64,000 nt of DNA, from contig NZ_LOFH01000004.1 in NCBI RefSeq assembly GCF_001469215.1, positions 62,001 to 126,000 on the forward strand. The letters run 5' to 3'. Positions 1 through 64,000 of the stretch are shown piece after piece (position 1 is the stretch's first letter; the number at the start of each line of letters is the position of its first letter). The notes beneath the pieces were generated by a model. The model was not told the origin of the DNA. It saw only the letters and a program-made list of their open reading frames with translations, and did no database searches. The DNA comes from Pseudoalteromonas sp. H105. Its GTDB lineage: Bacteria > Pseudomonadota > Gammaproteobacteria > Enterobacterales > Alteromonadaceae. Both the position numbers and the translations under genes were made by a program.

Positions 1-713
1 ACGCGTTTTTAAATGACCCCTATGCACAAAGCAAAGTTAACAATAGCATCGCACTGGAAGAGGTAGATACGCTCCAATACAGTGCTGTTTATTTTGTTGG
101 TGGAAAAGGCGCAATGTTTGACTTTCCTAACAATACATCAATCCAAGCCATGCTGCGTGAATACTACGAGGCCAATAAAGTCATTGGGGCTGTGTGCCAT
201 GGGCCTGCAGCACTGGTGAATGTTACTTTGTCAGACGGCACGCCGATGATCAATAACAAAACCGTCGCTGCATTTACCAACGAAGAAGAATTACTACTCA
301 TTCCAGATGCTAAAGAGGTATTCCCCTTTTTATTACAAAACAAATTAGTTGAACAAGGGGCGACCTTTGATGAGGGGTATCTGTACCTTAACAACATCGC
401 ACACGACGGTAACTTAATTACAGGACAAAACCCATGGTCAGTCTGGTCTGTTGCAGAGTCGATGATTAAGCAGCTTGGTTACACGCCAGTTAAGCGCCCA
501 ATCACCCCTGAAGAAAACACCATAAAGGTACTGATAGACTACGAAGAACACGGCATCGAACAAGCCAAAAACAGCATCACCTTTTTGCGTTCAATCGACG
601 AATATGCGCTAGATAGGACGATTATCGCCATTCATATGTTTGTTTATGCATTAAGGTGGGAACTAGGTAAATCGATTGACATGATACGCTTGCTTTCATA
701 CGCCAAAATATGA
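1..713 (+). CDS. DJ-1/PfpI family protein, 5' end outside window
   Basis: The frame is open from base 3, so the true start lies upstream and about 236 codons are visible. The protein belongs to the DJ-1/PfpI (class I glutamine amidotransferase-like) superfamily, which includes cysteine-dependent chaperones, glyoxalase III-type enzymes and many unassigned members. Seen directly: a strand ending YFVGGKGAMFD and a nucleophile elbow AVCHGPAAL, with the Cys codon at 195-197. The layout resembles Hsp31-type members. The last 70 or so residues, after KRPITPEEN, form a probably helical extension beyond the minimal fold. The next gene is convergent, so no operon partner is visible downstream. The family is clear; the substrate cannot be told from the sequence. 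Confidence 0.85.
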   Translation, partial: AFLNDPYAQSKVNNSIALEEVDTLQYSAVYFVGGKGAMFDFPNNTSIQAMLREYYEANKVIGAVCHGPAALVNVTLSDGTPMINNKTVAAFTNEEELLLIPDAKEVFPFLLQNKLVEQGATFDEGYLYLNNIAHDGNLITGQNPWSVWSVAESMIKQLGYTPVKRPITPEENTIKVLIDYEEHGIEQAKNSITFLRSIDEYALDRTIIAIHMFVYALRWELGKSIDMIRLLSYAKI

Positions 714-737
714 ATTAAAATAATGCTAAAGTATCGC

Positions 738-776
738 GTGCCCTGGTAACACAAAAATGCTTGCAGGGCACTATTT
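738..776 (+). terminator. possible weak terminator after the DJ-1/PfpI gene
   Basis: An 8-bp perfect inverted repeat, GTGCCCTG (738-745) and CAGGGCAC (764-771), encloses an 18-nt loop and is followed by TATTT. The loop is long and the T-run poor, so this is only a candidate for ending the upstream gene. Confidence 0.35.
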
Positions 777-855
777 ACAAGGCTGTCGACTAATGGAATA
801 GACGCTAATCTTTTATTTAGTTGAGCCTGTAACAGACTCTGTGTAACTTACCCTA

Positions 856-3800
856 TTAACTCTTTGCGACTTTACTTAACTTATATTTTCGTATAGAAGC
901 TGTGATAATTAGTAAACCAAGAGTAAACCAAGCCAAACTACCGCCCCCAGCGGTTTTCTCTGCTTTTATTGTGTCTTCATTCTCATTATTCGTTTTTTCA
1001 ATTACATCAAACCGGAATGTTGTACTTACGCTTGCCCCCTCACTATCAGAAGCCTCTATGGTTAGTACATGAACCCCTAACTCTTTTGCAAATACCTTAA
1101 GAGTAGAACTATTATTCTCAGACAGCCGAGCAAATTCAGAATCAACTTTATAGGTTAATGTGTCATTATCTCTATCATCAAAATAAATTGAAAGATCAAC
1201 TTCAAATTCACTATCTAAATAAACCCTATAATGATCAAAATGATACAATAGCTCTGGAGTTTGATTAAAGTAATTTAATCTTATTGCTATTGCTTTTTCA
1301 ACATTATGAAAACCATCTTGTAAAGTGAGCTTCAAAACAAAACCTCCTAGTGGGTAGTCAGCTTTGCTGTAGTTAAGCCTTAAAATATTACCTTCTAGTT
1401 TGATATTTTCATTCTTATTTTTTATTTCGAATGTGACTTGTTCTTCACTAACCGTATAACGACTTAGGTTAATCCTTTTTTCGATACCCGTGTTTACTTC
1501 AACTTCTTCTAAAGAAAAAACAGGTGGAATTTTGGATTTTTCCGTAATTTGAAGCTTTATAATTTTCCTTATCGCTTGTTCACCATCAGTAACTTGGACT
1601 TCAAATTCAATTTCATCGCCTATTTCCCAGCCACTTTGAAAAGTAACTTTAGAATTACCTAAACTATATATATTTATAAAAGAAGGTGTATTTTCTGTGC
1701 GGGAATAGAAGAGCTGATCATTGTCGGCATCATCAAATACCTTATTTATATCAAAATAAGCCTCTTCACCCATTTCAATAAAAATTTTATCTGTTATAGA
1801 AATAGGTGCAACATTTACATTATCATCAACTTTAAAAATGTAACTCACGTTATTTTCAAACTCGTCAGTAATTGGTAAAAAATAATTATGCCCAATTTGC
1901 AAGCCTCTGGATTTTATTGCATCTATAACTTCATTTGGAAAGTTTTTATAGCTATAAACAAAAGTTGAGCTTTTCTCAAAGAATAGAAGCTGAAATTCCA
2001 TGGTAGTGTCTGGCTCTCTATTTGAGGGCTCTGTATAATAGACGAATACACGTTCACCTTCTTCTCCTGCTACGCGAGCAAATGAAGTCACTGGAAAGTA
2101 AAGTAATTTAAAAGTATCTAACTCGTAAGGTACAAACTTTATAAACTCTTCCCATGGAACGGATATACGGTTGTATATCTCATACTGCGATGCAATGTTT
2201 GTAGGCCCACCAGTTGAAACATCATTCGGCGCTTTTGATTTATTTGATTTATTTACGGGAAGCTCACTGATACTTTTATTTATATCCTCAAGCTCATGGT
2301 CACTATAATTAAATTTTGTAATAACGCCCTCACCTATACTTCCAGTAAAAAAAGCCTTATTAAAAGCATCCTCAACCCCCCCAAAGTCCACATAAAAGGG
2401 AATATCACCTGAATGTCGATAGCTATCTTCTCGAACATCCCATACTAAAGGGTCAGTTTTAAAGTATTTATAGGGCTTAACTACAAGTACAGGGAGCCCT
2501 TTATTTGAATCTATTCTTAAATTATGCATCCCTGTTTCTTCAAACACTATTTTTGTAATATTGAAACCATCATTAGGAATAGAATCAGGAAATATACCAT
2601 CATCTTCAGCTTCATATATTACGTCCGTTAATTCATCTTTGATTTCAAGCTTACTTTCGATAGGATTGCCGCAATTTATGTTAATTGCCTTAATTATTAA
2701 TTCTTTTCCTAAAACCCGTGGTATGACATTTTCTAATGAGGGGTAGAGTCTCTTTGATACTTTCTGATCCACACAATCAAGTAAGCCTGTATTATCACCT
2801 AATAACTTTAGATATTTATTAGAAAGCGATAGATCAGATGGAAAACCATCTAGTCTATCCTGATAAAAAATAGTGCCTGAAGAAATTAATAAATTCCTCA
2901 CTTCTGACATTTTTAATTCAGAGTTAGATTGTAATACTGCCGCTGAGCCCGCAACTAAAGCAGCGGCAATACTAGAGCCTCTTGTATAACTATAATCATC
3001 TACCTCATCAGCACTTTCAACATCAAACAGTTTGATGTTATCAACATATACCTCTTTATCCTCACTAGAAGGATAACCATGGAATAGAAGCCTTATCTTT
3101 AGATCTCGTAAGCTTAGAAATATATCAGGGCTAAAATAAACAGTTGCATTTGTCCTCTGCCACTCAGACCCATAATACATACCATTACCCGTCATTGGCT
3201 GCCATTTATTTAAAGAGTGATCAAAAAACTCAAAATAAAATTCACTTTCTGTACCTAGTAAATCAAAGGATAAACCTATAAATTTACTCTTATATTCTGA
3301 AAGGTCTAATTCAGGAAACTCCAATGATGCATTTTCAGTTGAATAGTTAAACACCCAAGATTTCTCAGTTGTTGTAAATATGTCACTACTCAGTGCACCA
3401 TTGATAATATTATCAAGAGGGATATCTGCTTGTTCCAATTCAGTTATAAAAGTTTTGGGAGCATACCTTTTTTTATTTGAAGTTGTCTTAATAAATTCAG
3501 CTGGAGCAAAAGTAGAAATGGTATTTTCACCTTGAGAATTAAGCCCTTTACTAAGACTCATACCTGAAACTACAACTATATTTGACATCAAGAACGAAAA
3601 AGGAAAATAAGGTGTGTAATCTAGATCTAAATCTATACCTATTTTACCAAATCCATGATCCGCTGCAGGAGCAATAAGTAAAATTTCTTCAGCTTCAAGC
3701 TTCTCTAAAATAGTTCTAAATTTATTGATACCTGCATAAAACGACTTAGGCTCTGGCACGCTAAAAATTGCCCCCGCAAAACCAAAATTGAATAAAACTG

Positions 3801-4370
3801 AAGAAAAATTCAACTTTTTATTCACTTTTAAATCAATTACATAATCAACACAATTTTCTAAGGACTGGTATGTGAGGCTACCTTCATCATCATATAATTT
3901 ACAAGAAATTATTTTATTATTAGAGGCTATACCTGTAATCCCCTTACCGTTATTTTGCGATGCAGCTACAACACCTGCTAATGATGTTCCACTACCAAAT
4001 GGATCAAATATATCACCATTCATTTTATGAGGATTTAAACCATGGATATCATCGATTGCGCCATTGCCATCATCATCTATACCGTTAAATGCTATTTCGT
4101 CGTTATTAACCCACAGGACATCAACCAAATCCTCATGCCTATAATCAATCCCAGTTGAAAATATTACTGTAACTGTTTCTATAGATTGATCGATTCCTGA
4201 TCTTTTCAAATTTTCAAATTTTCAAAACCAACGTTATAGTTATTCTCCCCCCTGATGCTTGTCTTATTTAAATACCACTGAGTGTGATAAAGTGGATCAT
4301 TGTAAGAGTACTGACTTGCCTGAACATGAGTAGTCAAAACAAGCGCTACCATTATTATTATTTTTATCAT
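856..4370 (-). pseudogene. subtilase-like surface protein with cadherin-like repeats; frameshifted, possibly phase-variable
   Basis: An ATG at 4370 starts a signal peptide (MIKIIIMVALVLTTHVQA) and a subtilase-like N terminus (NDPLYHTQWYL). This frame stops at 4206 after 54 codons, inside a tandem 8-bp repeat. A second frame then runs open for 1117 codons from a TTG at 4209 to 856. Removing one 8-bp unit joins the two frames exactly. Counted from that TTG, the S8 catalytic positions are altered. The DTG motif reads IFSTG (Ser18) and the HGTH motif reads GSGTS (Ser73). The nucleophile motif GSSIAAALVAG near residue 412 keeps its Ser but lacks the usual Pro, and the oxyanion AGN appears as AAD. 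It would therefore be an inactive protease fold. Cadherin-like repeats follow (DDADND, DDRDND). The C terminus, GGGSLAWFTLGLLI then basic residues, resembles a GlyGly-CTERM sorting tail. Marked pseudogene because the assembled frame is broken; the long intact second frame argues against old decay. Confidence 0.75.
4203..4226 (-). repeat. three tandem copies of an 8-bp unit (TTTTCAAA on the plus strand) at the frameshift
   Basis: Three perfect direct copies occupy 4203-4210, 4211-4218 and 4219-4226. They lie in the coding part of the subtilase-like gene, about 48 codons after its ATG. By counting frames, two or five copies place the signal peptide in frame with the long downstream frame; the three present do not. 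Short tandem repeats of a length not divisible by three are the classic substrate for slipped-strand phase variation. Confidence 0.8.
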
Positions 4371-4467
4371 TAAAGACCTATTTTTGTATGTGAAATTTGA
4401 AGAGACTTCAAACCACTTTTATTATTCTATCAATTAGAACTCTAAATATTAATTACAATTAACATAT

Positions 4468-4815
4468 CTAATCTATAGCTACCTGCTGCGCCAACTGCTG
4501 TTTGAGTCGCTCGTTTTCTTCTCTTAAAAATGCGAGCTCTTCTTCCAGCGGTAATTTTTTATCTGCAGTGTGTTCGCCGTAGCGTTTTTCACGTAGGTGC
4601 ATAATGACTTGCTCTGAGCTGACAATATCACCTACTTTTGCTTTAAAGTTATGAATAACGCCTGCTTGTGGTGTCACAACCTCTAACACGGCTTTTTCAA
4701 GTTCTACATCAAACAACGCTTGATTAGCGATAACCTCTTGTCCATCATTCACGTAAATAGCGGCAATTTTTGCCTCGCCCATTGAGTCATATAATTCTGG
4801 TGCGTTGATTTCCAT
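4468..4815 (-). CDS. free-standing biotinyl/lipoyl-like domain protein with C-terminal coiled coil
   Basis: This 115-residue protein is a single biotinyl/lipoyl-type beta-barrel (about residues 3-75) followed by a charged heptad segment (about 88-112, LREENERLKQQLAQ). The lysine of the hairpin normally modified in this fold is present as Lys41 in ELEKAVLE. The usual DKA context reads EKA, so modification by lipoate or biotin is possible but unproven. The duplicated half (NDGQEVIANQALF / KVGDIVSSEQVIM) is typical of the fold. It is the last gene of a four-gene operon, 38 bp after the large AAA ATPase, and has a clear GGAG ribosome-binding site before its ATG. No dehydrogenase or carboxylase is nearby, so a role as a partner or swinging arm for the ATPase/flotillin complex is inference from position. 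Confidence 0.8.
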   Translation of the reverse strand: MEINAPELYDSMGEAKIAAIYVNDGQEVIANQALFDVELEKAVLEVVTPQAGVIHNFKAKVGDIVSSEQVIMHLREKRYGEHTADKKLPLEEELAFLREENERLKQQLAQQVAID

Positions 4816-4853
4816 TTCTTTTTCTCCTTTATGTTTAAAAGCAACGGATGCTT

Positions 4854-7800
4854 TTATAACAGTGTTGGCATAGAACCATCTTGCTGATCTTTTTCGCTTA
4901 CCTGCGTAACCACTTGCCTAGGCTGATTTTTTATTGCACTTATCAATACCTCCAAGGCCTGTTTTTGTTCGCTGTGTTGCGCAGCGTGTTGTTGCGTATT
5001 CTCTACGCTTTGCTGTGCGATAAGCTCAAGCACATCACGATTATTCGCAGTCTTTAACTCACTAAGCAACTGGCTTATTAAGTGTTGAGTTTGCTCGTTG
5101 CTATTGGCACTTTTTAACGCGGTTAATATCTCGGTTAATTTTTCACTGTGATCCAGTGTAGTCAATACGCTAAGCAATTGCTCACTGAGTGTTTGTATTT
5201 GTACCTCACTACCAGCAAGTATCGCCTGCTGTAATGCTAAAATGGCAGTATTAGGGTTAGTGTTGGTTATCGCTTGGGAAAGCTCGTTAAGTTCGGCTTT
5301 GGTGTTTAATTGCTCGGTTTGGCTATTTAACGCAGCAATCAGCTGTTGCACACCGTTTTGCATATTATTATTTTTAAGTGTGTGGTTGAGCTGCTCACTT
5401 AGTGCATCAATATGCGAAGCCGTATTATTACTCGCTATGGTATTTATTAATGTTTGTAGCTGATCTTTATTATCTAAAGGGGCTAAATACTCTGCTAACT
5501 GTTGCCCCAGCATAGCTAATGTTTGATTCGTGTTATTTGCAACAATGCCTTTCGTTAACTCGGTAATTTCACTTTTATTGTTTATTGAACCGATACTTTC
5601 ACCCAGCTGTGCAGCTAAAGTATTTAACGTGTGATTAGTATTATTTTCAGTTATTGCTTTAACTAACGCATTTAGTTGTGCTTGGGTGTTATTTTCAGCC
5701 GTGTTGTCTGCTAGCTGTTTAAGCACGTCTTTGTACGGTGTTTGCCCAAGGCCGCTTTCAACAGCTTGCGCAAGCGCTTGTATTGCATGGTTGTTGTCTG
5801 TCCCTTGCACATTGAGCCCCAGTGTTTGCAATAATTCGCTGTAATCGTGACTGAGGTTAGTTTTACTCAACTTACCGGCAATACTTTGCAGTGATTCATG
5901 CAAGTAACTCATTTGCTCAACAGCCATCATTACTGGGCTGCCTGCGCCATCGAGCTTATTGAGTCTTACAAAATCATCTTTAATTTGTGCATAACGCTGC
6001 TGCTCTTCATCACTGAGTGTACCGCGCAATTCACCTAATTTAAGTAAGTTTTCTTCTGAGCCTTTACTGAGAGTTTGCGCCTCGCCGCGATAGTGATCGC
6101 GAATTAAGTTTTCAAGCTCTTCATCGTTCATGGCAGCCACAACCTTCTCTGCCATTTTGTTCATATTACGGTAGCTACCTTGCAGTTTAAAAGGCGGCTC
6201 GGTGCGGTAGTTGTTATCTTGTGCGGCTGAAGCGATGTATTGAGCATTTACTTTTAGCACTGTGTTACGAATGGTCATTAAACGGGTTAACACTGCTTTA
6301 ATTTCGTTTGCCTCCGCTTGAGAGTAGCCGTGTTCAAGCTCATTTAATGAGATATCTTCGCCCTCGCAAATACGCACAAGTTTATATAAGTCCTCCATAT
6401 TGCGATTGGCAAGCGGCGCAAGTACTGAGTTTGAGGTCAACGAGTTTTCAATAAAGCTCATAGCAAACTCTTGTTCGCACCCTGCTAAGGTATCACCTAA
6501 GTTATATATATCGGCGCGGTTGGCTAGCATGTCAGGAATTTTAAAGCTCTCGCCCGACTCGGTGTATGGGTTACCTGCCATAACCACAGCAAACTTTTTA
6601 CCGCGTAGATCGTAGGTTTTACTTTTACCGTTCCACACACCATCAATACGGCGCGAACCATCACACAATGAAATAAACTTTTGTAAAAACTCAGGATTAG
6701 TGTGCTGTATATCATCCAAATAGAGCATCACGTTATTGCCCATTTCGAAGCTTTGGTTAATTTTAGCAATCTCTTTTTCAGCGGTTGCATTAATTGCTTG
6801 CGCTGGGTCAAGTGAGACTTGGTCGTGCCCTATTGATGGGCTGTTTACTTTTACAAAGGTCAGCCCCAATCGATTTGCCACGTATTCAACTAGCGTTGTT
6901 TTACCGTAGCCGGGTGGTGATATAAGCAATAACATGCCCATTAAATCACTGCGTTTATTTTTACCCGCAGAGCCAATTTGTTTAGCTAAGTTATCGCCAA
7001 TAATTGGGAAGTACACTTTATTAATAAGCTGATTACGCACAAATGAACTTAAAGGCCGGGCTTTAAACTCATCGAGTTGTAGGCGCTCTTTTTGCTCTGC
7101 AAGTATGTCAGTTCGCAGGCGGTGATATTGCTCAAATGCAGGTACTTGCTCGGTGATATAGTTGCGAGTGCGGGCATAAAATTCAGCGTAATCAAGGTTA
7201 AGAACCTGCTCTTTTACCCGCTTATGTTGGCCCATTAGGTTTTCAACTTGCGTGGTTGGGGTTACATCTAGCACTTGGTAAGTTAGCCCTGTACTGGCAC
7301 TTAAATGTAAATAATTAGCGGCTTCCGCTTGCACAACATGGCTTATCTCTGGGTAATGTAAGCAATACGCGTTTAGCCAGCTTAAATACAACAAAGCACG
7401 CTCATCGGTGCTGTTTACATTTTTACGCGCGCTTTCTAATTCGCCACTAAAGCCTTTTACTTTTGCCTCACTTGTAAACTGTTCTGCAAGCTTTTTAGCC
7501 TGTTGCGACACTACAAAGCAAAGCTTATCAGGTGCTTTTTGTTGCGCTAATTGTTGGATCAAATAACCGGCGGTTAAATCGCATGAAAAATCAGTGAAGC
7601 GTTGGCTCAGTAACTCAACTTGCGGCAAGAAATGACTGACTTGCGTGCTTATTTGCTCAGTTAAGTTGGTGATAAATTGTGTTGCTGCAAAGTGTTTATC
7701 CATCAATATGGCATTACTTGCCTGATGATAAAAATTGCTTAACTGCTCTGTACTTAATTGCGCACTAAATAACTGCGTAATAATACGGCAACTGGCAGGG

Positions 7801-10796
7801 TAAATAAGTAAATCTAGGGTACTTTTTTGCGTTAGTAAGGTGCTTAAAATAGCGCAGGCATCGTGATCATGTATGCCTTTTTCGTAGCCTTCTTGATAAC
7901 GCGGTTCTGCAAATTTTTGTACTAAACTTAACAAGCTCCCATCCGCTTGCGCATCGTGTAACTGGCTAAAAGTAAGCGAGTGTTCGCTATTTTCACACGC
8001 TAGCAATAGCTGAGCCGCAAGGTACTCACCGCGATAAACTGCGTCATTCTCAGATACCAAAGCTTGTTGCCATAAATGCTTACTTTGCTCAAGCGTGGCA
8101 AGGCTTTGCTCATCTTCAATGGCTTCAAAATAATCAGTGCCTGTTAGGTGCAGCATTAATTGTTCATCGCGCGGCAACAGCGTTAAATCAAGCAGTTGCT
8201 TGTTTACACTAAATGCATGCTTACCAATGCTGACCGTATTACCGCCATCGGTGTAAATATCTTGCTTGTCACGCAGTGAACGTATGCCCTGATCTTTACT
8301 CGCTTTGAGTTTAGATTGAATATCATCAGCGCGTATTTCATCGCCTAATTCTTTAAGCTCGTCGGTTAATGCGCGTAGCTTGCTGATCATCGGATCAGCG
8401 GCAAAGTAGGTATTGAGTTTATCGAGCTCTGTAAAGCTTTGGGCGCGGCGATTGACACCTTGTAAAATACGCTCAGCGGCATTGGCTAAATTAAGAGCGC
8501 GGCGCTGGCGGGCATCAATCAGGCTTTGTTTGTGTGCTTCAAAGCTTTCGTAAACGTCATCACGCTTGGCAATAATTTCGCTTAGGTATTCATCAAACTC
8601 ACTAAATTGAGACTCAAGCTCTTCAAGCTGGATAAGCAACCTTGATAATTGGTCGTCACAAGCCTCTGGGGTTTTTGCGTTATTTAGCGCATTAGTAATG
8701 CTTTGCGAAAAAAGTTTAAACCGTGCTGCAAACTCCGCTTTCGCTTCAACACTGCCTAAGCTTTTTTGACGTATTTCAATACTTGCTTTTGCGCGATTAA
8801 CCAGTGCATACACCGCGCTGATATCTTCTAATATTTGCGTGCGCACGCGGCTGTCATCAATGTCTAAATCAAGCATGGTGTGGTTAAGCAAATCAAGCTC
8901 TACACTTTGCTCATCCAGTGCGGCGATATAGGTTTTGAGCTCGCTGACACTTTCGCTTTTTGTGCTCAGAGCTTCAAGCTCGCCTAATTTATCATGGTAA
9001 GGTTGCAGGGCACTATCTTGCTGTAAAAATGCGGCTGTAGCTTGGCTTACTTCGCTGAGCTTTTCATCCACTTGCTTTTGTAGATTGTTGAGGGCGTCGA
9101 GATCAATGTACTTAATATCTTCAAGGCTAATTATTTGCCCTTTTAATATTTTGAGTGCATCAATAGCTTGCACAAACTCAGGGGCGGCTTTAAAGCTATC
9201 TGGGCGTACATCACGGGTAACCTCAGTGTACTGCTTATTAATATCAACCAGTGATTGTTTTGCTTTGTTTTGAATTTCAGTGACTTTTTCAAACTCGTCA
9301 AGCACTTGCTCAGCAGTTTCAAAAATACTGTGTAGGCTTGTCGCAATCTCAGCAAATTCGCTCTCGTTAAGCCAATGGTAGCGGTCAAAAATGTTACGAC
9401 TCAACGCTATCATGTCTTCATAATGATTGAGGCTTGGGCTTTGCTCGCTAATGGCTTTGCACACACTGTATAAATCAGAGATACCGCGCACTAAATCAGG
9501 ATTGCCTATTTTGCCAAAAAAACTGGTTAAAGGCGGCGTATTGGCGGCAAACTCACTGGATACAAACGGGCTTTGCCAAATTTGTATTGGGTGTACGCGC
9601 TCCGCTTCGTCTTTGTCTGCTTTAAAGGTAAGGGTTAAACCATCGTTGTAAATAGCGTAGCCGTGGCAGTAAATCGGGTTTTGTAGGTTTTTATCAATAA
9701 TGTTGTAGGCAAAAAGCGCATAGCGCCCTTCACTTGGTTCGTAAAACACATACAAAACATCTTCACCGTTCGGTGATTTAACATGACGATGAAACTCTAA
9801 ATCATCTATGTACTCTTCAAATGAGCGCGCTTGGCCTGACTGTAAATAATAACCACCGGGAAAAATAATCCCGTGATCTTCAGGTAAAGTAACACATGCA
9901 CTGCCAATGGCATCTTGGCGCATAACCTGTTGCGTACGGGTGTTGTAAATAAAATAACGCCATGTTTTTTCGCGGTATGGCAGTATTTTAAGGAGTATCA
10001 AATCACCCACCAGCGCATAGTCAACATCACTGTCAGCAAGGGATTGATTTTTATCATCCACCGCTTCTTGGTAAATGCCTTCGCCGGTGTCTGTGCTATT
10101 TTCAATTTTAATGGTGAGTGTGCCGCCGGTAGTTTCAACAAACAGGTGGTCGGCAATATTTATATGAGCAAAGCGTCCTTCAATGTGATCGTTGCGATCG
10201 GTATTGAGCCATTCAAAATCGTAGTCATGAGCGTGTTGAATATCTCGCTCACCGCGGTTATCAATGTAATTAATGGTGTTATCTGGGTGAATTTCCCAGC
10301 GAAACACGCGCACATCCGATAACTTGTCACCAATTTGGAATAACGCAAACAGCTTGCCATTTTGCTGGTATAAATGCTGTAAGGTAGTTTGCTTGTAATA
10401 GGTATAAAGTTCTTCAAAATCACGAATAAAACGGCTGTCTGTTAAAAAGCGTGTGGTATCAGGGTAAGGTTCTATTTCGTAATGATCATCTTGCTCAACC
10501 AATTTTTGAACACTAAACACATCACTGATTGCGGTTTCTTTTTTTAACCCTAGCTGTACGTTATAAGCAAAAATAACTTTATCACCCACAATAACAATAT
10601 CGCGTGGGGTGCAGTTTTGCTCAGTACGAACGCGTACTCGCCCTTTTACTTGTAACTCCGTACTGCCAAACTCATCAATACGTTGCTTATTTACTGTATC
10701 TATTTGGGTTTTTAAATCAGTGCCAAAATTAGATAAGCGGCGCTTGATTAAATCGTACGAGCCTTGCTCTAGCGCTTGTTGAGTTACGTCCGTCAT
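4854..10796 (-). CDS. giant AAA ATPase (annotated elsewhere as DNA repair ATPase-type) of a flotillin operon
   Basis: This is a 1980-residue protein. The first 500 or so residues are beta-rich and propeller-like, resembling proteins annotated elsewhere as DNA repair ATPases. A long coiled-coil segment follows at about 510-900. The AAA module has a Walker A loop, SPPGYGKTT, with Lys1299, and a Walker B, MLYLDD, with Asp1361 and Asp1362. A segment after it (VVMAGNPYTESG) resembles sensor 1, and DMLANRADIYNLGD has a possible arginine finger. The tail, about 1650-1960, consists of degenerate Asn/Gln/Leu-rich repeats of roughly 40 residues. No signal peptide or membrane segment is seen, so it should be cytoplasmic and reach the membrane through the flotillin encoded 70 bp upstream. 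AAA proteins of this kind remodel partners using ATP; the actual substrate and any link to DNA repair are unproven. The start has an AGGAT ribosome-binding site. Confidence 0.8.
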   Translation of the reverse strand: MTDVTQQALEQGSYDLIKRRLSNFGTDLKTQIDTVNKQRIDEFGSTELQVKGRVRVRTEQNCTPRDIVIVGDKVIFAYNVQLGLKKETAISDVFSVQKLVEQDDHYEIEPYPDTTRFLTDSRFIRDFEELYTYYKQTTLQHLYQQNGKLFALFQIGDKLSDVRVFRWEIHPDNTINYIDNRGERDIQHAHDYDFEWLNTDRNDHIEGRFAHINIADHLFVETTGGTLTIKIENSTDTGEGIYQEAVDDKNQSLADSDVDYALVGDLILLKILPYREKTWRYFIYNTRTQQVMRQDAIGSACVTLPEDHGIIFPGGYYLQSGQARSFEEYIDDLEFHRHVKSPNGEDVLYVFYEPSEGRYALFAYNIIDKNLQNPIYCHGYAIYNDGLTLTFKADKDEAERVHPIQIWQSPFVSSEFAANTPPLTSFFGKIGNPDLVRGISDLYSVCKAISEQSPSLNHYEDMIALSRNIFDRYHWLNESEFAEIATSLHSIFETAEQVLDEFEKVTEIQNKAKQSLVDINKQYTEVTRDVRPDSFKAAPEFVQAIDALKILKGQIISLEDIKYIDLDALNNLQKQVDEKLSEVSQATAAFLQQDSALQPYHDKLGELEALSTKSESVSELKTYIAALDEQSVELDLLNHTMLDLDIDDSRVRTQILEDISAVYALVNRAKASIEIRQKSLGSVEAKAEFAARFKLFSQSITNALNNAKTPEACDDQLSRLLIQLEELESQFSEFDEYLSEIIAKRDDVYESFEAHKQSLIDARQRRALNLANAAERILQGVNRRAQSFTELDKLNTYFAADPMISKLRALTDELKELGDEIRADDIQSKLKASKDQGIRSLRDKQDIYTDGGNTVSIGKHAFSVNKQLLDLTLLPRDEQLMLHLTGTDYFEAIEDEQSLATLEQSKHLWQQALVSENDAVYRGEYLAAQLLLACENSEHSLTFSQLHDAQADGSLLSLVQKFAEPRYQEGYEKGIHDHDACAILSTLLTQKSTLDLLIYPASCRIITQLFSAQLSTEQLSNFYHQASNAILMDKHFAATQFITNLTEQISTQVSHFLPQVELLSQRFTDFSCDLTAGYLIQQLAQQKAPDKLCFVVSQQAKKLAEQFTSEAKVKGFSGELESARKNVNSTDERALLYLSWLNAYCLHYPEISHVVQAEAANYLHLSASTGLTYQVLDVTPTTQVENLMGQHKRVKEQVLNLDYAEFYARTRNYITEQVPAFEQYHRLRTDILAEQKERLQLDEFKARPLSSFVRNQLINKVYFPIIGDNLAKQIGSAGKNKRSDLMGMLLLISPPGYGKTTLVEYVANRLGLTFVKVNSPSIGHDQVSLDPAQAINATAEKEIAKINQSFEMGNNVMLYLDDIQHTNPEFLQKFISLCDGSRRIDGVWNGKSKTYDLRGKKFAVVMAGNPYTESGESFKIPDMLANRADIYNLGDTLAGCEQEFAMSFIENSLTSNSVLAPLANRNMEDLYKLVRICEGEDISLNELEHGYSQAEANEIKAVLTRLMTIRNTVLKVNAQYIASAAQDNNYRTEPPFKLQGSYRNMNKMAEKVVAAMNDEELENLIRDHYRGEAQTLSKGSEENLLKLGELRGTLSDEEQQRYAQIKDDFVRLNKLDGAGSPVMMAVEQMSYLHESLQSIAGKLSKTNLSHDYSELLQTLGLNVQGTDNNHAIQALAQAVESGLGQTPYKDVLKQLADNTAENNTQAQLNALVKAITENNTNHTLNTLAAQLGESIGSINNKSEITELTKGIVANNTNQTLAMLGQQLAEYLAPLDNKDQLQTLINTIASNNTASHIDALSEQLNHTLKNNNMQNGVQQLIAALNSQTEQLNTKAELNELSQAITNTNPNTAILALQQAILAGSEVQIQTLSEQLLSVLTTLDHSEKLTEILTALKSANSNEQTQHLISQLLSELKTANNRDVLELIAQQSVENTQQHAAQHSEQKQALEVLISAIKNQPRQVVTQVSEKDQQDGSMPTLL

Positions 10797-10866
10797 GAAA
10801 AACTATCCTGATATTAAATAATATTTAGCCGTAACAAAAACTGCTACGGCTAATAATGCTGGCAAA

Positions 10867-12969
10867 CTAGTCTTTGGGATCTAGTTGAATTTTATCATCT
10901 AAGCCGCCACCTAAATTACCGCCTAACATGCTCAGTAATTGGCTTTTCTCGGCTGCCGTTGTATTACTTAACTGCTTAAGTAATTTACTCATGTTAAAGT
11001 TTTTTAGCGTTTCCGCTGAGCCATTTGCTCCTGCTAATACACCTTTTAGGTCTTCTATTAAGTTACGGTCGCCGTTTAAGTGATCTTTAAACACCGTTTG
11101 CACTGTTTGGCTTTCATCAACGAGGCCGTCAATTGATTTACCTAAACTGATTGCACTCATAAACTGGTTAAAGAACTGGCCATCACCGCCCATAATATTA
11201 ATATCAGCATCACCCAATGCCTTCGCCATAATATGAGACTGATGCTCGGCAATGTCTTTACTGGCTGAAATTTTAGCTAGTACCAGCTCTTTTTGTTGGT
11301 TTAATTGCAGTGTAAAGCTTTCGTAATCACGGGCATCTTGATCCATTGCGTTAAGCGCTTGTAGCTTCTCTTCAAGGCCTTTTGCTTCTGCTAGCATCTT
11401 ACGCTCAAGGTTAATTGCTTCTACTTCACCTTGTTTCTCGTTTGCATCAGCCATCGCGGTTTGTACTTGGGCCTGAGTTAAACCTATTTCACGGTCACCT
11501 TGTGCTTGCGCTTCAAGTTTTTGTTGCAGTACGCGAGCGTCTGTTTCGCCTTGTATTGCATTTGCTTCTGCTTTCGCTTTAATGACATCAGCTTCTGCAA
11601 GGCCTATAGCAGCCGTTTCAACTTGCTGTGCTTGCGCTAAGATCTTCTTAGACTCTGCCTGTTGGTTTGCAATTCTCAGCTCAGCATTAGCCATTGTTTC
11701 AAGCTCACGCGCTTTAAACTCTGCCGCTTGCTCTTGCGCTTTTGCAGCTTCAATGTCTTTTACCAGTGCTTCTTCGGCCTCTGCCTTGGCACGAATAATG
11801 ACAGCTTCTTTTTCACGTTCCGCACCAGCCAGTACTTTTACATCTTTAATGCGTTCTTCTTCTTCAGCTACTGATTTTTCAACAATCACGCGGTCGCGCA
11901 CTACATCAGCAATTTCTTTACGCTCAACCTCTAGGGCTTTTTCTTTATTGATGCGTAAAATTTCGGTTTCTCTTTCACGTTCGATCACTTCGATTTCACG
12001 CGATCGTGATACCTTTTCTTCTTCAATACCGAGCACTCGCAAACGATTTTGCTCTGCGATATCTAGCTCACGTTGCTTATTTTGTTCACTAATACCAATT
12101 GCTTCATCGGCTTGTAAACGTGCTTGCTCTGATTTGAGGCGTTCTTCTTGACGCACTTTTTCAGCTTCTGCAAACTCACGGGCTTTAACTGTCTCTATTT
12201 CACGCACTTGACGTGACATGGCATCTTGCTTTTGACGCTCAATTTCAAGTGTTTTTTCAGTGGCTTCTTGATTTTGAATTTCAATTTTAGCGCGCTCATC
12301 ACACTTTAATTGGTTAGTAGAGACATTTTGTACTGCCGTCATTTCTGTAATGCGACGAATACCTTCAGCATCCAGAATATTTTGCGGGTCGAGCTTATCA
12401 ATTGAGGTTTGTTCAAGGTAATCAATCGCGACATCTTCAAGAGTATAACCAGATAAATCTTGGCCTATCACTTCTTTAATGTTGTCTCGAAATTCATTGC
12501 GATGAGTAAATAGCTCAACAAAATCCATGCGCTTACCCACCGTTTTAAGCGCCTCTGAGAATTTTGCTTCAAAGAGTTCTTGTAGCGTGTCGTGTTCAGA
12601 CGCACGGGCACAACCCACATGTTTTGCAACACGTAAAATGTCTTCTTTGTTTTCATTAACTCGAATATAGAAAGTAATGGCGATGTCAGCACGGATATTG
12701 TCTTTACAAATTAAGCCGCCCTTATCTTTACGCTCAAGTACCATGCGCTTAGTCGAGATATCCATCACTTCCATTTTATGGATTATCGGGTAAACAATGC
12801 CGCCCGTTGTGGTTACATCTGGCTCATTCTTCATTTTATTAATGATTAAGGCTTGGCCTTGTTCAACTTTGCGGTAAAACTTGCCAATAACAAGCAAAAT
12901 AGCAAATATAATCGCTATTGCTATACCGACAAATGTAAGTATAGGGATGAGGTTATCTAGAAATTCCAT
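10867..12969 (-). CDS. yqiK: flotillin/SPFH family membrane protein (YqiK-type)
   Basis: This 700-residue protein has one N-terminal membrane segment (about 8-30, IPILTFVGIAIAIIFAILL), an SPFH/band 7 domain (about 30-210), and a long Ala/Glu/Lys-rich coiled coil (about 225-560) rich in EAE/KAEA motifs, as in flotillins. A Gly-rich C terminus (MLGGNLGGGLDD) follows. Flotillins oligomerise on the inner face of the membrane and scaffold microdomains; the YqiK branch is usually near 550 residues, so this one is long. It is the second gene of the operon, 59 bp downstream of the YqiJ-type gene and 70 bp upstream of the giant ATPase. The YqiJ-YqiK pairing matches the E. coli arrangement. The ATPase and lipoyl-like genes extend it. 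Confidence 0.9.
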   Translation of the reverse strand: MEFLDNLIPILTFVGIAIAIIFAILLVIGKFYRKVEQGQALIINKMKNEPDVTTTGGIVYPIIHKMEVMDISTKRMVLERKDKGGLICKDNIRADIAITFYIRVNENKEDILRVAKHVGCARASEHDTLQELFEAKFSEALKTVGKRMDFVELFTHRNEFRDNIKEVIGQDLSGYTLEDVAIDYLEQTSIDKLDPQNILDAEGIRRITEMTAVQNVSTNQLKCDERAKIEIQNQEATEKTLEIERQKQDAMSRQVREIETVKAREFAEAEKVRQEERLKSEQARLQADEAIGISEQNKQRELDIAEQNRLRVLGIEEEKVSRSREIEVIERERETEILRINKEKALEVERKEIADVVRDRVIVEKSVAEEEERIKDVKVLAGAEREKEAVIIRAKAEAEEALVKDIEAAKAQEQAAEFKARELETMANAELRIANQQAESKKILAQAQQVETAAIGLAEADVIKAKAEANAIQGETDARVLQQKLEAQAQGDREIGLTQAQVQTAMADANEKQGEVEAINLERKMLAEAKGLEEKLQALNAMDQDARDYESFTLQLNQQKELVLAKISASKDIAEHQSHIMAKALGDADINIMGGDGQFFNQFMSAISLGKSIDGLVDESQTVQTVFKDHLNGDRNLIEDLKGVLAGANGSAETLKNFNMSKLLKQLSNTTAAEKSQLLSMLGGNLGGGLDDKIQLDPKD

Positions 12970-13028
12970 GTTATGTCCTAACGTGATTATCGATTTTTAT
13001 TTGCTACAAGCGCCATTACGCAAGCCGT

Positions 13029-13649
13029 TTACCACGGCGTACGAGTTATGGTGTAACAATGTTGCTCTTTGAAGTATTCAAGCAACACGGCTGTGTCACC
13101 TGAGGTAAATGGTTCTTCGTTGCTGCTGCGAACTTGAATTAATTGTTCAGTACCTTGAAACTGTATTTTGGCTTGACCAAAAGTATCGGTTACTTTTGAA
13201 GTAACAACGGTACATTCTAAACCTAAAAAGTCGCTACTTTTTGAAGTCTCTGTGCTGTTAAAAAAGCGCTGGAGGGGTTTTGAAATAATAGCAGCAATGG
13301 GGATTGCCACTAGCATACTGGCGAGCACCATTACGATGCCAAAAACATAAAATAAAATGCCATCACCTAACAGGTACGCAAAAAACTTATGTGCATACAT
13401 ACTAATAAGCCAGCTAGTCATCACGATAAGGCTAAATGAAACAGTGATTGGCACACCGCCAAACCCCATGTTAAACCATGACGATAGGCTTGAAGCGGGA
13501 GGCGCATCAGCGTCAATATCGATGTCTGATTCAAACATATCTATATCAGCAAAGCCAACCAAGGTTATTAGCCAAAACAGTATCACAACTAATAGAAGCG
13601 CCGTAAAAATGGCGGTGGGGAAAGTAAATGCTAAATTTAAAAAATCCAT
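13029..13649 (-). CDS. yqiJ: YqiJ/NfeD-like membrane protein with C-terminal OB fold
   Basis: This 206-residue protein has three hydrophobic segments (about 12-33, 68-86 and 93-120) and a C-terminal beta-rich domain (about 140-205, ECTVVTSKVTDTFGQAKIQF) of the OB type found in NfeD and YqiJ proteins. A very acidic loop, DIDMFESDIDIDADAP, follows the first membrane segment. NfeD-class proteins are encoded next to flotillins and are thought to assist assembly or partitioning of SPFH proteins. Here it is the first gene of the flotillin operon, directly upstream of the YqiK-type gene, which supports the assignment. The gene starts at an ATG; no strong promoter stands out in the 272-bp gap upstream. 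Confidence 0.8.
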   Translation of the reverse strand: MDFLNLAFTFPTAIFTALLLVVILFWLITLVGFADIDMFESDIDIDADAPPASSLSSWFNMGFGGVPITVSFSLIVMTSWLISMYAHKFFAYLLGDGILFYVFGIVMVLASMLVAIPIAAIISKPLQRFFNSTETSKSSDFLGLECTVVTSKVTDTFGQAKIQFQGTEQLIQVRSSNEEPFTSGDTAVLLEYFKEQHCYTITRTPW

Positions 13650-13921
13650 TATAACTGCTACTCAGTTTTTATATTTATTATCCTTATGGGAACTTTTTAC
13701 CATTTTAAGGCACGATTGTTAAGAAATTTATAACAAACAATGGCGCATTTTGTATTTTTATCGGTATTTATAGGCAGTGATGTGAGAGGTCAGCGAGGTA
13801 ACAAAAAAGTACATGATAAGTAATGAATTCGAGTAAGCATTAAAGTGCTATGACATTCATATTTAAAAATGCGTAGTAAAAAGAGTGCAAACCTTTTAAA
13901 AATTTGCACCCTGTCTGTGAA

Positions 13922-15412
13922 TTACATATTACCCAGTTTTATCATCATCGCAGTGTACATTTTAAGGTTTAACTTAAGCTGCTCAACCGTAATGAACTCA
14001 TGCTCTGAATGGCCTGTGTACTTTTTGCCAGGCATGGATGGGCCAAACGATACGGCATTTTCAAACAACTTAGCGTTCGTACCGCCACCTATTGATACAA
14101 AGCCTGCATCTTCGTTACCGGTAAAGTGTTTAAATATATCAAGCAATGCTTGAGCATGTGGTGCGCTGTCAAGCAGCATAGGTGTGCCAATAACTACGTT
14201 TGTCTCTTTTAACTGAACATTATTGTTCGCCTGCCAGTTTGCCAGAGCCGTATCTATTTGCTGTTTCAATTTTGCTTCATCTTTACCTACAGGACGGCGC
14301 ATATTTACAGACAACGTAATATCATTAGCATCGCGTTTTAATAATGTTGGTGAGACCGTCATCGGGCCCATAAAGTCATGGCTATACGCAATTTCGCCAA
14401 AGTTATTACCATATAAATCAAGGCCAATAAGCTGATTAATAAACTCAATAGCTTGGCCGTCACTGTTGTTCTCAAGTTCGATACCTTTAAATACCTCTGC
14501 CAAGTGAGCAATGGCATTAAACCCCGCCTCTGGTTCAGATGAATGCGCTGACGTGCCTTTTACTGATACTTTAATGCCTTGACTAACCTCAGTTACCGCC
14601 ACTTTAACATCCTTGAGTATGGCAATATTCGTATTAAGGGTTTCAATATCAGCATCGGTTGCGTTATGTAACACAACGCTTGCATCCTCTGGGATTTGGC
14701 TAACAAATGCGCCACCTTTTAGGTCACTCACATACACACCGGTTTGTGGTGATGTGCCTGTAAAGGTTGGCGCAACTAAACTCCAGCCTTTCTCCGCGAC
14801 AACCACAGGGTAGGATGCATCAATGGTGACCGCGTATTTAGGTTGCTGATAAGTTTTCATAAACTCTTTAAGCGGTTCCCAATCCGACTCCTCGGCTAAA
14901 TACACCATCAGCTCAATACGGTTATCAAGCTCAATTTTTTGATCTTTTATAGCTTTCATCGCATAGAGTGCAGTAGCGATTGCGCCTTTATCATCTTCTG
15001 TTCCACGTGCGATTAATTTACCCGGCTCTGAGGTACTGTCTATCTCAAAGGGGCTTTTTGTCCATTTACTGGCATCTGCTGGTTGTACATCACCATGAGT
15101 TACAATGGTTACCTTATCGTTTTGTTCACCCATGCCTATTAGCACTGTGTGCCCTAAGTCTTGGTAGTCAAAACCAAGTGCTGCCGCTTTCATTTTTAAT
15201 AACGCTTTAAAACCAATAAAATCAGGATTTGTTAATGTTGAAACCCCTTCTTTATTAACCGTTGGGTAAGAAACTAAATTAGCCAACGTATGAATTTGGG
15301 TGTCTTGATAGGTGCCTACTGCGTACTTAGCAGCATCCTGACTAATTTGGTCAATATTCGCATGGCTACTTGCGGCCATTAATGCAAGACTCGCTAAAAC
15401 AAAATTTTTCAA
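13922..15412 (-). CDS. secreted M20 family dipeptidase
   Basis: This 496-residue zinc peptidase of the M20 family carries a signal peptide (MKNFVLASLALMAASSHA), which places it in the periplasm or outside the cell. Metal ligands can be followed in order: His106 and Asp108 in THGDVQPA, Asp140 in GTEDDKG, the Glu-Glu pair at 174-175 in LAEESDWE, Asp199 in TIDAS, and the late His in GHSEHEF. The lid/dimerisation segment lies between, with SAHSSEPE. M20 enzymes of this type cleave dipeptides or N-terminal residues from small peptides. This fits the other secreted peptidases in the window. It is a single gene flanked by gaps on both sides, so it is probably transcribed alone. Exact substrate preference cannot be read. 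Confidence 0.85.
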   Translation of the reverse strand: MKNFVLASLALMAASSHANIDQISQDAAKYAVGTYQDTQIHTLANLVSYPTVNKEGVSTLTNPDFIGFKALLKMKAAALGFDYQDLGHTVLIGMGEQNDKVTIVTHGDVQPADASKWTKSPFEIDSTSEPGKLIARGTEDDKGAIATALYAMKAIKDQKIELDNRIELMVYLAEESDWEPLKEFMKTYQQPKYAVTIDASYPVVVAEKGWSLVAPTFTGTSPQTGVYVSDLKGGAFVSQIPEDASVVLHNATDADIETLNTNIAILKDVKVAVTEVSQGIKVSVKGTSAHSSEPEAGFNAIAHLAEVFKGIELENNSDGQAIEFINQLIGLDLYGNNFGEIAYSHDFMGPMTVSPTLLKRDANDITLSVNMRRPVGKDEAKLKQQIDTALANWQANNNVQLKETNVVIGTPMLLDSAPHAQALLDIFKHFTGNEDAGFVSIGGGTNAKLFENAVSFGPSMPGKKYTGHSEHEFITVEQLKLNLKMYTAMMIKLGNM

Positions 15413-15593
15413 AGCAAATTCCTATTAAATGAAAGGGAAAGAAGACACCGTAATTGTAACGCCGTAAAGACACATTACGCCAGCGTTGTACCAATGAAGT
15501 TATTATTTCACTGAGTAAGATATTTAATTAGCTTATAAATACAGTAACACTGTATACTACGCCACCAATTTTAAGTATTAGCAGCAGCCAAAA

Positions 15594-15743
15594 ATGAATC
15601 GCAGAAAGAAAATCGTCACTAAATTTCAGAAGAAAGATAAGCGCGCAAACGCTAAATTACACAAAAGTAATAAGCCTGCCTATGTGTCAAAAGCTGATCG
15701 TGAAAAGTTAGCGCTTGAAGCTGAGCAACTGCCTGAAAGTTAA
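15594..15743 (+). CDS. DUF2986 small basic protein
   Basis: This 49-residue, Lys/Arg-rich protein starts at the ATG at 15594 (MNRRKKIVTKFQKKDK) and ends at the TAA at 15741-15743. The composition and the segment ANAKLHKSNKPAYVSKADREK match my recollection of the DUF2986 family of Vibrio, Shewanella and Pseudoalteromonas, whose function is unknown. A -10-like TATACT lies at 15553-15558, about 35 bp before the start. It sits alone between the divergent dipeptidase and the lipoprotein gene 90 bp downstream. No membrane segment or signal peptide is visible; nucleic-acid or ribosome binding would be a guess from charge alone. Confidence 0.75.
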   Translation: MNRRKKIVTKFQKKDKRANAKLHKSNKPAYVSKADREKLALEAEQLPES

Positions 15744-15833
15744 ATCATTGTTAAAAACAGTATGTTAAACACTTAACAAATCGCTTTATTTTGAGTATCT
15801 TAGTCAGCAATAACAAAAATAAGGTACAAGTAA

Positions 15834-16388
15834 ATGAAACGGATTTTACTATTTTGTGGGATGTTATTGCTAACTGCATGCGCATCTAAAATAGACAATA
15901 TAAAAGCAGATAAAGACACACTCAGCAAAATCGATGAAGGCTACTTACTTATTGGTATTGAAACCAATAGAGACTTGAAAGCAATTTATGTCGACGGCCC
16001 TAAGTCATTCATACTAACCGCACAAGATATTCGCAGCGGTAGCAACTACATTTTAGCTAACCTCCCACTTGGGGAATATACAATTTCCCGCATCAATTTA
16101 AATAACTATTCCTACCTTGATCTTGATGATGAGAAAGAACAATGGCAATTTACCCTTGCCGCCAACAAAATCAATTATGTTGGCCACTTAAATATCACGA
16201 CCCGTGGCTTTTGGTACACCGCTTCACAGATTGTATTAGAAAATAAAAGCTCACAAGCCATTGAATTTGTTGAAAGCAATTATCCCACAATATTAGCTGG
16301 GCGGTCGTTAAATTATGGCGGACCAGGCGAAGACTTGTTTTTCCCATTTATAGAAAAAACACTGACAAAGCAGGAGGTTAAGCAATGA
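15834..16388 (+). CDS. lipoprotein of unknown function coupled to an S9 peptidase
   Basis: This 184-residue protein starts with a lipoprotein signal (MKRILLFCGMLLLTAC), with the lipobox LTAC giving a lipidated Cys16. The mature part reads as beta-sandwich-like with alternating strands (YLLIGIETNRDLKAIYVDG) and no catalytic motif I recognise. The ATG has an upstream AAGG. Its stop codon overlaps the start of the next gene by 4 bp (ATGA at 16385-16388), so the two are almost certainly translationally coupled. A partnership with the secreted S9 peptidase at the envelope is plausible. I do not recognise a named family. Confidence 0.75.
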   Translation: MKRILLFCGMLLLTACASKIDNIKADKDTLSKIDEGYLLIGIETNRDLKAIYVDGPKSFILTAQDIRSGSNYILANLPLGEYTISRINLNNYSYLDLDDEKEQWQFTLAANKINYVGHLNITTRGFWYTASQIVLENKSSQAIEFVESNYPTILAGRSLNYGGPGEDLFFPFIEKTLTKQEVKQ

Positions 16389-19258
16389 AAAAACTACTCA
16401 TTTTACTTTTCTTTATTTGCCCCCTCCATGCTGAAATATTTTCCAGTGAAAATTTAATGTACTCGCCCAATAAAAGCCAAGTCTCCTTATCGCCTGATGG
16501 GCGCTGGATCAGCTTTATTGAGTTACAAACAGATAAAACGACCAACCTGAACATTATCGATACACACACGTTGAAAGTGCATAGCATGTTACAACTAGAA
16601 GAAAAGTCTCGATTTTATAATTACGAATGGCTTGATAACAATCACGTATTGCTGAGAATTAATAACCATAAGAAAAAAGACTTCAACCTTATTGCTAACA
16701 TCACTGAAGGCGAAGGTGACAGTAAGCCCCCCCTCATTCAAAAAAGAGTAGAAGCAAAAGGTTATTTAGTTAGCCGACTTATAAATGACACGAAACACAT
16801 TCTATTTGCTAAAGAAACCAAGGGGGAAACATCACTCTATAAAGTACCCATTGAAAGCCTTTATAGTAATGACTTTGCCATATACTCCCCTGTAGAAGCT
16901 GGTTTAAAAGGCGCTGACACATACTTTTACGATGATCACAAACAACAACTGTTTACTGTAAAACTGGATTTAGAAACCGAAAGTTTAGCGTTTTTTTATA
17001 AAACACTAGGCACCGAAAAGTGGCTTCCTTTCTTTACGATTACTGATGCTGACTACCAATTTTTACCAATCGGGTTTATCAATCAACACTCCGTTGCGGT
17101 GATCACGAATAAAAACTCAGATAAAAGCCAAGTAAGCACATTTGATGTACGCACCCAAACTATAACGGGCACACTCTATGCCCACCCCAAATACGACATC
17201 CAATCAGCTGAACTCAATAGTAAAGGTAAACTGGTTTCAGCATCGTATATACAGCATGGCAAATACACCACCCACTACTTTGAAGATGAATATTCAAACT
17301 TACATAACAGTATTGCAAATGCACTGGAAGGTGAGCAGTTTTTTTGGATGAGTAGCTCGTTAGATGGCAACCTAAATCTGCTGTTCAATCATTCTGCAAC
17401 TGAGCCTGGCAAGTATTATTTGTATAATGCCCAAAACAATAAACTCGAACTGCTGTTTTCAATCTCGAAGATGGAAAATGTTCAATACGCTAAAACGACA
17501 TTTTTTAACTTCGAAGCCAATGACAGCACCTCGCTTGAAGGGTACTTAACAACACCGAATCAAGATGATAAAAAAGTATTGTTAGTCATGCCCCATGGTG
17601 GACCAATCGGTGTGCGAGAAAGTGATGAGTTTAACCCTGAGGTACAATACTTAGCATCCCGTGGTTTTTCAATTTTACAGGTTAACTTTCGTGGTTCAGC
17701 AGGCTTTGGTAAAGACTTTTTAGAAAGCGGTGTCGGTCAATTTGGCAACCTTATAGAACAAGATATCTCAGCGGCTGTTGCACATGTCCGTAGCCAAAAT
17801 GACTATAAACATACCTGTTCTATAGGTTCAAGTTATGGTGGCTACTCTGCCGTTATGCTTGCTATTAAGCACCCTGATATTTATGAGTGCGTAATAGCCG
17901 GTTTTGGTATTTATGATCTACCCCTTCTTTACAATGCAAGTAATTACGCGCTCACAGAAGACTACCGTGAATTTGTTACCCGTACTGTGGGTGAATACAG
18001 CCAAGACCTGCAAAATATTTCTCCGGTATACCAAGCTAAGTCATTAAAAGCGCCCATCCTTATCATCGCGGGTAAACAAGATGACACTTCTGGCTTTGAA
18101 CAAAGCAACCGCTTTTACTATGTCTTAAATAAATTAGGTCATGATGTTGAAAAAGCCTTTTTTAAATACTCAGGCCACGGCCATAACAACTGGTACTATG
18201 ACCAAGTAGAAATCGCGCTAGTTTCTGATTTTTTACAGCGAAAACTCAAGCTAAAAGAAGTCGTAAAAAGCAACACTGAGTCAGAAAGAGAAGCCTTAAA
18301 GCACGATCACATTTTGCTTGCTGATACCTTTAACAGTAGTCGTGTAGATACGTCATTAAAAGATAAAAGCTTTAACTATTATAAACTTGCTGCCGATTTT
18401 GATCATGACCGCGCAACGTTTAACGTGGGGAGTTATTATCATCGCGGTCAAAATACAGCAATCGACATAAATAAAGCCATTGACTATTACACCCGCTCTG
18501 CAAATTTAGGCTATATCAATGCACAAGAACGTTTAGGGTTTATCTATAGCGTTAGCCAACTTGTTACGCCTGATTATGCAAAAGCTGCCAAACACTTTAA
18601 AGCGGTGTTTGATGAAGAACAAAGTGTTATCAATGCGTTTAAATTAGCCATGATTCACTGTATTGCTAACGATGAAACCAAAGACATTAATGAATGTTTT
18701 TCTTTATTAAACACTTACGGCGATAAAGTTGACACTAATACACGTGAAGATATACGTGAGCTACTCGCAATTATGATGCTTGAGGGTGAGTATTCTGATA
18801 CTGAACTACGCACACTGCAAACAACCTTAAAAACGGTGTTTGGCCTCGATTTTGATACAACTGAAATTAGCATTGAAAGGTCTGGTTTATTCCAACTCGT
18901 TTTATCAGATAAATACAATGGCCGCTCTGAAGTTGAACAGCTATCAAAACTCGATAACTTTGTTTATAAACTGGATAGTAAGCAGCGCTTTGGTGTTGAG
19001 TTTACGCTTGATAGAAAGGGACTCGACTCAAGAAGAGATGGGTTAGTGGTATTCACTAAATGGTACTTCACCCCTGATGACCCAAACCAAAACGAGTACG
19101 TTTATTACCAAACACTATGGGGTAATCCATTTTCAGAATGGTCAACGGTGCGCACATTGGATGAAACATCCGTACCGGGAAAATGGCAGTTAACTATTAT
19201 GGGATCAAACCAAGCCACATTGTATGAAAAAACGTTTACTGTATCTGCTGTCAATTAA
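16385..19258 (+). CDS. secreted S9 prolyl-oligopeptidase-type enzyme fused to Sel1-like repeats
   Basis: This 957-residue protein has a signal peptide (MKKLLILLFFICPLHA), a beta-propeller-like region (about 20-370) and an S9 alpha/beta-hydrolase domain (about 375-625). The nucleophile motif GSSYGG places Ser483. The acid is likely Asp566 in GKQDD and the base His598 in SGHGH. After residue 640 come Sel1/TPR-like repeats (SYYHRGQNTAIDINKAIDYY, then LGYINAQERLGFIYS). The tail, about 800-957, is a separate beta-rich region (FTKWYFTPDDPNQNEY). S9 enzymes release short peptides or dipeptides; the Sel1 extension is not part of the usual 600-700 residue enzymes and may hold partners or substrates. 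It is coupled by a 4-bp overlap to the upstream lipoprotein and ends before a shared terminator. Confidence 0.85.
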   Translation: MKKLLILLFFICPLHAEIFSSENLMYSPNKSQVSLSPDGRWISFIELQTDKTTNLNIIDTHTLKVHSMLQLEEKSRFYNYEWLDNNHVLLRINNHKKKDFNLIANITEGEGDSKPPLIQKRVEAKGYLVSRLINDTKHILFAKETKGETSLYKVPIESLYSNDFAIYSPVEAGLKGADTYFYDDHKQQLFTVKLDLETESLAFFYKTLGTEKWLPFFTITDADYQFLPIGFINQHSVAVITNKNSDKSQVSTFDVRTQTITGTLYAHPKYDIQSAELNSKGKLVSASYIQHGKYTTHYFEDEYSNLHNSIANALEGEQFFWMSSSLDGNLNLLFNHSATEPGKYYLYNAQNNKLELLFSISKMENVQYAKTTFFNFEANDSTSLEGYLTTPNQDDKKVLLVMPHGGPIGVRESDEFNPEVQYLASRGFSILQVNFRGSAGFGKDFLESGVGQFGNLIEQDISAAVAHVRSQNDYKHTCSIGSSYGGYSAVMLAIKHPDIYECVIAGFGIYDLPLLYNASNYALTEDYREFVTRTVGEYSQDLQNISPVYQAKSLKAPILIIAGKQDDTSGFEQSNRFYYVLNKLGHDVEKAFFKYSGHGHNNWYYDQVEIALVSDFLQRKLKLKEVVKSNTESEREALKHDHILLADTFNSSRVDTSLKDKSFNYYKLAADFDHDRATFNVGSYYHRGQNTAIDINKAIDYYTRSANLGYINAQERLGFIYSVSQLVTPDYAKAAKHFKAVFDEEQSVINAFKLAMIHCIANDETKDINECFSLLNTYGDKVDTNTREDIRELLAIMMLEGEYSDTELRTLQTTLKTVFGLDFDTTEISIERSGLFQLVLSDKYNGRSEVEQLSKLDNFVYKLDSKQRFGVEFTLDRKGLDSRRDGLVVFTKWYFTPDDPNQNEYVYYQTLWGNPFSEWSTVRTLDETSVPGKWQLTIMGSNQATLYEKTFTVSAVN

Positions 19259-19307
19259 CTTTATTAATGCTTAGTACTCGCTAAAGTTGCATTGAAAGCT
19301 CATATAT

Positions 19308-19341
19308 AAAAGGCACGATAACTGATTATCGTGCCTTTTAT
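19308..19341. terminator. bidirectional terminator between the S9-Sel1 gene and the copper receptor
   Basis: A long perfect stem, AAAGGCACGATAA (19309-19321) with TTATCGTGCCTTT (19326-19338), has a four-base loop, CTGA. Flanking A and T runs serve both strands. It lies between two convergent genes. Confidence 0.8.
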
Positions 19342-19343
19342 AC

Positions 19344-21518
19344 TTAAAACGCGTAACTAATTCCAAGATTAACAGAACGTCCCTGCCCTGCTAACTGATT
19401 AAAACCTTTGCTCATGTCGCCTTTAAATTCTGCAATACTCACTCCGCCTAATGGCTGTTGATAGTACTCATCAAGTAAGTTAGTAATCGCAAATTTAGCC
19501 GTTAAGTTATCCCAAGTTGCCTTTGTTTCTATGTTAAGCAAATGGTAGCTATCGGTTTGGTTTTCTAGGCGCAGTGGATCGACGCGAGTTTTACTGTCGA
19601 CCCATTGCCACGTGAGTGAGTTTTGCCATTTACCTATGGTTTGCGCTAGCGAGAATTTACTGTTTAATGGCATAATTTGATAAAGCGGCTCATTAGAGGC
19701 ATCTCTCTCACCGCGTGTTGCGGTAATAGCGCCTGTTAAGTCCCATGTGCCTGCACGCTTGGTGTCGCTTATGCGTACTGCACCTTCAAGCTTCGCGCCA
19801 TAGAGCGTGGCATCCATATTGGTAAATTGTAGTTTATTGCGTTCAGTGGATGCCATATTCATGCGCTGCGTAGTGCCTACAACGGTTACATCAATGTAAT
19901 CATTTACTTGGGTATACCATGCATTTGCACTGACTTGCCACGTGTCGTCATGCGCTGATTTAGTATAACGCGCACTGATAGTATGTGCAGTCTCTGCGTC
20001 TAGATCTGGGTTGCCAATGTAACCGTTACCGTCACCAAACCAGCCTATCATGCTGGCGGCCATGGTACTTACACCCCAGCTATAACGCTCATATAAATTA
20101 GGCGCACGATTTTTACGCGCAAGGCCAAGTTGTAATTCGTCATTATCACTGTATTGATAGCGCAACAATAAGCTGGCATCAACAAGTGTGTCACTGCGCG
20201 CCCTGTCCATGGCATTAAAGGTTTTAGCGGCCTCTTGGTTTGGATCAGTCATGTTCATACCATGCATTCCCCCCATATCCGACATATCACTCATACCTGA
20301 CATCGAATCCATGTCGTCATTCATACTCATTTTAGTGTATGGCTGAACCTCTCCTGCGTTTGTTTTTACATGCTCAATACGCGCACCTGCTGACACCCAC
20401 CACCTTTTATTAAGTTGATGTTGCAGCTCTACAAATCCAGTGAAGCGGTCACGCTCGCCGTCATTAATATTGACGTATTCGTTTGGCCCCATCATCATAG
20501 AGCCTTCAACCGCAGGCCACCAATCATCAATACGGTAACCATAATATTCTTGGCCTAATAACAATGTGCTGTCGGCATTAAGGTCCAAGCGCCAATTAAG
20601 TTGGTAACTCATATCTTGCGCATCGGTATTCATTGGCATCATGCCTGTTTTTTCATCGGTGAAAAAACCCATCTCATGCTGCACATCATTAAAATTCACT
20701 TGTGCTTGAAAATCCCCACTATCGATGGTGCGTTTATATTGGGCGATAACGCCATAACTGGTGTTATCGGTCATATCCATATATTGATTAGGAAAACCCT
20801 GAAAGGGTATTTTTTGATGCGTTAGCTTCACAACAACCTGTTGTTTTTTATCACGTAGTGCGGCTGTGAGTGCGTGGTTTTGCACTCTATAAAGCGTATC
20901 TAGTACCAAATCGCCGTTACCATCTTCATAGCTTTTGGCATCTTCAAAAGAGCCTTGATAATTTAAACTAAAGGTATTACTGGCCAGCCGTGCACCAAGT
21001 CCAATCGCTTTTGCGTTGTTGCTACTGCGATACTGTGCCGAGGCATACCCTGAATGCCAGTTAATTTCTTCGCTTTCACTATATTGAGGAGCAATAGAAT
21101 TAACATGAATAACACCTGCAATATTATCACCGCCCGCACTTACGGGTGATACACCCGCCACCACTTGGTATGACGTAATCTGGTTAGCTGAAATATAAGA
21201 CAAAGGCGGGTTCATTTGATTACCACACGCAGCCGTTAAATCTGCACCATCCACTAACACTTTGACTCTATCGCCCATCATTCCATTTAAAATAGGTAAG
21301 TTAGACACACCACCCGCAGCTGAAAAATCGACACCTAAGTCATTTAAAAGCTGATCTGCAGTGCCTAAATTAGCGTGTGAATTTAAGTGTTGCCCCTGCA
21401 CTTCAATGTGCTCAATTGAATCATCAGCAAAGGCTGAGGGAGTAAGTAAACTTGCGATACACAGTGCTAAAGGAGTGAGTGGGTAGTGAGAGTTAGAAAG
21501 TGATAATTTGCTGCTCAT
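19344..21518 (-). CDS. TonB-dependent copper receptor, OprC/NosA type
   Basis: This 724-residue outer-membrane receptor has a signal peptide (ending PSAFA near residue 31), a plug domain (about 40-160) and a 22-strand-type barrel ending in the aromatic LGISYAF. The plug has GDRVKVLVDGADLTAACGNQM, in which Cys98 and Met102 form the C-x3-M motif known to bind copper in Pseudomonas OprC and conserved in NosA. An external loop near residues 394-424 is very Met/Asp-rich (SMSGMSDMSDMGGMHGM), which suits copper capture. Established for the family: uptake of copper ions across the outer membrane. It stands alone; no nos genes are visible. Two overlapping inverted repeats upstream of the start may be an operator. 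Copper as ligand is strongly suggested but not proven. Confidence 0.85.
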   Translation of the reverse strand: MSSKLSLSNSHYPLTPLALCIASLLTPSAFADDSIEHIEVQGQHLNSHANLGTADQLLNDLGVDFSAAGGVSNLPILNGMMGDRVKVLVDGADLTAACGNQMNPPLSYISANQITSYQVVAGVSPVSAGGDNIAGVIHVNSIAPQYSESEEINWHSGYASAQYRSSNNAKAIGLGARLASNTFSLNYQGSFEDAKSYEDGNGDLVLDTLYRVQNHALTAALRDKKQQVVVKLTHQKIPFQGFPNQYMDMTDNTSYGVIAQYKRTIDSGDFQAQVNFNDVQHEMGFFTDEKTGMMPMNTDAQDMSYQLNWRLDLNADSTLLLGQEYYGYRIDDWWPAVEGSMMMGPNEYVNINDGERDRFTGFVELQHQLNKRWWVSAGARIEHVKTNAGEVQPYTKMSMNDDMDSMSGMSDMSDMGGMHGMNMTDPNQEAAKTFNAMDRARSDTLVDASLLLRYQYSDNDELQLGLARKNRAPNLYERYSWGVSTMAASMIGWFGDGNGYIGNPDLDAETAHTISARYTKSAHDDTWQVSANAWYTQVNDYIDVTVVGTTQRMNMASTERNKLQFTNMDATLYGAKLEGAVRISDTKRAGTWDLTGAITATRGERDASNEPLYQIMPLNSKFSLAQTIGKWQNSLTWQWVDSKTRVDPLRLENQTDSYHLLNIETKATWDNLTAKFAITNLLDEYYQQPLGGVSIAEFKGDMSKGFNQLAGQGRSVNLGISYAF

Positions 21519-21562
21519 TTTATTCTTTAATTACAACAGGTTTAAGGTGCTCAAAGTATATA

Positions 21563-21599
21563 GCGTGTTTATTAATGTGAACACGCGACAAATTGTCGC
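21563..21599. promoter_or_regulatory. two overlapping inverted repeats upstream of the copper receptor
   Basis: One palindrome is GCGACAA-A-TTGTCGC at 21585-21599, with 7-bp perfect arms. The other has arms GCGTGTT (21563-21569) and AACACGC (21580-21586). Both lie 45-81 bp upstream of the copper receptor start at 21518, where a repressor or activator would act. A -10-like TATATA on the minus strand lies between them and the gene. I do not recognise the cognate regulator. Confidence 0.5.
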
Positions 21600-21655
21600 A
21601 CCCTTTTTGTAATTAAACCGCATGCTACCTAAGGGCAGCATGCAAATGAGTATAT

Positions 21656-22372
21656 CTACTTAGCAGTAAGCTCTTTGTTCAATAGTGTAATAAATTGATT
21701 AATACGCTCGGCGTTTTTACCCAAATCGCTTTTGCCTACGCGTGACTTACTGCGAATATCTAACGCACTTGAGTCACCATGTGCAACGACTCTTATCACT
21801 ACATCATCTTTAAAGCCAAACCACGTTGTTGTATCAGTAGCTTCAATAATACCTTGATCAACGTCAGCATTAACAAGTTCCCAGCCTAAACTTTTTACAG
21901 TATCGATAGAAACACGAATCACATGCTTGGTGTTTTCTTTATAATTAAGTGTGGCAAGCTCAGGGTAGGCTTTTAACTGTTGTGCTGCTGTTTCTGCACC
22001 TGCATATTCAACAGGGTTTGGCGCATCAGCGCGTAACGGTGCAATAGCAATAAATTCCGGCGGTGTTATTACATCAGTAGAAATATCATGTATTGGCGGC
22101 ACACTTTTCGCTTTATTCATAATGCTTAGAGGCATAACAATTGCCACTGCCGCAAACACACAGCTTACACCAAACACAGCCCAATTTGTTTGCTTACGAA
22201 AAAAGCCTGCTTGAATCACAAGTAGCACAGCCCCTGCCATTGCAGCAAACACACCATAGCGGATCCCGGTAAATGCAGTCCCTAACTCAATTAACTGCCA
22301 TTTATACAAAGGCCCAGGCAACACCACTAATAAAATGGCTAACAGACACACCACGCTACTTAACTTCTTCAT
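21656..22372 (-). CDS. DUF1499 family membrane-anchored protein
   Basis: This 238-residue protein has three hydrophobic segments in its first 95 residues (VVCLLAILLVVLPG, YGVFAAMAGAVLLVIQAGFF, WAVFGVSCVFAAVAIVMPLS). A soluble C-terminal domain (about 125-235) carries the DUF1499 signature: DTTTWFGFKDDVVIRV and then DIRSKSRVGKSDLGKNAERI. The family is widespread and its function is not established. Upstream lies the XRE/membrane-protein pair on the same strand, 82 bp away; downstream is the copper receptor. Nothing links it firmly to either. The start ATG at 22372 is followed directly by the first membrane segment. Confidence 0.8.
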   Translation of the reverse strand: MKKLSSVVCLLAILLVVLPGPLYKWQLIELGTAFTGIRYGVFAAMAGAVLLVIQAGFFRKQTNWAVFGVSCVFAAVAIVMPLSIMNKAKSVPPIHDISTDVITPPEFIAIAPLRADAPNPVEYAGAETAAQQLKAYPELATLNYKENTKHVIRVSIDTVKSLGWELVNADVDQGIIEATDTTTWFGFKDDVVIRVVAHGDSSALDIRSKSRVGKSDLGKNAERINQFITLLNKELTAK

Positions 22373-22454
22373 CTAATTGCTCCGTACTATTCGATAAATA
22401 TACACAATCACAACAATACCTTAATTATGCTGATTAGGATCAACTAAGTGTAGT

Positions 22455-22649
22455 TTATTCTTCATCTTGAAAGATGTCCTCAATTGTTAAATTAAATAAA
22501 CGAGCGGCTTTGAATGCTAAAGGCAAGCTAGGATCAAACTTACCTTTCTCTATCGCATTAATTGTTTGGCGCGACACATCTAATAATTCGGCGAGTTTCG
22601 CTTGAGTGTAGTTATGCTCTGCTCGCAAGACTTTCAAGCGGTTTTTCAT
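22455..22649 (-). CDS. small XRE-family transcriptional repressor
   Basis: This 64-residue protein is almost entirely one Cro/CI-type helix-turn-helix (LRAEHNYTQAKLAELLDVSRQTINAIEKG split across helices 2-4), followed by KFDPSLPLAFKAARLF and a short acidic tail. Such minimal XRE proteins usually repress their own operon and sense input through a membrane protein encoded beside them. Here the start codon overlaps the stop of the upstream membrane-protein gene by 4 bp, so the two are translationally coupled. Twin palindromes around the operon promoter at 23091-23148 are the likely operators. The signal it responds to is unknown. Confidence 0.9.
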   Translation of the reverse strand: MKNRLKVLRAEHNYTQAKLAELLDVSRQTINAIEKGKFDPSLPLAFKAARLFNLTIEDIFQDEE

Positions 22650-23074
22650 TCTTCATCTCCATCATTTAATTGCTTATTCATCACTAGTACACTGATCAAA
22701 TAAGTCAGCCCCATAAACAATACTAAATGTGAAATATCTTCCTTAAATTGCAGCAACCCACTCGATTGCACCACAGAATAAGCCAAACCAAAAACTAAGC
22801 TTGCGCCTAACGTAATCGCCATTGCATTTAAGTGTAACCGCTGTTGCAGCTCGTCCATTCCTTTAATTTGGCGCTTATTTGCCATGATCATCATTATTCC
22901 TACAACCACATTAATAGCAATCGCTACCACGCTAAAAAGCGCATCTTCTTGCCATAAAATATGTGGGCCAAATGAAGCAATCGCGAGTGTAATTACCCAC
23001 GCCGACGTCCATTTAGCAAGGTTAAGGTTATTTTTTTTATTGCGCTGTTCAAATGTAAGTGCTGACTTTTTCAT
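22646..23074 (-). CDS. four-helix membrane protein paired with the XRE repressor
   Basis: I choose the ATG at 23074 (MKKSALTFEQRNKKNN) because it is preceded by GGCGG; the frame is open further upstream to 23137, but that stretch covers the promoter. The 142-residue protein has about four membrane segments (AWVITLAIASFGPHIL, LFSVVAIAINVVVGIMMIMA, LNAMAITLGASLVFGLAYSVV, ISHLVLFMGLTYLISVLVM). It has a cytoplasmic linker, MDELQQRL, between the second and third. This architecture with a downstream XRE gene is common in bacteria and its function is undefined. The two genes form an operon that is probably autorepressed. Confidence 0.8.
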   Translation of the reverse strand: MKKSALTFEQRNKKNNLNLAKWTSAWVITLAIASFGPHILWQEDALFSVVAIAINVVVGIMMIMANKRQIKGMDELQQRLHLNAMAITLGASLVFGLAYSVVQSSGLLQFKEDISHLVLFMGLTYLISVLVMNKQLNDGDEE

Positions 23075-23090
23075 TTTTTCCGCCTTAGAA

Positions 23091-23148
23091 GTAAAGTTAA
23101 CTTGACTTAATAATAGACAGAACAAGCAAATAGTCAAGCAAACTTTAC
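23091..23148 (-). promoter_or_regulatory. promoter with two operator-like palindromes for the membrane protein/XRE operon
   Basis: On the minus strand a -35 TTGACT (23132-23137) and -10 TATTAT (23110-23115) are 16 bp apart. Two related 16-bp sites flank them. Site 1 is GTAAAGTTAACTTGAC (23091-23106), near-palindromic. Site 2 is GTCAAGCAAACTTTAC (23133-23148), a degenerate copy of the same palindrome. Site 2 overlaps the -35 and site 1 covers the expected transcription start, as expected for repression by the XRE protein. Confidence 0.7.
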
Positions 23149-23302
23149 TTAAAGATTATAAAACATGACTTTTCACTATTTTTTTAGTTGTAATAACAGC
23201 CGCTCACTTGCTGTTAATCTCATAGTATTGTATTAACCAAAATACACAGTGCATGATAGAGTTATCAACGCTAATAGTGTTTCTAATAATAATGAGTGAT
23301 AC

Positions 23303-26300
23303 ATGAGTTCCCCTATTTTTTTTGTTGGTGACTGGCAAGTTACCCCAGCTACAAATACCCTTCGTTTAGGTGAAAAGGTCAAGCAACTAGAGCCCAAAGC
23401 GATGGACGTTCTATTATTGCTATGTGAAAAACAAGGTGAGCTACTTACTAGCGATGAAATTATTAGCCACTGTTGGCAAAACGTAGACGTTGGCGATAAC
23501 CCGCTGCATAAAATTATCACCCAATTACGAAAAGCCTTTGATGATAAAGCAAGCAGTCCTCAGTTTATTGAAACCATTCGTAAACGAGGTTATCGCGTTA
23601 TTGCTCCTATTCGCTTTGTGCTTGATGACGAACAAAAAGCAAGTAACACCCCTTGGCAAGGCGACTCACCATTTGTTGGTTTAAGTGCTTTTTCGCCTGA
23701 GCAAGCCACTGTATTTTTTGGTCGCACCAAACAAATCGCCACATTACTACAGCGTACGTCTGCGCAAATAAGTTATGGCCGTTCGTTTTGTTTATTGCTT
23801 GGCTCAAGTGGCTCTGGCAAGTCTTCATTAGTCAACGCCGGTGTCTTGCCTGCATTGCTAAGCGAAGTGGGCTACGATGGTTTTCGAGTTGAATCTTATT
23901 GCCAGCTCGACTTTGCCGATATTAATAAAGGCCGACTTCTGCTCGATTTAGCTTCGACTTTACTAGATTTAGACGTTAACGATGCCCCTGTGCTCAATGA
24001 TATTAGTGCAGATGCGTTGTGCGAATTATTAATAACGTCACCAGAGCAAGTTATTGAGCAATGTAAACACGCATTAAAACAAAAAACAAACCACTTAAAA
24101 CCTTACTTATTTTTGTTTATTGACCGCCTTGAAGTATTGCTGTCATCGGCGTTATTTAGCGAGCAAGAGCGCAGCCAATTTCTCACTCTTATAGAGTTGT
24201 TTGCTAGCAGCGATTGCATGATTATATTTAGTGCCTGTCGAAATGACTTCTATCCACACATTGTCAGCCAATCAAGCTTAATGGCAGGCAAAGCAAATGG
24301 GGCTCATTTTGATTTACTCGCGCCCACACGCGCTGAGCTAAAACAGATGATACGCCTTCCTGCTTTAGCTGCTGGCCTTAAATGGCAGCTTGATCCTGAG
24401 CACCAAACACCGCTGGATGAAATACTCTGTAACGACACCATTAATAACCCAGACGCCCTGCCAATGTTGCAATACACCTTGCAGCAACTCTATTTACAAC
24501 GCAGTGAAAATGATGAATTATTGGTTTCACACTATCAAGCCTTAGGCGGTATTGAAGGCGCAATAGGTCAAAAAGCCGAACAAGTATTTACGCAATTACC
24601 CAAACCACAACAAGCTGAGCTAGGGTTAATACTATCAAGGTTAATTACCTTAAATGCCGATGGTGAAACCCTCACCAGCCGTGCTGCACGTTGGGATGAG
24701 CTAAGTAACCCAGCGCAAACCCAATTAGTACAAGCGATGGTCGATAGCCGCTTATTTGTATCACACCTTAAAAATGAGCAAGCCTGCTTTAGCCTAGCCC
24801 ACGAAGCATTACTGCGCCATTGGCAGCGCGCTATTGATTGGATAAGTGAACACCAAGAAAGCCTTGCCATAAAAAGCCGATTGCAACACGCTGCTGAGCG
24901 TTGGCTAAACGAGCAAAAACACCCTGACTTTTTATTAGCTCAAGGTAAACCACTGCAAGAAGCGCAAAGTATTGCTAATAGCCCACTGTTTAAAATATCA
25001 AACTCTGAAGCTGCTCTACTTAAAGCCTCAAACAAAAAAGCAAAACGTAATAAACGCTTACTACAATTAACCACTGCGGTGTTTTTTGTTATCAGTGTCA
25101 TTGCCATTACGATGAGTGTGCGCAGCTACCATGCTGAGCAAGTAGCCCAGCAAAAACGACTAGAAGCAGAAAGTTTGCTCGGCTTTATGGTGGGTGAATT
25201 TGCTGACAAACTACGTAGCGTAAAACGCATGGACTTACTCGATGGTATAAGTAATAAAGCGCTGGAATATTTTACTAACCAACAGCATAACGACTCGTTA
25301 TTTAATTTCACCGATAACCAAGCTGACTTTAACAACCGCTTTCAATATGCACAAACCCTTGAGGCCATGGGAGAAGTAGCCTATTCCCGCGGTAAAACAG
25401 ACGAAGCCTTTACCGCCTTTGAAAACGCCCGCACTCGTCTTGAGGCCTTATTAAAAACCCAACCAAACAACATAGAGCTACTCACGCTTGCAGGGGCTAA
25501 TGCCTTTTGGTTGGGTCAACTTAATTATGATAACAGTGACTACGCCGCCACTGAGCCATTATTTAAAAAATACCACGCTTATAGTGAAACCATGTACTCG
25601 TTAGCACCGAATGACTTTAACTCCATTATGGAGCTGTCGTATTCACATAATTCGCTGGGGTCATTGTATTTAAAGCAATTTAACTATAACGCAGCAAAAC
25701 AAAGCTTTACAGAGTCGCTCGCCCTTAAAAACAAAGCCCTTAAACTAAAGCCAAACAATAAAAACTTATTGCGCGATAAAGCCGACACCATCAGCTGGCT
25801 TGCTAAAGCAGAAGAAAATTTAGGTGATTTTAACGCAGCATTTAATATGCTTGACCAAGCAATAGCTCAGCTAAATACCTTATTAGCTATAAAGCCTGAG
25901 GATGCTAGCTTACTAAACTTATTAACTAATACTTACATGCAACAAAGCTATCTTTTAAGTTACTTCCCTCAAAAAAATAGCGCCTATTTAAAAGCAGTGA
26001 AAGCAACGGATGCAATAGAGCAAGCAATAACTCAAGATCCAGAAAATAAAAACTTCATACGAAAATACTATCGGTCTCTTGCATATCAGTTGATGCTATT
26101 AGAAAACAACAAAACGAGTAACAGACTCGAAGAAATTATAGGTTATGTCAATCAGCAGGGGTTTTCAAACACAAGTATTATCAACATCCAACTTAGCCTA
26201 GTTCACTACTTTATTAATCGTAAATATTTTGAAGAAGCGAAAGAGCTTTTAGCCAAGCTTGAAAATAGCTCCGATTTTAAAGAGAAAATTAATGACATCA

Positions 26301-26551
26301 GCAAAGCTGAAAACTATTTAAACTTTGTAAAAATAAATATAATAAAAGCAAAACTTGCTAGCAATAAACTTGAGAAACTGGCAGCATGCAATAAAATTAT
26401 AAACACGAGCAATGAAAGAAATCATAACAGTAAAAGTATAAATAAAATTTACCCTCTCATTCAGGCATACAGCTGTTTAAATAAAGCAAGTAAACTAGAC
26501 ACACTAAAAGACAAACTTATTGATTTAGGAATTAGTGATTTCACATTATAA
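23303..26551 (+). CDS. winged-helix / nSTAND NTPase / membrane / TPR regulator
   Basis: This 1082-residue protein opens with an OmpR/CadC-type winged helix (about 5-105, ending IRKRGYRVIAPI). An nSTAND1-like NTPase follows: the typical lead-in PFVGLSAFSPEQATVFFGR, Walker A LLGSSGSGKSS with Lys173, and a Walker B-like LFLFIDRLEVLL. One membrane segment (about 583-603, AVFFVISVIAITMSV) separates this from a TPR-rich C-terminal half (about 660-1080, with KTDEAFTAFENARTRLEAL and NYNAAKQSFTESLALKNKAL). By analogy with CadC and STAND proteins, it should be an ATP-switched, membrane-tethered transcription factor with a periplasmic TPR sensor. Its target is probably the small gene 22 bp downstream. 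The start ATG has only a weak ribosome-binding site. Confidence 0.8.
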   Translation: MSSPIFFVGDWQVTPATNTLRLGEKVKQLEPKAMDVLLLLCEKQGELLTSDEIISHCWQNVDVGDNPLHKIITQLRKAFDDKASSPQFIETIRKRGYRVIAPIRFVLDDEQKASNTPWQGDSPFVGLSAFSPEQATVFFGRTKQIATLLQRTSAQISYGRSFCLLLGSSGSGKSSLVNAGVLPALLSEVGYDGFRVESYCQLDFADINKGRLLLDLASTLLDLDVNDAPVLNDISADALCELLITSPEQVIEQCKHALKQKTNHLKPYLFLFIDRLEVLLSSALFSEQERSQFLTLIELFASSDCMIIFSACRNDFYPHIVSQSSLMAGKANGAHFDLLAPTRAELKQMIRLPALAAGLKWQLDPEHQTPLDEILCNDTINNPDALPMLQYTLQQLYLQRSENDELLVSHYQALGGIEGAIGQKAEQVFTQLPKPQQAELGLILSRLITLNADGETLTSRAARWDELSNPAQTQLVQAMVDSRLFVSHLKNEQACFSLAHEALLRHWQRAIDWISEHQESLAIKSRLQHAAERWLNEQKHPDFLLAQGKPLQEAQSIANSPLFKISNSEAALLKASNKKAKRNKRLLQLTTAVFFVISVIAITMSVRSYHAEQVAQQKRLEAESLLGFMVGEFADKLRSVKRMDLLDGISNKALEYFTNQQHNDSLFNFTDNQADFNNRFQYAQTLEAMGEVAYSRGKTDEAFTAFENARTRLEALLKTQPNNIELLTLAGANAFWLGQLNYDNSDYAATEPLFKKYHAYSETMYSLAPNDFNSIMELSYSHNSLGSLYLKQFNYNAAKQSFTESLALKNKALKLKPNNKNLLRDKADTISWLAKAEENLGDFNAAFNMLDQAIAQLNTLLAIKPEDASLLNLLTNTYMQQSYLLSYFPQKNSAYLKAVKATDAIEQAITQDPENKNFIRKYYRSLAYQLMLLENNKTSNRLEEIIGYVNQQGFSNTSIINIQLSLVHYFINRKYFEEAKELLAKLENSSDFKEKINDISKAENYLNFVKINIIKAKLASNKLEKLAACNKIINTSNERNHNSKSINKIYPLIQAYSCLNKASKLDTLKDKLIDLGISDFTL

Positions 26552-26573
26552 ACCACATTAAAAAGGAAGTAAC

Positions 26574-26951
26574 ATGAGCGAGAATAAAATCTATAACTTT
26601 ACGGTAAGCATTAAATTAGATAGTAATAATGAAGCCGTATTTACTTATTATAAAAATGGTCAAAAAGTATCTGGCGGTGGAACAGTTAACGAAAGAAACA
26701 GCCTAGGTATTTACACGTTAGATGATGCAACAATTGAGCAAGGTTTTGCATTTACAGAGGCAAGGTTTACAAATGTTAAAGGTGACTGCGCTCAAGATTT
26801 TAGTTTCTCTTTGATTGAGAACGGCCAGTCAATACATATTGCTGATACAGATAAAAATACTGGTGTAGTGTGTATGATTTTCATTGTAGAGTGCAACGGA
26901 AAGAGCTATAAAAGCCGTGATCCTCAAGTGGAAAATGAAGAGGAGGTTTAA
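26574..26951 (+). CDS. small protein downstream of the nSTAND regulator, resembles DP-EP family
   Basis: This 125-residue protein lies 22 bp after the nSTAND regulator and has a good ribosome-binding site (AAGGAAG). It has no signal peptide or membrane segment. It reads as beta-rich (YNFTVSIKLDSNNEAVFTYY, then FSFSLIENGQSIHI) with two Cys in the second half (GDCAQD, VECNGK) plus one in VVCMIF. The end, KSRDPQVENEEEV, and the overall pattern remind me of proteins annotated as DP-EP family in Pseudoalteromonas, a group without known function; this is recollection, not a search. Close linkage suggests it is an effector or ligand of the regulator. Confidence 0.65.
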   Translation: MSENKIYNFTVSIKLDSNNEAVFTYYKNGQKVSGGGTVNERNSLGIYTLDDATIEQGFAFTEARFTNVKGDCAQDFSFSLIENGQSIHIADTDKNTGVVCMIFIVECNGKSYKSRDPQVENEEEV

Positions 26952-26982
26952 TTAAGGCGCTAGTACTCACTAAGTTTATACA

Positions 26983-27016
26983 GTTCACAGCTTTTTTAAG
27001 AACCTGTGAACTATTT
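26983..27016 (+). terminator. candidate terminator after the nSTAND gene pair
   Basis: An 8-bp perfect stem, GTTCACAG (26983-26990) with CTGTGAAC (27004-27011), has a 13-nt loop and is followed by TATTTA. The T-run is weak. Confidence 0.45.
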
Positions 27017-27132
27017 ATAAAAACATTAAAATCAACAACTTAAAACCAGAAGGTTACCAGAAGGTATATTTGCTGTTTTTTTCATAAATTAGTAGACACC
27101 AAAAACGTATAGCAAAGCGTAAAGGAATTAAC

Positions 27133-28128
27133 GTGTCTAACCAAACTAATAATAACAGCCAACTGTTGTCTACACATGCACAAAAAAATCAAGTTGGCAG
27201 TAGCCTTTGTTCTTCACTTTCTCATCTGCAATTTGGCGCCTTAATCGAATTATTTAATGGCACTGCCGAAGGCATTTTTGTGATCGACCAGCACGGTAGT
27301 TTTGAGTTTGTTAACCCGGTTGCAGCTCAATTATTGGGGGACTCACAACAAGGGTTGATTGGTAAAAGTATATTAGATTTTTTATATAATACTGATCGCG
27401 ACAAATATATGTATACATTATTAAACTGGTTAGACATAAAAGACACGCGACTTAACTTTGGCCCTAACGAAGTAAAAATAAATAAAGCCGATGGCAGTAT
27501 TATTGAAGCAGACTTATCACTGTCAAGCATGCCAAATAGTATAGCTAGTGCACAAAAATTATATGTGTGTGTACTGCACGATCTTAGCTCACATAAAGCA
27601 ATGTATAACAAATTAAAAATACAAGCTTCCACCGATCATTTAACAGGCTTAGCGAATAGATTAACGCTCGATGAGTCATTAAAAAAATACTGGGCTGACA
27701 GCATTCAAAGTAAACAAGCGTTGAGCTGTATACTGGTTGATGTAGACCACTTTAAAAAGTTTAATGATACCTATGGCCATATTAAAGGCGATAAATGCCT
27801 ACAGAAAATAGCTAAGGTTATATCAAACTGTGCACCTTCTCGAGATTGTTTAGCAGCGCGATACGGCGGCGAAGAGTTTGCCATTATATTACCGCGTTGC
27901 AACCGAGAAAGTGCTAACGTGGTTGCTAAAAGTATTCAGCAACAAATAAATGCAATGACATTTAATGATATTGGCCTACCACCTGGTGTAAAAATTAGTG
28001 TGAGCCAAGGTATTGCGTGCGAATTTAATAATCAATACCGCACCAGTGAAGCATTAATCTGCGCTGCAGACACCGCACTTTACAGAGCAAAAACAGACGG
28101 TAGAAATAAAGTCATTACCAGTGCTTAA
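27133..28128 (+). CDS. PAS-GGDEF diguanylate cyclase
   Basis: This 331-residue protein starts at a GTG preceded by AAAGGAA. It carries a PAS domain (about 30-155, GIFVIDQHGSFEFVNPVAAQLLG) and a GGDEF domain (about 165-330). The active-site loop is intact as GGEEF at 245-249 in ARYGGEEFAII, and the DVDHFKKFND metal/substrate motif is present. It should make cyclic di-GMP from two GTP, gated by the PAS domain. An RxxD inhibitory site is not obvious five residues before the GGEEF (DCLAARYGGEEF lacks it). No membrane segment is seen, so it is cytoplasmic. It appears to be transcribed alone, with terminator-like hairpins on both sides. Confidence 0.9.
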   Translation: MSNQTNNNSQLLSTHAQKNQVGSSLCSSLSHLQFGALIELFNGTAEGIFVIDQHGSFEFVNPVAAQLLGDSQQGLIGKSILDFLYNTDRDKYMYTLLNWLDIKDTRLNFGPNEVKINKADGSIIEADLSLSSMPNSIASAQKLYVCVLHDLSSHKAMYNKLKIQASTDHLTGLANRLTLDESLKKYWADSIQSKQALSCILVDVDHFKKFNDTYGHIKGDKCLQKIAKVISNCAPSRDCLAARYGGEEFAIILPRCNRESANVVAKSIQQQINAMTFNDIGLPPGVKISVSQGIACEFNNQYRTSEALICAADTALYRAKTDGRNKVITSA

Positions 28129-28183
28129 TACGGTTTTTGTCATATAATAAAACGCAAACACCCTAAATTTTAAATACGCTGAG

Positions 28184-28236
28184 AAAAACACCTCTTACAC
28201 GATAAGAATAAAGTGTAATGAGGTGTTTTTTATTAT
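28184..28236. terminator. bidirectional terminator between the PAS-GGDEF gene and the TPR gene
   Basis: A long stem, AAAAACACCTCTTACAC (28184-28200) with GTGTAA-T-GAGGTGTTTTT (28213-28230), has a 12-nt loop and one bulge. A-rich and T-rich flanks support both strands; the genes are convergent. Confidence 0.75.
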
Positions 28237-28263
28237 TTAAAAAAAGTGCAGTGGGCTTTTTGG

Positions 28264-29178
28264 TTAGTTTAAGTCTTTTTTTAGTTTCATGTAGAGATTC
28301 AAATGCCCTTCTTTTAGTTGCGTTTGATCTACCTCACTCAACATAGCTGCCGCTTTATCACGGTTTTTGCTTTGCCAATATGCCTCTGCAGTTCTTAATG
28401 TATAAACCGCATGAGTGCCCGTGTTTTTAGGGTATTGCATGTATGCAAACGAGTCACCATAGTATTTTATTGCTGAATCATAATTCGCTAGTAATTGGTG
28501 GGTACGGGCAACATTACCGATTGCCAACGTTATTTTACTTTTATGATCGGTATTAATAATTGCCTCGAGTGCCAGTAAGCGAAACTTGAGTGCTTTTTCT
28601 AAATTCCCCCAGCTATGAAACACATTGGCTTTATTGGCATTAAGCTCAAAATGAAAAATAGGGTCTCTGCTTTTTGCAAACCGGCTCCCAATATTCAAAA
28701 GCAAGTTATACGAGCGTTCCTTATCACCAAAAACATAATGTAAATTTGCCAGTTCGAGTAATCTAAAGGGGTTTTCAAACGCACTATACATATTTTCGAG
28801 CTTCGCCATGGCCTTGTTAGCATAAATTATGGCTTGTTCTTTGTCTGTGCGTGAAATTGCTTTGGCGTAATAAAAATATAACTGTGTTTTGAATACCGTA
28901 GGAGTTGATTCTAAATCAACTAATGGCTCAACTTGAACGATAATTTCATCAAAGTTTAAGGTGTCATATAGGTAATCAATTTGAAGCGTTTTAAGCTTAT
29001 ACCATGATTTAGTATATTGCGGCTCATTTTCTAACGCGGTTTCAATGTGTTCTATACAATTATCGGTAGATAAGGATAAGCAGTATTGTTCGTGATCGCT
29101 AAAGTGCTCAGAAGCAAATGCTAATTTACATATTAAAAAATAAAATAATGGTAAAGAAAGGTATACTTTAGTCATCAC
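28264..29178 (-). CDS. exported TPR-repeat protein of unknown function
   Basis: This 304-residue protein has a signal peptide (MMTKVYLSLPLFYFLICKLAFA) and then helical repeats of the TPR type through most of its length (YAKAISRTDKEQAIIYANKAM, then GNVARTHQLLANYDSAIKYYG and EAYWQSKNRDKAAAMLSEV). The first 40 mature residues include two Cys (EQYCLSLSTDNCIEHI) that could form a disulfide in the periplasm. No enzymatic motif is present. It may be a protein-protein interaction module. The neighbours (convergent PAS-GGDEF gene, upstream mgtE on the same strand 181 bp away) give no clear functional hint. Confidence 0.75.
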   Translation of the reverse strand: MMTKVYLSLPLFYFLICKLAFASEHFSDHEQYCLSLSTDNCIEHIETALENEPQYTKSWYKLKTLQIDYLYDTLNFDEIIVQVEPLVDLESTPTVFKTQLYFYYAKAISRTDKEQAIIYANKAMAKLENMYSAFENPFRLLELANLHYVFGDKERSYNLLLNIGSRFAKSRDPIFHFELNANKANVFHSWGNLEKALKFRLLALEAIINTDHKSKITLAIGNVARTHQLLANYDSAIKYYGDSFAYMQYPKNTGTHAVYTLRTAEAYWQSKNRDKAAAMLSEVDQTQLKEGHLNLYMKLKKDLN

Positions 29179-29284
29179 ATTCTGTGCTTATTTATTGTTG
29201 CATCTACAATAGCATAAATTAATTGTGTGTTAACAAAGCTTCCGTGTAAAAATAAGCACAATAGCAAAAAAACACGATTTCAAT

Positions 29285-29313
29285 GTAAATGACTGCTTTA
29301 TCCAGTCATTTAC
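29285..29313. terminator. perfect 11-bp hairpin between mgtE and the TPR gene
   Basis: GTAAATGACTG (29285-29295) and CAGTCATTTAC (29303-29313) form a perfect stem with a 7-nt loop, just past the 3' end of mgtE on the minus strand. No T-run follows directly, so it may be an mRNA-end stabiliser or terminator. Confidence 0.4.
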
Positions 29314-29359
29314 TATCATGTTAATTTTTACATGCCCTTCACTTTTCTGCTTTGATACA

Positions 29360-30712
29360 TTAAAGCAACAATAAACTGCCTAAGCCCAAGAAGGTAACAA
29401 ACCCCACAATATCAGTGACTGTGGTTAAAATAACAGAGCCCGATAACGCAGGATCTATTTTCATTTTATCGAGAATAGAGGGGATTATCACCCCGGACAG
29501 CGATGCAGCAATTAAGTTTAAAAGTATTGCGACTGTGATTGTTATACTCAGCATAACGTCATTAAACCAAAGGTTAGTCAGTACACCTATCACTATGGCC
29601 CATACACAACCATTAACTGCCCCTACTCGTAATTCTTTTTTCAGTAATGCTTTGCGGTTTGAATCGGTCACCTGCCCCAGCGCCAAACCTCGCACTATAA
29701 CGGTAAGCGTTTGACTACCCGCAATGCCGCCCATTGAGGCAACCACCGGCATTAATACCGCAAGTGCTACAACCTGCTCAATAGTGGCACCAAACAAGCC
29801 AATAAACCACGAGGCTAAAAAGGCTGTGGCCAAGTTAATACCTAACCAAATGCCACGGTTTTTTGCTGACTTTGCAACACTTGAGAACAAGTCTTCATCC
29901 TCACGCAAACCACCCGCTTTAGCGGCCGCTTCATCGGTCACTTCTTGGCGTAACTCATACGCTGATGACACCGTTAAACGACCCAGTAATTTATTGTCAG
30001 TATTAACCACTGGCATCGCCATTTTTTCACTGTGGATCACCACTTCTGCCGCTTCATATAAGTCATCATTGGCATGGAGCAAGGTTACATCTAAATTTGC
30101 GAATTCGAGTAAACTATCTGAGTCTTGCGCTTTCAATAAAGCATTTACTGAGACTTCACCAATGAGCGTGCCTTTTCGACTCACTAAATAAATGACCTCT
30201 GTAAACTGTGGTAATCCTTTTTGCAGTATTTTACGTGCGCCACCGACGGTCAGCTTTTCAGATACTTTGAGCGAATCAAAATTCAGCCAGTGGCCTAATT
30301 GTTCAGGATTATATTGCTGGGCTAAGTCGTATTGTTTAGTTTGTACTTCATCAAGCTGTTTACGGGCATAGTCTACAAAGCGCTCTGAGATTATTTCTTC
30401 AAGCTCAAGTAGTTCTTCAACACTCACTTCATCTAATAGCTTAAGTCCCTCACTTTCATCAAGGGTGTTTAATAACCAACGGCAGCTGTCAGCACCTAAG
30501 TTAATAAATATCTCGTGCTGTGCGTCTTCATCTAGCAGTTGCCAAACTTCTAAACGCTGCTCTTTTGGTAAAGCTTCAAACAACAAGGACAAATGTTCGG
30601 TTGACAGCTTTTCTTTAGCATCCGCCAATAATTTATTTTTGCGTGCTGTGGTGTCGCACTGTAATAGCTCATCAATTAGTTGGGGAAGTTGGTCAACGGG
30701 GTACTCGATCAT
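29360..30712 (-). CDS. mgtE: MgtE magnesium transporter
   Basis: This 450-residue protein has the standard MgtE order: an N-terminal helical superhelix (about 1-130, with the repeated LDEDAQHEIFINLG and LLDEVSVEELLELEE), a CBS pair (about 135-260), and a five-helix channel domain (about 280-450). The pore region contains ALAVLMPVVASMGGIAGSQT, matching the conserved PxxxxxGGNxGxQ-type segment near the ion path. MgtE channels move Mg2+ down its gradient and are gated by Mg2+ binding to the cytosolic domains. The length is normal. It is probably a single-gene unit. A Mg2+-sensing leader is not visible in the 89-bp gap to the upstream gene on the same strand. Confidence 0.92.
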   Translation of the reverse strand: MIEYPVDQLPQLIDELLQCDTTARKNKLLADAKEKLSTEHLSLLFEALPKEQRLEVWQLLDEDAQHEIFINLGADSCRWLLNTLDESEGLKLLDEVSVEELLELEEIISERFVDYARKQLDEVQTKQYDLAQQYNPEQLGHWLNFDSLKVSEKLTVGGARKILQKGLPQFTEVIYLVSRKGTLIGEVSVNALLKAQDSDSLLEFANLDVTLLHANDDLYEAAEVVIHSEKMAMPVVNTDNKLLGRLTVSSAYELRQEVTDEAAAKAGGLREDEDLFSSVAKSAKNRGIWLGINLATAFLASWFIGLFGATIEQVVALAVLMPVVASMGGIAGSQTLTVIVRGLALGQVTDSNRKALLKKELRVGAVNGCVWAIVIGVLTNLWFNDVMLSITITVAILLNLIAASLSGVIIPSILDKMKIDPALSGSVILTTVTDIVGFVTFLGLGSLLLL

Positions 30713-30801
30713 AAAACACTCTACAAAGTATGTCTTTATTTGGAGTCTAACGTAGCTTTACTTGAAATGATGTTAAATTTTTAACTTTTCCCCCCCATTG
30801 A

Positions 30802-31800
30802 TTAGATTTTTAACTGATTCGGTGTAATGCCGGTCCAACGCTTAAAAGCGCGGCGAAAATTAGGAATATCATAAAATGCTAAGCGCGCAGCCACATGCTC
30901 ATTGCCTTGCTGGCGTACACTGAGTAAATGCAGTGCTTTAAGTTTATTTTGCTCATCTTGTAATTGCGAAAAGCTGACACCGTGTTGTTTTAATTTACGT
31001 TTGAAGGTTGCGGGGCTCATAGCAAAATACTCAGCACTGTTAACAAGACAATTATTTTTATCACAATAGATGCGCTGACAAACAGCCTCAACAAAAGACA
31101 GATGTACCGCTTTAGGTAACTGACTTTGCGCTATGCACTGCTGCCATCGCACTGGGCTCGACTCTGGGTTTGGGCCCTTAAGTAGTTGTTTATCAAAGTG
31201 CCAACGTGTATAAGGTTGTTCAAACCGTACCCGTAAACCTAAATGCTGCTCATATTCTTGAATATGCCGCGGGCGTTTACAGGTAAAGTCAAAATAGCTC
31301 TGCGGATAGTGATTACTCACTTTTTTTAGTAGACTCATAAACGCAGCGCTGTATATTTCAAGGCAATAATTCTTTAACGATTCGTCCATACCGATACTTG
31401 GTTGCAAGTACAGGTAAAAGTCATCTTGAAAAATATGCCTGCGAGAGAAAAATAAAGGGGCAAGCATCACGCGTATTTTTTGTAATTGATTTAATGATGC
31501 GCCAAAGGTCGGGCTTAAACGCACACTTTGCATTGCTGGGCTAACGTCATTAACCAATTGATGACCCAATAAAAAACCACTGTCGTTACTCTTCATTAAA
31601 GTTTTAAACTGGCTAATTAATGCCAATAGCTGCGACAAACTAAAACGCTGTGATAAATTATATAAATCTTGCTCAAAAATACCCGTACCACGCAGCAACT
31701 TATGCAACGGGATCCCTCGCCCTTGAGCAAGTTCCACCAGCGCTGTGATAATCCCCTCGGCGTTGAGGTATTTATCGTCTAGGCTAATATACTGCTGCAC
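30802..31800 (-). CDS. AraC-family transcriptional regulator
   Basis: This 332-residue regulator has an N-terminal arabinose-binding-like domain of the PF12625 type (about 20-200) and a C-terminal AraC DNA-binding region (about 235-332). The latter reads EYFAMSPATFKRKLKQHGVSF for the first helix-turn-helix and ends in the diagnostic FRRAFKRWTGITPNQLK. This branch often controls lipid, aromatic or amino-acid catabolism and binds a small effector. Its start overlaps the end of the upstream GGDEF-like gene by 17 bp, so both are co-transcribed. The target genes are not evident; mgtE lies downstream on the same strand. Confidence 0.88.
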   Translation of the reverse strand: MQQYISLDDKYLNAEGIITALVELAQGRGIPLHKLLRGTGIFEQDLYNLSQRFSLSQLLALISQFKTLMKSNDSGFLLGHQLVNDVSPAMQSVRLSPTFGASLNQLQKIRVMLAPLFFSRRHIFQDDFYLYLQPSIGMDESLKNYCLEIYSAAFMSLLKKVSNHYPQSYFDFTCKRPRHIQEYEQHLGLRVRFEQPYTRWHFDKQLLKGPNPESSPVRWQQCIAQSQLPKAVHLSFVEAVCQRIYCDKNNCLVNSAEYFAMSPATFKRKLKQHGVSFSQLQDEQNKLKALHLLSVRQQGNEHVAARLAFYDIPNFRRAFKRWTGITPNQLKI

Positions 31801-32692
31801 CTACAAGCGCCTTTTGTTGTTGTAATTGTTGATGTAATTGGCTGGTTTGCTGCACTGGATCTTGCGCTAAATCCATTGCCATGGTGGCGGTTAAAATATG
31901 CTGAAACTGTGCGCCTTTGCTTTTTGCAACTTTAAACGCACAGTGATTAAGCGCCGCCTTCATTTGCGCTAATAACTCTTTTGCTTGGTTTTGGCTGGTA
32001 TTCGGCATAAGCACAATAAAACAATCACCGGCATAGCGACATAGCACATCGTTTAATCGGCAATTCATTACTAATAAATCACTGACTTCTCGCAGTAACC
32101 TATCGCCTTCACTGAAACCAAACTGCGCATTAAATTTTGCAAAGTCACGAATATCAATAATGCCTAAGGTGGCGGCTTGTTGTTCACTTTGGCGTTGCTG
32201 TATTAGCGAGTGTAAGTAATTAATTCGGTATAACCCTGTTACAGGGCAGACTTTTTCATGCTCTCTTAAGTGCGCTTCACGGCGACGCAATTGGCGATTT
32301 AAAACAAACTGTTCTTGATGCCAATAATAAAGCCCAACGCTGGTAAGCGACATACCAAATGGCGCTGGCAGTGATTCAAACCACGTAAGCCATAATTGTG
32401 AGGGTTGTTTTAACCACTCATCGAGTAAATCGAGCATGGCTGAGAACATAAACAACCCTAAACCGAGCACCAATAAGGTGGTGACTTTACCTGGTGGACG
32501 CGAAATAAGTAATGCGATAATCCAACTGAGAGTCATCAACACAATACCGCCCTCACCGACAATATCGAGCCACGCAATGTCTTGCCATTGCTTAAGTTCG
32601 CCAAAATACGCGCATATTGCTACAGCAACAACCAATAATAAAATGATGATGTTGGTTAATTTTGCATGGCTGGTAAATAGGTTATATCGCAT
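31784..32692 (-). CDS. membrane protein with degenerate GGDEF domain
   Basis: This 302-residue protein has about four hydrophobic segments in its first 115 residues (IIILLLVVAVAICAYFG, IVLMTLSWIIALLIS, LLVLGLGLFMFSAMLDLL and a short one near 110). A GGDEF-fold domain follows (about 145-295). The active-site loop reads AGDCF (residues 221-225, in RYAGDCFIVLMP) instead of GGDEF. The first Gly and the metal-binding Glu are lost, so cyclase activity is unlikely. IDIRDFAKFNAQFG keeps the fold's other hallmark. It may instead bind GTP or cyclic di-GMP, or be a relic. It is followed, with a 17-bp overlap, by the AraC regulator, suggesting a shared signal. Confidence 0.82.
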   Translation of the reverse strand: MRYNLFTSHAKLTNIIILLLVVAVAICAYFGELKQWQDIAWLDIVGEGGIVLMTLSWIIALLISRPPGKVTTLLVLGLGLFMFSAMLDLLDEWLKQPSQLWLTWFESLPAPFGMSLTSVGLYYWHQEQFVLNRQLRRREAHLREHEKVCPVTGLYRINYLHSLIQQRQSEQQAATLGIIDIRDFAKFNAQFGFSEGDRLLREVSDLLVMNCRLNDVLCRYAGDCFIVLMPNTSQNQAKELLAQMKAALNHCAFKVAKSKGAQFQHILTATMAMDLAQDPVQQTSQLHQQLQQQKALVGAAVY

Positions 32693-32888
32693 TACGGTGG
32701 CTTCTTTAGTCTATGTTGGTCTGCATGCTAGCGCAGTCATACTGTATTCGTCAGGGTCATATTGGCTCATTGATATGACATTGAGATTAAAACTTTTAGG
32801 TATTTAACCTAGTAATAACCATTTTTAGTGCTCTGGAGCCATGTTTAAACGGCTCAAATCTCTGTTTAAAAAGCACTAAGTTGGCGTT

Positions 32889-32928
32889 TTGTCAGGTATT
32901 AACTGTAAAACTGTCACATTAGCGTCAT
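32889..32928 (+). promoter_or_regulatory. candidate PhoB binding site (Pho box) upstream of the phytate operon
   Basis: CTGTCAC (32911-32917) and GCGTCAT (32922-32928) are spaced 11 bp start to start, as in the Pho box consensus of CTGTCAT repeats. A third half-site, TTGTCAG at 32889-32895, lies exactly 22 bp upstream of the first, in phase, with a poor site between them. The box ends 49 bp before the receptor start codon. The downstream genes act on phosphate esters, which fits PhoB control. Confidence 0.65.
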
Positions 32929-32977
32929 TAACTTTTTTTAGTTTGCTCACCAAACCAAGGACAACCGGAGCAAATCA

Positions 32978-35284
32978 ATGAAACAATTTAAGTTAAATGC
33001 TGTTGTAGCGGCATTAGCACTGAGCCAATTTAGTGTTAGCGTGAATGCAGAGGAACAAACACCACCATCAGAGCTTGAAGTCAAAGTCTCTGAAGAGCTA
33101 GTGGTATATGGTGAGATTGGTTATCGCAATCGCTCACAAGAACTAGCACCGACGCTTGAATATTCACAAGAATACTTTCAACGCTTTGAACCACTCACCG
33201 CGGGTGATGCCCTAAAGCGTGTTCCTAGTGTTACTTTTTTATCTGACGTACTTGAGTCTGACGGCGCACGTATGCGTGGCTTGAGCCCTGCTTACACAAA
33301 AGTACTCATTAATGGCGAAGAAGTTCCGGGTGCCGGTGCCGATCGCTCATTTTTTGTAGACCGTATTCCAGCAGAGTTGATCGAACGTGTAGAAATAATT
33401 CGTTCATCAAGTGCCAACCGCTCTGCCGATGCAATTGCGGGAACCCTTAACATTGTACTTCGCGATGGTTACAGCTTAGACGGCGGTTACATTCGCGCTG
33501 GTGGTTTACGTTATGATGACGGCGAACTAAAAGAAAGCTTTGCGGGCGTTTACGGTACTGCGTTTGCAGGTGGCCGTTTACTATTAGGCGCTAATTTACA
33601 AGGTCGTTATAACCCAAAACAAAAATCAAGCAGACGTTATGGCGATAGCCCTGAAAATAACCCTAATTACGCAACAGACGATTTTGATAACCGTGAAGAT
33701 CAATCTGATATCCGTGATGGCGATGACACCTCTTTAAATGCCAGCTTTGAAAAGGTATTTGATAACGGTGGCAAGTTTGATATTAGTGCTATGTGGGTTG
33801 ATACCGACCGTACCGAAGACGAACGCTCTTTTGAATACGACGACCCCACTGCAACCTCAGGCTCTGTCGTTGAAGGCGGCAATTTAATCTCAGATAACGC
33901 AAACGTCTCGTTTATTGATCAAACCAACTACAACATTAATTCTGGCTATGAATTACCCCTACTGGGCGGCACCAGCAAATTTAAAGTAGGCTATGCCAGC
34001 TTTGAAGAATCAGTGTATGAGCAAGAAGTTGAACTTGATACCTCAGAACTGCCAATGGTGTTTGAAGAGGCAGAAGAAACCGTTGATATTGACGATAAAG
34101 AATGGTCTTTACAATGGCAGCACAGCTTACTGCTAGGTGATTCGAAAGAAGTTCAGTTTGGTGCTTTTGTTCAAGGTAAAGAGCGTGACACAGCAATTTT
34201 TGTAGCCGAAGATGAAAGTGAGCAAACACTGTCTGGATGGGATCAATTTAGCCAGACGCCCATGTTATTAGCGCAATTTAATAATGAATTTGAAGCCGTA
34301 GACGGCGGTGTTAATACGCTTGAAGAAGACCGTTTTGATTTATTTGCGCTAATCAAGCACGAAGCGGATGTGTTCTCGTGGGAGATGGGTGTGCGTTGGG
34401 AGTCAACTGACTCAAGTATTACCGATACTAATGAAGGCGTAACTGCCGAAAATGATTATGACTTTTTCTTACCGTCAGCTCACTTTCGTTATAGCGTCAG
34501 TGATAACGGTCGAGTAAGTGCCTCTGTTGCACGTAGCTTACGTCGCCCTGACTTTGACTACATGACACCCGCCCTACTTGAAGAAGAGCTCGCTGATAAT
34601 GACTTTTTAGGTAACCCAAACCTTAAACCAGAATCTTCTTGGGGCATCGATTTAGGTTACGAATACCGTTTAGGTAAAAGTGGCGTTGTCGGTGTGAACG
34701 TATTTTACCGTGACGTTAGCGACCTTATTGAAATTGCCAGTACCGGTGTTGAAGGCTCTGAAGGTGAAGGTACATTTGTACTGCAACCACAAAATACCGG
34801 CAATGGTACAGTTCAAGGCATTGAGTTTGATTTATCAACGCCACTAAGCGCCTTGAGCATGCCTAACACAGGTATCTTCTTAAATTACTCTTGGCTCGAC
34901 AGTGAAGTTGAAGACAGCTTTGGTAAGCGTAAATTTAACGACCAATCAGATTATGTTTATAACATTGGCTTTATCCACGATTTACCAACCCTTCGTGCAT
35001 CATTTGGGGCAACGTATCGTAATCAAGGTGATGCTTACGGACGCTTTGTCGGTGAAGAAGTGACAACCTCTTACGGTGCTGATTTAGAGCTTTTCGTGGA
35101 AAAGCGCTGGGATGACGTCACCCTTCGCCTAGTTGGTTCAAACTTACTTGATGCCAGTAAAGATGAAGTCTTCAACAAGTTTGACTCGCTTAATGATCAA
35201 AACAATCGTGACTTTGATGAATACGAGCTTGAATCTGAAGAAGCAGGCCCAGTGATTCAACTAATGTTGCGTTACGCATTTTAA
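32978..35284 (+). CDS. TonB-dependent receptor of the phytate/phosphate island
   Basis: This 768-residue receptor has a signal peptide (cleavage near VNAEEQ), a plug domain (about 40-160, with RMRGLSPAYTKVLINGEEV) and a beta-barrel ending in the aromatic MLRYAF. The barrel and loops are notably acidic (DNREDQSDIRDGDD and others). It is preceded by a CGGAG ribosome-binding site and a candidate Pho box. It is the first gene of a set with a secreted acid phosphatase and a beta-propeller phytase, so the likely cargo is phytate, inositol phosphates or a chelate of them. The substrate is inference from context; the receptor family is certain. A stem-loop with a T-run follows the stop codon and may reduce transcription of the next genes. 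Confidence 0.85.
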   Translation: MKQFKLNAVVAALALSQFSVSVNAEEQTPPSELEVKVSEELVVYGEIGYRNRSQELAPTLEYSQEYFQRFEPLTAGDALKRVPSVTFLSDVLESDGARMRGLSPAYTKVLINGEEVPGAGADRSFFVDRIPAELIERVEIIRSSSANRSADAIAGTLNIVLRDGYSLDGGYIRAGGLRYDDGELKESFAGVYGTAFAGGRLLLGANLQGRYNPKQKSSRRYGDSPENNPNYATDDFDNREDQSDIRDGDDTSLNASFEKVFDNGGKFDISAMWVDTDRTEDERSFEYDDPTATSGSVVEGGNLISDNANVSFIDQTNYNINSGYELPLLGGTSKFKVGYASFEESVYEQEVELDTSELPMVFEEAEETVDIDDKEWSLQWQHSLLLGDSKEVQFGAFVQGKERDTAIFVAEDESEQTLSGWDQFSQTPMLLAQFNNEFEAVDGGVNTLEEDRFDLFALIKHEADVFSWEMGVRWESTDSSITDTNEGVTAENDYDFFLPSAHFRYSVSDNGRVSASVARSLRRPDFDYMTPALLEEELADNDFLGNPNLKPESSWGIDLGYEYRLGKSGVVGVNVFYRDVSDLIEIASTGVEGSEGEGTFVLQPQNTGNGTVQGIEFDLSTPLSALSMPNTGIFLNYSWLDSEVEDSFGKRKFNDQSDYVYNIGFIHDLPTLRASFGATYRNQGDAYGRFVGEEVTTSYGADLELFVEKRWDDVTLRLVGSNLLDASKDEVFNKFDSLNDQNNRDFDEYELESEEAGPVIQLMLRYAF

Positions 35285-35305
35285 TAGCAGGCATCATCAT
35301 ATTAG

Positions 35306-35337
35306 GCACGTAATGACTTGTTATTACGTGCTTTTTT
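35306..35337 (+). terminator. internal terminator or attenuator between receptor and phosphatase
   Basis: A perfect 9-bp stem, GCACGTAAT (35306-35314) with ATTACGTGC (35323-35331), has an 8-nt loop and six T residues (35332-35337). The ribosome-binding site GGAG for the phosphatase follows immediately. It could lower phosphatase and phytase expression relative to the receptor. Confidence 0.7.
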
Positions 35338-35348
35338 GGAGTTAGAAC

Positions 35349-36323
35349 ATGTTTAAATTGTCTTTCATAATGGCCGCGATACTGTGCTCATCAGCGCTCA
35401 GTGCAGACGAGCCCATTATTTATAAAGATGCGCTTTATCAGCAACAAAAAATAGCCAAGTTAACTACGCTGCCCGACAGCCTTAACTTTATGGTAATTGG
35501 TGATTGGGGACACAACGGCCACTTTTATCAAAAAGAAGTGGCTCATCAGTTAGAAATCGCCATGTACCAAACCGATGCCGATTTTATTGTCTCGACCGGT
35601 GATAACTTTTACCCAAATGGTGTGGCAAGCGTGAACGATCCATTGTGGCAATCAGCCTATGAAGATATTTACCATGGCCCGCACACATTTGAAGATTGGT
35701 ATGTTGTGTTAGGTAATCACGATTACTTGGGTAATGCCCAAGCACAAATTGACTACACAGAAAAAAGCCAGCGCTGGCAGTTACCTGCAAGGTACTACAG
35801 TAAAACATTTGCGTTTGAAAACAATGAGCTAGTGTTAATGGTTTTTTTAGATACCAACCCGATTCAACCTGAATACAAAGACCGTGATAAATACCGTTCA
35901 ACGCAAGGACAAGGCTATAAAACCCAGCTTACTTGGCTTGAAACCCAACTTGCTGGCAGTAAAGCAAAATGGAAAATTGTGGTAGGCCATCACCCACTTT
36001 ATTCAAGTGGTAAACGCTTTGGCCGCAACCAAGGGCTTCGCGACATTTTAGAACCTATTCTGGAGCGTCATAACGTGCATGCTTATATCGCAGGACACGA
36101 GCACGACTTGCAATACAATCAACCAAAAAATAGCAAGGTGGCTCACTTTGTCTCTGGTGGTGGCAGTGAAGCACGGTTTGTAAAACAACGTGAATTTACC
36201 CGCTACGCAGAAGCAACACCTGGTTTTTTAAGTGTCTCTATCAATGGCGAAACTCTCAGTGTAAGCGCGATTAATCACCTTGGTGAAGTACGTTTTAGCA
36301 CTGAAAAGCACATAGATAAGTAA
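35349..36323 (+). CDS. secreted metallophosphoesterase, purple acid phosphatase-like
   Basis: This 324-residue enzyme has a signal peptide (MFKLSFIMAAILCSSALSA). The metallophosphoesterase motifs appear in order: MVIGDWGHNG, STGDNFYPNG, VLGNHDYLGN, VVGHHPLYSSG and IAGHEHDLQY. This spacing, with a GDNFYPNG motif, is typical of the ACP5/purple acid phosphatase branch, which removes phosphate from small esters with a two-metal centre. It lies between a TonB receptor and a phytase lipoprotein. It could finish dephosphorylation of inositol phosphates released by the phytase; this is inference. The start at 35349 has GGAG seven bases upstream. Confidence 0.88.
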   Translation: MFKLSFIMAAILCSSALSADEPIIYKDALYQQQKIAKLTTLPDSLNFMVIGDWGHNGHFYQKEVAHQLEIAMYQTDADFIVSTGDNFYPNGVASVNDPLWQSAYEDIYHGPHTFEDWYVVLGNHDYLGNAQAQIDYTEKSQRWQLPARYYSKTFAFENNELVLMVFLDTNPIQPEYKDRDKYRSTQGQGYKTQLTWLETQLAGSKAKWKIVVGHHPLYSSGKRFGRNQGLRDILEPILERHNVHAYIAGHEHDLQYNQPKNSKVAHFVSGGGSEARFVKQREFTRYAEATPGFLSVSINGETLSVSAINHLGEVRFSTEKHIDK

Positions 36324-36334
36324 AGGATAAAAGA

Positions 36335-38287
36335 ATGAACTTTAAACTAAATACAATTTCAGCGGTACTATCAAGTGCTGTGCTAGTAACTGCGCTTGGC
36401 GGTTGTACAAGTAATGACGATACGCAAAACACGACAGAAATAGCAAAGCCGGCTGTTGAGGCTAAGTTATTTGGCCCACAACAAAACATGCAAGGCTCAC
36501 AAGCAGCAGCGCTAGGTAATAATCAATGGCTAATGGCGAGCGAAAGCCAAGGCTTATTACTTGCCGATAACGAGAAAAGCAGTGTGCTGTTAGCCGGTAA
36601 CTTTGAGTCAATTTCACTAAAACAATTATCAGCGCAGCAATTTTTACTCGCCAGTCTTGATAAAAGCCAAGATAACGTAGCCATTTTTAAGCTTATAAAA
36701 AGTGGCCAAACTTGGCAGCTAAATGAACTCACTCGTATTAGTCCGCCTCAAGCTCAGCCTGATGCAGTGTGTTTATTTAAAAACAACAATACCGAGACTG
36801 TATCAGCGTTTGTGCCAGACGTTAGAGGCCTGATCAGCGAAACGATTATTTATGATTTAGCCACTAACCAAGCTAAAAATATCGCAGTACGTGAGTTCTC
36901 TGCGGTCACTGAGGCTTCAGGCTGTGCGGTGAATGATGACTCTAAAACTCTGTATGTGGGTGAAGCAGAGCTCGGGGTATGGGCTATCAATGCTGATGCA
37001 GAATCAGATGCCAATAAGCAACCTGTGGCTTTAGTACAGCCATACGGCGAATTAAAAACTGAAATCGGGGCTTTATCGGTATCACAAGACGGGACTTTAT
37101 GGCTTAGCGCCACTGATGATAGTACGGTCTATGCCTACAACGAAAATACTGACAAGCTAAGTCAGTGGTCACTGTCAGGCGATCACACCATTGAGTCTGT
37201 TGCAGCGCGCTTTATCAATGACAATCAAGTACAGCTGGTATTAATTGATGATGAAACCGGCGCCTATATTCAAGCAAACGTTAACTACACAGCGCAAAAA
37301 ACGGCTTCACAAAACCAAACGACTATGACGCACGTTCATGCCAATGCACAAACCACACCGGTTGCAGCGTTTGGTGATGCAGCGGATGATCCGGCAATTT
37401 GGATAAATGAACAAGACGCTAAAAACAGCTTAATTTTAGGCACAGATAAACGCCGCGGCTTGATGGTTTATGACCTTAACGGCAACAAAGTACAGTCGCT
37501 TAATGTAGGGCGAGTGAATAACGTTGATGTACGTCAACATCAAAGTATAAACAACGAGACCCATACTTGGATCACTGCCAGCAACCGCACGCTTAATAGC
37601 ATTAGCGTATTTACTGTCGATGGTGATAACAAAGTTAACCATGTAACAGAAGTCGCGACTAACTTACCTGAGATTTACGGTATGTGTATGTATTCGTCTG
37701 AGTCTGGCCAATACGTATTTGTTAATGATAAATCAGGTTTATTCCAGCAATATAAACTCATCGGTGAGCAAAATAACCTAAGCGGTGAACTGGTTAGAGA
37801 GTTTACTTTGCCAAGCCAACCTGAAGGCTGCAGTGCTGATGATAAACTAGGCCAATTATTTGCAGGCGAAGAAGATGCCGGTATTTGGTATATCGGCGCG
37901 GAGCCTAACGCTGGCGACAAAGCAGTAAAGCTACAAAGTGTTAATGAGCAGCTGGTGGCAGATGTTGAAGGCATGGAAATTTATCATGGCGATGATGAGC
38001 GCTATTTAGTGGTATCAAGCCAAGGCGATAATAGCTATGTGCTTTATGAAATATCAGATGATACACAACCTAGCCTAAGCTTTGCAGGTAAATTTAAAGT
38101 CATTGCTAACTTAGATAAAGGCATTGATGGCGCAGGCGAAACAGACGGTTTAACTGTTACATCAGCCGTTTTACCAGGCTACCCTGAAGGTATGCTTATA
38201 GTGCAAGACGGCTACAACCGTATGCCGCTACAACCACAAAACTTTAAGATTATCGATTGGCGCGAAGTGAAAAAAGCCATCAAATAA
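36335..38287 (+). CDS. beta-propeller phytase, lipoprotein with two propeller halves
   Basis: This 650-residue protein has a lipoprotein signal (ALGGC, lipid Cys near residue 24). The C-terminal half (about 330-650) is a beta-propeller phytase: GDAADDPAIWIN, LGTDKRRGLMVYDLNG and NNVDVR match its substrate and calcium motifs, and GEEDAGIWYI appears later. The N-terminal half (about 45-320) is a second, divergent propeller with YVGEAELGVWAI, like the incomplete first domain of dual-domain marine phytases. The enzyme removes phosphate groups from phytate (myo-inositol hexakisphosphate), using calcium. It lies 11 bp after the phosphatase gene and surely shares its transcript. A strong terminator follows at 38313-38342. 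Confidence 0.9.
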   Translation: MNFKLNTISAVLSSAVLVTALGGCTSNDDTQNTTEIAKPAVEAKLFGPQQNMQGSQAAALGNNQWLMASESQGLLLADNEKSSVLLAGNFESISLKQLSAQQFLLASLDKSQDNVAIFKLIKSGQTWQLNELTRISPPQAQPDAVCLFKNNNTETVSAFVPDVRGLISETIIYDLATNQAKNIAVREFSAVTEASGCAVNDDSKTLYVGEAELGVWAINADAESDANKQPVALVQPYGELKTEIGALSVSQDGTLWLSATDDSTVYAYNENTDKLSQWSLSGDHTIESVAARFINDNQVQLVLIDDETGAYIQANVNYTAQKTASQNQTTMTHVHANAQTTPVAAFGDAADDPAIWINEQDAKNSLILGTDKRRGLMVYDLNGNKVQSLNVGRVNNVDVRQHQSINNETHTWITASNRTLNSISVFTVDGDNKVNHVTEVATNLPEIYGMCMYSSESGQYVFVNDKSGLFQQYKLIGEQNNLSGELVREFTLPSQPEGCSADDKLGQLFAGEEDAGIWYIGAEPNAGDKAVKLQSVNEQLVADVEGMEIYHGDDERYLVVSSQGDNSYVLYEISDDTQPSLSFAGKFKVIANLDKGIDGAGETDGLTVTSAVLPGYPEGMLIVQDGYNRMPLQPQNFKIIDWREVKKAIK

Positions 38288-38312
38288 TCAAGCTCTAATA
38301 ACGTTTATTGAT

Positions 38313-38342
38313 AAAAATGCCGCGATTCAGCGGCATTTTTTT
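38313..38342 (+). terminator. terminator of the phytase operon
   Basis: Stem AAAAATGCCGC (38313-38323) with GCGGCATTTTTTT (38330-38342) has a 6-nt loop, GATTCA, and a strong T-run; a canonical intrinsic terminator. Confidence 0.85.
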
Positions 38343-38514
38343 CGCACAGCCATGATTACTCTGCTTTAAGTTAACCTTTACCCCTTTTTACTCCAAACTG
38401 TTGTCATTGGCGTATTGCCATTTAACTTAATGGCGTGCTGATTAATCTCAATTATCTTGTCCAAAAAAATGGGGCATCATAGGATGGTGTTTTATTATAC
38501 AAAAATGAAAAACT

Positions 38515-40554
38515 ATGAAATTAAATGCATTACTGACGTTAAGCTCGGCGCTGCTATGTGCATCCTACAGCGTAAACCTTTACGCAAACGACACATTGAT
38601 GGCCGAAGACATTTTCCAGCTAGAGTATGTGAACAACCCACAAATAAGCCCTGATGGTAAGAAAATCATTTACCTACGAAGTGGTTATGACATCATGAAA
38701 GATTCTGCAAAACGCAGTATTTGGCTGCACGATGTAAAACAAAACCAGCATTACCCATTACTCGCTGATGAACACAGTTACGGGCAACCGACTTGGTCAC
38801 CTGATTCTAAAAAAATCGCGTTTACTTCTAATCGAAGCGGCAGTAATCAACTTTATGTTTATTGGTTAGAACAAGACAAATTAGCGTTATTAACCCAGCT
38901 CCCTAAGTCAATTCGCAGTTTAAGTTGGTCTAATAATGGTAACAATATCGCATTTACCATGAATGTGCCTGCCGGTAAAACAGACTTTGTAAAATCAGTT
39001 AAATTGCCTCAAAAGCCCAAAGGAGCGTCTTGGTCAGACCCCGTCAAGATTTATGAGAAAGCACGCTATCAAGCGGATGGTTCAGGCTTTTTAGAACCGG
39101 CTTATCGTCATGTATTTGTTGTACCCGCTAATGGCGGTACAGCCCGACAATTAACAACTGGGAATTTTCAGCATTATGGGCCACTTGCATGGTCTCCTAA
39201 TGATAGCCAACTTGCTTTTTCATCAGATCAACATGCTGATTGGGAATACCGTACTACTGAATCTGATTTATATGAAGTTGATATAAACGAAGGCACTTAC
39301 ACTCAGTTAACTCAATTGCCAGGGCGAGAGTCTAGCCCGACTTACTCAGCAAATGGCAAACAAATTGCTTTTATTGCTCGTGATAATGCACCTGTTCCGT
39401 ATATAAATTCAACGCTCAATGTTATTACGAAGAGTAATAAAAAAATTGCCTATATCAGTAATGACTTTGACCGTTCAGTGGCTGATTACAAATGGTCAGG
39501 TAAAGGTGATTTTGTTATTCAATATGACGACTATGGCAAGCGCAAGCTGGCAAAATTATCATTTAAAGGCAAAATAAGCGACCTTGTTGATTCACTGTCA
39601 GGCACTTCAATCGGTCGTCCGTATATCAGCGGTAGTTTTAGCCTCGCTAAAAACGGAGCAATTGCCTACACCAAGGGCAGTAGTCAGCGCCCGGCTGATT
39701 TAGCCTATTTATACAAAGGAAAACGTAAAACCTTAACCGCTTTAAATGAAGATTTATTGGGCCACAAGCAATTGGGCGAGGTCCATGAGTTAAACGTTAA
39801 GTCATCATTTGATAATGAAAATATTCAAGGTTGGTATATTACCCCGCCTAACTTCGACAAAACTAAAAAGTACCCTTTATTGCTTGAAATTCACGGTGGC
39901 CCACACCTTGCCTACGGACCCAGTTTTACAGCTGAGCTACAACGATATGCCAGTGAAGGCTATGTGGTGGTGTATATGAATTACCGAGGTTCAACCAGTT
40001 ACGGTAAAGACTTTGCTTTATTACTCGATGGAAAATATAGCTCAAAAGAAGACTTTGCCGATCATAATTCAGCGGTTGATGCCATGATAGCCAAAGGGTT
40101 TATTGACGAAGAAAACTTATTTATTGCAGGCGGCTCTGCAGGCGGTATTGCCGCAGCTTACGCCATTGGCTTAACCGATCGTTTTAACGCCGCGGCAATC
40201 ACCAAACCAGTAATTAACTGGCTGAGTAAAACGTTAACGGCTGACAGCTATATCGGCCAAATCCGCAATCAATTCCCAGGCATGCCGTGGGATAATGTTG
40301 AGCATTATTGGCAGCGTTCACCCTTATCATTAGTCGGTAATGTGACAACACCGGCATTACTGATGACGGGTGAAGAAGACCGCCGCACGCCGATTTCAGA
40401 ATCTGAGCAATTTTATCAAGCGCTGAAATTACAAAAAGTAGACACGGTGCTTATTCGTGTACCTGGCTCACCTCATGGTATTGCAGGACGACCATCTCGT
40501 ATGATCTCTAAAGTAGAGCACACGCTAGCATGGTTTGAGCGATACAAAAAATAA
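38515..40554 (+). CDS. secreted S9 family peptidase
   Basis: This 679-residue enzyme has a signal peptide (SALLCASYSVNLYA). A WD/TolB-like beta-propeller (about 30-400) has repeated segments such as PQISPDGKKIIYLRS and PTWSPDSKKIAFTSN. The alpha/beta-hydrolase domain (about 425-679) has the nucleophile motif GGSAGG (Ser541), acid motif TGEEDRRTP and late His in GSPHGIAG. This is an acylaminoacyl- or dipeptidyl-peptidase-type layout acting on short peptides in the periplasm. The ATG at 38515 is chosen because the signal peptide begins there, although no strong ribosome-binding site is seen. An in-gap start 9 bases upstream belongs to another frame. It is a single gene, with terminators before and after. 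Confidence 0.88.
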   Translation: MKLNALLTLSSALLCASYSVNLYANDTLMAEDIFQLEYVNNPQISPDGKKIIYLRSGYDIMKDSAKRSIWLHDVKQNQHYPLLADEHSYGQPTWSPDSKKIAFTSNRSGSNQLYVYWLEQDKLALLTQLPKSIRSLSWSNNGNNIAFTMNVPAGKTDFVKSVKLPQKPKGASWSDPVKIYEKARYQADGSGFLEPAYRHVFVVPANGGTARQLTTGNFQHYGPLAWSPNDSQLAFSSDQHADWEYRTTESDLYEVDINEGTYTQLTQLPGRESSPTYSANGKQIAFIARDNAPVPYINSTLNVITKSNKKIAYISNDFDRSVADYKWSGKGDFVIQYDDYGKRKLAKLSFKGKISDLVDSLSGTSIGRPYISGSFSLAKNGAIAYTKGSSQRPADLAYLYKGKRKTLTALNEDLLGHKQLGEVHELNVKSSFDNENIQGWYITPPNFDKTKKYPLLLEIHGGPHLAYGPSFTAELQRYASEGYVVVYMNYRGSTSYGKDFALLLDGKYSSKEDFADHNSAVDAMIAKGFIDEENLFIAGGSAGGIAAAYAIGLTDRFNAAAITKPVINWLSKTLTADSYIGQIRNQFPGMPWDNVEHYWQRSPLSLVGNVTTPALLMTGEEDRRTPISESEQFYQALKLQKVDTVLIRVPGSPHGIAGRPSRMISKVEHTLAWFERYKK

Positions 40555-40588
40555 CGCTATCTCTGTAATCCAGTAATAGCTTATTTAT

Positions 40589-40620
40589 AAAAAATGCCGC
40601 TTAATTGCGGCATTTTTATT
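40589..40620. terminator. bidirectional terminator between the S9 peptidase and the RND operon
   Basis: AAAATGCCGC (40591-40600) pairs with GCGGCATTTT (40607-40616), with loop TTAATT. A-rich 5' and T-rich 3' flanks serve both strands. Confidence 0.8.
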
Positions 40621-40652
40621 TATCTATTTTATAGCGTAATATTGATTGTTAA

Positions 40653-43600
40653 CTACTTAAACCAACCTTGAAAGCGTTCCATCAACATGTAATTTACTGG
40701 CACCAGTAACAAGGTAATAAATGTCGCAAAGATGATACCAAAGCCAAGGCTTACTGCCATCGGTATTAAAAATTGCGCCTGTGTGGCTTTTTCAAACAGT
40801 AACGGCATTAAGCCAATAAAGGTTGTTAAACTGGTTAACATGACAGGGCGAAAACGTGCAACACCGGCTGTTTTCACAGCTTCCATTAACTCAAGCCCTT
40901 CATTGCGTTTTTTATTGATGAAATCAACCAATACTAAAGAGTCATTCACCACTACACCAATCAATGCCAGCATACCGAGCAGGCTCATAATGGTCAGCTC
41001 CATCCCCATGATCCAATGCCCGATGACAGCGCCAATCATGCCAAATGGGATGATGCTCATGACGACTAATGGTTGTAAGTATGATTTAAATGGAATCGCA
41101 AGCAAGCCATAGATAACAAAAAATACAAACACCATGCCCCACAGTAATGAGCCAAACGATTCGCGTTGCTCTTTGGCCTCGCCGTCTAGCGAGTGACTAA
41201 TCCCGGGGTATTGCTGTACTAGCTCGTCTAAATACGTTTTTAAATCCGCTTGTAATACAGTCATATTAGTGTCGGTTTTTTCTACATCGGCCGAGACATT
41301 GAGCGTGCGATAACGGTCAATTCGACTGATTGTTGATGGGCTTTGACCCGGCACTAAAGTCGCGACATGCGATAACGGCACTCGCCCGCCACTCGGGGTT
41401 TGAATTAGTATATCTTTTAAGTCTGCAACGGATCGCCTTTCATCAATCGGTAAACGCACCATTACACGCACGTCGTCACGGCCACGTTGAATGCGCTGTA
41501 CTTGAACACCAAAAAATGAGTTACGTACTTGCCTTGATACATCAACTCTATTTAATCCCAGTGCCAAACCTTGCTCAGTTAACTCTATTTGCAGCTCTTC
41601 TTTACCGTCTGACATGCTGTCGGCAATATCAAACACGCTTGGGTAGGTCGCTAAACGTTGTTTAATTTGCTCAGCCACTTTTTGTAATGTTGCTATTGAA
41701 TTACCAGATAGCTGAATATCAATCGGACTGGAGCTTCTGCCGATTTCAGCCCTAAATGTAAGGCTTTCGGCCCCAGGGATCACACCGATGAGTTGCCGCC
41801 ACTCTTTTACTAACTCTCGTGAGCCAATATCAGACTCTCGCTCTTCAGCAGGAGTGATTTCAAAACGAACACTGCCTGAGTTAGCTGCGCCGCCTCTACC
41901 ACCTGTGCTGGCCAAAATATTAAGGATAATACTTTCACCTGTTTCTTCATCTCGGTATTTACTTTGCAGCTCACGGGCTTTGTCTGACATATCAATAATG
42001 TATTTATTGGTCACTTCAAACGGTGTACCCGCTGGGAAGGTTAAATTAACCCGCACAGTTTCGCTTGGAATACGCGGGAAGAAAATAAACTTAGTCCATC
42101 CACTGGTGATCATGGTTAGGATGATTAAGAATACCCCCATAAACAAACTTACTGTAGCCAGCTTATTGCGCAGTGCTAAACCAAGTACAGGCTGATAATA
42201 CTTTAAAATAGCGTGCTCAAACCCATCGGCGAATCGCTGTTGTAGCTGTTCTAACTTAGAGCCTTCACCCTTTTGATGACGCAATTTAATGTATTTCAAA
42301 TGCGCAGGTAACACGAATTTAGACTCGATAAGAGAAAATAATAAAACAGGAATAACCACCACAGGTATTTGGGCGAAAATGGCACCTCGCGCCCCTTCGA
42401 TAAAGCCCAGAGGTAAAAATGCAGCAACCGTCGTCAATACACCAAATGTCACTGGCGTTGCCACTTCTTGAGTCCCTTTAATAGCAGCTTCTTCTCCCGA
42501 TTTAGCTGTTTTTAAATGGGTATAGACGTTCTCCCCTGTGACAATGGCGTCGTCCACCACAATCCCCAGCACTAAAATAAAGCCAAATAAACTGATTACA
42601 TTAATTGTGACGCCAAATGCAGCCATCGCCATAAATGCGCCCATAAACGACACGGGAATACCAATAAACACCCAAAATGCAATCGCGGGTCTTAAAAATA
42701 AAGTCAGTAAGCCCAACACCAAAATACCGCCCTGTAAGGCATTACTCGTTAAGGTGGCGATACGGCTTTTTACGACTTGTGAATCATCATCCCAGTAGCT
42801 TAAATAAAACCCTTGCGGTAAATTAGCTTGCTCGCTGGTAATGTAATTTTTTACCGCATCAGCCACTTCTATCGCGCTTTGCGGGCCAATACGATACACA
42901 TCAATAAACGCAGCCTGCTTGCCATTAAAACGAGTTCGCACAGGGGTTTCTTCAAAATCATCATTGACAGTTGCGATGTCGCTTAGGCGAATAATTGTGC
43001 CATCTGCTTGGTTTTTAATAACAATATTAGCAAATTCATCTTTACGGTAAGCCTGCCCTTTTGAACGAATAAGTACATCTCCCCCCTCAGTTTTTAAATT
43101 ACCAGCGGAGATATCAGAACTAGAGTTGGAAATGGCATTAGAGATTTGTGCCAATGTTAAATCATACTGGCGCAGTGTATCTTGGCTCACTTCAATGGCG
43201 AGTTCATAATTACGTACACCGCTTAATTCAACCTGTGTAATAGCGGGTATACGCAGCAGATCGTCGCGCACTTGCTCGGCATATTCCAGTGTTTCTTTTT
43301 CGTTGTAATCGCTTGAAACAGTCACCGCGATAACTTCGCGTTTGCGCTGTATTAAACCAATTACTGGCTTTTCTGCATCCGCTGGAAAGGTATTGATTGC
43401 ATCAACACGACTTTTTATGTCAGCAAGAATTTCACGTTCATCGTAGCCGGTATCAACCTCAACACTCACTTGCGAAGAGCCCTCTGATGAGCGACTCGAT
43501 ATTTGTTTTATCCCTTCAAGATCTTGAAGTGCCTCTTCTATGCGTATCGTGACACCTTTTTCAGCATCTTCAGGAGTTGAGCCCCGTAAGCTAACACTGA

Positions 43601-43736
43601 TATTAATACGATCAGAAACAAAAGAAGGGAATACCTCCAGCGGTAACTTGGCTGATATGCTAAATAATCCACCCAACACAATGCTTATTAGTAATAAGTT
43701 GGCAGCCACATGGTTACGGGTAAACCAAGCTATCAT
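40653..43736 (-). CDS. RND efflux transporter, inner-membrane permease
   Basis: This 1027-residue AcrB-like permease has the duplicated RND layout of 12 membrane helices and two large periplasmic loops. Seen directly: the first helix after MIAWFTRNHVAANLLLIS, the proton-relay helix GIVVDDAIVTGENVY with the paired Asp, and the matching LIGVVVNDSLVLVDF in the second half. RND pumps export toxic compounds or metabolites using the proton gradient, through a periplasmic adaptor and an outer-membrane channel. Both partners are encoded upstream, with a 4-bp overlap to the adaptor gene, so all three form one operon. The sequence places it in the hydrophobe/amphiphile family; drug range is unknown. 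Confidence 0.92.
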   Translation of the reverse strand: MIAWFTRNHVAANLLLISIVLGGLFSISAKLPLEVFPSFVSDRINISVSLRGSTPEDAEKGVTIRIEEALQDLEGIKQISSRSSEGSSQVSVEVDTGYDEREILADIKSRVDAINTFPADAEKPVIGLIQRKREVIAVTVSSDYNEKETLEYAEQVRDDLLRIPAITQVELSGVRNYELAIEVSQDTLRQYDLTLAQISNAISNSSSDISAGNLKTEGGDVLIRSKGQAYRKDEFANIVIKNQADGTIIRLSDIATVNDDFEETPVRTRFNGKQAAFIDVYRIGPQSAIEVADAVKNYITSEQANLPQGFYLSYWDDDSQVVKSRIATLTSNALQGGILVLGLLTLFLRPAIAFWVFIGIPVSFMGAFMAMAAFGVTINVISLFGFILVLGIVVDDAIVTGENVYTHLKTAKSGEEAAIKGTQEVATPVTFGVLTTVAAFLPLGFIEGARGAIFAQIPVVVIPVLLFSLIESKFVLPAHLKYIKLRHQKGEGSKLEQLQQRFADGFEHAILKYYQPVLGLALRNKLATVSLFMGVFLIILTMITSGWTKFIFFPRIPSETVRVNLTFPAGTPFEVTNKYIIDMSDKARELQSKYRDEETGESIILNILASTGGRGGAANSGSVRFEITPAEERESDIGSRELVKEWRQLIGVIPGAESLTFRAEIGRSSSPIDIQLSGNSIATLQKVAEQIKQRLATYPSVFDIADSMSDGKEELQIELTEQGLALGLNRVDVSRQVRNSFFGVQVQRIQRGRDDVRVMVRLPIDERRSVADLKDILIQTPSGGRVPLSHVATLVPGQSPSTISRIDRYRTLNVSADVEKTDTNMTVLQADLKTYLDELVQQYPGISHSLDGEAKEQRESFGSLLWGMVFVFFVIYGLLAIPFKSYLQPLVVMSIIPFGMIGAVIGHWIMGMELTIMSLLGMLALIGVVVNDSLVLVDFINKKRNEGLELMEAVKTAGVARFRPVMLTSLTTFIGLMPLLFEKATQAQFLIPMAVSLGFGIIFATFITLLLVPVNYMLMERFQGWFK

Positions 43737-44932
43737 GGCTGCTCTCCTCGTTTTTGGGCTTTCTTCGTCTGCTCACCAATGATTTGCACAGGCGTACCTG
43801 AACTTACCTGACCCAGCGGCGTAAGCACAAGCTGATTCCCTGCTTCAAGCCCTTTACTAACAATACCTTGCTGTGCATTCTGCCATGCTAAAGCAATGTC
43901 TTTACGTTGTAGCACGCCATTTTCAACAACATAAACATAAGTGCCTTGGTAGATAGCGCTGTTTGGGATGACCAATACTTGCTCGGCAACTTTGCCATCA
44001 ATTTTAGCTTTTACATACTGCCCAATTTTTACCGGATATTGATTGTTACTGGTTGATTTATAAGGGTCGTTAATCTTAGCTACCACATAAAGCTGCTGCG
44101 CGCTTTCATCTATCGCGCCTTCAGTGCGAATAAGCTGGCCTTGCCACTTTTGCTCGCCAATTAAATTAGAGGTAAAGTTAACGGCTGAACCACGCGCGTT
44201 AGTCGAACCATCAGTGTATTGCTCTGGCAGGTTTATAAAAGGGAGATCTTTATTTTTTAATGGTAAGCGAATTTCAACACTGTCAGTTGCAAATATCGTG
44301 GCTAATTGCATGTTATTAGATACAACTTGGCCAAGATCAACAGTACGACTTAAAATCCGCCCTGCATATGGAGCCTTCACTTTAGTACGCTCAAGATTAA
44401 GCTGTGCTTTTTCTAATTGTGCTTGTGCAGAAAGTACTTGGGCTTGAGCTGCTGCTAGCTGAGGCTTTCTGAGTACCAGCACACTCGGCTCAGATTCATT
44501 GCCTAAACGCTGCCAGTCAGTTAAGGCTTGGCGTCCTCGCGCTTGCTCTTCAAACAAGTTCTGCTCTGCATTGAGAAGATTGGCTTGGGCTGACTTCACT
44601 TCAGCTTTTAAATCGCGATCGTCTAACTGTAATAACACATCACCTTCGCCAAAAAATCCCCCCTCACGGAACTGTTCATTGATAGCTGTAATTTGCCCAG
44701 CGACCTGCGCCACTAACATACTTTGGGTTCGTGGCTTTACGGTACCAAAACTATCAATTTGTACCGTGTAATCAATCGGTTTTAGCAGCTCTACTGCAAC
44801 ATTGATTTTAGCTTTTGGCGGGGCTGAAAAGCGAGATGCTTTAGGTGGGTTACCCTTGATAAACATAATTAAAAATACAGTCGCAATAATAATAACGGCT
44901 GGAATAATTACTTTTTGTTTATTGATTTTCAT
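43733..44932 (-). CDS. RND efflux periplasmic adaptor protein
   Basis: This 399-residue membrane-fusion protein has one N-terminal membrane anchor (about 8-24, IIPAVIIIATVFLIMFI). A lipoyl-like half, an alpha-hairpin (about 100-175, with ANLLNAEQNLFEEQARG and AQVLSAQAQLEKAQLNLER), the second lipoyl half (KAPYAGRILSRTVDLGQVV) and beta-barrel domains follow. It joins the RND permease to the outer-membrane channel. Its stop overlaps the permease start by 4 bp, and its start overlaps the stop of the channel gene by 4 bp, which suggests fixed ratios of the three parts. Confidence 0.92.
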   Translation of the reverse strand: MKINKQKVIIPAVIIIATVFLIMFIKGNPPKASRFSAPPKAKINVAVELLKPIDYTVQIDSFGTVKPRTQSMLVAQVAGQITAINEQFREGGFFGEGDVLLQLDDRDLKAEVKSAQANLLNAEQNLFEEQARGRQALTDWQRLGNESEPSVLVLRKPQLAAAQAQVLSAQAQLEKAQLNLERTKVKAPYAGRILSRTVDLGQVVSNNMQLATIFATDSVEIRLPLKNKDLPFINLPEQYTDGSTNARGSAVNFTSNLIGEQKWQGQLIRTEGAIDESAQQLYVVAKINDPYKSTSNNQYPVKIGQYVKAKIDGKVAEQVLVIPNSAIYQGTYVYVVENGVLQRKDIALAWQNAQQGIVSKGLEAGNQLVLTPLGQVSSGTPVQIIGEQTKKAQKRGEQP

Positions 44933-46338
44933 AATGCTTGCTCATCCTGTGCGGATCTTGATTTTGCAAAATCGCCACCTAGGGCAACATGTAAATTGAT
45001 TCGATTGGTTAATAACTGGTTTTTTATATCTATGAGTGAGCTTTGAGCATCAAACGATCGTGCTTGCGCGTCTAGTACTGTGGTGTAACTCACTAAGCCA
45101 CTTTGGTATTGCTCAAATGATAATTGCTCTGCTGCCAGTGCATTCTCTTGAGCTTGTAACGTGCTTTGATAACGCGCCTGTAAAGATTGCTGCAGTGCAA
45201 TGGCATTTTCAACATCACTAAATGAATCATACAAAGCATTCAGGTAGGCTTGTTCTTGCTTTTGCGTGTTTAACCTTGCTATCTCTTCGTTAGCTTCTAA
45301 TCGACCACCTTTAAAAATAGGCGCTGAAATACCACCGATTAATGACCATGCAAGGCTAGATGGCGAAAGTAAATCACTCACCCTGTCTGTGTTGTCACTT
45401 ATTCCTGCTGATAAGTTTAAGCTTGGAAAGCGCTGCTTATGGGCATAAGCCAGTGATGCATCTGAAGCAAGTAATTGATACCAACTAGCTCGCAATGCAG
45501 GCTTGCGAGTGATTAGTTCAGAAGGGATACCTAAAGGAACCTCCTCTTTAATAACTGGCAAGTCTTGATTTGCTTCGAGCGCTCCGCGTGGATAATCACC
45601 AAGGTAGCGCTCAAGTATACGTGCCGCCTTGGTTAAATTGGCCTGTTGGGTAGCAATGCGTGAACGTTCATTATTTAACTCATTTCGTGCTAAGTAAACA
45701 TCCAATGCTTGGTTTAAGCCCTGGCGATAACCTGACTCAATGATCTCCAAGTTCTGTTGTGTATTGGCTTCTCTGCGTTTAAATAACTCAAGCAGTTGCT
45801 CAGCACTTATAAGATTGAACCAGCTGGTGACAACATCAGCAACTAATTGCTGTTTCTGCTGTTCATAGCGCGCTTGCTGAGCTAAATAATTTAGGTTGTC
45901 TCTGCGTTTTGCGTCAGAAAGTTTGCCCCATAAATCAATCTCATAGCCTAGTTCCAAAGTGAGTGAGCTTGAGTTGCTATAACTAACTGGACGGTTCCCT
46001 TTACTTCGGCCAATGCGAGAGGATATATCCAAACTCGGCCATAATGCAGACCCTGAGACGATAAGTTGTTGCTTTTGTATTTCTACATCATAGCGACTTT
46101 GAATGAGTTGCTGGTTGTTTTTAAGCGCACTGAGAACCAGTTGCTCAACAGCTGGTGTTGCTAAATCATCAAACCATTCATGATCCACTTGAGTAACTGA
46201 CTCAAGAGTCGCTTGTTGCCACTGGACTGGTATTGCATTAGGAACTTGCTTTCGTTCTTGTGGATTCAAAGTACTTGCACACCCGCTGAGCAGCACAATA
46301 CTTATCGCCAATAAAGATGGCTTATGTTGCCAAATCAT
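44929..46338 (-). CDS. outer-membrane efflux channel lipoprotein, NodT/TolC type
   Basis: This 469-residue protein has a lipoprotein signal with lipobox LLSGC near residue 20. Two TolC-type repeats of paired long helices follow (about 65-270 and 280-455, with QQARYEQQKQQLVADVVTSW and DVENAIALQQSLQARYQST). It is the outer-membrane duct for the RND pump encoded downstream. It is the first gene of the three-gene operon. No regulator gene is adjacent, which is unusual for a pump that is tightly induced; the nearest upstream feature is the tRNA array. The start ATG at 46338 lacks a strong ribosome-binding site. Confidence 0.9.
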   Translation of the reverse strand: MIWQHKPSLLAISIVLLSGCASTLNPQERKQVPNAIPVQWQQATLESVTQVDHEWFDDLATPAVEQLVLSALKNNQQLIQSRYDVEIQKQQLIVSGSALWPSLDISSRIGRSKGNRPVSYSNSSSLTLELGYEIDLWGKLSDAKRRDNLNYLAQQARYEQQKQQLVADVVTSWFNLISAEQLLELFKRREANTQQNLEIIESGYRQGLNQALDVYLARNELNNERSRIATQQANLTKAARILERYLGDYPRGALEANQDLPVIKEEVPLGIPSELITRKPALRASWYQLLASDASLAYAHKQRFPSLNLSAGISDNTDRVSDLLSPSSLAWSLIGGISAPIFKGGRLEANEEIARLNTQKQEQAYLNALYDSFSDVENAIALQQSLQARYQSTLQAQENALAAEQLSFEQYQSGLVSYTTVLDAQARSFDAQSSLIDIKNQLLTNRINLHVALGGDFAKSRSAQDEQAL

Positions 46339-46881
46339 ATTAAAACCTGATTAATGCTATTTATGAACGTTATTCAAACACCTTAGTGAACATTGCTCAA
46401 TTCACTTTACATAACATTACATATTTAGCGATATAGTTATAAGTTGCATCAATACGCCATGAATTAACATATTGATCACAATATAATTTACATTCCGCTA
46501 CTAACCTAAAAGTCGATAAGAAAAACCTTCAGGTTTACTCCAAACCTTTAATACCTATTCGCTTAATTAAGTGATCAATTTTGAAGGTGGAAAAACGTGT
46601 TGATAACTAGACAAAAAATAGGCTATTTAGTTGTTCTAAATAAGAGGTTTTTAACGCCATTAGCGTCAGGTTTAATACCTAATAATGACTTAGCATTATT
46701 GCGGATTGGTATAAATTACAACAATCCGAATAGACGCTTAGCAGCTTGATATAATTGGTGAGCTTAGAAAATTTAAAACATTAGCACAATGAAGAAACGC
46801 GAACGCAGGGTGAAATACAAGGCTGTATTTTATAATCGAACGAAGTTCGATGCCGACCAATGATTAGTTAAAGTTAGAAAC
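46339..46881. other. 543-bp intergenic region with clustered inverted repeats, no gene seen
   Basis: Between the efflux operon and the tRNA terminator I find no convincing coding frame. The part from about 46600 to 46860 holds several short hairpins: TATTTAG/CTAAATA (46624-46642), CGGATTG/CAATCCG (46702-46728), AATACA/TGTATT and ATCGAACG/AGTTCGAT further on. The density suggests a structured non-coding element or the remnant of a dispersed repeat. Whether copies exist elsewhere cannot be told from this window. Confidence 0.4.
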
Positions 46882-46907
46882 AAAAAAGCCCTGCTTTGCA
46901 GGGCTTT
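46882..46907 (-). terminator. terminator at the end of the tRNA array
   Basis: On the minus strand a perfect stem, AAAGCCCTGC with GCAGGGCTTT, has an AAA loop and runs into a T6 tract. It lies 9 bp after the last tRNA-Phe. Confidence 0.85.
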
Positions 46908-46915
46908 AGTATAAA

Positions 46916-46991
46916 TGGTGCCTCGACCCGGAATCGAACCAGGGACACGAGGATTTTCAATCCTCTGCTCTACCAACTGAGCTATCGAGGC
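46916..46991 (-). tRNA. tRNA-Phe (GAA), copy 1
   Basis: A 76-nt cloverleaf with encoded CCA (46916-46918): acceptor GCCTCGA paired with TCGAGGC, D-arm GCTCAGTTGGTAGAGC, anticodon stem GAGGA/TCCTC around loop TTGAAAA, and T-loop TTCGATT. The anticodon is GAA. It is the last gene of the array in the direction of transcription. Confidence 0.95.
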
Positions 46992-47037
46992 ACTTAAACA
47001 GTGCGTGTTAATAGCCTAAACTATTAACTAAATAAAT

Positions 47038-47104
47038 GCTGCCGACTAACCGAGTCGAACGGATAACTTAAATAAACTACTGATTAAAAGTCAGTTACTC
47101 TTTT
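47038..47104 (-). pseudogene. decayed tRNA-Thr copy 1 (lacks 5' acceptor strand and D-arm)
   Basis: The T-arm and 3' acceptor strand are nearly identical to the intact tRNA-Thr next to it. A 13-base AT-rich segment lies between the T-arm and the anticodon arm, and the 5' acceptor strand and D-arm are replaced by unrelated AT-rich sequence. The anticodon loop reads CTTTTAA instead of CTTGTAA, and the CCA is changed to GCA. It cannot fold as a tRNA. Confidence 0.75.
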
Positions 47105-47121
47105 CAAATTATCTAAATAAA

Positions 47122-47197
<76 letters not shown>

Positions 47198-47254
47198 ACA
47201 CTAAACTGTGTGCTAAGGCACATATCAATTTTGAAGATTGATTAACTTTCTTAA

Positions 47255-47285
47255 TTAAAAAAGCCTCGCTATTGCGAAGCTTTTA
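47255..47285 (-). terminator. intrinsic terminator inside the tRNA array
   Basis: On the minus strand AAGCTTCGC pairs with GCGAGGCTT around loop AATA (one G-T pair) and continues into T4. It lies 7 bp after tRNA-Phe copy 2 and before tRNA-Thr copy 1, splitting the array. Confidence 0.75.
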
Positions 47286-47291
47286 ATTAAA

Positions 47292-47367
47292 TGGTGCCTC
47301 GACCCGGAATCGAACCAGGGACACGAGGATTTTCAATCCTCTGCTCTACCAACTGAGCTATCGAGGC
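47292..47367 (-). tRNA. tRNA-Phe (GAA), copy 2
   Basis: Identical by eye to copy 1 over 76 nt, with encoded CCA at 47292-47294 and anticodon GAA. The spacer on its upstream side repeats the spacer beside copy 1 almost exactly. Confidence 0.95.
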
Positions 47368-47413
47368 ACTTAAACAGTGCGTGTTAACAGCCTAAACTAT
47401 TAACTAAATAAAT

Positions 47414-47478
47414 TGCGCCGACTAACCGAGTCGAACGGATAACTTAAATAAATTACTGATTACAAGTCAGTTGCTCTT
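47414..47478 (-). pseudogene. decayed tRNA-Thr copy 2 (lacks 5' acceptor strand and D-arm)
   Basis: This has the same structure as the first decayed copy: intact T-arm and 3' acceptor, the same AT-rich insertion, and the same replaced 5' half. Here the anticodon loop is still CTTGTAA and the terminal triplet reads GCA-like (TTGC on the plus strand). It therefore looks less diverged than the other decayed copy, and the two arose together by duplication of the Phe-Thr unit. Confidence 0.75.
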
Positions 47479-47497
47479 TTCAAATTATCTAAATAAA

Positions 47498-47573
<76 letters not shown>

Positions 47574-47629
47574 ACACTAAACTGTGTGCTATGGCACGTG
47601 TCAGTTTTAAAGACTGACAACTTAATAAA

Positions 47630-47705
47630 TGGTGCCTCGACCCGGAATCGAACCAGGGACACGAGGATTTTCAATCCTCTGCTCTACCAACTGAGCTATC
47701 GAGGC
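47630..47705 (-). tRNA. tRNA-Phe (GAA), copy 3
   Basis: A 76-nt cloverleaf identical by eye to the other Phe copies, with CCA at 47630-47632 and anticodon GAA. Its upstream spacer leads directly into an intact tRNA-Thr, without a decayed copy. Confidence 0.95.
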
Positions 47706-47750
47706 ACTTAAACAGTGCTTGTTAACAGCCTAAACTATTAACTAAATAAA

Positions 47751-47826
<76 letters not shown>

Positions 47827-47895
47827 ACACTAAATCGTGTGCTTTGGCACGCGTAATAACGTTTATATTATCACTTAAACACTATTACTAAATAA

Positions 47896-47971
47896 TGGTG
47901 CCTCGACCCGGAATCGAACCAGGGACACGAGGATTTTCAATCCTCTGCTCTACCAACTGAGCTATCGAGGC
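47896..47971 (-). tRNA. tRNA-Phe (GAA), copy 4, first of the array
   Basis: A 76-nt cloverleaf with CCA at 47896-47898 and anticodon GAA. It is the promoter-proximal gene of the array, about 78 nt from the predicted transcription start. Confidence 0.95.
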
Positions 47972-48010
47972 AGTTTCAGATTTAACTAACAACTACGCAT
48001 ATTTTTAATA

Positions 48011-48047
48011 CACATCCCTAGCACTCTTCTGACTGAGCTGTTTGGGC
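48011..48047 (-). other. tRNA-like 5'-half remnant in the array leader
   Basis: On the minus strand, GCCCAAACAGCTCAGTCAG followed by AAGAGTGCTAGGGAT resembles a tRNA 5' acceptor strand and D-arm (GCTC ... GAGT), but no matching 3' half follows. It sits in the transcribed leader of the array. It may be chance or a decayed tRNA. Confidence 0.35.
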
Positions 48048-48056
48048 GTGCGGCGT

Positions 48057-48085
48057 ATTAAACTGGTTTTGCCCCTGCAAGTCAA
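48057..48085 (-). promoter_or_regulatory. promoter of the tRNA array with GC-rich discriminator
   Basis: On the minus strand a -35 TTGACT (48080-48085) and a -10 TTTAAT (48057-48062) are 17 bp apart, followed by ACGCCGCACGCCC. A GC-rich stretch just after the -10 is the mark of stringently controlled stable-RNA promoters. The remaining gap between the array and the histidine kinase gene (48086-48309) shows no gene. Confidence 0.75.
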
Positions 48086-48309
48086 CTTTTTTTTTGTAGA
48101 GCCAAACTGTTTGAACAGTTTTACATCAATGTGATTAATTAACACAAGAAATGCTGCTTTTTAAAGCGCTTTTAAAGGTTTAACAGTATTAATGCGCTTT
48201 TTTAACGAAATCTCATGTAAAATGCATTTTAATATAGATTAACCAGTGAATTATTTCTGGTAAATGATAGGATTAATTTTCAGCATAAAGCAGCTATCCG
48301 GCCGCAGTT

Positions 48310-48328
48310 AATAATGATAATAATTGGA
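48310..48328 (+). promoter_or_regulatory. Fur-box-like motif before the hybrid kinase
   Basis: AATAATGATAATAATTGGA resembles the Fur consensus (GATAATGATAATCATTATC), matching the first 12 bases but one. It lies just before the start codon. The same 15 bases, AATAATGATAATAAT, also precede a second histidine kinase at 54605. AT-rich chance similarity is possible. Confidence 0.4.
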
Positions 48329-48334
48329 AAATAA

Positions 48335-51112
48335 ATGCAAAGTAAATTTTCTTCCCTAGTTAAAGGCTTGTTGCCACTATTAATAGTTGTAAATCTGATT
48401 ATTACAGCACTTGCTTTGGCCGCTTTCGCTTTCTACCCCTCAGCGCAAACGAGTAAGCTTGCACCTAAAGATCCTATCAATTTAATTAATTTAACTGAAC
48501 AATTAGCTGAACCGCTTGTTACTGCCCTTACAGAGCCCGGACAAAATAGAGCCGCAAGATTACTTAATGTAAGCGCTGCATTTGATACTCAGATTGAATA
48601 CTATCTATATAGATATGGTGCAAATTCGCCAACTGAGCTGGTCTATTCAAGTGCTAAACCAGCCATTGAGCCATTGAAACTTGATTTACACATATCAAAT
48701 AAAAACACTGTATACAGGCAGTTGAAGTTAAATGACCAACCTGTTGGTGAATTAATTATCAAACGAGTACCACTGGTTGACACTTCAATAGCCACCAAAT
48801 CAACTTCGTTATCTATCATAACAGGGGCATCAGCTCTCATTTGCTTAATCGTTTTATCGCTTTTAATAAATGCTTTTATTAATAGTAGGATTCGTAAATC
48901 CACCAACGCGTTAGCACATGAAGTGCAATCAATTATTGATTCATCGGATTACAATGAAACAATTAATGAGACTCTCGATTTAGGCTTACATGCGGTTGCT
49001 AAAAACATTAACCTGCTGCTTCAAAAAATACAAAGTGACATAAGTGATAACCAAGTTGCTCAATCAGATCTAGAAAAGTTACAAAGTAGCCTAGAAACTG
49101 AAGTTCAAAATAGAACTCTAGCACTTGAAAAAGCAACACACAGTGCTGAACAAGCAAGTGAAGCAAAAACAACTTTCTTAGCCACCATGAGTCACGAAAT
49201 TCGAACTCCTATGAATGGTGTAATAGGTACTATTGATTTGTTACGACAAACAGAGCTTGATGGCGCGCAACATAGACTAAGTACTATAATCCGTGACTCT
49301 GCTTTCTCTTTGCTTGGCATTTTAGATGATATATTAGATTTTTCTAAAATTGAGGCGGGTAAATTAAATATAGATACTATCCCGTTCTCGGTGACTGATA
49401 CTATTGAAGAAGTTGCACGCGTTCTTTCATCAATAGCAAAGAAACGCCAGTTAGAACTTGAGTTATGTATTGCACCTGATATTCCAACAAATTTAATCGG
49501 TGATACAATTCGAGTTCGCCAAGTACTTTATAATTTATGCAGTAATGCAATAAAGTTCACAAGTACCGATGATAAGCGTCGCGGTCATGTTCGTATTGCA
49601 GTTGAAGTGGCGCAAAATACAACTGATCACTTTACCCTCAGATTTACCGTAAGTGATAACGGTAAAGGGATGAGCCAAATTCAATTAAGGGAAATTTTTA
49701 GCCCATTTATTCAAGCTGAAAACTCCATTACTCGTGAATATGGCGGTACCGGCTTAGGTTTATCTATTTGTAAAAGTTTAACTGAGTTAATGCTGGGTAC
49801 TATTTCTGTTTCTAGTGATGTGGGTATCGGTAGCGAGTTTGTTGTTGAACTCCCTTTTAGTACTGAGAGCACCATTAACTACGCTCATAAAAATGCATTA
49901 AAGGGTAAGCACGTAGCTTTAGTAACTGATGACTCATCAAGAAGACAAACATTAAGCCGTTACTTATCATTTATGGGTGCCAACACACATTACGCGCAAT
50001 CACTTTCTGAAATAGAAGAAATTCAAGAGCGCAGTGAAATGATATGGGTACTTGATGGTATAGAGTCAATTGATAAAACAAATTCACTTTTACGTCGCTT
50101 AGTTTATACACTTGAAGATTATCAGCAACAAGTTGTTGTGTTAAGTAAGCTCGATGAAGCAGCGATTAACCATAAGAATATTTTTTACCTCAACGCTTCA
50201 CCGTTGTGTAAATCTAATTTTATGATTTCAGTGCTTGTAGCAGCTGGGTTGCATACGCCTAAAAAAATAAAACAGGTAAAAACCCTCAATAATTACTTAA
50301 ATATAGAACAAGCAAGAAACGAGAATAATCTGGTTTTATTAGTTGAAGATAATCTTTTGAATCAACAAGTTTTAACTGACCAGCTTCACTTGTTAGGTTT
50401 CGGTGTGGAAGTCGCCAACAACGGTGAAGAAGGACTCAAAATATGGCGAAAAGAACGCCACAAGCTCATTTTATCTGATCTACACATGCCAAAAATGTCT
50501 GGTTACGATATGGTTGAGAGAATCAGAGAGGAAGCTTCCCAGCTAGATGATATAAACGCACAGCCTTATATTATTGCCATTACGGCAAACGCATTAAAAG
50601 GTGAAAAAGAACGTTGCTTAAATGCGGGTATGAACGACTATATAACGAAACCCGTTGAACTTAATGCACTTGAAAAGCTACTTGATAATTGGCGAGATAA
50701 AAACCACGAAGAATCAGCGTTTGCGACTGTTGAAGAAGTAAATAAGCCATCTGCTCCAATTGATATGGATAAATTGTCTCAATACGTTAATAACGACAAA
50801 GCAAAGCAAATCCGCTTTTTCAAAATGTACATTGAGCAAAGCGGTGTGTTAGTGAAGGACATTAATAGTGCTGTTATTATTAATGATACTCAAAGCATTG
50901 CTCAGGCTTGCCATCAATTGAAATCGATCTCGACAACCATTGGTGCTGAAAGTATTGCAAAGCTAGCCATAAATTTTGAAGAGCATTGTAATCAACAAGA
51001 TTTAACGAGTGACGAGCTTATTGAACTTAGGGATAATTTAGAGATTGAGTATTCACGAGTTGCTCAGTTCCTAAAAGAACAAGTTAGGCAGTCTGAACAA
51101 GAAAGCGAATAG
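48335..51112 (+). CDS. hybrid sensor histidine kinase with receiver and Hpt domains
   Basis: This 925-residue inner-membrane sensor has two membrane segments (about 10-34 and 157-180) around a periplasmic domain of about 120 residues that I do not recognise. Then come a coiled linker, HisKA with His287 (TMSHEIRTPMNG), an ATPase domain (NAIKFTS, DNGKGMS, GGTGLGLSI), a degenerate receiver-like segment (about 525-630), a true receiver with Asp715 (LILSDLHMPKMSG), and an Hpt domain with His860 (ACHQLKSIS). This is a BarA/ArcB-type phosphorelay. The output regulator is not encoded beside it. It is a single gene, ending at a terminator shared with yggX. The signal sensed is unknown. Confidence 0.92.
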   Translation: MQSKFSSLVKGLLPLLIVVNLIITALALAAFAFYPSAQTSKLAPKDPINLINLTEQLAEPLVTALTEPGQNRAARLLNVSAAFDTQIEYYLYRYGANSPTELVYSSAKPAIEPLKLDLHISNKNTVYRQLKLNDQPVGELIIKRVPLVDTSIATKSTSLSIITGASALICLIVLSLLINAFINSRIRKSTNALAHEVQSIIDSSDYNETINETLDLGLHAVAKNINLLLQKIQSDISDNQVAQSDLEKLQSSLETEVQNRTLALEKATHSAEQASEAKTTFLATMSHEIRTPMNGVIGTIDLLRQTELDGAQHRLSTIIRDSAFSLLGILDDILDFSKIEAGKLNIDTIPFSVTDTIEEVARVLSSIAKKRQLELELCIAPDIPTNLIGDTIRVRQVLYNLCSNAIKFTSTDDKRRGHVRIAVEVAQNTTDHFTLRFTVSDNGKGMSQIQLREIFSPFIQAENSITREYGGTGLGLSICKSLTELMLGTISVSSDVGIGSEFVVELPFSTESTINYAHKNALKGKHVALVTDDSSRRQTLSRYLSFMGANTHYAQSLSEIEEIQERSEMIWVLDGIESIDKTNSLLRRLVYTLEDYQQQVVVLSKLDEAAINHKNIFYLNASPLCKSNFMISVLVAAGLHTPKKIKQVKTLNNYLNIEQARNENNLVLLVEDNLLNQQVLTDQLHLLGFGVEVANNGEEGLKIWRKERHKLILSDLHMPKMSGYDMVERIREEASQLDDINAQPYIIAITANALKGEKERCLNAGMNDYITKPVELNALEKLLDNWRDKNHEESAFATVEEVNKPSAPIDMDKLSQYVNNDKAKQIRFFKMYIEQSGVLVKDINSAVIINDTQSIAQACHQLKSISTTIGAESIAKLAINFEEHCNQQDLTSDELIELRDNLEIEYSRVAQFLKEQVRQSEQESE

Positions 51113-51134
51113 CCAAAATCTAAATATAACTCAA

Positions 51135-51167
51135 AAAAATAAAAGGGCTTAATGCCCTTTTATTTTT
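51135..51167. terminator. bidirectional terminator overlapping the 3' end of yggX
   Basis: AAAAATAAAAGGGC (51135-51148) pairs with GCCCTTTTATTTTT (51154-51167), with loop TTAAT. It ends both the kinase gene and yggX, and takes in the last codons of yggX. Confidence 0.85.
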
Positions 51168-51432
51168 CTGGCGGACGATAGCCTTCGATTTCAACGTCTT
51201 TATTTTCAAATAAAAACCCGACCATTTGCTCTTCTAAAAAGCGACGGTGTTCAGGGTCCATCATATTAAGGTGTTTTTCATTAATCAGCATCGTTTGCTT
51301 GTGTTGCCACTCACCCCACGCCTCTTTTGAAATATTATTAAAAATCTTTTCGCCCAACTCACCAGGGTAAAGCTGATAGCCAAGACCATCCGCTTCTTTT
51401 TGTAACTTTTGACAAAATACTGTGCGTGCCAT
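51160..51432 (-). CDS. yggX: YggX, Fe(II) trafficking / oxidative damage protection protein
   Basis: This 90-residue protein is full-length for the YggX family. The N terminus [10 protein letters not shown] with the conserved Cys7, the central [16 protein letters not shown] and the C-terminal [13 protein letters not shown] are diagnostic. YggX protects Fe-S proteins from oxidative damage and has been proposed to handle labile iron. It is 39 bp downstream of mutY on the same strand, the order also known in E. coli, so the two are probably co-transcribed. This links repair of 8-oxoguanine mispairs with protection of Fe-S enzymes such as MutY itself. Confidence 0.95.
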
Positions 51433-51471
51433 GATAGACCTCTTATGCGCTTAAATTCGATTTCGCCTAGT

Positions 51472-52539
51472 TTAAACTATTGTGGCGATTTGTTTAACTA
51501 GCTTTTTAGTTGGCGCCGCTAAACCCACCTCAATAGATTGATCCAGCGGATACCAAACTAGCTGTCGCTCATTAACTACATCGGGCATTTTACTGAGCTT
51601 TAATACATGCGCATTAATAGTTAATTCGAAATGTGAAAAAACATGAGTAAACGGTGCTAAAGGGGATGTCTCAGCTGTTAATCCTTGCTGCGCTAAAAAT
51701 GAATCTAACTGTGCTTTCTGCTCAAATTCAAAGAAGCTAAATAACCCCCCCCAAATACCTGAACTAGGCCTCTTCTCCATCAATACTTGCTCATCACATT
51801 GAACGATTAATTGATGACATACTTTTTTAGGCACCGCTTTTTTTGGTTTAGAATGAGGAAACTGTTTAACCACTCCTTCAACGTAAGCATTACAACGTGT
51901 ATTTAATGGGCATGCTTCACAGTCAAACTTGCTGCGTGAACACACGCTTGCTCCCAAATCCATCATTGCTTGGTTAAACTGTGTGACATTTTCTTTTGGT
52001 GTGAGTTGTTCTGATAATTGCCAAAGTTGATTCTCAACTTTTTTAACGCCATACCAGCCTTCAACCATAAAATAGCGTGCAAGCACACGTTTTACATTGC
52101 CATCTAAAATTGGGTGATGTTGCCCAAGCGACAATGATAAAACAGCCCCTGCTGTTGAACGCCCGATCCCTGGCAATGCAATGACTTCTTCAAGCGTAGT
52201 TGGAAAAACACCCGCGTACTGATCCCTAACTATCTTTGCTGTTTTATGTAAGTTTCGAGCCCTGGCATAATACCCAAGCCCCGTCCAGTGATGTAATACA
52301 ACGTCTTCATCTGCATTGGCTAATGAGATAATGTCTGGAAAACTTGCCATAAACTTTTCGAAATAAGGGATCACAGTCACTACTTGAGTTTGTTGTAGCA
52401 TCACCTCAGAGACCCATACTTTATATGGGGTTTTATTTAGCTGCCAGGGTAACGTTTTACGCCCATGCAGCTGATACCAATCAACAACCTGTTGTGAAAA
52501 CCACTGCGCATCGCTCGTGTTTAACTTCAAAATAACCAC
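51472..52539 (-). CDS. mutY: MutY adenine DNA glycosylase
   Basis: This 355-residue enzyme removes adenine mispaired with 8-oxoguanine. Visible: the catalytic Glu45 in [10 protein letters not shown], the helix-hairpin-helix [11 protein letters not shown] (121-131) with catalytic Asp146 in [10 protein letters not shown], and the 4Fe-4S cluster Cys at 200, 207, 210 and 216 with spacing C-x6-C-x2-C-x5-C. The C-terminal NUDIX-like domain (about 235-350) recognises 8-oxoguanine. The start at 52539 gives a few more residues than the E. coli protein; a later start is possible but none is better supported. It is divergent from trmB, as in related genera, and leads into yggX. Confidence 0.97.
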
Positions 52540-52671
52540 TTTTTTACTCGCCCCATGATAGCAGGCAGTCTAATGCTGTTAATAAAAAGGTCAAGTACTT
52601 GTGATCACGGGCGTGGTCAGGGATAATACGCCACCATTTTAAGACATGTTGTTTTCATCAGGCCAAAATTT

Positions 52672-53397
52672 ATGAGTGATTCAAGTAACGATAACCTTGA
52701 GCAAGCAAAGCAAGAAGGTAAATATATTCGTACAATTCGTAGCTTTGTTAAACGTGAAGGTCGTTTAACTAAAGGACAAGCTGCAGCAATTGAAAAATGT
52801 TGGCCAACTATGGGCCTTGAGCACCAAAATGGCATGCTTGATCTAGCCCAAGTTTTTGGTAATGACAACGATGTGGTATTAGAAATTGGATTTGGTATGG
52901 GTAAGTCATTAGTCGAAATGGCTAAAAATGCACCTCACCTAAACTTTATCGGTATTGAAGTTCACCGCCCAGGCGTTGGGGCGTGCTTAATGGATGCTGA
53001 TGAAGCTGGTATTACTAATTTACGCATATTTGAACACGATGCCGTTGAAGTTTTTGCTGATTGCATTGCTGAAGGTAGCCTCACTACCGTGCAATTATTC
53101 TTCCCAGATCCATGGCATAAAAAACGTCACCATAAACGTAGAATTGTTCAGCCAGCCTTTGTTGAAAGTCTACGCAGTAAATTAAAGATTGGCGGTGTTT
53201 TTCATATGGCCACTGATTGGGAAAACTACGCTGAACATATGCTTGATGTTATGCAAACAGCCGAGCACTTTACAAATCAATCAGCAACGAATGACTATGT
53301 CCCGCGTCCTGATTTACGTCCCCTGACTAAGTTTGAACAACGAGGGCATCGCTTAGGGCATGGTGTGTGGGATTTAATGTTCGAACGCATCAGCTGA
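52672..53397 (+). CDS. trmB: tRNA (guanine-N7)-methyltransferase TrmB
   Basis: This 241-residue SAM-dependent enzyme makes m7G at position 46 of tRNA. Visible are the SAM motif [15 protein letters not shown] (about 68-82), [13 protein letters not shown], and the catalytic segment [16 protein letters not shown] that is specific to this family. The C-terminal [17 protein letters not shown] binds tRNA. Its start at 52672 gives a typical length. The 132-bp divergent gap to mutY must hold both promoters. The rsmC gene follows after 40 bp and is probably co-transcribed, so two RNA methyltransferases are linked. Confidence 0.97.
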
Positions 53398-53437
53398 AAA
53401 CCTGACTAATTAATTTAACTTTAAGGCAAAGCCATTT

Positions 53438-54463
53438 ATGAGTGCATTATCTAACCCAAGTTCTTTATTACTGCGAAATAGCGAATCACTTAGTGCTGCG
53501 TCTATTTTGGTGGTTAATTTTGCGCAAGATGGCTTTTTATCGCAGCTTAAGCAGTTAAACCCAACGAGCAGTATCACTGCATTTAGTTACAACCATGCTA
53601 ACGGTGAGTTTGCTAAAAAAATAGCCGGCATAGATGTATGTATTAGCCATGAGATTGCACAAAAGCAATTTGATTTAGTCATCTATTATTACCCAAAAGC
53701 CAAACCAGAAGCGATGATGACGCTGGATAATATTCGTGCAGTTATCAGTGATGAGGCTGACCTATTAGTGGTGGGTGAAAATAAAAGTGGCGTAAAATCA
53801 ATTGAAAAACAGTTCAATAGTCACTGTGAGTTTGGTCGCAAAATTGATAGTGCAAGGCACTGTGCTTTATATTTATTTTCAAATATTAAGCCGCTAGCTG
53901 AATTTTCAATTAGTCGCTATCACAAACTGTTTTCCGTTGATGTGGCAGACACTCAATTCAACGCTATTAGTATTCCAGGAGTATTCAATCATGGTGAACT
54001 GGATGCGGGCACTAAAATGTTGTTGGAAAACGCGCCAAGTGTCAAGAATGGTCAAGTACTCGATTTTGGTTGTGGCGCAGGGTTAATAGCGACCTTCTTG
54101 GGCCTTAAAAACTCAGGACTCTCTTTTGTTTGTTCTGATGTCAGTGCACTTGCCGCTTATGCAACCACACAAACACTCGCACTTAATAACATCAACGGCA
54201 AAGCTGTGCTGAGTGATGGTCTTGCAAGCATTAATGGTAAGTTTGATTTAATTATTTCTAACCCGCCTTTTCACACAGGTATCGCAACGGACTATACAAT
54301 TGCAGAGCAATTTTTGAGTAATGCCAAACAACATTTAACAAAATCAGGCAAGCTCACCATAGTCGCAAACTGCTTTTTAAAATACCCGCCTATTTTAGAA
54401 ACACAATTTGGTAAGTATCATACAGTTCATAAAAACAACAAATTCTCCGTGTATTCAAGTTAA
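53438..54463 (+). CDS. rsmC: 16S rRNA (guanine-N2)-methyltransferase RsmC
   Basis: This 341-residue enzyme has two related Rossmann domains. The N-terminal one (about 20-165) is degenerate and lacks the catalytic motif. The C-terminal one has VLDFGCGAGLIATFLG for SAM binding and the catalytic NPPF in LIISNPPFHTGI. The pairing and length match RsmC, which methylates G1207 of 16S rRNA. The close relative RlmG is larger, so RsmC is preferred. It follows trmB by 40 bp. Confidence 0.93.
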   Translation: MSALSNPSSLLLRNSESLSAASILVVNFAQDGFLSQLKQLNPTSSITAFSYNHANGEFAKKIAGIDVCISHEIAQKQFDLVIYYYPKAKPEAMMTLDNIRAVISDEADLLVVGENKSGVKSIEKQFNSHCEFGRKIDSARHCALYLFSNIKPLAEFSISRYHKLFSVDVADTQFNAISIPGVFNHGELDAGTKMLLENAPSVKNGQVLDFGCGAGLIATFLGLKNSGLSFVCSDVSALAAYATTQTLALNNINGKAVLSDGLASINGKFDLIISNPPFHTGIATDYTIAEQFLSNAKQHLTKSGKLTIVANCFLKYPPILETQFGKYHTVHKNNKFSVYSS

Positions 54464-54604
54464 ATTAACTACACAAAAAAATTTAATTTATCGCTGTGCA
54501 ATGCAGCGAAAATAACCTAATCTATATAAAGCATCAGCAAACCGATAATTTTTTGATATTTTTTAGTCTCTTTCCTTTGCTTTTGCTAGACTTAAAAAAC
54601 TTAT

Positions 54605-54623
54605 AATAATGATAATAATCGGG
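54605..54623 (+). promoter_or_regulatory. Fur-box-like motif before the second histidine kinase
   Basis: AATAATGATAATAATCGGG shares its first 15 bases with the motif before the hybrid kinase at 48310. It lies 14 bp upstream of the start codon. It resembles a Fur site but is low-complexity. Confidence 0.4.
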
Positions 54624-54636
54624 CTTCATCCTAAAA

Positions 54637-56262
54637 ATGCCTAAATCTTTACCACAAACCAGTATACGAAAAGCGTTGATCAGTGCGGTTATGCTTGTTA
54701 CAGCATTATGTTTATCGCTATCAATTTCGATTTCTACTTATCTTGATGTTAAAGAGCAAAAGCAGTTAATCATTAGTAAGCTTACAATCCTTGCTGAAAT
54801 CATTTCTTTCAATGCACAAGTATCCGTTCTATTTGATGACCAGAAAACAGAACAACAACGACTCCAATCATTTGAAAGTATCCCGCTTATTAAAAATATT
54901 CACATCTACTCCATAAATGAAATTTCCAACAAAGCTGAATTTTTCACGAGCTTTAATGCAAAGAAAACACCACCTGTTCCACTGCGGGTAGACAGTATAG
55001 AAGAGCTAAAAGAACCGAGGATCACTGACAACCAAGTCGAGCTAATAAAACCCATAATGTATGAAGGAGAAGTAAAAGGTTATGTCTATGTCCGAGGTGG
55101 CTTGGAGAGATTAAATGATTATATAAACAAAAAAATTATCATTGATATTTTGCTCACGCTGTTTGTATTAGTCCTCGTATTTTTTGTTGCCAAACGCATT
55201 CAAAAGCGCATTGCCAACCCTATAGACGAGCTAAGCTTACTATTGCAGGACGTATCTAAAAACCATAATTATAATGTCCGCGCGCCAAAAACAAACATTA
55301 GCGAAATAAACACCCTAGCAAGCAGCCTCAACATCATGCTAACCCGGACTCAAAACCAAATTGAGCGTCATAAAAACGATAAGCTTGAGATAAAACAATT
55401 AAACCAAAGCCTTGAAGAAAAAGTTAATCAACGAACAATTGCTTTACGAGAAGCAAACCAAGAACTTTTAAATACGCTGGAGCGAATGCACCAATATCAA
55501 AACCAGATTGTTGAAAGTGAGAAAATGGCTTCTTTAGGCCAAATGGTTGCAGGGGTTGCTCATGAAGTTAATACCCCCATAGGCCTAGGTATCACAGGCT
55601 CGACTTTACTAAGAGACAAGCTGGCTGAAATTAATGCCGGGTTTGAAAAGAAAACACTGACTTCAACTCAATTAAAACGCTTTATCGATGACGGCATTGA
55701 AAACTTAGATCTTATCTATCGAAATTTAAATCGAGCGGCTGAGTTAATATCTAGCTTTAAAAAGGTGGCGGTAACCCAAGACGGTGAAATTAACTCTGCA
55801 GTAAATGTGCATAGCCTAATTTCAGACGTACTTTTATCAATGCGTGCAGAAATGCAACCTAAAGCGCCTGAAATAAAGCTTCATTGTCCGAGCGAACTCA
55901 TTTTTGAGACCAAAGTAGGTCCATTACAACAGGTGTTACAACAATTAATCAGCAATTCAGTTATTCATGGCTTTAAAGATAATATTGGAAATGAAATTGA
56001 ATTCACCATCGAACGTAATGAGAGCAGTTTGATCATAAACTATCGCGATAATGGTGTTGGTGTAGATAAGACAATCAAGAAACGTATCTTTGACCCGTTT
56101 GTTACCACTAAACGCGGAGAAGGCGGCAGTGGCTTGGGTATGCATTTAGTTTACAACTTAGTAACACAAGCACTTGGGGGAAGCGTTTTCTATGACGAGA
56201 AAGACGAGCGCGGTGCCAGTTTTATAATTACTTTGCCAACAGATGAAGTGAACGTAAAATGA
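54637..56262 (+). CDS. membrane sensor histidine kinase with HAMP domain
   Basis: This 541-residue kinase has two membrane segments (about 13-35 and 173-192), a periplasmic domain of about 135 residues with FFTSFNAKKTPP, a HAMP region (about 193-246) and a coiled linker. The phosphoacceptor is His309 in MVAGVAHEVNTPIG, and the C-terminal ATPase domain has NSVIHGF, DNGVGVD and GGSGLGMHL. It has no receiver domain. Its last codons overlap the start of a YfiR-family gene by 4 bp, so the two are co-translated. The partner response regulator is not obvious; arcA lies 628 bp downstream of its stop but belongs with ArcB. Confidence 0.9.
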   Translation: MPKSLPQTSIRKALISAVMLVTALCLSLSISISTYLDVKEQKQLIISKLTILAEIISFNAQVSVLFDDQKTEQQRLQSFESIPLIKNIHIYSINEISNKAEFFTSFNAKKTPPVPLRVDSIEELKEPRITDNQVELIKPIMYEGEVKGYVYVRGGLERLNDYINKKIIIDILLTLFVLVLVFFVAKRIQKRIANPIDELSLLLQDVSKNHNYNVRAPKTNISEINTLASSLNIMLTRTQNQIERHKNDKLEIKQLNQSLEEKVNQRTIALREANQELLNTLERMHQYQNQIVESEKMASLGQMVAGVAHEVNTPIGLGITGSTLLRDKLAEINAGFEKKTLTSTQLKRFIDDGIENLDLIYRNLNRAAELISSFKKVAVTQDGEINSAVNVHSLISDVLLSMRAEMQPKAPEIKLHCPSELIFETKVGPLQQVLQQLISNSVIHGFKDNIGNEIEFTIERNESSLIINYRDNGVGVDKTIKKRIFDPFVTTKRGEGGSGLGMHLVYNLVTQALGGSVFYDEKDERGASFIITLPTDEVNVK

Positions 56263-56783
56263 GTATTAGAGCACTATTAACCTTATTAATATTCATTTTC
56301 CCTTGCACAATATTAGCAAAATCACCCGAGCAAGTTAAAGCTGCATTTTTATTTCAGATGAGTAAGTTTGTCGAATTTAATCCGAAGACAAAAAATCAAT
56401 CCGTCACCTTTTGTTTTTATAACCTTGAGCAAGGCTTAGGAAACGTTTTAAAGAATAATCCTTCATTAAAAATAAATGAAAAACCCATAGAAGTCGTTTT
56501 AATAAATAAAAACCAACAAACTTCGGAACTTTATAGCTTTTGTGATATCACATACATTGATGAAACCTTGGAAAATGATATAATTCCCCTTTGGATCGAT
56601 ACCACTTCATCAGACACCTTAACAGTGGGTGAGAGTATGAATTTTTTAGAAAAAGGTGGAATCGCCGCTTTAGTCCAAGAAGGGAATAGAATCCGACTGT
56701 ATATCAATAAGCAGCGACTGATGAGCAGTAACTTTAAAGTTCAGTCTCGATTATTGGCTGTTTCTAAGTTTCATCCAAATTGA
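56259..56783 (+). CDS. YfiR family (DUF4154) periplasmic protein
   Basis: This 174-residue protein has a signal peptide (MSIRALLTLLIFIFPCTILA). The mature start, SPEQVKAAFLFQMSKFVEF, is the hallmark of the YfiR/DUF4154 family, and IAALVQEGNRIRLYINKQRL closes the domain. In Pseudomonas, YfiR is a periplasmic repressor of a membrane diguanylate cyclase. Here it overlaps the upstream sensor kinase by 4 bp, so it more likely modulates that kinase through its periplasmic domain; this is inference. Three Cys residues are seen (FCFY, FCD and one in the signal peptide), of which two could form the disulfide known in YfiR. Confidence 0.85.
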   Translation: MSIRALLTLLIFIFPCTILAKSPEQVKAAFLFQMSKFVEFNPKTKNQSVTFCFYNLEQGLGNVLKNNPSLKINEKPIEVVLINKNQQTSELYSFCDITYIDETLENDIIPLWIDTTSSDTLTVGESMNFLEKGGIAALVQEGNRIRLYINKQRLMSSNFKVQSRLLAVSKFHPN

Positions 56784-56789
56784 TTTTAC

Positions 56790-56851
56790 TTGTTAACAAA
56801 TGGATATACTCCTATAATCTCTGTATTCGGTTTTATAATACAATACCGAAT
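56790..56851 (+). promoter_or_regulatory. arcA promoter and leader palindrome
   Basis: TTGTTA (56790-56795) and TATAAT (56813-56818) are 17 bp apart, a good sigma-70 promoter 72 bp before the arcA start. Just downstream an interrupted palindrome, ATTCGGT (56825-56831) with ACCGAAT (56845-56851), could be an operator or an mRNA hairpin. Confidence 0.6.
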
Positions 56852-56889
56852 TAATTGTAAATAAAATATTCCGAAAAGGTTAATTAATA

Positions 56890-57606
56890 ATGCAAACGCC
56901 AGTCATTCTGATTGTAGAGGATGAAGACGTAACTCGACTAAACCTCGTTAGTTTATTTGAAGCTGAAGGTTACAAAGTTATTGAAGCCATTGATGGCGAT
57001 GACATGCATGACAAGCTTACGAATAATGATGATGTGAATCTTGTAGTTATGGATATCAACCTACCAGGTAAAAACGGGCTTATATTAGCACGTGAATTAC
57101 GTCAAAAGCGTAACGTTGGACTTATTTTCCTAACCGGTCGCGACAACGATGTTGACCGTATCTTAGGTCTTGAAATTGGTGCGGACGACTACATCACTAA
57201 ACCATTTAATCCTCGTGAATTAACTATTCGTGCTCGTAACTTAATTTCTCGTACAGCCCTAGGTGGTGAAGAGTCAAGTCTCGAAACAAATGGTGTTCTT
57301 ACGTTCAATGGCTGGGAACTTGACGAAAATAGTCGCTGTTTAACGTCACCAAGTGGTGATGCCAAACGTCTTCCTAAAGGTGAGTACAGAGCATTACGCT
57401 TAATGTTAGATTCACCTGGCCGCATTTTTAGCCGTGAACAACTTATTAAACACATGACTGGTCGTGAGTTACGTGCAAATGACCGTACCGTTGATGTCAC
57501 TATTCGCCGTATTCGCAAGCATTTTGAAAGTGATAACAGTACAGCTGAATTGATTAGTACCATTCATGGTGAAGGCTATCGCTTCATTGGTAAAATCGAC
57601 AGCTAA
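56890..57606 (+). CDS. arcA: ArcA response regulator
   Basis: This 238-residue OmpR-class regulator matches ArcA in length. The receiver domain has the acidic pair in VEDEDVTR, phosphoacceptor Asp54 in [11 protein letters not shown], and Lys in [13 protein letters not shown]. The C-terminal winged helix (about 135-235) ends with the DNA-contacting [17 protein letters not shown] and GEGYRFIG. In E. coli ArcA~P, made by ArcB under low oxygen, represses respiratory genes. Here the arcB gene is convergent, 24 bp away, whereas in E. coli the two are unlinked. It has its own promoter at 56790. Confidence 0.95.
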
Positions 57607-57620
57607 ATTATGTTGATTAC

Positions 57621-57652
57621 CTTACAGCAACTACTTCTCTAGTTGCTGTAAG
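57621..57652. terminator. 13-bp perfect inverted repeat at the arcA/arcB junction
   Basis: CTTACAGCAACTA (57621-57633) pairs with TAGTTGCTGTAAG (57640-57652) around loop CTTCTC. It covers the last codons and stop of arcB and follows arcA by 15 bp. There is no T-run on either side, so it is not a textbook intrinsic terminator, but its place suggests a bidirectional 3' end. Confidence 0.55.
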
Positions 57653-59955
57653 AATAAATGAAGGGCATGTTGTCCTTCATTTATTTTATCCCCAAGCTCT
57701 ACCAACCAGTTTTCGAGTAACTCTGTATCTCCTTCAAGTGCCCCATGTTCCATTTGCTTAGCATGTAATTGTACATCGTTTAAACCCACTGAGCCGGCAG
57801 CTCCTTTTAACTTATGTGCAACAGATTTATATTCTTCTCTATCATTTAGCTTTAATGACATAGCTAACTCTTGTTGATATTGCGGGTTTAACTTTTCAAA
57901 TAAGCTACTGCTTCGCTTAAATATTTCAATACCCATTGAGTTTACAAAGTCTTCAATTGTTTCAACATCTAACAACTCAACTTTTATATCAGTGTAATCT
58001 TTGGCAGCAACGGTAAGGCGGTTTTCATCACATAATTGTGCTTGTTTGATATCAAATAAATCAGCGAGCATTCTATCAAGCTTTGTCGTGTTAATTGGTT
58101 TTGCTAGCGCACCTTGAATTGAAATACCTTCTAGCTCTTCTTCAGCGCTCCTAACGTTCGCCGTTAATGCAACAATCGGGAGTTTATCAAAAAAACTATC
58201 TGAACGAATCTGTCTGGCAACTTCATCACCATTAATATCAGGTAGCTGCATATCCAATAAGACAAGATCCAAGTCATCCTCTGTCTCAACAAATGAAAGT
58301 GCATCTTCACCTGTTTCAGCCCAAATCACCTCATGTCCTCGCTGCTCAAGAAGGTTGGTAGCGATCTCCGCATTTAATGGTACATCTTCTACGAGTAGAA
58401 TATTTAAACTTCTTCCGACATAATTCTGGGCAGCGGGAGCAACACACAGCGAAAGTGGGATTTCGACCACAAAACTGCTTCCCTCTCCCTCTGTACTGCT
58501 TACCCGGATATGACCATTCATTGCTGTTACTAATGCTTTTGTCACCGCAAGACCAATACCAGAACCAATTGCATTTGTGCCATTTATATCTGGGGCTTTG
58601 TAATACATATCAAATATACGCTGGAGTTGTTCTTGTGGAATACCCTGCCCAGTGTCAACAACGTTTATCACCAACCACGTGCCATCTGCTCGGTTTTCAC
58701 GTAAACACGATAGCTTAACCTTGCCATGCTGAGTAAACTTAACAGCATTATTGATAAGGTTCCATACGACTTGACGAAGTCGCGTGGGATCTAAGGCAGC
58801 ATAAATATCCAGCACACCTTTTCGTTCTATGTCAAATTCAAGCCCTTTTTGCTCTGCAATTAAACCCGCGAAGTTAACCACGTCATTAATAAAGTCTGAT
58901 ACGTTAATTGGCGCAGTCACAATATCCAATTGTTCCCGGTCAATTTTATCCAGGTCAATAATATCATTAAAAATATTACCTAACGTTTCAGCACTGGAAA
59001 AAACTGTATTGCACCAGCTACGTTGCTGTTTATCGAGCTCAGTATCTAAAAGCATGCGAGTTAAACCAACGATACCATTTAATGGGGTTCTTAATTCGTG
59101 GCTAAGCGTGGCAATAAACTTCCCTTTGTCTTTGTAGGCCGTTTCAAGTGCCTGCGCAGCTTCTTTTCGACTGGTTATATCACGACCAAATGCGAGCAAA
59201 CCTATGTATTCACCTTCATCATTAATAAAGGGCAACTTACGCATTTCAAACCAACGGTTTTCATTATCAACGGGGTATTCAACATCCAAGGTTAAAGCTT
59301 GGTGTGTTTCTTCTACTTTATTATCTGTTGTTAATACTTCGGGTAAATAAGATTCAGGGTATATTTGCTCAGCTGTTTTTCCGATTAGCTCACTGACTGG
59401 CTTGCCTATCACTTTTTCAAACATTTTATTACAGCCAGCAAATACTCCATTGTTATCACGGTAATAAAATAAATCAGGAGATGAGTCGACAATAGAACGA
59501 AGTAGCATGCCCTGCTGTGCAAGTTCTTGTTGTGTTTTCTTTCGTTCTGCAATTTCTCTACGTAACTCTTCAATTGCACTATGTTTTGCTTGAAAAGCCA
59601 TTTTACGCTCGTCAATCTCTACATTTAATCGTTTGATATTGTCTTTGAGTGTTTGGTTAAGGAGTTTTTCTTGCTTAGTTGCACTGTCTAGATAGGCATA
59701 TGTAGCATCAAGCTGACGAATTGAATTAATCAGCACACTGATAATGATAGGAGACACAACGGCTGTGAAAAATAGCATAGCGAGTACATCAACTATGACG
59801 ACTTGCCCTATAGCAACGTAATAAAACATACACGCTAATATCAGTGACACAACTAATAAAAGCACATAACAAATAGCAGCGGCTTTAAACTCACCAAAAC
59901 GTGTAATCAAGCTGGAAAGCATTCGAACCCAAGGGCTCAAAGGAGAATCTATCAT
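57631..59955 (-). CDS. arcB: ArcB tripartite sensor kinase
   Basis: This 774-residue hybrid kinase is close to E. coli ArcB in length and layout. It has two N-terminal membrane helices (about 25-47 and 53-75), a coiled linker (about 80-150), PAS (LLRSIVDSSPDLFYYRDNNG), HisKA with His286 (TLSHELRTPLNGIVGL), an ATPase domain, a receiver with Asp568 (LLDMQLPDING), and Hpt with His714 (AHKLKGAAGSVGL). ArcB senses quinone redox state and passes phosphate to ArcA. In E. coli, two linker Cys residues are used in sensing; none is seen in this linker (only one Cys, in PAS, FAGCNKMF), so the switch may work differently. Convergent with arcA. Confidence 0.95.
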   Translation of the reverse strand: MIDSPLSPWVRMLSSLITRFGEFKAAAICYVLLLVVSLILACMFYYVAIGQVVIVDVLAMLFFTAVVSPIIISVLINSIRQLDATYAYLDSATKQEKLLNQTLKDNIKRLNVEIDERKMAFQAKHSAIEELRREIAERKKTQQELAQQGMLLRSIVDSSPDLFYYRDNNGVFAGCNKMFEKVIGKPVSELIGKTAEQIYPESYLPEVLTTDNKVEETHQALTLDVEYPVDNENRWFEMRKLPFINDEGEYIGLLAFGRDITSRKEAAQALETAYKDKGKFIATLSHELRTPLNGIVGLTRMLLDTELDKQQRSWCNTVFSSAETLGNIFNDIIDLDKIDREQLDIVTAPINVSDFINDVVNFAGLIAEQKGLEFDIERKGVLDIYAALDPTRLRQVVWNLINNAVKFTQHGKVKLSCLRENRADGTWLVINVVDTGQGIPQEQLQRIFDMYYKAPDINGTNAIGSGIGLAVTKALVTAMNGHIRVSSTEGEGSSFVVEIPLSLCVAPAAQNYVGRSLNILLVEDVPLNAEIATNLLEQRGHEVIWAETGEDALSFVETEDDLDLVLLDMQLPDINGDEVARQIRSDSFFDKLPIVALTANVRSAEEELEGISIQGALAKPINTTKLDRMLADLFDIKQAQLCDENRLTVAAKDYTDIKVELLDVETIEDFVNSMGIEIFKRSSSLFEKLNPQYQQELAMSLKLNDREEYKSVAHKLKGAAGSVGLNDVQLHAKQMEHGALEGDTELLENWLVELGDKINEGQHALHLFLQQLEK

Positions 59956-60415
59956 ATTTAAATCTGTCTCATGGCTATGCGTTTAACACCAACGTAAAAG
60001 CAAATGCACTGTGATAGCGTTGAATAAAGGCCTAATATGTAGATAGTTCGCTAATTTTTCTATCTGATGGCCTGCGCTTTAAGTAAAGCTATAAAGATAT
60101 AGAGTATACACCACCATCATGACTGCAAATAAGCACCCACAAACGCAATATCGACAATAATGTGACGAATTAGTTTGTGTTAATAGCACGACTTACAAAC
60201 AGTGCTCAGTGTATGGGTCAAAATCCATCGGCTAAAAGCTGTTAAAAACAAGCGCGATGAACTCAAGTTAACGTGTCTACGTTGTCATTTTAGCATTTTT
60301 ACTTTAACTATTTTCATGTTCCGCGACGAAAACATAAAATTTTCATCTAGCCCCTTTTTTTAAATTTTTTCGTGTAAAATACTGCGCTTTACAATTGCCA
60401 ATAACGAGATTTTTC
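59956..60415. other. 460-bp gap between arcB and folE2, no gene seen
   Basis: This divergent region must carry the arcB and folE2 promoters. A -10-like TAAAAT lies at 60375-60380, about 35 bp before the folE2 start. A short palindrome AACGT-GTCT-ACGTT lies at 60270-60283. I see no Zur-type palindrome near folE2 and no convincing reading frame. Confidence 0.4.
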
Positions 60416-61336
60416 ATGCAAAGCACTATGCCCGATATAGCAGATACGGCTGAGGCCCTTCAAACTGGTAAATTAAACTGGGTCGGTATGGCAGAAATTG
60501 AGCTGCCATTTATTTTTGAATCTCGTGGCCTAACACCCATTAATGTAAATGCGAAAGCAAAGGCTTTTGTGAATCTTCATAAAGAAGATGCCAAAGGCAT
60601 TCACATGTCGCGCTTATTCTTAGCGCTCGACACTTTGTCGACTGAAGAGCAAGTAAATCCAAAAACGATTGCTCAGGCACTTGATACGTTTATATCTAGC
60701 CATGAGGGGTTAAGCGATCAAGCTAAAATAGAGTTTAAGTTTGAACTTCCACTTCGAAGAAAGTCATTGCTCAGCGGCAAAACTGGATGGAAAAGCTACC
60801 CACTATTATTAGAGGCAAAAATTAACCGCGGGCAACTTAGTTTTGAGCTAAGTTTAGACGTTACTTATTCATCGACTTGCCCTTGCTCTGCCGCTCTAGC
60901 GCGCCAACTTATACAAAATGCGTTTGTTGAAAAGTTTGATAATCATGATCTAAAACATCAAGAGGTACTCAATTGGCTTGGCAGTACTGACGGAATTATT
61001 GCAACGCCGCATTCCCAGCGTTCAATTGCGAATGTAAAGGTTAAGCTTGATGAACAACTCACCGAGTTTGATGCGGTTGGTTTAATCGACATGTTAGAGA
61101 ATGAGCTAAAAACCCCAGTACAAGCCGCTGTAAAGCGTGAAGATGAACAAGAATTTGCAAGACTCAATGGCCAAAATTTAATGTTTTGTGAAGACGCTGC
61201 ACGGAAAATCAAAGCGCGACTAGAAGATGCTCAATACACTGATTACTGGTTACAAATAAATCATTATGAATCGCTGCATGCCCATGACGCTGTTGCTATT
61301 GCAGTAAAAGGTGTAGAAGGCGGTTACCAGCCTTAA
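60416..61336 (+). CDS. folE2: GTP cyclohydrolase FolE2 (type IB)
   Basis: This 306-residue enzyme converts GTP to 7,8-dihydroneopterin triphosphate, the first step of folate and related pathways. Motifs of the FolE2 family are visible: HMSRLFLALD, the catalytic Cys segment SSTCPCSAALARQ, PHSQRS, and the glutamate-rich end with HYESLHAHDA. I prefer the ATG at 60416 (MQSTMPDIADTAEA), preceded by ACGAGA, over a TTG at 60395; an ATG at 60428 is also possible. FolE2 uses metals other than zinc and is often expressed under zinc limitation. QueF was considered but its motifs are absent. Confidence 0.9.
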   Translation: MQSTMPDIADTAEALQTGKLNWVGMAEIELPFIFESRGLTPINVNAKAKAFVNLHKEDAKGIHMSRLFLALDTLSTEEQVNPKTIAQALDTFISSHEGLSDQAKIEFKFELPLRRKSLLSGKTGWKSYPLLLEAKINRGQLSFELSLDVTYSSTCPCSAALARQLIQNAFVEKFDNHDLKHQEVLNWLGSTDGIIATPHSQRSIANVKVKLDEQLTEFDAVGLIDMLENELKTPVQAAVKREDEQEFARLNGQNLMFCEDAARKIKARLEDAQYTDYWLQINHYESLHAHDAVAIAVKGVEGGYQP

Positions 61337-61417
61337 TAAAAAACGTAACTCCATCGCAACTAGGCATGCAATTTGCTTATTCACTACAGTGTCAATTTGT
61401 TGTTGTGGAGTTACCGT

Positions 61418-62011
61418 ATGGAATTCGCTTTATTATCAATATTAGTATTAGTTGTAGGGGCCTCTGTTGTTGCATCAAAATTTACCGATGATGGCGGCAA
61501 TCCTTATCCCTTCACCCGAAAAGAAAGTGTCTTTACGCAAGTAGAAAGTGCTTTTTTGAATTTGCTTGAGCGTGCTGTAGGGGATCAATATAAAATTGTT
61601 AGTCGCGTTAAGCTCATTGATATTATTGATTGTAAAAAAGGTTTATCGTCAAAGGCTAAACGTGCAGCTATTGCTAAAGCTAAAAATAAGCAACTTGATT
61701 TCGTTTTAATTGATAAAGAAAAGCTGACCATTGTTGCCGCTGTTGATTTAGTCAACAACGCGAATAAAGATGGCCATAAAGCGCAACGTGACTGGTTTGT
61801 GAATGGCGCTCTTGAAGCAGCAGGTATCCCCCATATCCGCATGAAAGTTAAATCGGGTTACCGCCCAAGTGAAGTACGCAACGCCATTATGTTTAAACTT
61901 GGTAAACCTGCAGCGCCTAGCATTCGACCTAGTCGTAACAGAGTAACCAAGCCTGCGGTGCTATCTCCTTCTCAAGCTAAAGCTCACTCAACAGCGTTAG
62001 CCGAAATTTAA
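61418..62011 (+). CDS. DUF2726 protein with N-terminal membrane anchor
   Basis: This 197-residue protein is given the ATG at 61418 (MEFALLSILVLVVGASVV), which has GGAG upstream; the frame is open to 61373 but only from a TTG. The first 18 residues form a membrane segment. A DUF2726 domain follows (about 30-150), with FTQVESAFLNLLERAVGDQ and LDFVLIDKEKLTIVAAVDL. The latter resembles the core of the PD-(D/E)XK nuclease-like fold, though the acidic residues do not prove activity. The last 40 residues are Pro/Lys/Arg-rich (APSIRPSRNRVTKPA). Function unknown. It is probably a single gene, followed by a terminator. Confidence 0.8.
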   Translation: MEFALLSILVLVVGASVVASKFTDDGGNPYPFTRKESVFTQVESAFLNLLERAVGDQYKIVSRVKLIDIIDCKKGLSSKAKRAAIAKAKNKQLDFVLIDKEKLTIVAAVDLVNNANKDGHKAQRDWFVNGALEAAGIPHIRMKVKSGYRPSEVRNAIMFKLGKPAAPSIRPSRNRVTKPAVLSPSQAKAHSTALAEI

Positions 62012-62021
62012 AGTTAACTAA

Positions 62022-62051
62022 AAAAGATGCGAGATTAAGCTCGCATTTTTT
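62022..62051 (+). terminator. terminator after the DUF2726 gene
   Basis: Stem ATGCGAG (62027-62033) with CTCGCAT (62040-62046) has loop ATTAAG, an A-rich 5' flank and a T6 tract. A canonical intrinsic terminator. Confidence 0.85.
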
Positions 62052-62117
62052 GTTTGTTTTACCCTACTCTCATTTTTGCAGTATAATCATGCCATCTAAT
62101 TCGAGGAATCAAAAAAT

Positions 62118-62825
62118 ATGAATGTTGGTATTATTGGCGCAATGGAGCCAGAAGTTAAAATTTTGCGTGAAACAATGCAAAATCCGCAAACACTGACGAA
62201 GGCAGGTTTTACCTTTTATACCGGTGAATTAGCAGGTAACACTGTCACATTAGTACAATCAGGTATTGGTAAGGTTGCATCAGCAATAGCAACAACATTA
62301 TTGATTGATAATTTTAAACCTGATTGCGTCATTAATACGGGCTCTGCGGGTGGGTTTGATCCATCCTTGAGCGTCGGGGATGTAGTGATTTCATCACAAG
62401 TGCGTCATCATGATGTAGATGTTACTGCGTTTGGTTATGAAATTGGACAAGTTCCACAAATGCCGGCTGGTTTCACAGCCCACCCTACACTAATTGAAGC
62501 AGCTGAAAATAGCATCTCACAAATAAGCGAAGTAAAAACTTTGGTAGGTTTAATCTGTACGGGTGATTCGTTTATGTGCGATCCTATTCGCATTGATAAA
62601 GCACGCGCAGACTTTCCAACTATGCTGGCAGTTGAAATGGAAGGCGCCGCCATTGCTCAAGTATGTCATTCATTAGAAACACCTTTTGTAGTTATTCGCT
62701 CTATGTCAGATATTGCAGGAAAAGAGTCACCACAATCATTCGAAGAATACTTAGAAACAGCCTCTATAAACTCATCAAAAATGGTTGTGGCATTATTAGA
62801 AAAACTAACAACGGTTAGTTTATAA
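62118..62825 (+). CDS. mtnN: 5'-methylthioadenosine/S-adenosylhomocysteine nucleosidase
   Basis: This 235-residue enzyme cleaves MTA and SAH to adenine and the thioribose product, recycling by-products of SAM use and feeding autoinducer-2 chemistry. Visible are the start IGIIGAM-like [16 protein letters not shown] with the catalytic Glu12, the ribose/phosphate-site INTGSAGGF, the substrate [11 protein letters not shown], and the catalytic Asp in RSMSDIAG near 197. The length is normal. A GAGGAATC ribosome-binding site precedes the ATG. The next gene starts 1 bp after the stop, so both are co-translated. Confidence 0.96.
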
Positions 62826-62826
62826 G

Positions 62827-63771
62827 GTGCTACCCAATCTAGTTCAACCCCACTTGGACTTTATTGTATTTATGATTGCGCTCCTTGTTGAGCGCTTTTT
62901 GCCTTTGACCAGTTGGTATCACCCTGACACATTTTTAACCGTGGTGTTTCGCGCTCTGGGCAAACGCGTTTATCGCGCTAAAGAATCGAATAGCTACCAG
63001 TATTTATCATCTACTCTGTGTTTTAGCCTAGTAATACTGGTGATAGTCACTATCACGGTTTTATTATTAGAATTTGCATACTACCCTGAGTTACTTGCTG
63101 GCTTAATGCTCTATATTTGCCTGCAATGGCAGACACCACAGAAAAAAGCGTTGCGTATCGCCCGGCTGCTAAAGCAAAACCAAAAAGCAACAGCGCGTGA
63201 GTTACTAAAGCCATTAGTTGCGCGTGATGTTAGCAAGCTCTCACGTGCTGGTATTTGTAAAGCTGTCATGGAAACGTTAACTTTGAGAATTGCTCGCGAC
63301 TATTTTGCAGTTATTTTTATTTATTTAATGTTTGGTGCTATTGCTGCTTTTAGTTACCACTTACTGAGGCTTATACATCAATCTTGGCGCTGTGACTTAA
63401 CACCCGACAACGTATTCTTAAAATCAATTTCAATCTTACTATTTATAATTGAATGGCTTCCAATACGCTTACTCGCATTCACCGTAGCATGCAGTAAAGC
63501 CACTAAATTAAGTATGCATTACATTAAGCATTATGGACGACACTTTTACCAAAGTAATTCTGGGTGGCTATTAAGTGCATGCTCTGCATCCGTTGCTGTG
63601 CAATTAGGTGGGCCTGCGATGTATCAAGGGCATCGATTTAATAAAATGCGAATTGGCACAGAGCGATTACCACAAGCTGAAGATATTCCTGTTTTATTAA
63701 GCCGCTTATCTCAAGCCCGTGTATTTTGGCTGTTAATCATCATCGGGATTGAAGTACTAAAATCGATATAA
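62827..63771 (+). CDS. CbiB/CobD-like membrane protein next to mtnN
   Basis: This 314-residue protein starts at a GTG directly after mtnN. It has several membrane helices (LDFIVFMIALLVERFL, FSLVILVIVTITVLLLEF, YFAVIFIYLMFGAIAAFSYHLL, ISILLFIIEWLPIRLLAF, WLLIIIGIEVL). The segments ERFLPLTSWYHPD, LVARDVSKLSRAG and AAFSYHLLRL resemble CbiB/CobD, which attaches aminopropanol in cobalamin synthesis. No other cobalamin gene is near, and similar proteins are found beside mtnN in related bacteria. A role other than cobalamin synthesis is likely; AmpE is a more distant alternative. A terminator follows. Confidence 0.75.
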   Translation: MLPNLVQPHLDFIVFMIALLVERFLPLTSWYHPDTFLTVVFRALGKRVYRAKESNSYQYLSSTLCFSLVILVIVTITVLLLEFAYYPELLAGLMLYICLQWQTPQKKALRIARLLKQNQKATARELLKPLVARDVSKLSRAGICKAVMETLTLRIARDYFAVIFIYLMFGAIAAFSYHLLRLIHQSWRCDLTPDNVFLKSISILLFIIEWLPIRLLAFTVACSKATKLSMHYIKHYGRHFYQSNSGWLLSACSASVAVQLGGPAMYQGHRFNKMRIGTERLPQAEDIPVLLSRLSQARVFWLLIIIGIEVLKSI

Positions 63772-63796
63772 AAAAACCAGCCGAAGCTGGTTTTAT
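63768..63796. terminator. terminator between the CbiB-like gene and tyrS
   Basis: AAAACCAGC pairs with GCTGGTTTT around loop CGAA, flanked by A-rich and T-rich sequence. It can serve both the CbiB-like gene and convergent tyrS. Confidence 0.8.
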
Positions 63797-63834
63797 CATA
63801 TTACTGAATTTTCATTCTTAGCTTTTAGAGCTAA

Positions 63835-64000
63835 TTAAGCAACTGTAATATTGGCAAACTTGCGTTTACCAACTTGGTAAATAGCCGTACTGCCTTTTGC
63901 GATTTCTAACTTAGAGTCGGTTACTTTCTCTTCGCCGTTGATTTTAACCGCGCCTTGCTTAATCATGCGCATTGCTTCTGAAGTACTTGCGACTAAACCT
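63835..64000 (-). CDS. tyrS: tyrosyl-tRNA synthetase, C-terminal end (partial)
   Basis: Only the last 54 codons are inside the window. They encode the S4 RNA-binding domain of Tyr[19 protein letters not shown], then [18 protein letters not shown] and stop. The S4 domain binds the tRNA anticodon arm and long variable arm. The 5' part lies beyond base 64000. It is convergent with the CbiB-like gene. Confidence 0.85.

Follow-up and report, generated by a model that had tools for sequence, protein, structure and literature searches.

A probable slippage allele at an 8-bp repeat puts a predicted surface subtilase homologue of Pseudoalteromonas sp. H105 out of frame

In the stretch of 64,000 nucleotides analysed here, hereafter the window, a large gene on the minus strand is put out of frame near its start by three tandem 8-bp units, and our results make it probable that this state reflects a recent ordinary slip from two to three units, which would silence a predicted surface protein, rather than a dedicated phase-variation switch. 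In the window lineage the codons for the motif F-[EQ]-x-[FL]-K, which is conserved only in part, would happen to read as two repeats of eight bases, to which polymerase slippage would have added a third; the third unit brings a TGA near the gene start, the protein would thereby be lost in the window strain, and back-slippage to two units might, at a low rate, restore an open gene. If the array is only such a slippage allele, it illustrates how the coding of a protein motif may happen to produce a short repeat through which a surface gene is easily lost.

The closed and the open allele

The gene starts at position 4370 on the minus strand with MIKIIIMVALVLTTHVQAS..., which by eye resembles a signal peptide, and this first frame comprises 54 codons (4206..4370, minus) and ends as VGFENLKI* at a TGA (4208-4206). 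The stop lies in the third of three perfect tandem units of TTTGAAAA (4226-4203, minus strand), an array that is likely one unit above the open allele and is read in the first frame as TTT GAA AAT TTG AAA ATT TGA. The rest of the subtilase-like protein is encoded in an open frame of 1117 codons (856..4209, minus), as seen from its translation, its match to the S8 profile and its alignment with the related protein P0001; no stop is found inside this frame from 4209 to 856, compared with 53 to 189 in each of the other five frames of the stretch. By frame arithmetic, with one unit fewer the first frame enters the 1117-codon frame, so the claim of the initial annotation that the two frames are joined when one of the three units is removed is borne out by the sequence, by the arithmetic and by the length of P0001. 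Its companion claim, of an ON state at two or at five copies, has to be corrected, for among n = 0 to 9 units the frame is open at n = 2 only; n = 5 and n = 8 do restore the frame, yet they are closed by the TGA in copy 3. In fact every array of at least three units is closed, because copy 3 carries this TGA in the first frame.

Judging from its protein sequence, P0001 indicates that an open allele occurs in nature. This protein, found in a protein collection where scoring was limited to the 7993 candidates with the most shared words, is 97% identical to the 1117-codon frame (1080/1117 residues) and has 1168 aa. Through the repeat site it reads NYNVGFENLKRSGID, from which two units are inferred at the protein level. 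The window allele most likely arose from an open allele of this two-unit type by one extra unit, because P0001 reads as two units and its length is exactly 51 + 1117 = 1168. P0001 is the representative, and its sequence the one used here, of a cluster that comprises 8 member sequences, drawn from 6 contigs, and may hide truncated members behind it; a search for the 54-residue OFF peptide as a short protein elsewhere found none, very short ORFs being often not predicted.

Concerning the age of the change, the 37 residue differences to P0001 are spread across 1117 residues and are accompanied by no further frame break. Under a rough estimate, in which the neutral shares and indel ratios of 0.05 to 0.15 are assumed, the expectation is 2.4 to 4.9 breaks if half of the divergence was neutral on the window branch, the probability of none being 0.09 to 0.007; with a quarter of the divergence neutral, this probability is 0.30 to 0.09. 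Old pseudogene decay is rejected on this rough estimate, in agreement with the earlier argument from the unbroken long frame. With the remainder of the frame so clean the change is therefore probably recent, and the evidence points to either a recent silencing or a frequent return to the open state, both of which fit the clean frame equally.

The repeat in relatives and in the genomic background

Counting repeat units in relatives, as had been proposed, gave the two-unit reading of P0001 at the protein level. The four relatives of other species whose DNA was read (L002, L120, L121 and L032) have no 8-bp array at the corresponding position, and at offset 8 their sequences match themselves over 5 bases at most. 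At this site the proteins read GFEEFKQ (L120), GFQRFKD (L121), GYDKYLL (L002) and, with a placement made by eye, FGVLETE (L032). The DNA of L120, TTT GAA GAA TTT AAA, encodes a similar protein motif in another spelling. The repeat thus looks like a by-product of the F-E-N-L-K codons and not a maintained device, because the like motif of the relatives lacks the 8-bp array; this account, which rests on sequence comparison, has against it that F-[EQ]-x-[FL]-K occurs in only 3/7 members of the protein group described below (P0001, L120 and L121).

As for chance, we took a sample of 404 kb out of the 4.47 Mb of this genome, made up of the window together with 17 further stretches, each of 20 kb, on its contig, and compared it with five first-order Markov randomisations of itself. 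The array at 4203-4226 is the only perfect 8-bp array of at least three units in the sample, and none appeared in 5/5 randomisations; for periods 5-12 the real sequence has three perfect arrays with three or more units (the 8-bp x3 at 4203-4226, a 6-bp x3 and a 7-bp x9.4) against 0, 1, 0, 0 and 0 randomised ones. When the threshold is lowered to 2.6 copies, the real count of 11 in the 404 kb is not above the randomised 6-12. The 8-bp array is modestly above chance and thus unusual, but a single three-unit array in a sample of this size does not amount to a repeat system. The 7-bp array, a perfect TAGGTGC x9.4 (L070:4392-4457, equal to G000:C4:290392-290457), is intergenic and lies directly behind the stop of a dehydrogenase gene which we take to be serA-like; as a candidate for differences in copy number among isolates it is perhaps superior to the 8-bp array.

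A subtilase homologue without the catalytic Asp and His

The window protein matches PF00082 with 46.7 bits (cut-off 21.8), which places it in peptidase family S8, and P0001 residues 23-197 align with deseasin MCP-01 (PDB 3vv3) at E 4.7e-26. By sequence, MCP-01 and the active-type S8 proteases of the genus belong to the same family as the window protein; as aligned, MCP-01 has all three of Asp, His and Ser, whereas the window lineage has lost Asp and His. More specifically, the place of the catalytic Asp is taken by Ser (P0001 residue 69; 4156..4158, minus) and that of the catalytic His also by Ser (residue 124; 3991..3993, minus), and at the catalytic Ser the residue is kept, with GSS instead of GTS (residue 464; 2971..2973, minus). 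The initial annotation was silent on this character of the protein.

The same loss is found in all seven members considered here, namely P0001 (the two-unit allele), P0002, P0003, L002, L032, L120 and L121, all of them long open frames with PF00082 matches above the cut-off (31.8 to 79.7 bits). Asp and His are replaced in 7/7, so that none retains the triad of an active S8 protease, and Ser is replaced or not recognisable in 5/7: it is Phe in P0002 and L002, Ala in P0003 and Val in L120, the motif of L032 is not recognisable, and P0001 (GSS) and L121 (DNS) have kept it. For comparison, in 70 selected S8 regions (52 proteins of 120 listed and 18 genome loci, counted after removal of P0035, P0078 and P0088, in which the anchor motif is missing) all three of Asp, His and Ser are present in 61. 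The set includes P0001, P0002, P0003, L002 and L032, and in its four remaining rows (P0009, P0023, P0032 and P0044) a single one of the places is changed or gapped, in some of them perhaps through misalignment.

A quick tree, built without L120 and L121, unites the other five members in one group with 99% SH-aLRT; its branches are long (L032 2.78, P0003 1.85). L120 and L121 come from another family of the order (2/394 genomes besides the gene's own, E up to 1e-55, with two candidates scored per genome) and read VIFSNG/GIGT and VIAQG/GWGT at the Asp/His places. The members of known kinship, five of the seven, represent four genera and two families. The reading of the window protein as a protease in simple decay is rejected, as the other members have also lost Asp and His. 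The shared loss of both residues in seven divergent and long homologues suggests selection for a non-proteolytic surface role, for instance binding or scaffolding. No description of this lineage of dead subtilases was found in the literature searched, and we regard it as more interesting than the repeat switch and as meriting follow-up. An AlphaFold2 model of P0001 had a mean pLDDT of 56.3, too poor for use.

At the other end of the protein a GlyGly-CTERM-like tail is encoded (886..948, minus). TIGR03501 matches only the window protein (12.1 bits) and P0001 (12 bits), both below the cut-off of 15.5, and by eye a Gly-rich motif, a hydrophobic stretch and a basic end are seen in 7/7 tails. A rhombosortase is present in the window genome (TIGR03902, 159.1 bits against a cut-off of 84); in control genomes the same model gives weak matches in 14/14 and one over the cut-off in 0/14. 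Surface sorting of the window protein is only predicted, because the tail scores under the TIGR03501 cut-off. In L032 (L032:169-3885, genome G198) a series of thrombospondin type 3-like repeats stands ahead of the tail.

Locus and distribution of the gene

The gene is accessory: among the matches listed, with at most 6 candidates scored per genome, the full query is matched in 2/108 genomes of the genus, the window genome included. The neighbouring ATPase gene is found in 47/107 genomes, and by this ATPase the closest genome is G074, with 96% identity. Its flanks are kept, at 97% over window 1-783 and 90% over 4483-5600, and between them 746 bp with a different ORF of 127 residues replace about 3.7 kb. 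When the stretches of 12 relatives at the ATPase were compared by blastn, both sides aligned in G074, one side in G036, and ten were unaligned, so the replacement is stated for G074 only. The ORF of G074 (L108:7465-8210, against window 784-4482) has itself a signal-like N-terminus, and its neighbours are what we take to be a DJ-1/PfpI-like gene on one side and a lipoyl/ATPase gene pair on the other. In G057 a relative of the gene is found at another location, adjoining what is presumably a glycine dehydrogenase gene. A related ATPase is annotated as 'DNA repair ATPase' in plasmid records, and in G071 (C106:17720-23186) the match to the large ATPase next to the gene falls into two adjoining open frames, either a split gene or an assembly error. 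Among the genome contigs searched, no locus carries the DNA of the gene's nearest relative; among plasmids, 8/72,556 records match, 5/8 of them from Pseudoalteromonas, with only partial S8 matches covering 10-16% of P0001.

Alternative explanations of the array

The initial annotation had read the array as probable phase variation, which in full would mean that the population toggles at a high rate from an ON state with two units to an OFF state with three or more, and back, as bet-hedging of a surface protein. Part of this reading stands: a one-unit change did put a large gene of secreted type out of frame, and the open allele is seen in the ON reading of P0001. Moreover, the array is above chance in the 404 kb, the gene is of surface type (signal-like N-terminus, S8 match, a weak Ig-like match and the GlyGly-CTERM-like tail), the 8-bp unit lies within a coding frame and is not a multiple of three, as a phase-variable repeat should, and the 1117-codon frame free of further breaks also fits an allele that often switches back. 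If switching were true, we would have a simple bet-hedging device in a marine-type bacterium.

An evolved switch nevertheless finds no support in the short array, the single ON number and the count of 0/4 relatives, and we hold it to be unlikely. Classic contingency repeats are ON at every third copy number, the repeat being free of stops in the ON frame. The window array departs from this pattern, as n = 5 and n = 8 are closed by the TGA, and with n = 2 the sole open number among 0-9 any expansion means OFF. Considering copy number among isolates, one relative, P0001, gives a two-unit reading, at the protein level only; a second OFF allele was not found as a short protein, which is a weak negative, and the array is absent in L002, L120, L121 and L032. 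The three units also fall below the PhasomeIt cut-off for longer units, five or more, which in the available part of the Campylobacter survey (PMC6321876) is given as configurable and chosen for that genus; by unit number high mutability is thus not indicated here, although the same part of the survey describes the mutability of repeats as a continuum.

A special form of switching would be one-sided: two units would be the sole ON state, the TGA in copy 3 would shut all longer arrays, expansion would shed the display of a dead subtilisin and exact contraction would restore it, and the gene would encode a phase-variable pseudoprotease of an undescribed, widely scattered family of rhombosortase type. 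We find this combination more doubtful still than phase variation in general.

There is little chance that the third unit is an assembly or consensus error and the strain truly has two units; the assembly is a draft of 26 contigs, but a false extra unit is unlikely because an array of 24 bp is shorter than usual reads and is not a homopolymer. Most improbable of all is that the three-unit gene is still expressed, by a -1 frameshift at the putatively slippery heptamer A AAT TTG (4215..4221, minus), which is in zero frame with the short ORF, has the -1 slippery form X XXY YYZ and would lead into the long frame, or by reinitiation at TTGA (4206..4209, minus), where the short-frame stop shares bases with a TTG from which the long frame might start. 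Against this, the repeat itself gives rise to the heptamer as a by-product, and a reinitiated protein would be without the signal-like N-terminus. The folding of 4230-4120 is somewhat better than that of shuffles (z -1.75, with 8/200 shuffles equally or more stable) but not clearly exceptional.

Comparison with known systems

The available part of one survey (PMC2605481), which covered five families of serine proteases in 91 genomes, counts 42 of 966 proteins as putative inactive homologues. CspC and CspA of Clostridioides difficile are, like the window protein, subtilisin homologues, and in the accessible portions of two reports they are called pseudoproteases (PMC6636752, PMC12880746); as far as these portions describe them they are soluble proteins of spore germination, whereas the window protein is predicted to be secreted and has a tail of sorting type. 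The NCBIfam CspC model matches 1/7 members (P0003), with 13.4 bits against a cut-off of 675.

With respect to the repeat, loci with phase variation by simple sequence repeats in Haemophilus (PMC2651432), Neisseria (PMC5084427) and Campylobacter (PMC6321876), in the parts of these papers available, resemble the window array in that a change of copy number puts a gene out of frame. The window array differs from them in its fewer units, in its single ON number among 0-9 and in being found in none of the relatives compared. Nearer to the genus, the extracellular polysaccharide of P. atlantica, according to the accessible text of PMC2536512, is phase variable through IS492, by which a marine bacterium of similar kind alters its surface reversibly; that switch works by mobilisation of an insertion sequence, whereas slippage would act at the window array. 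No description of a slippage switch in this genus was found in the open literature searched.

For an ordinary slip from two to three units, which we prefer, the nearest counterpart is the CTGG x3 in lacI, a hotspot at which one unit is gained or lost, in P. putida and, according to work cited there, also in E. coli (available part of PMC3485313). Like the window array it consists of three short perfect units in frame, a one-unit change shifts the frame, and no dedicated machinery is involved; its unit is of 4 bp against 8 bp in the window, where the change is deduced from a pair of alleles. By this analogy the lacI hotspot would be the best model for the history of the window array.
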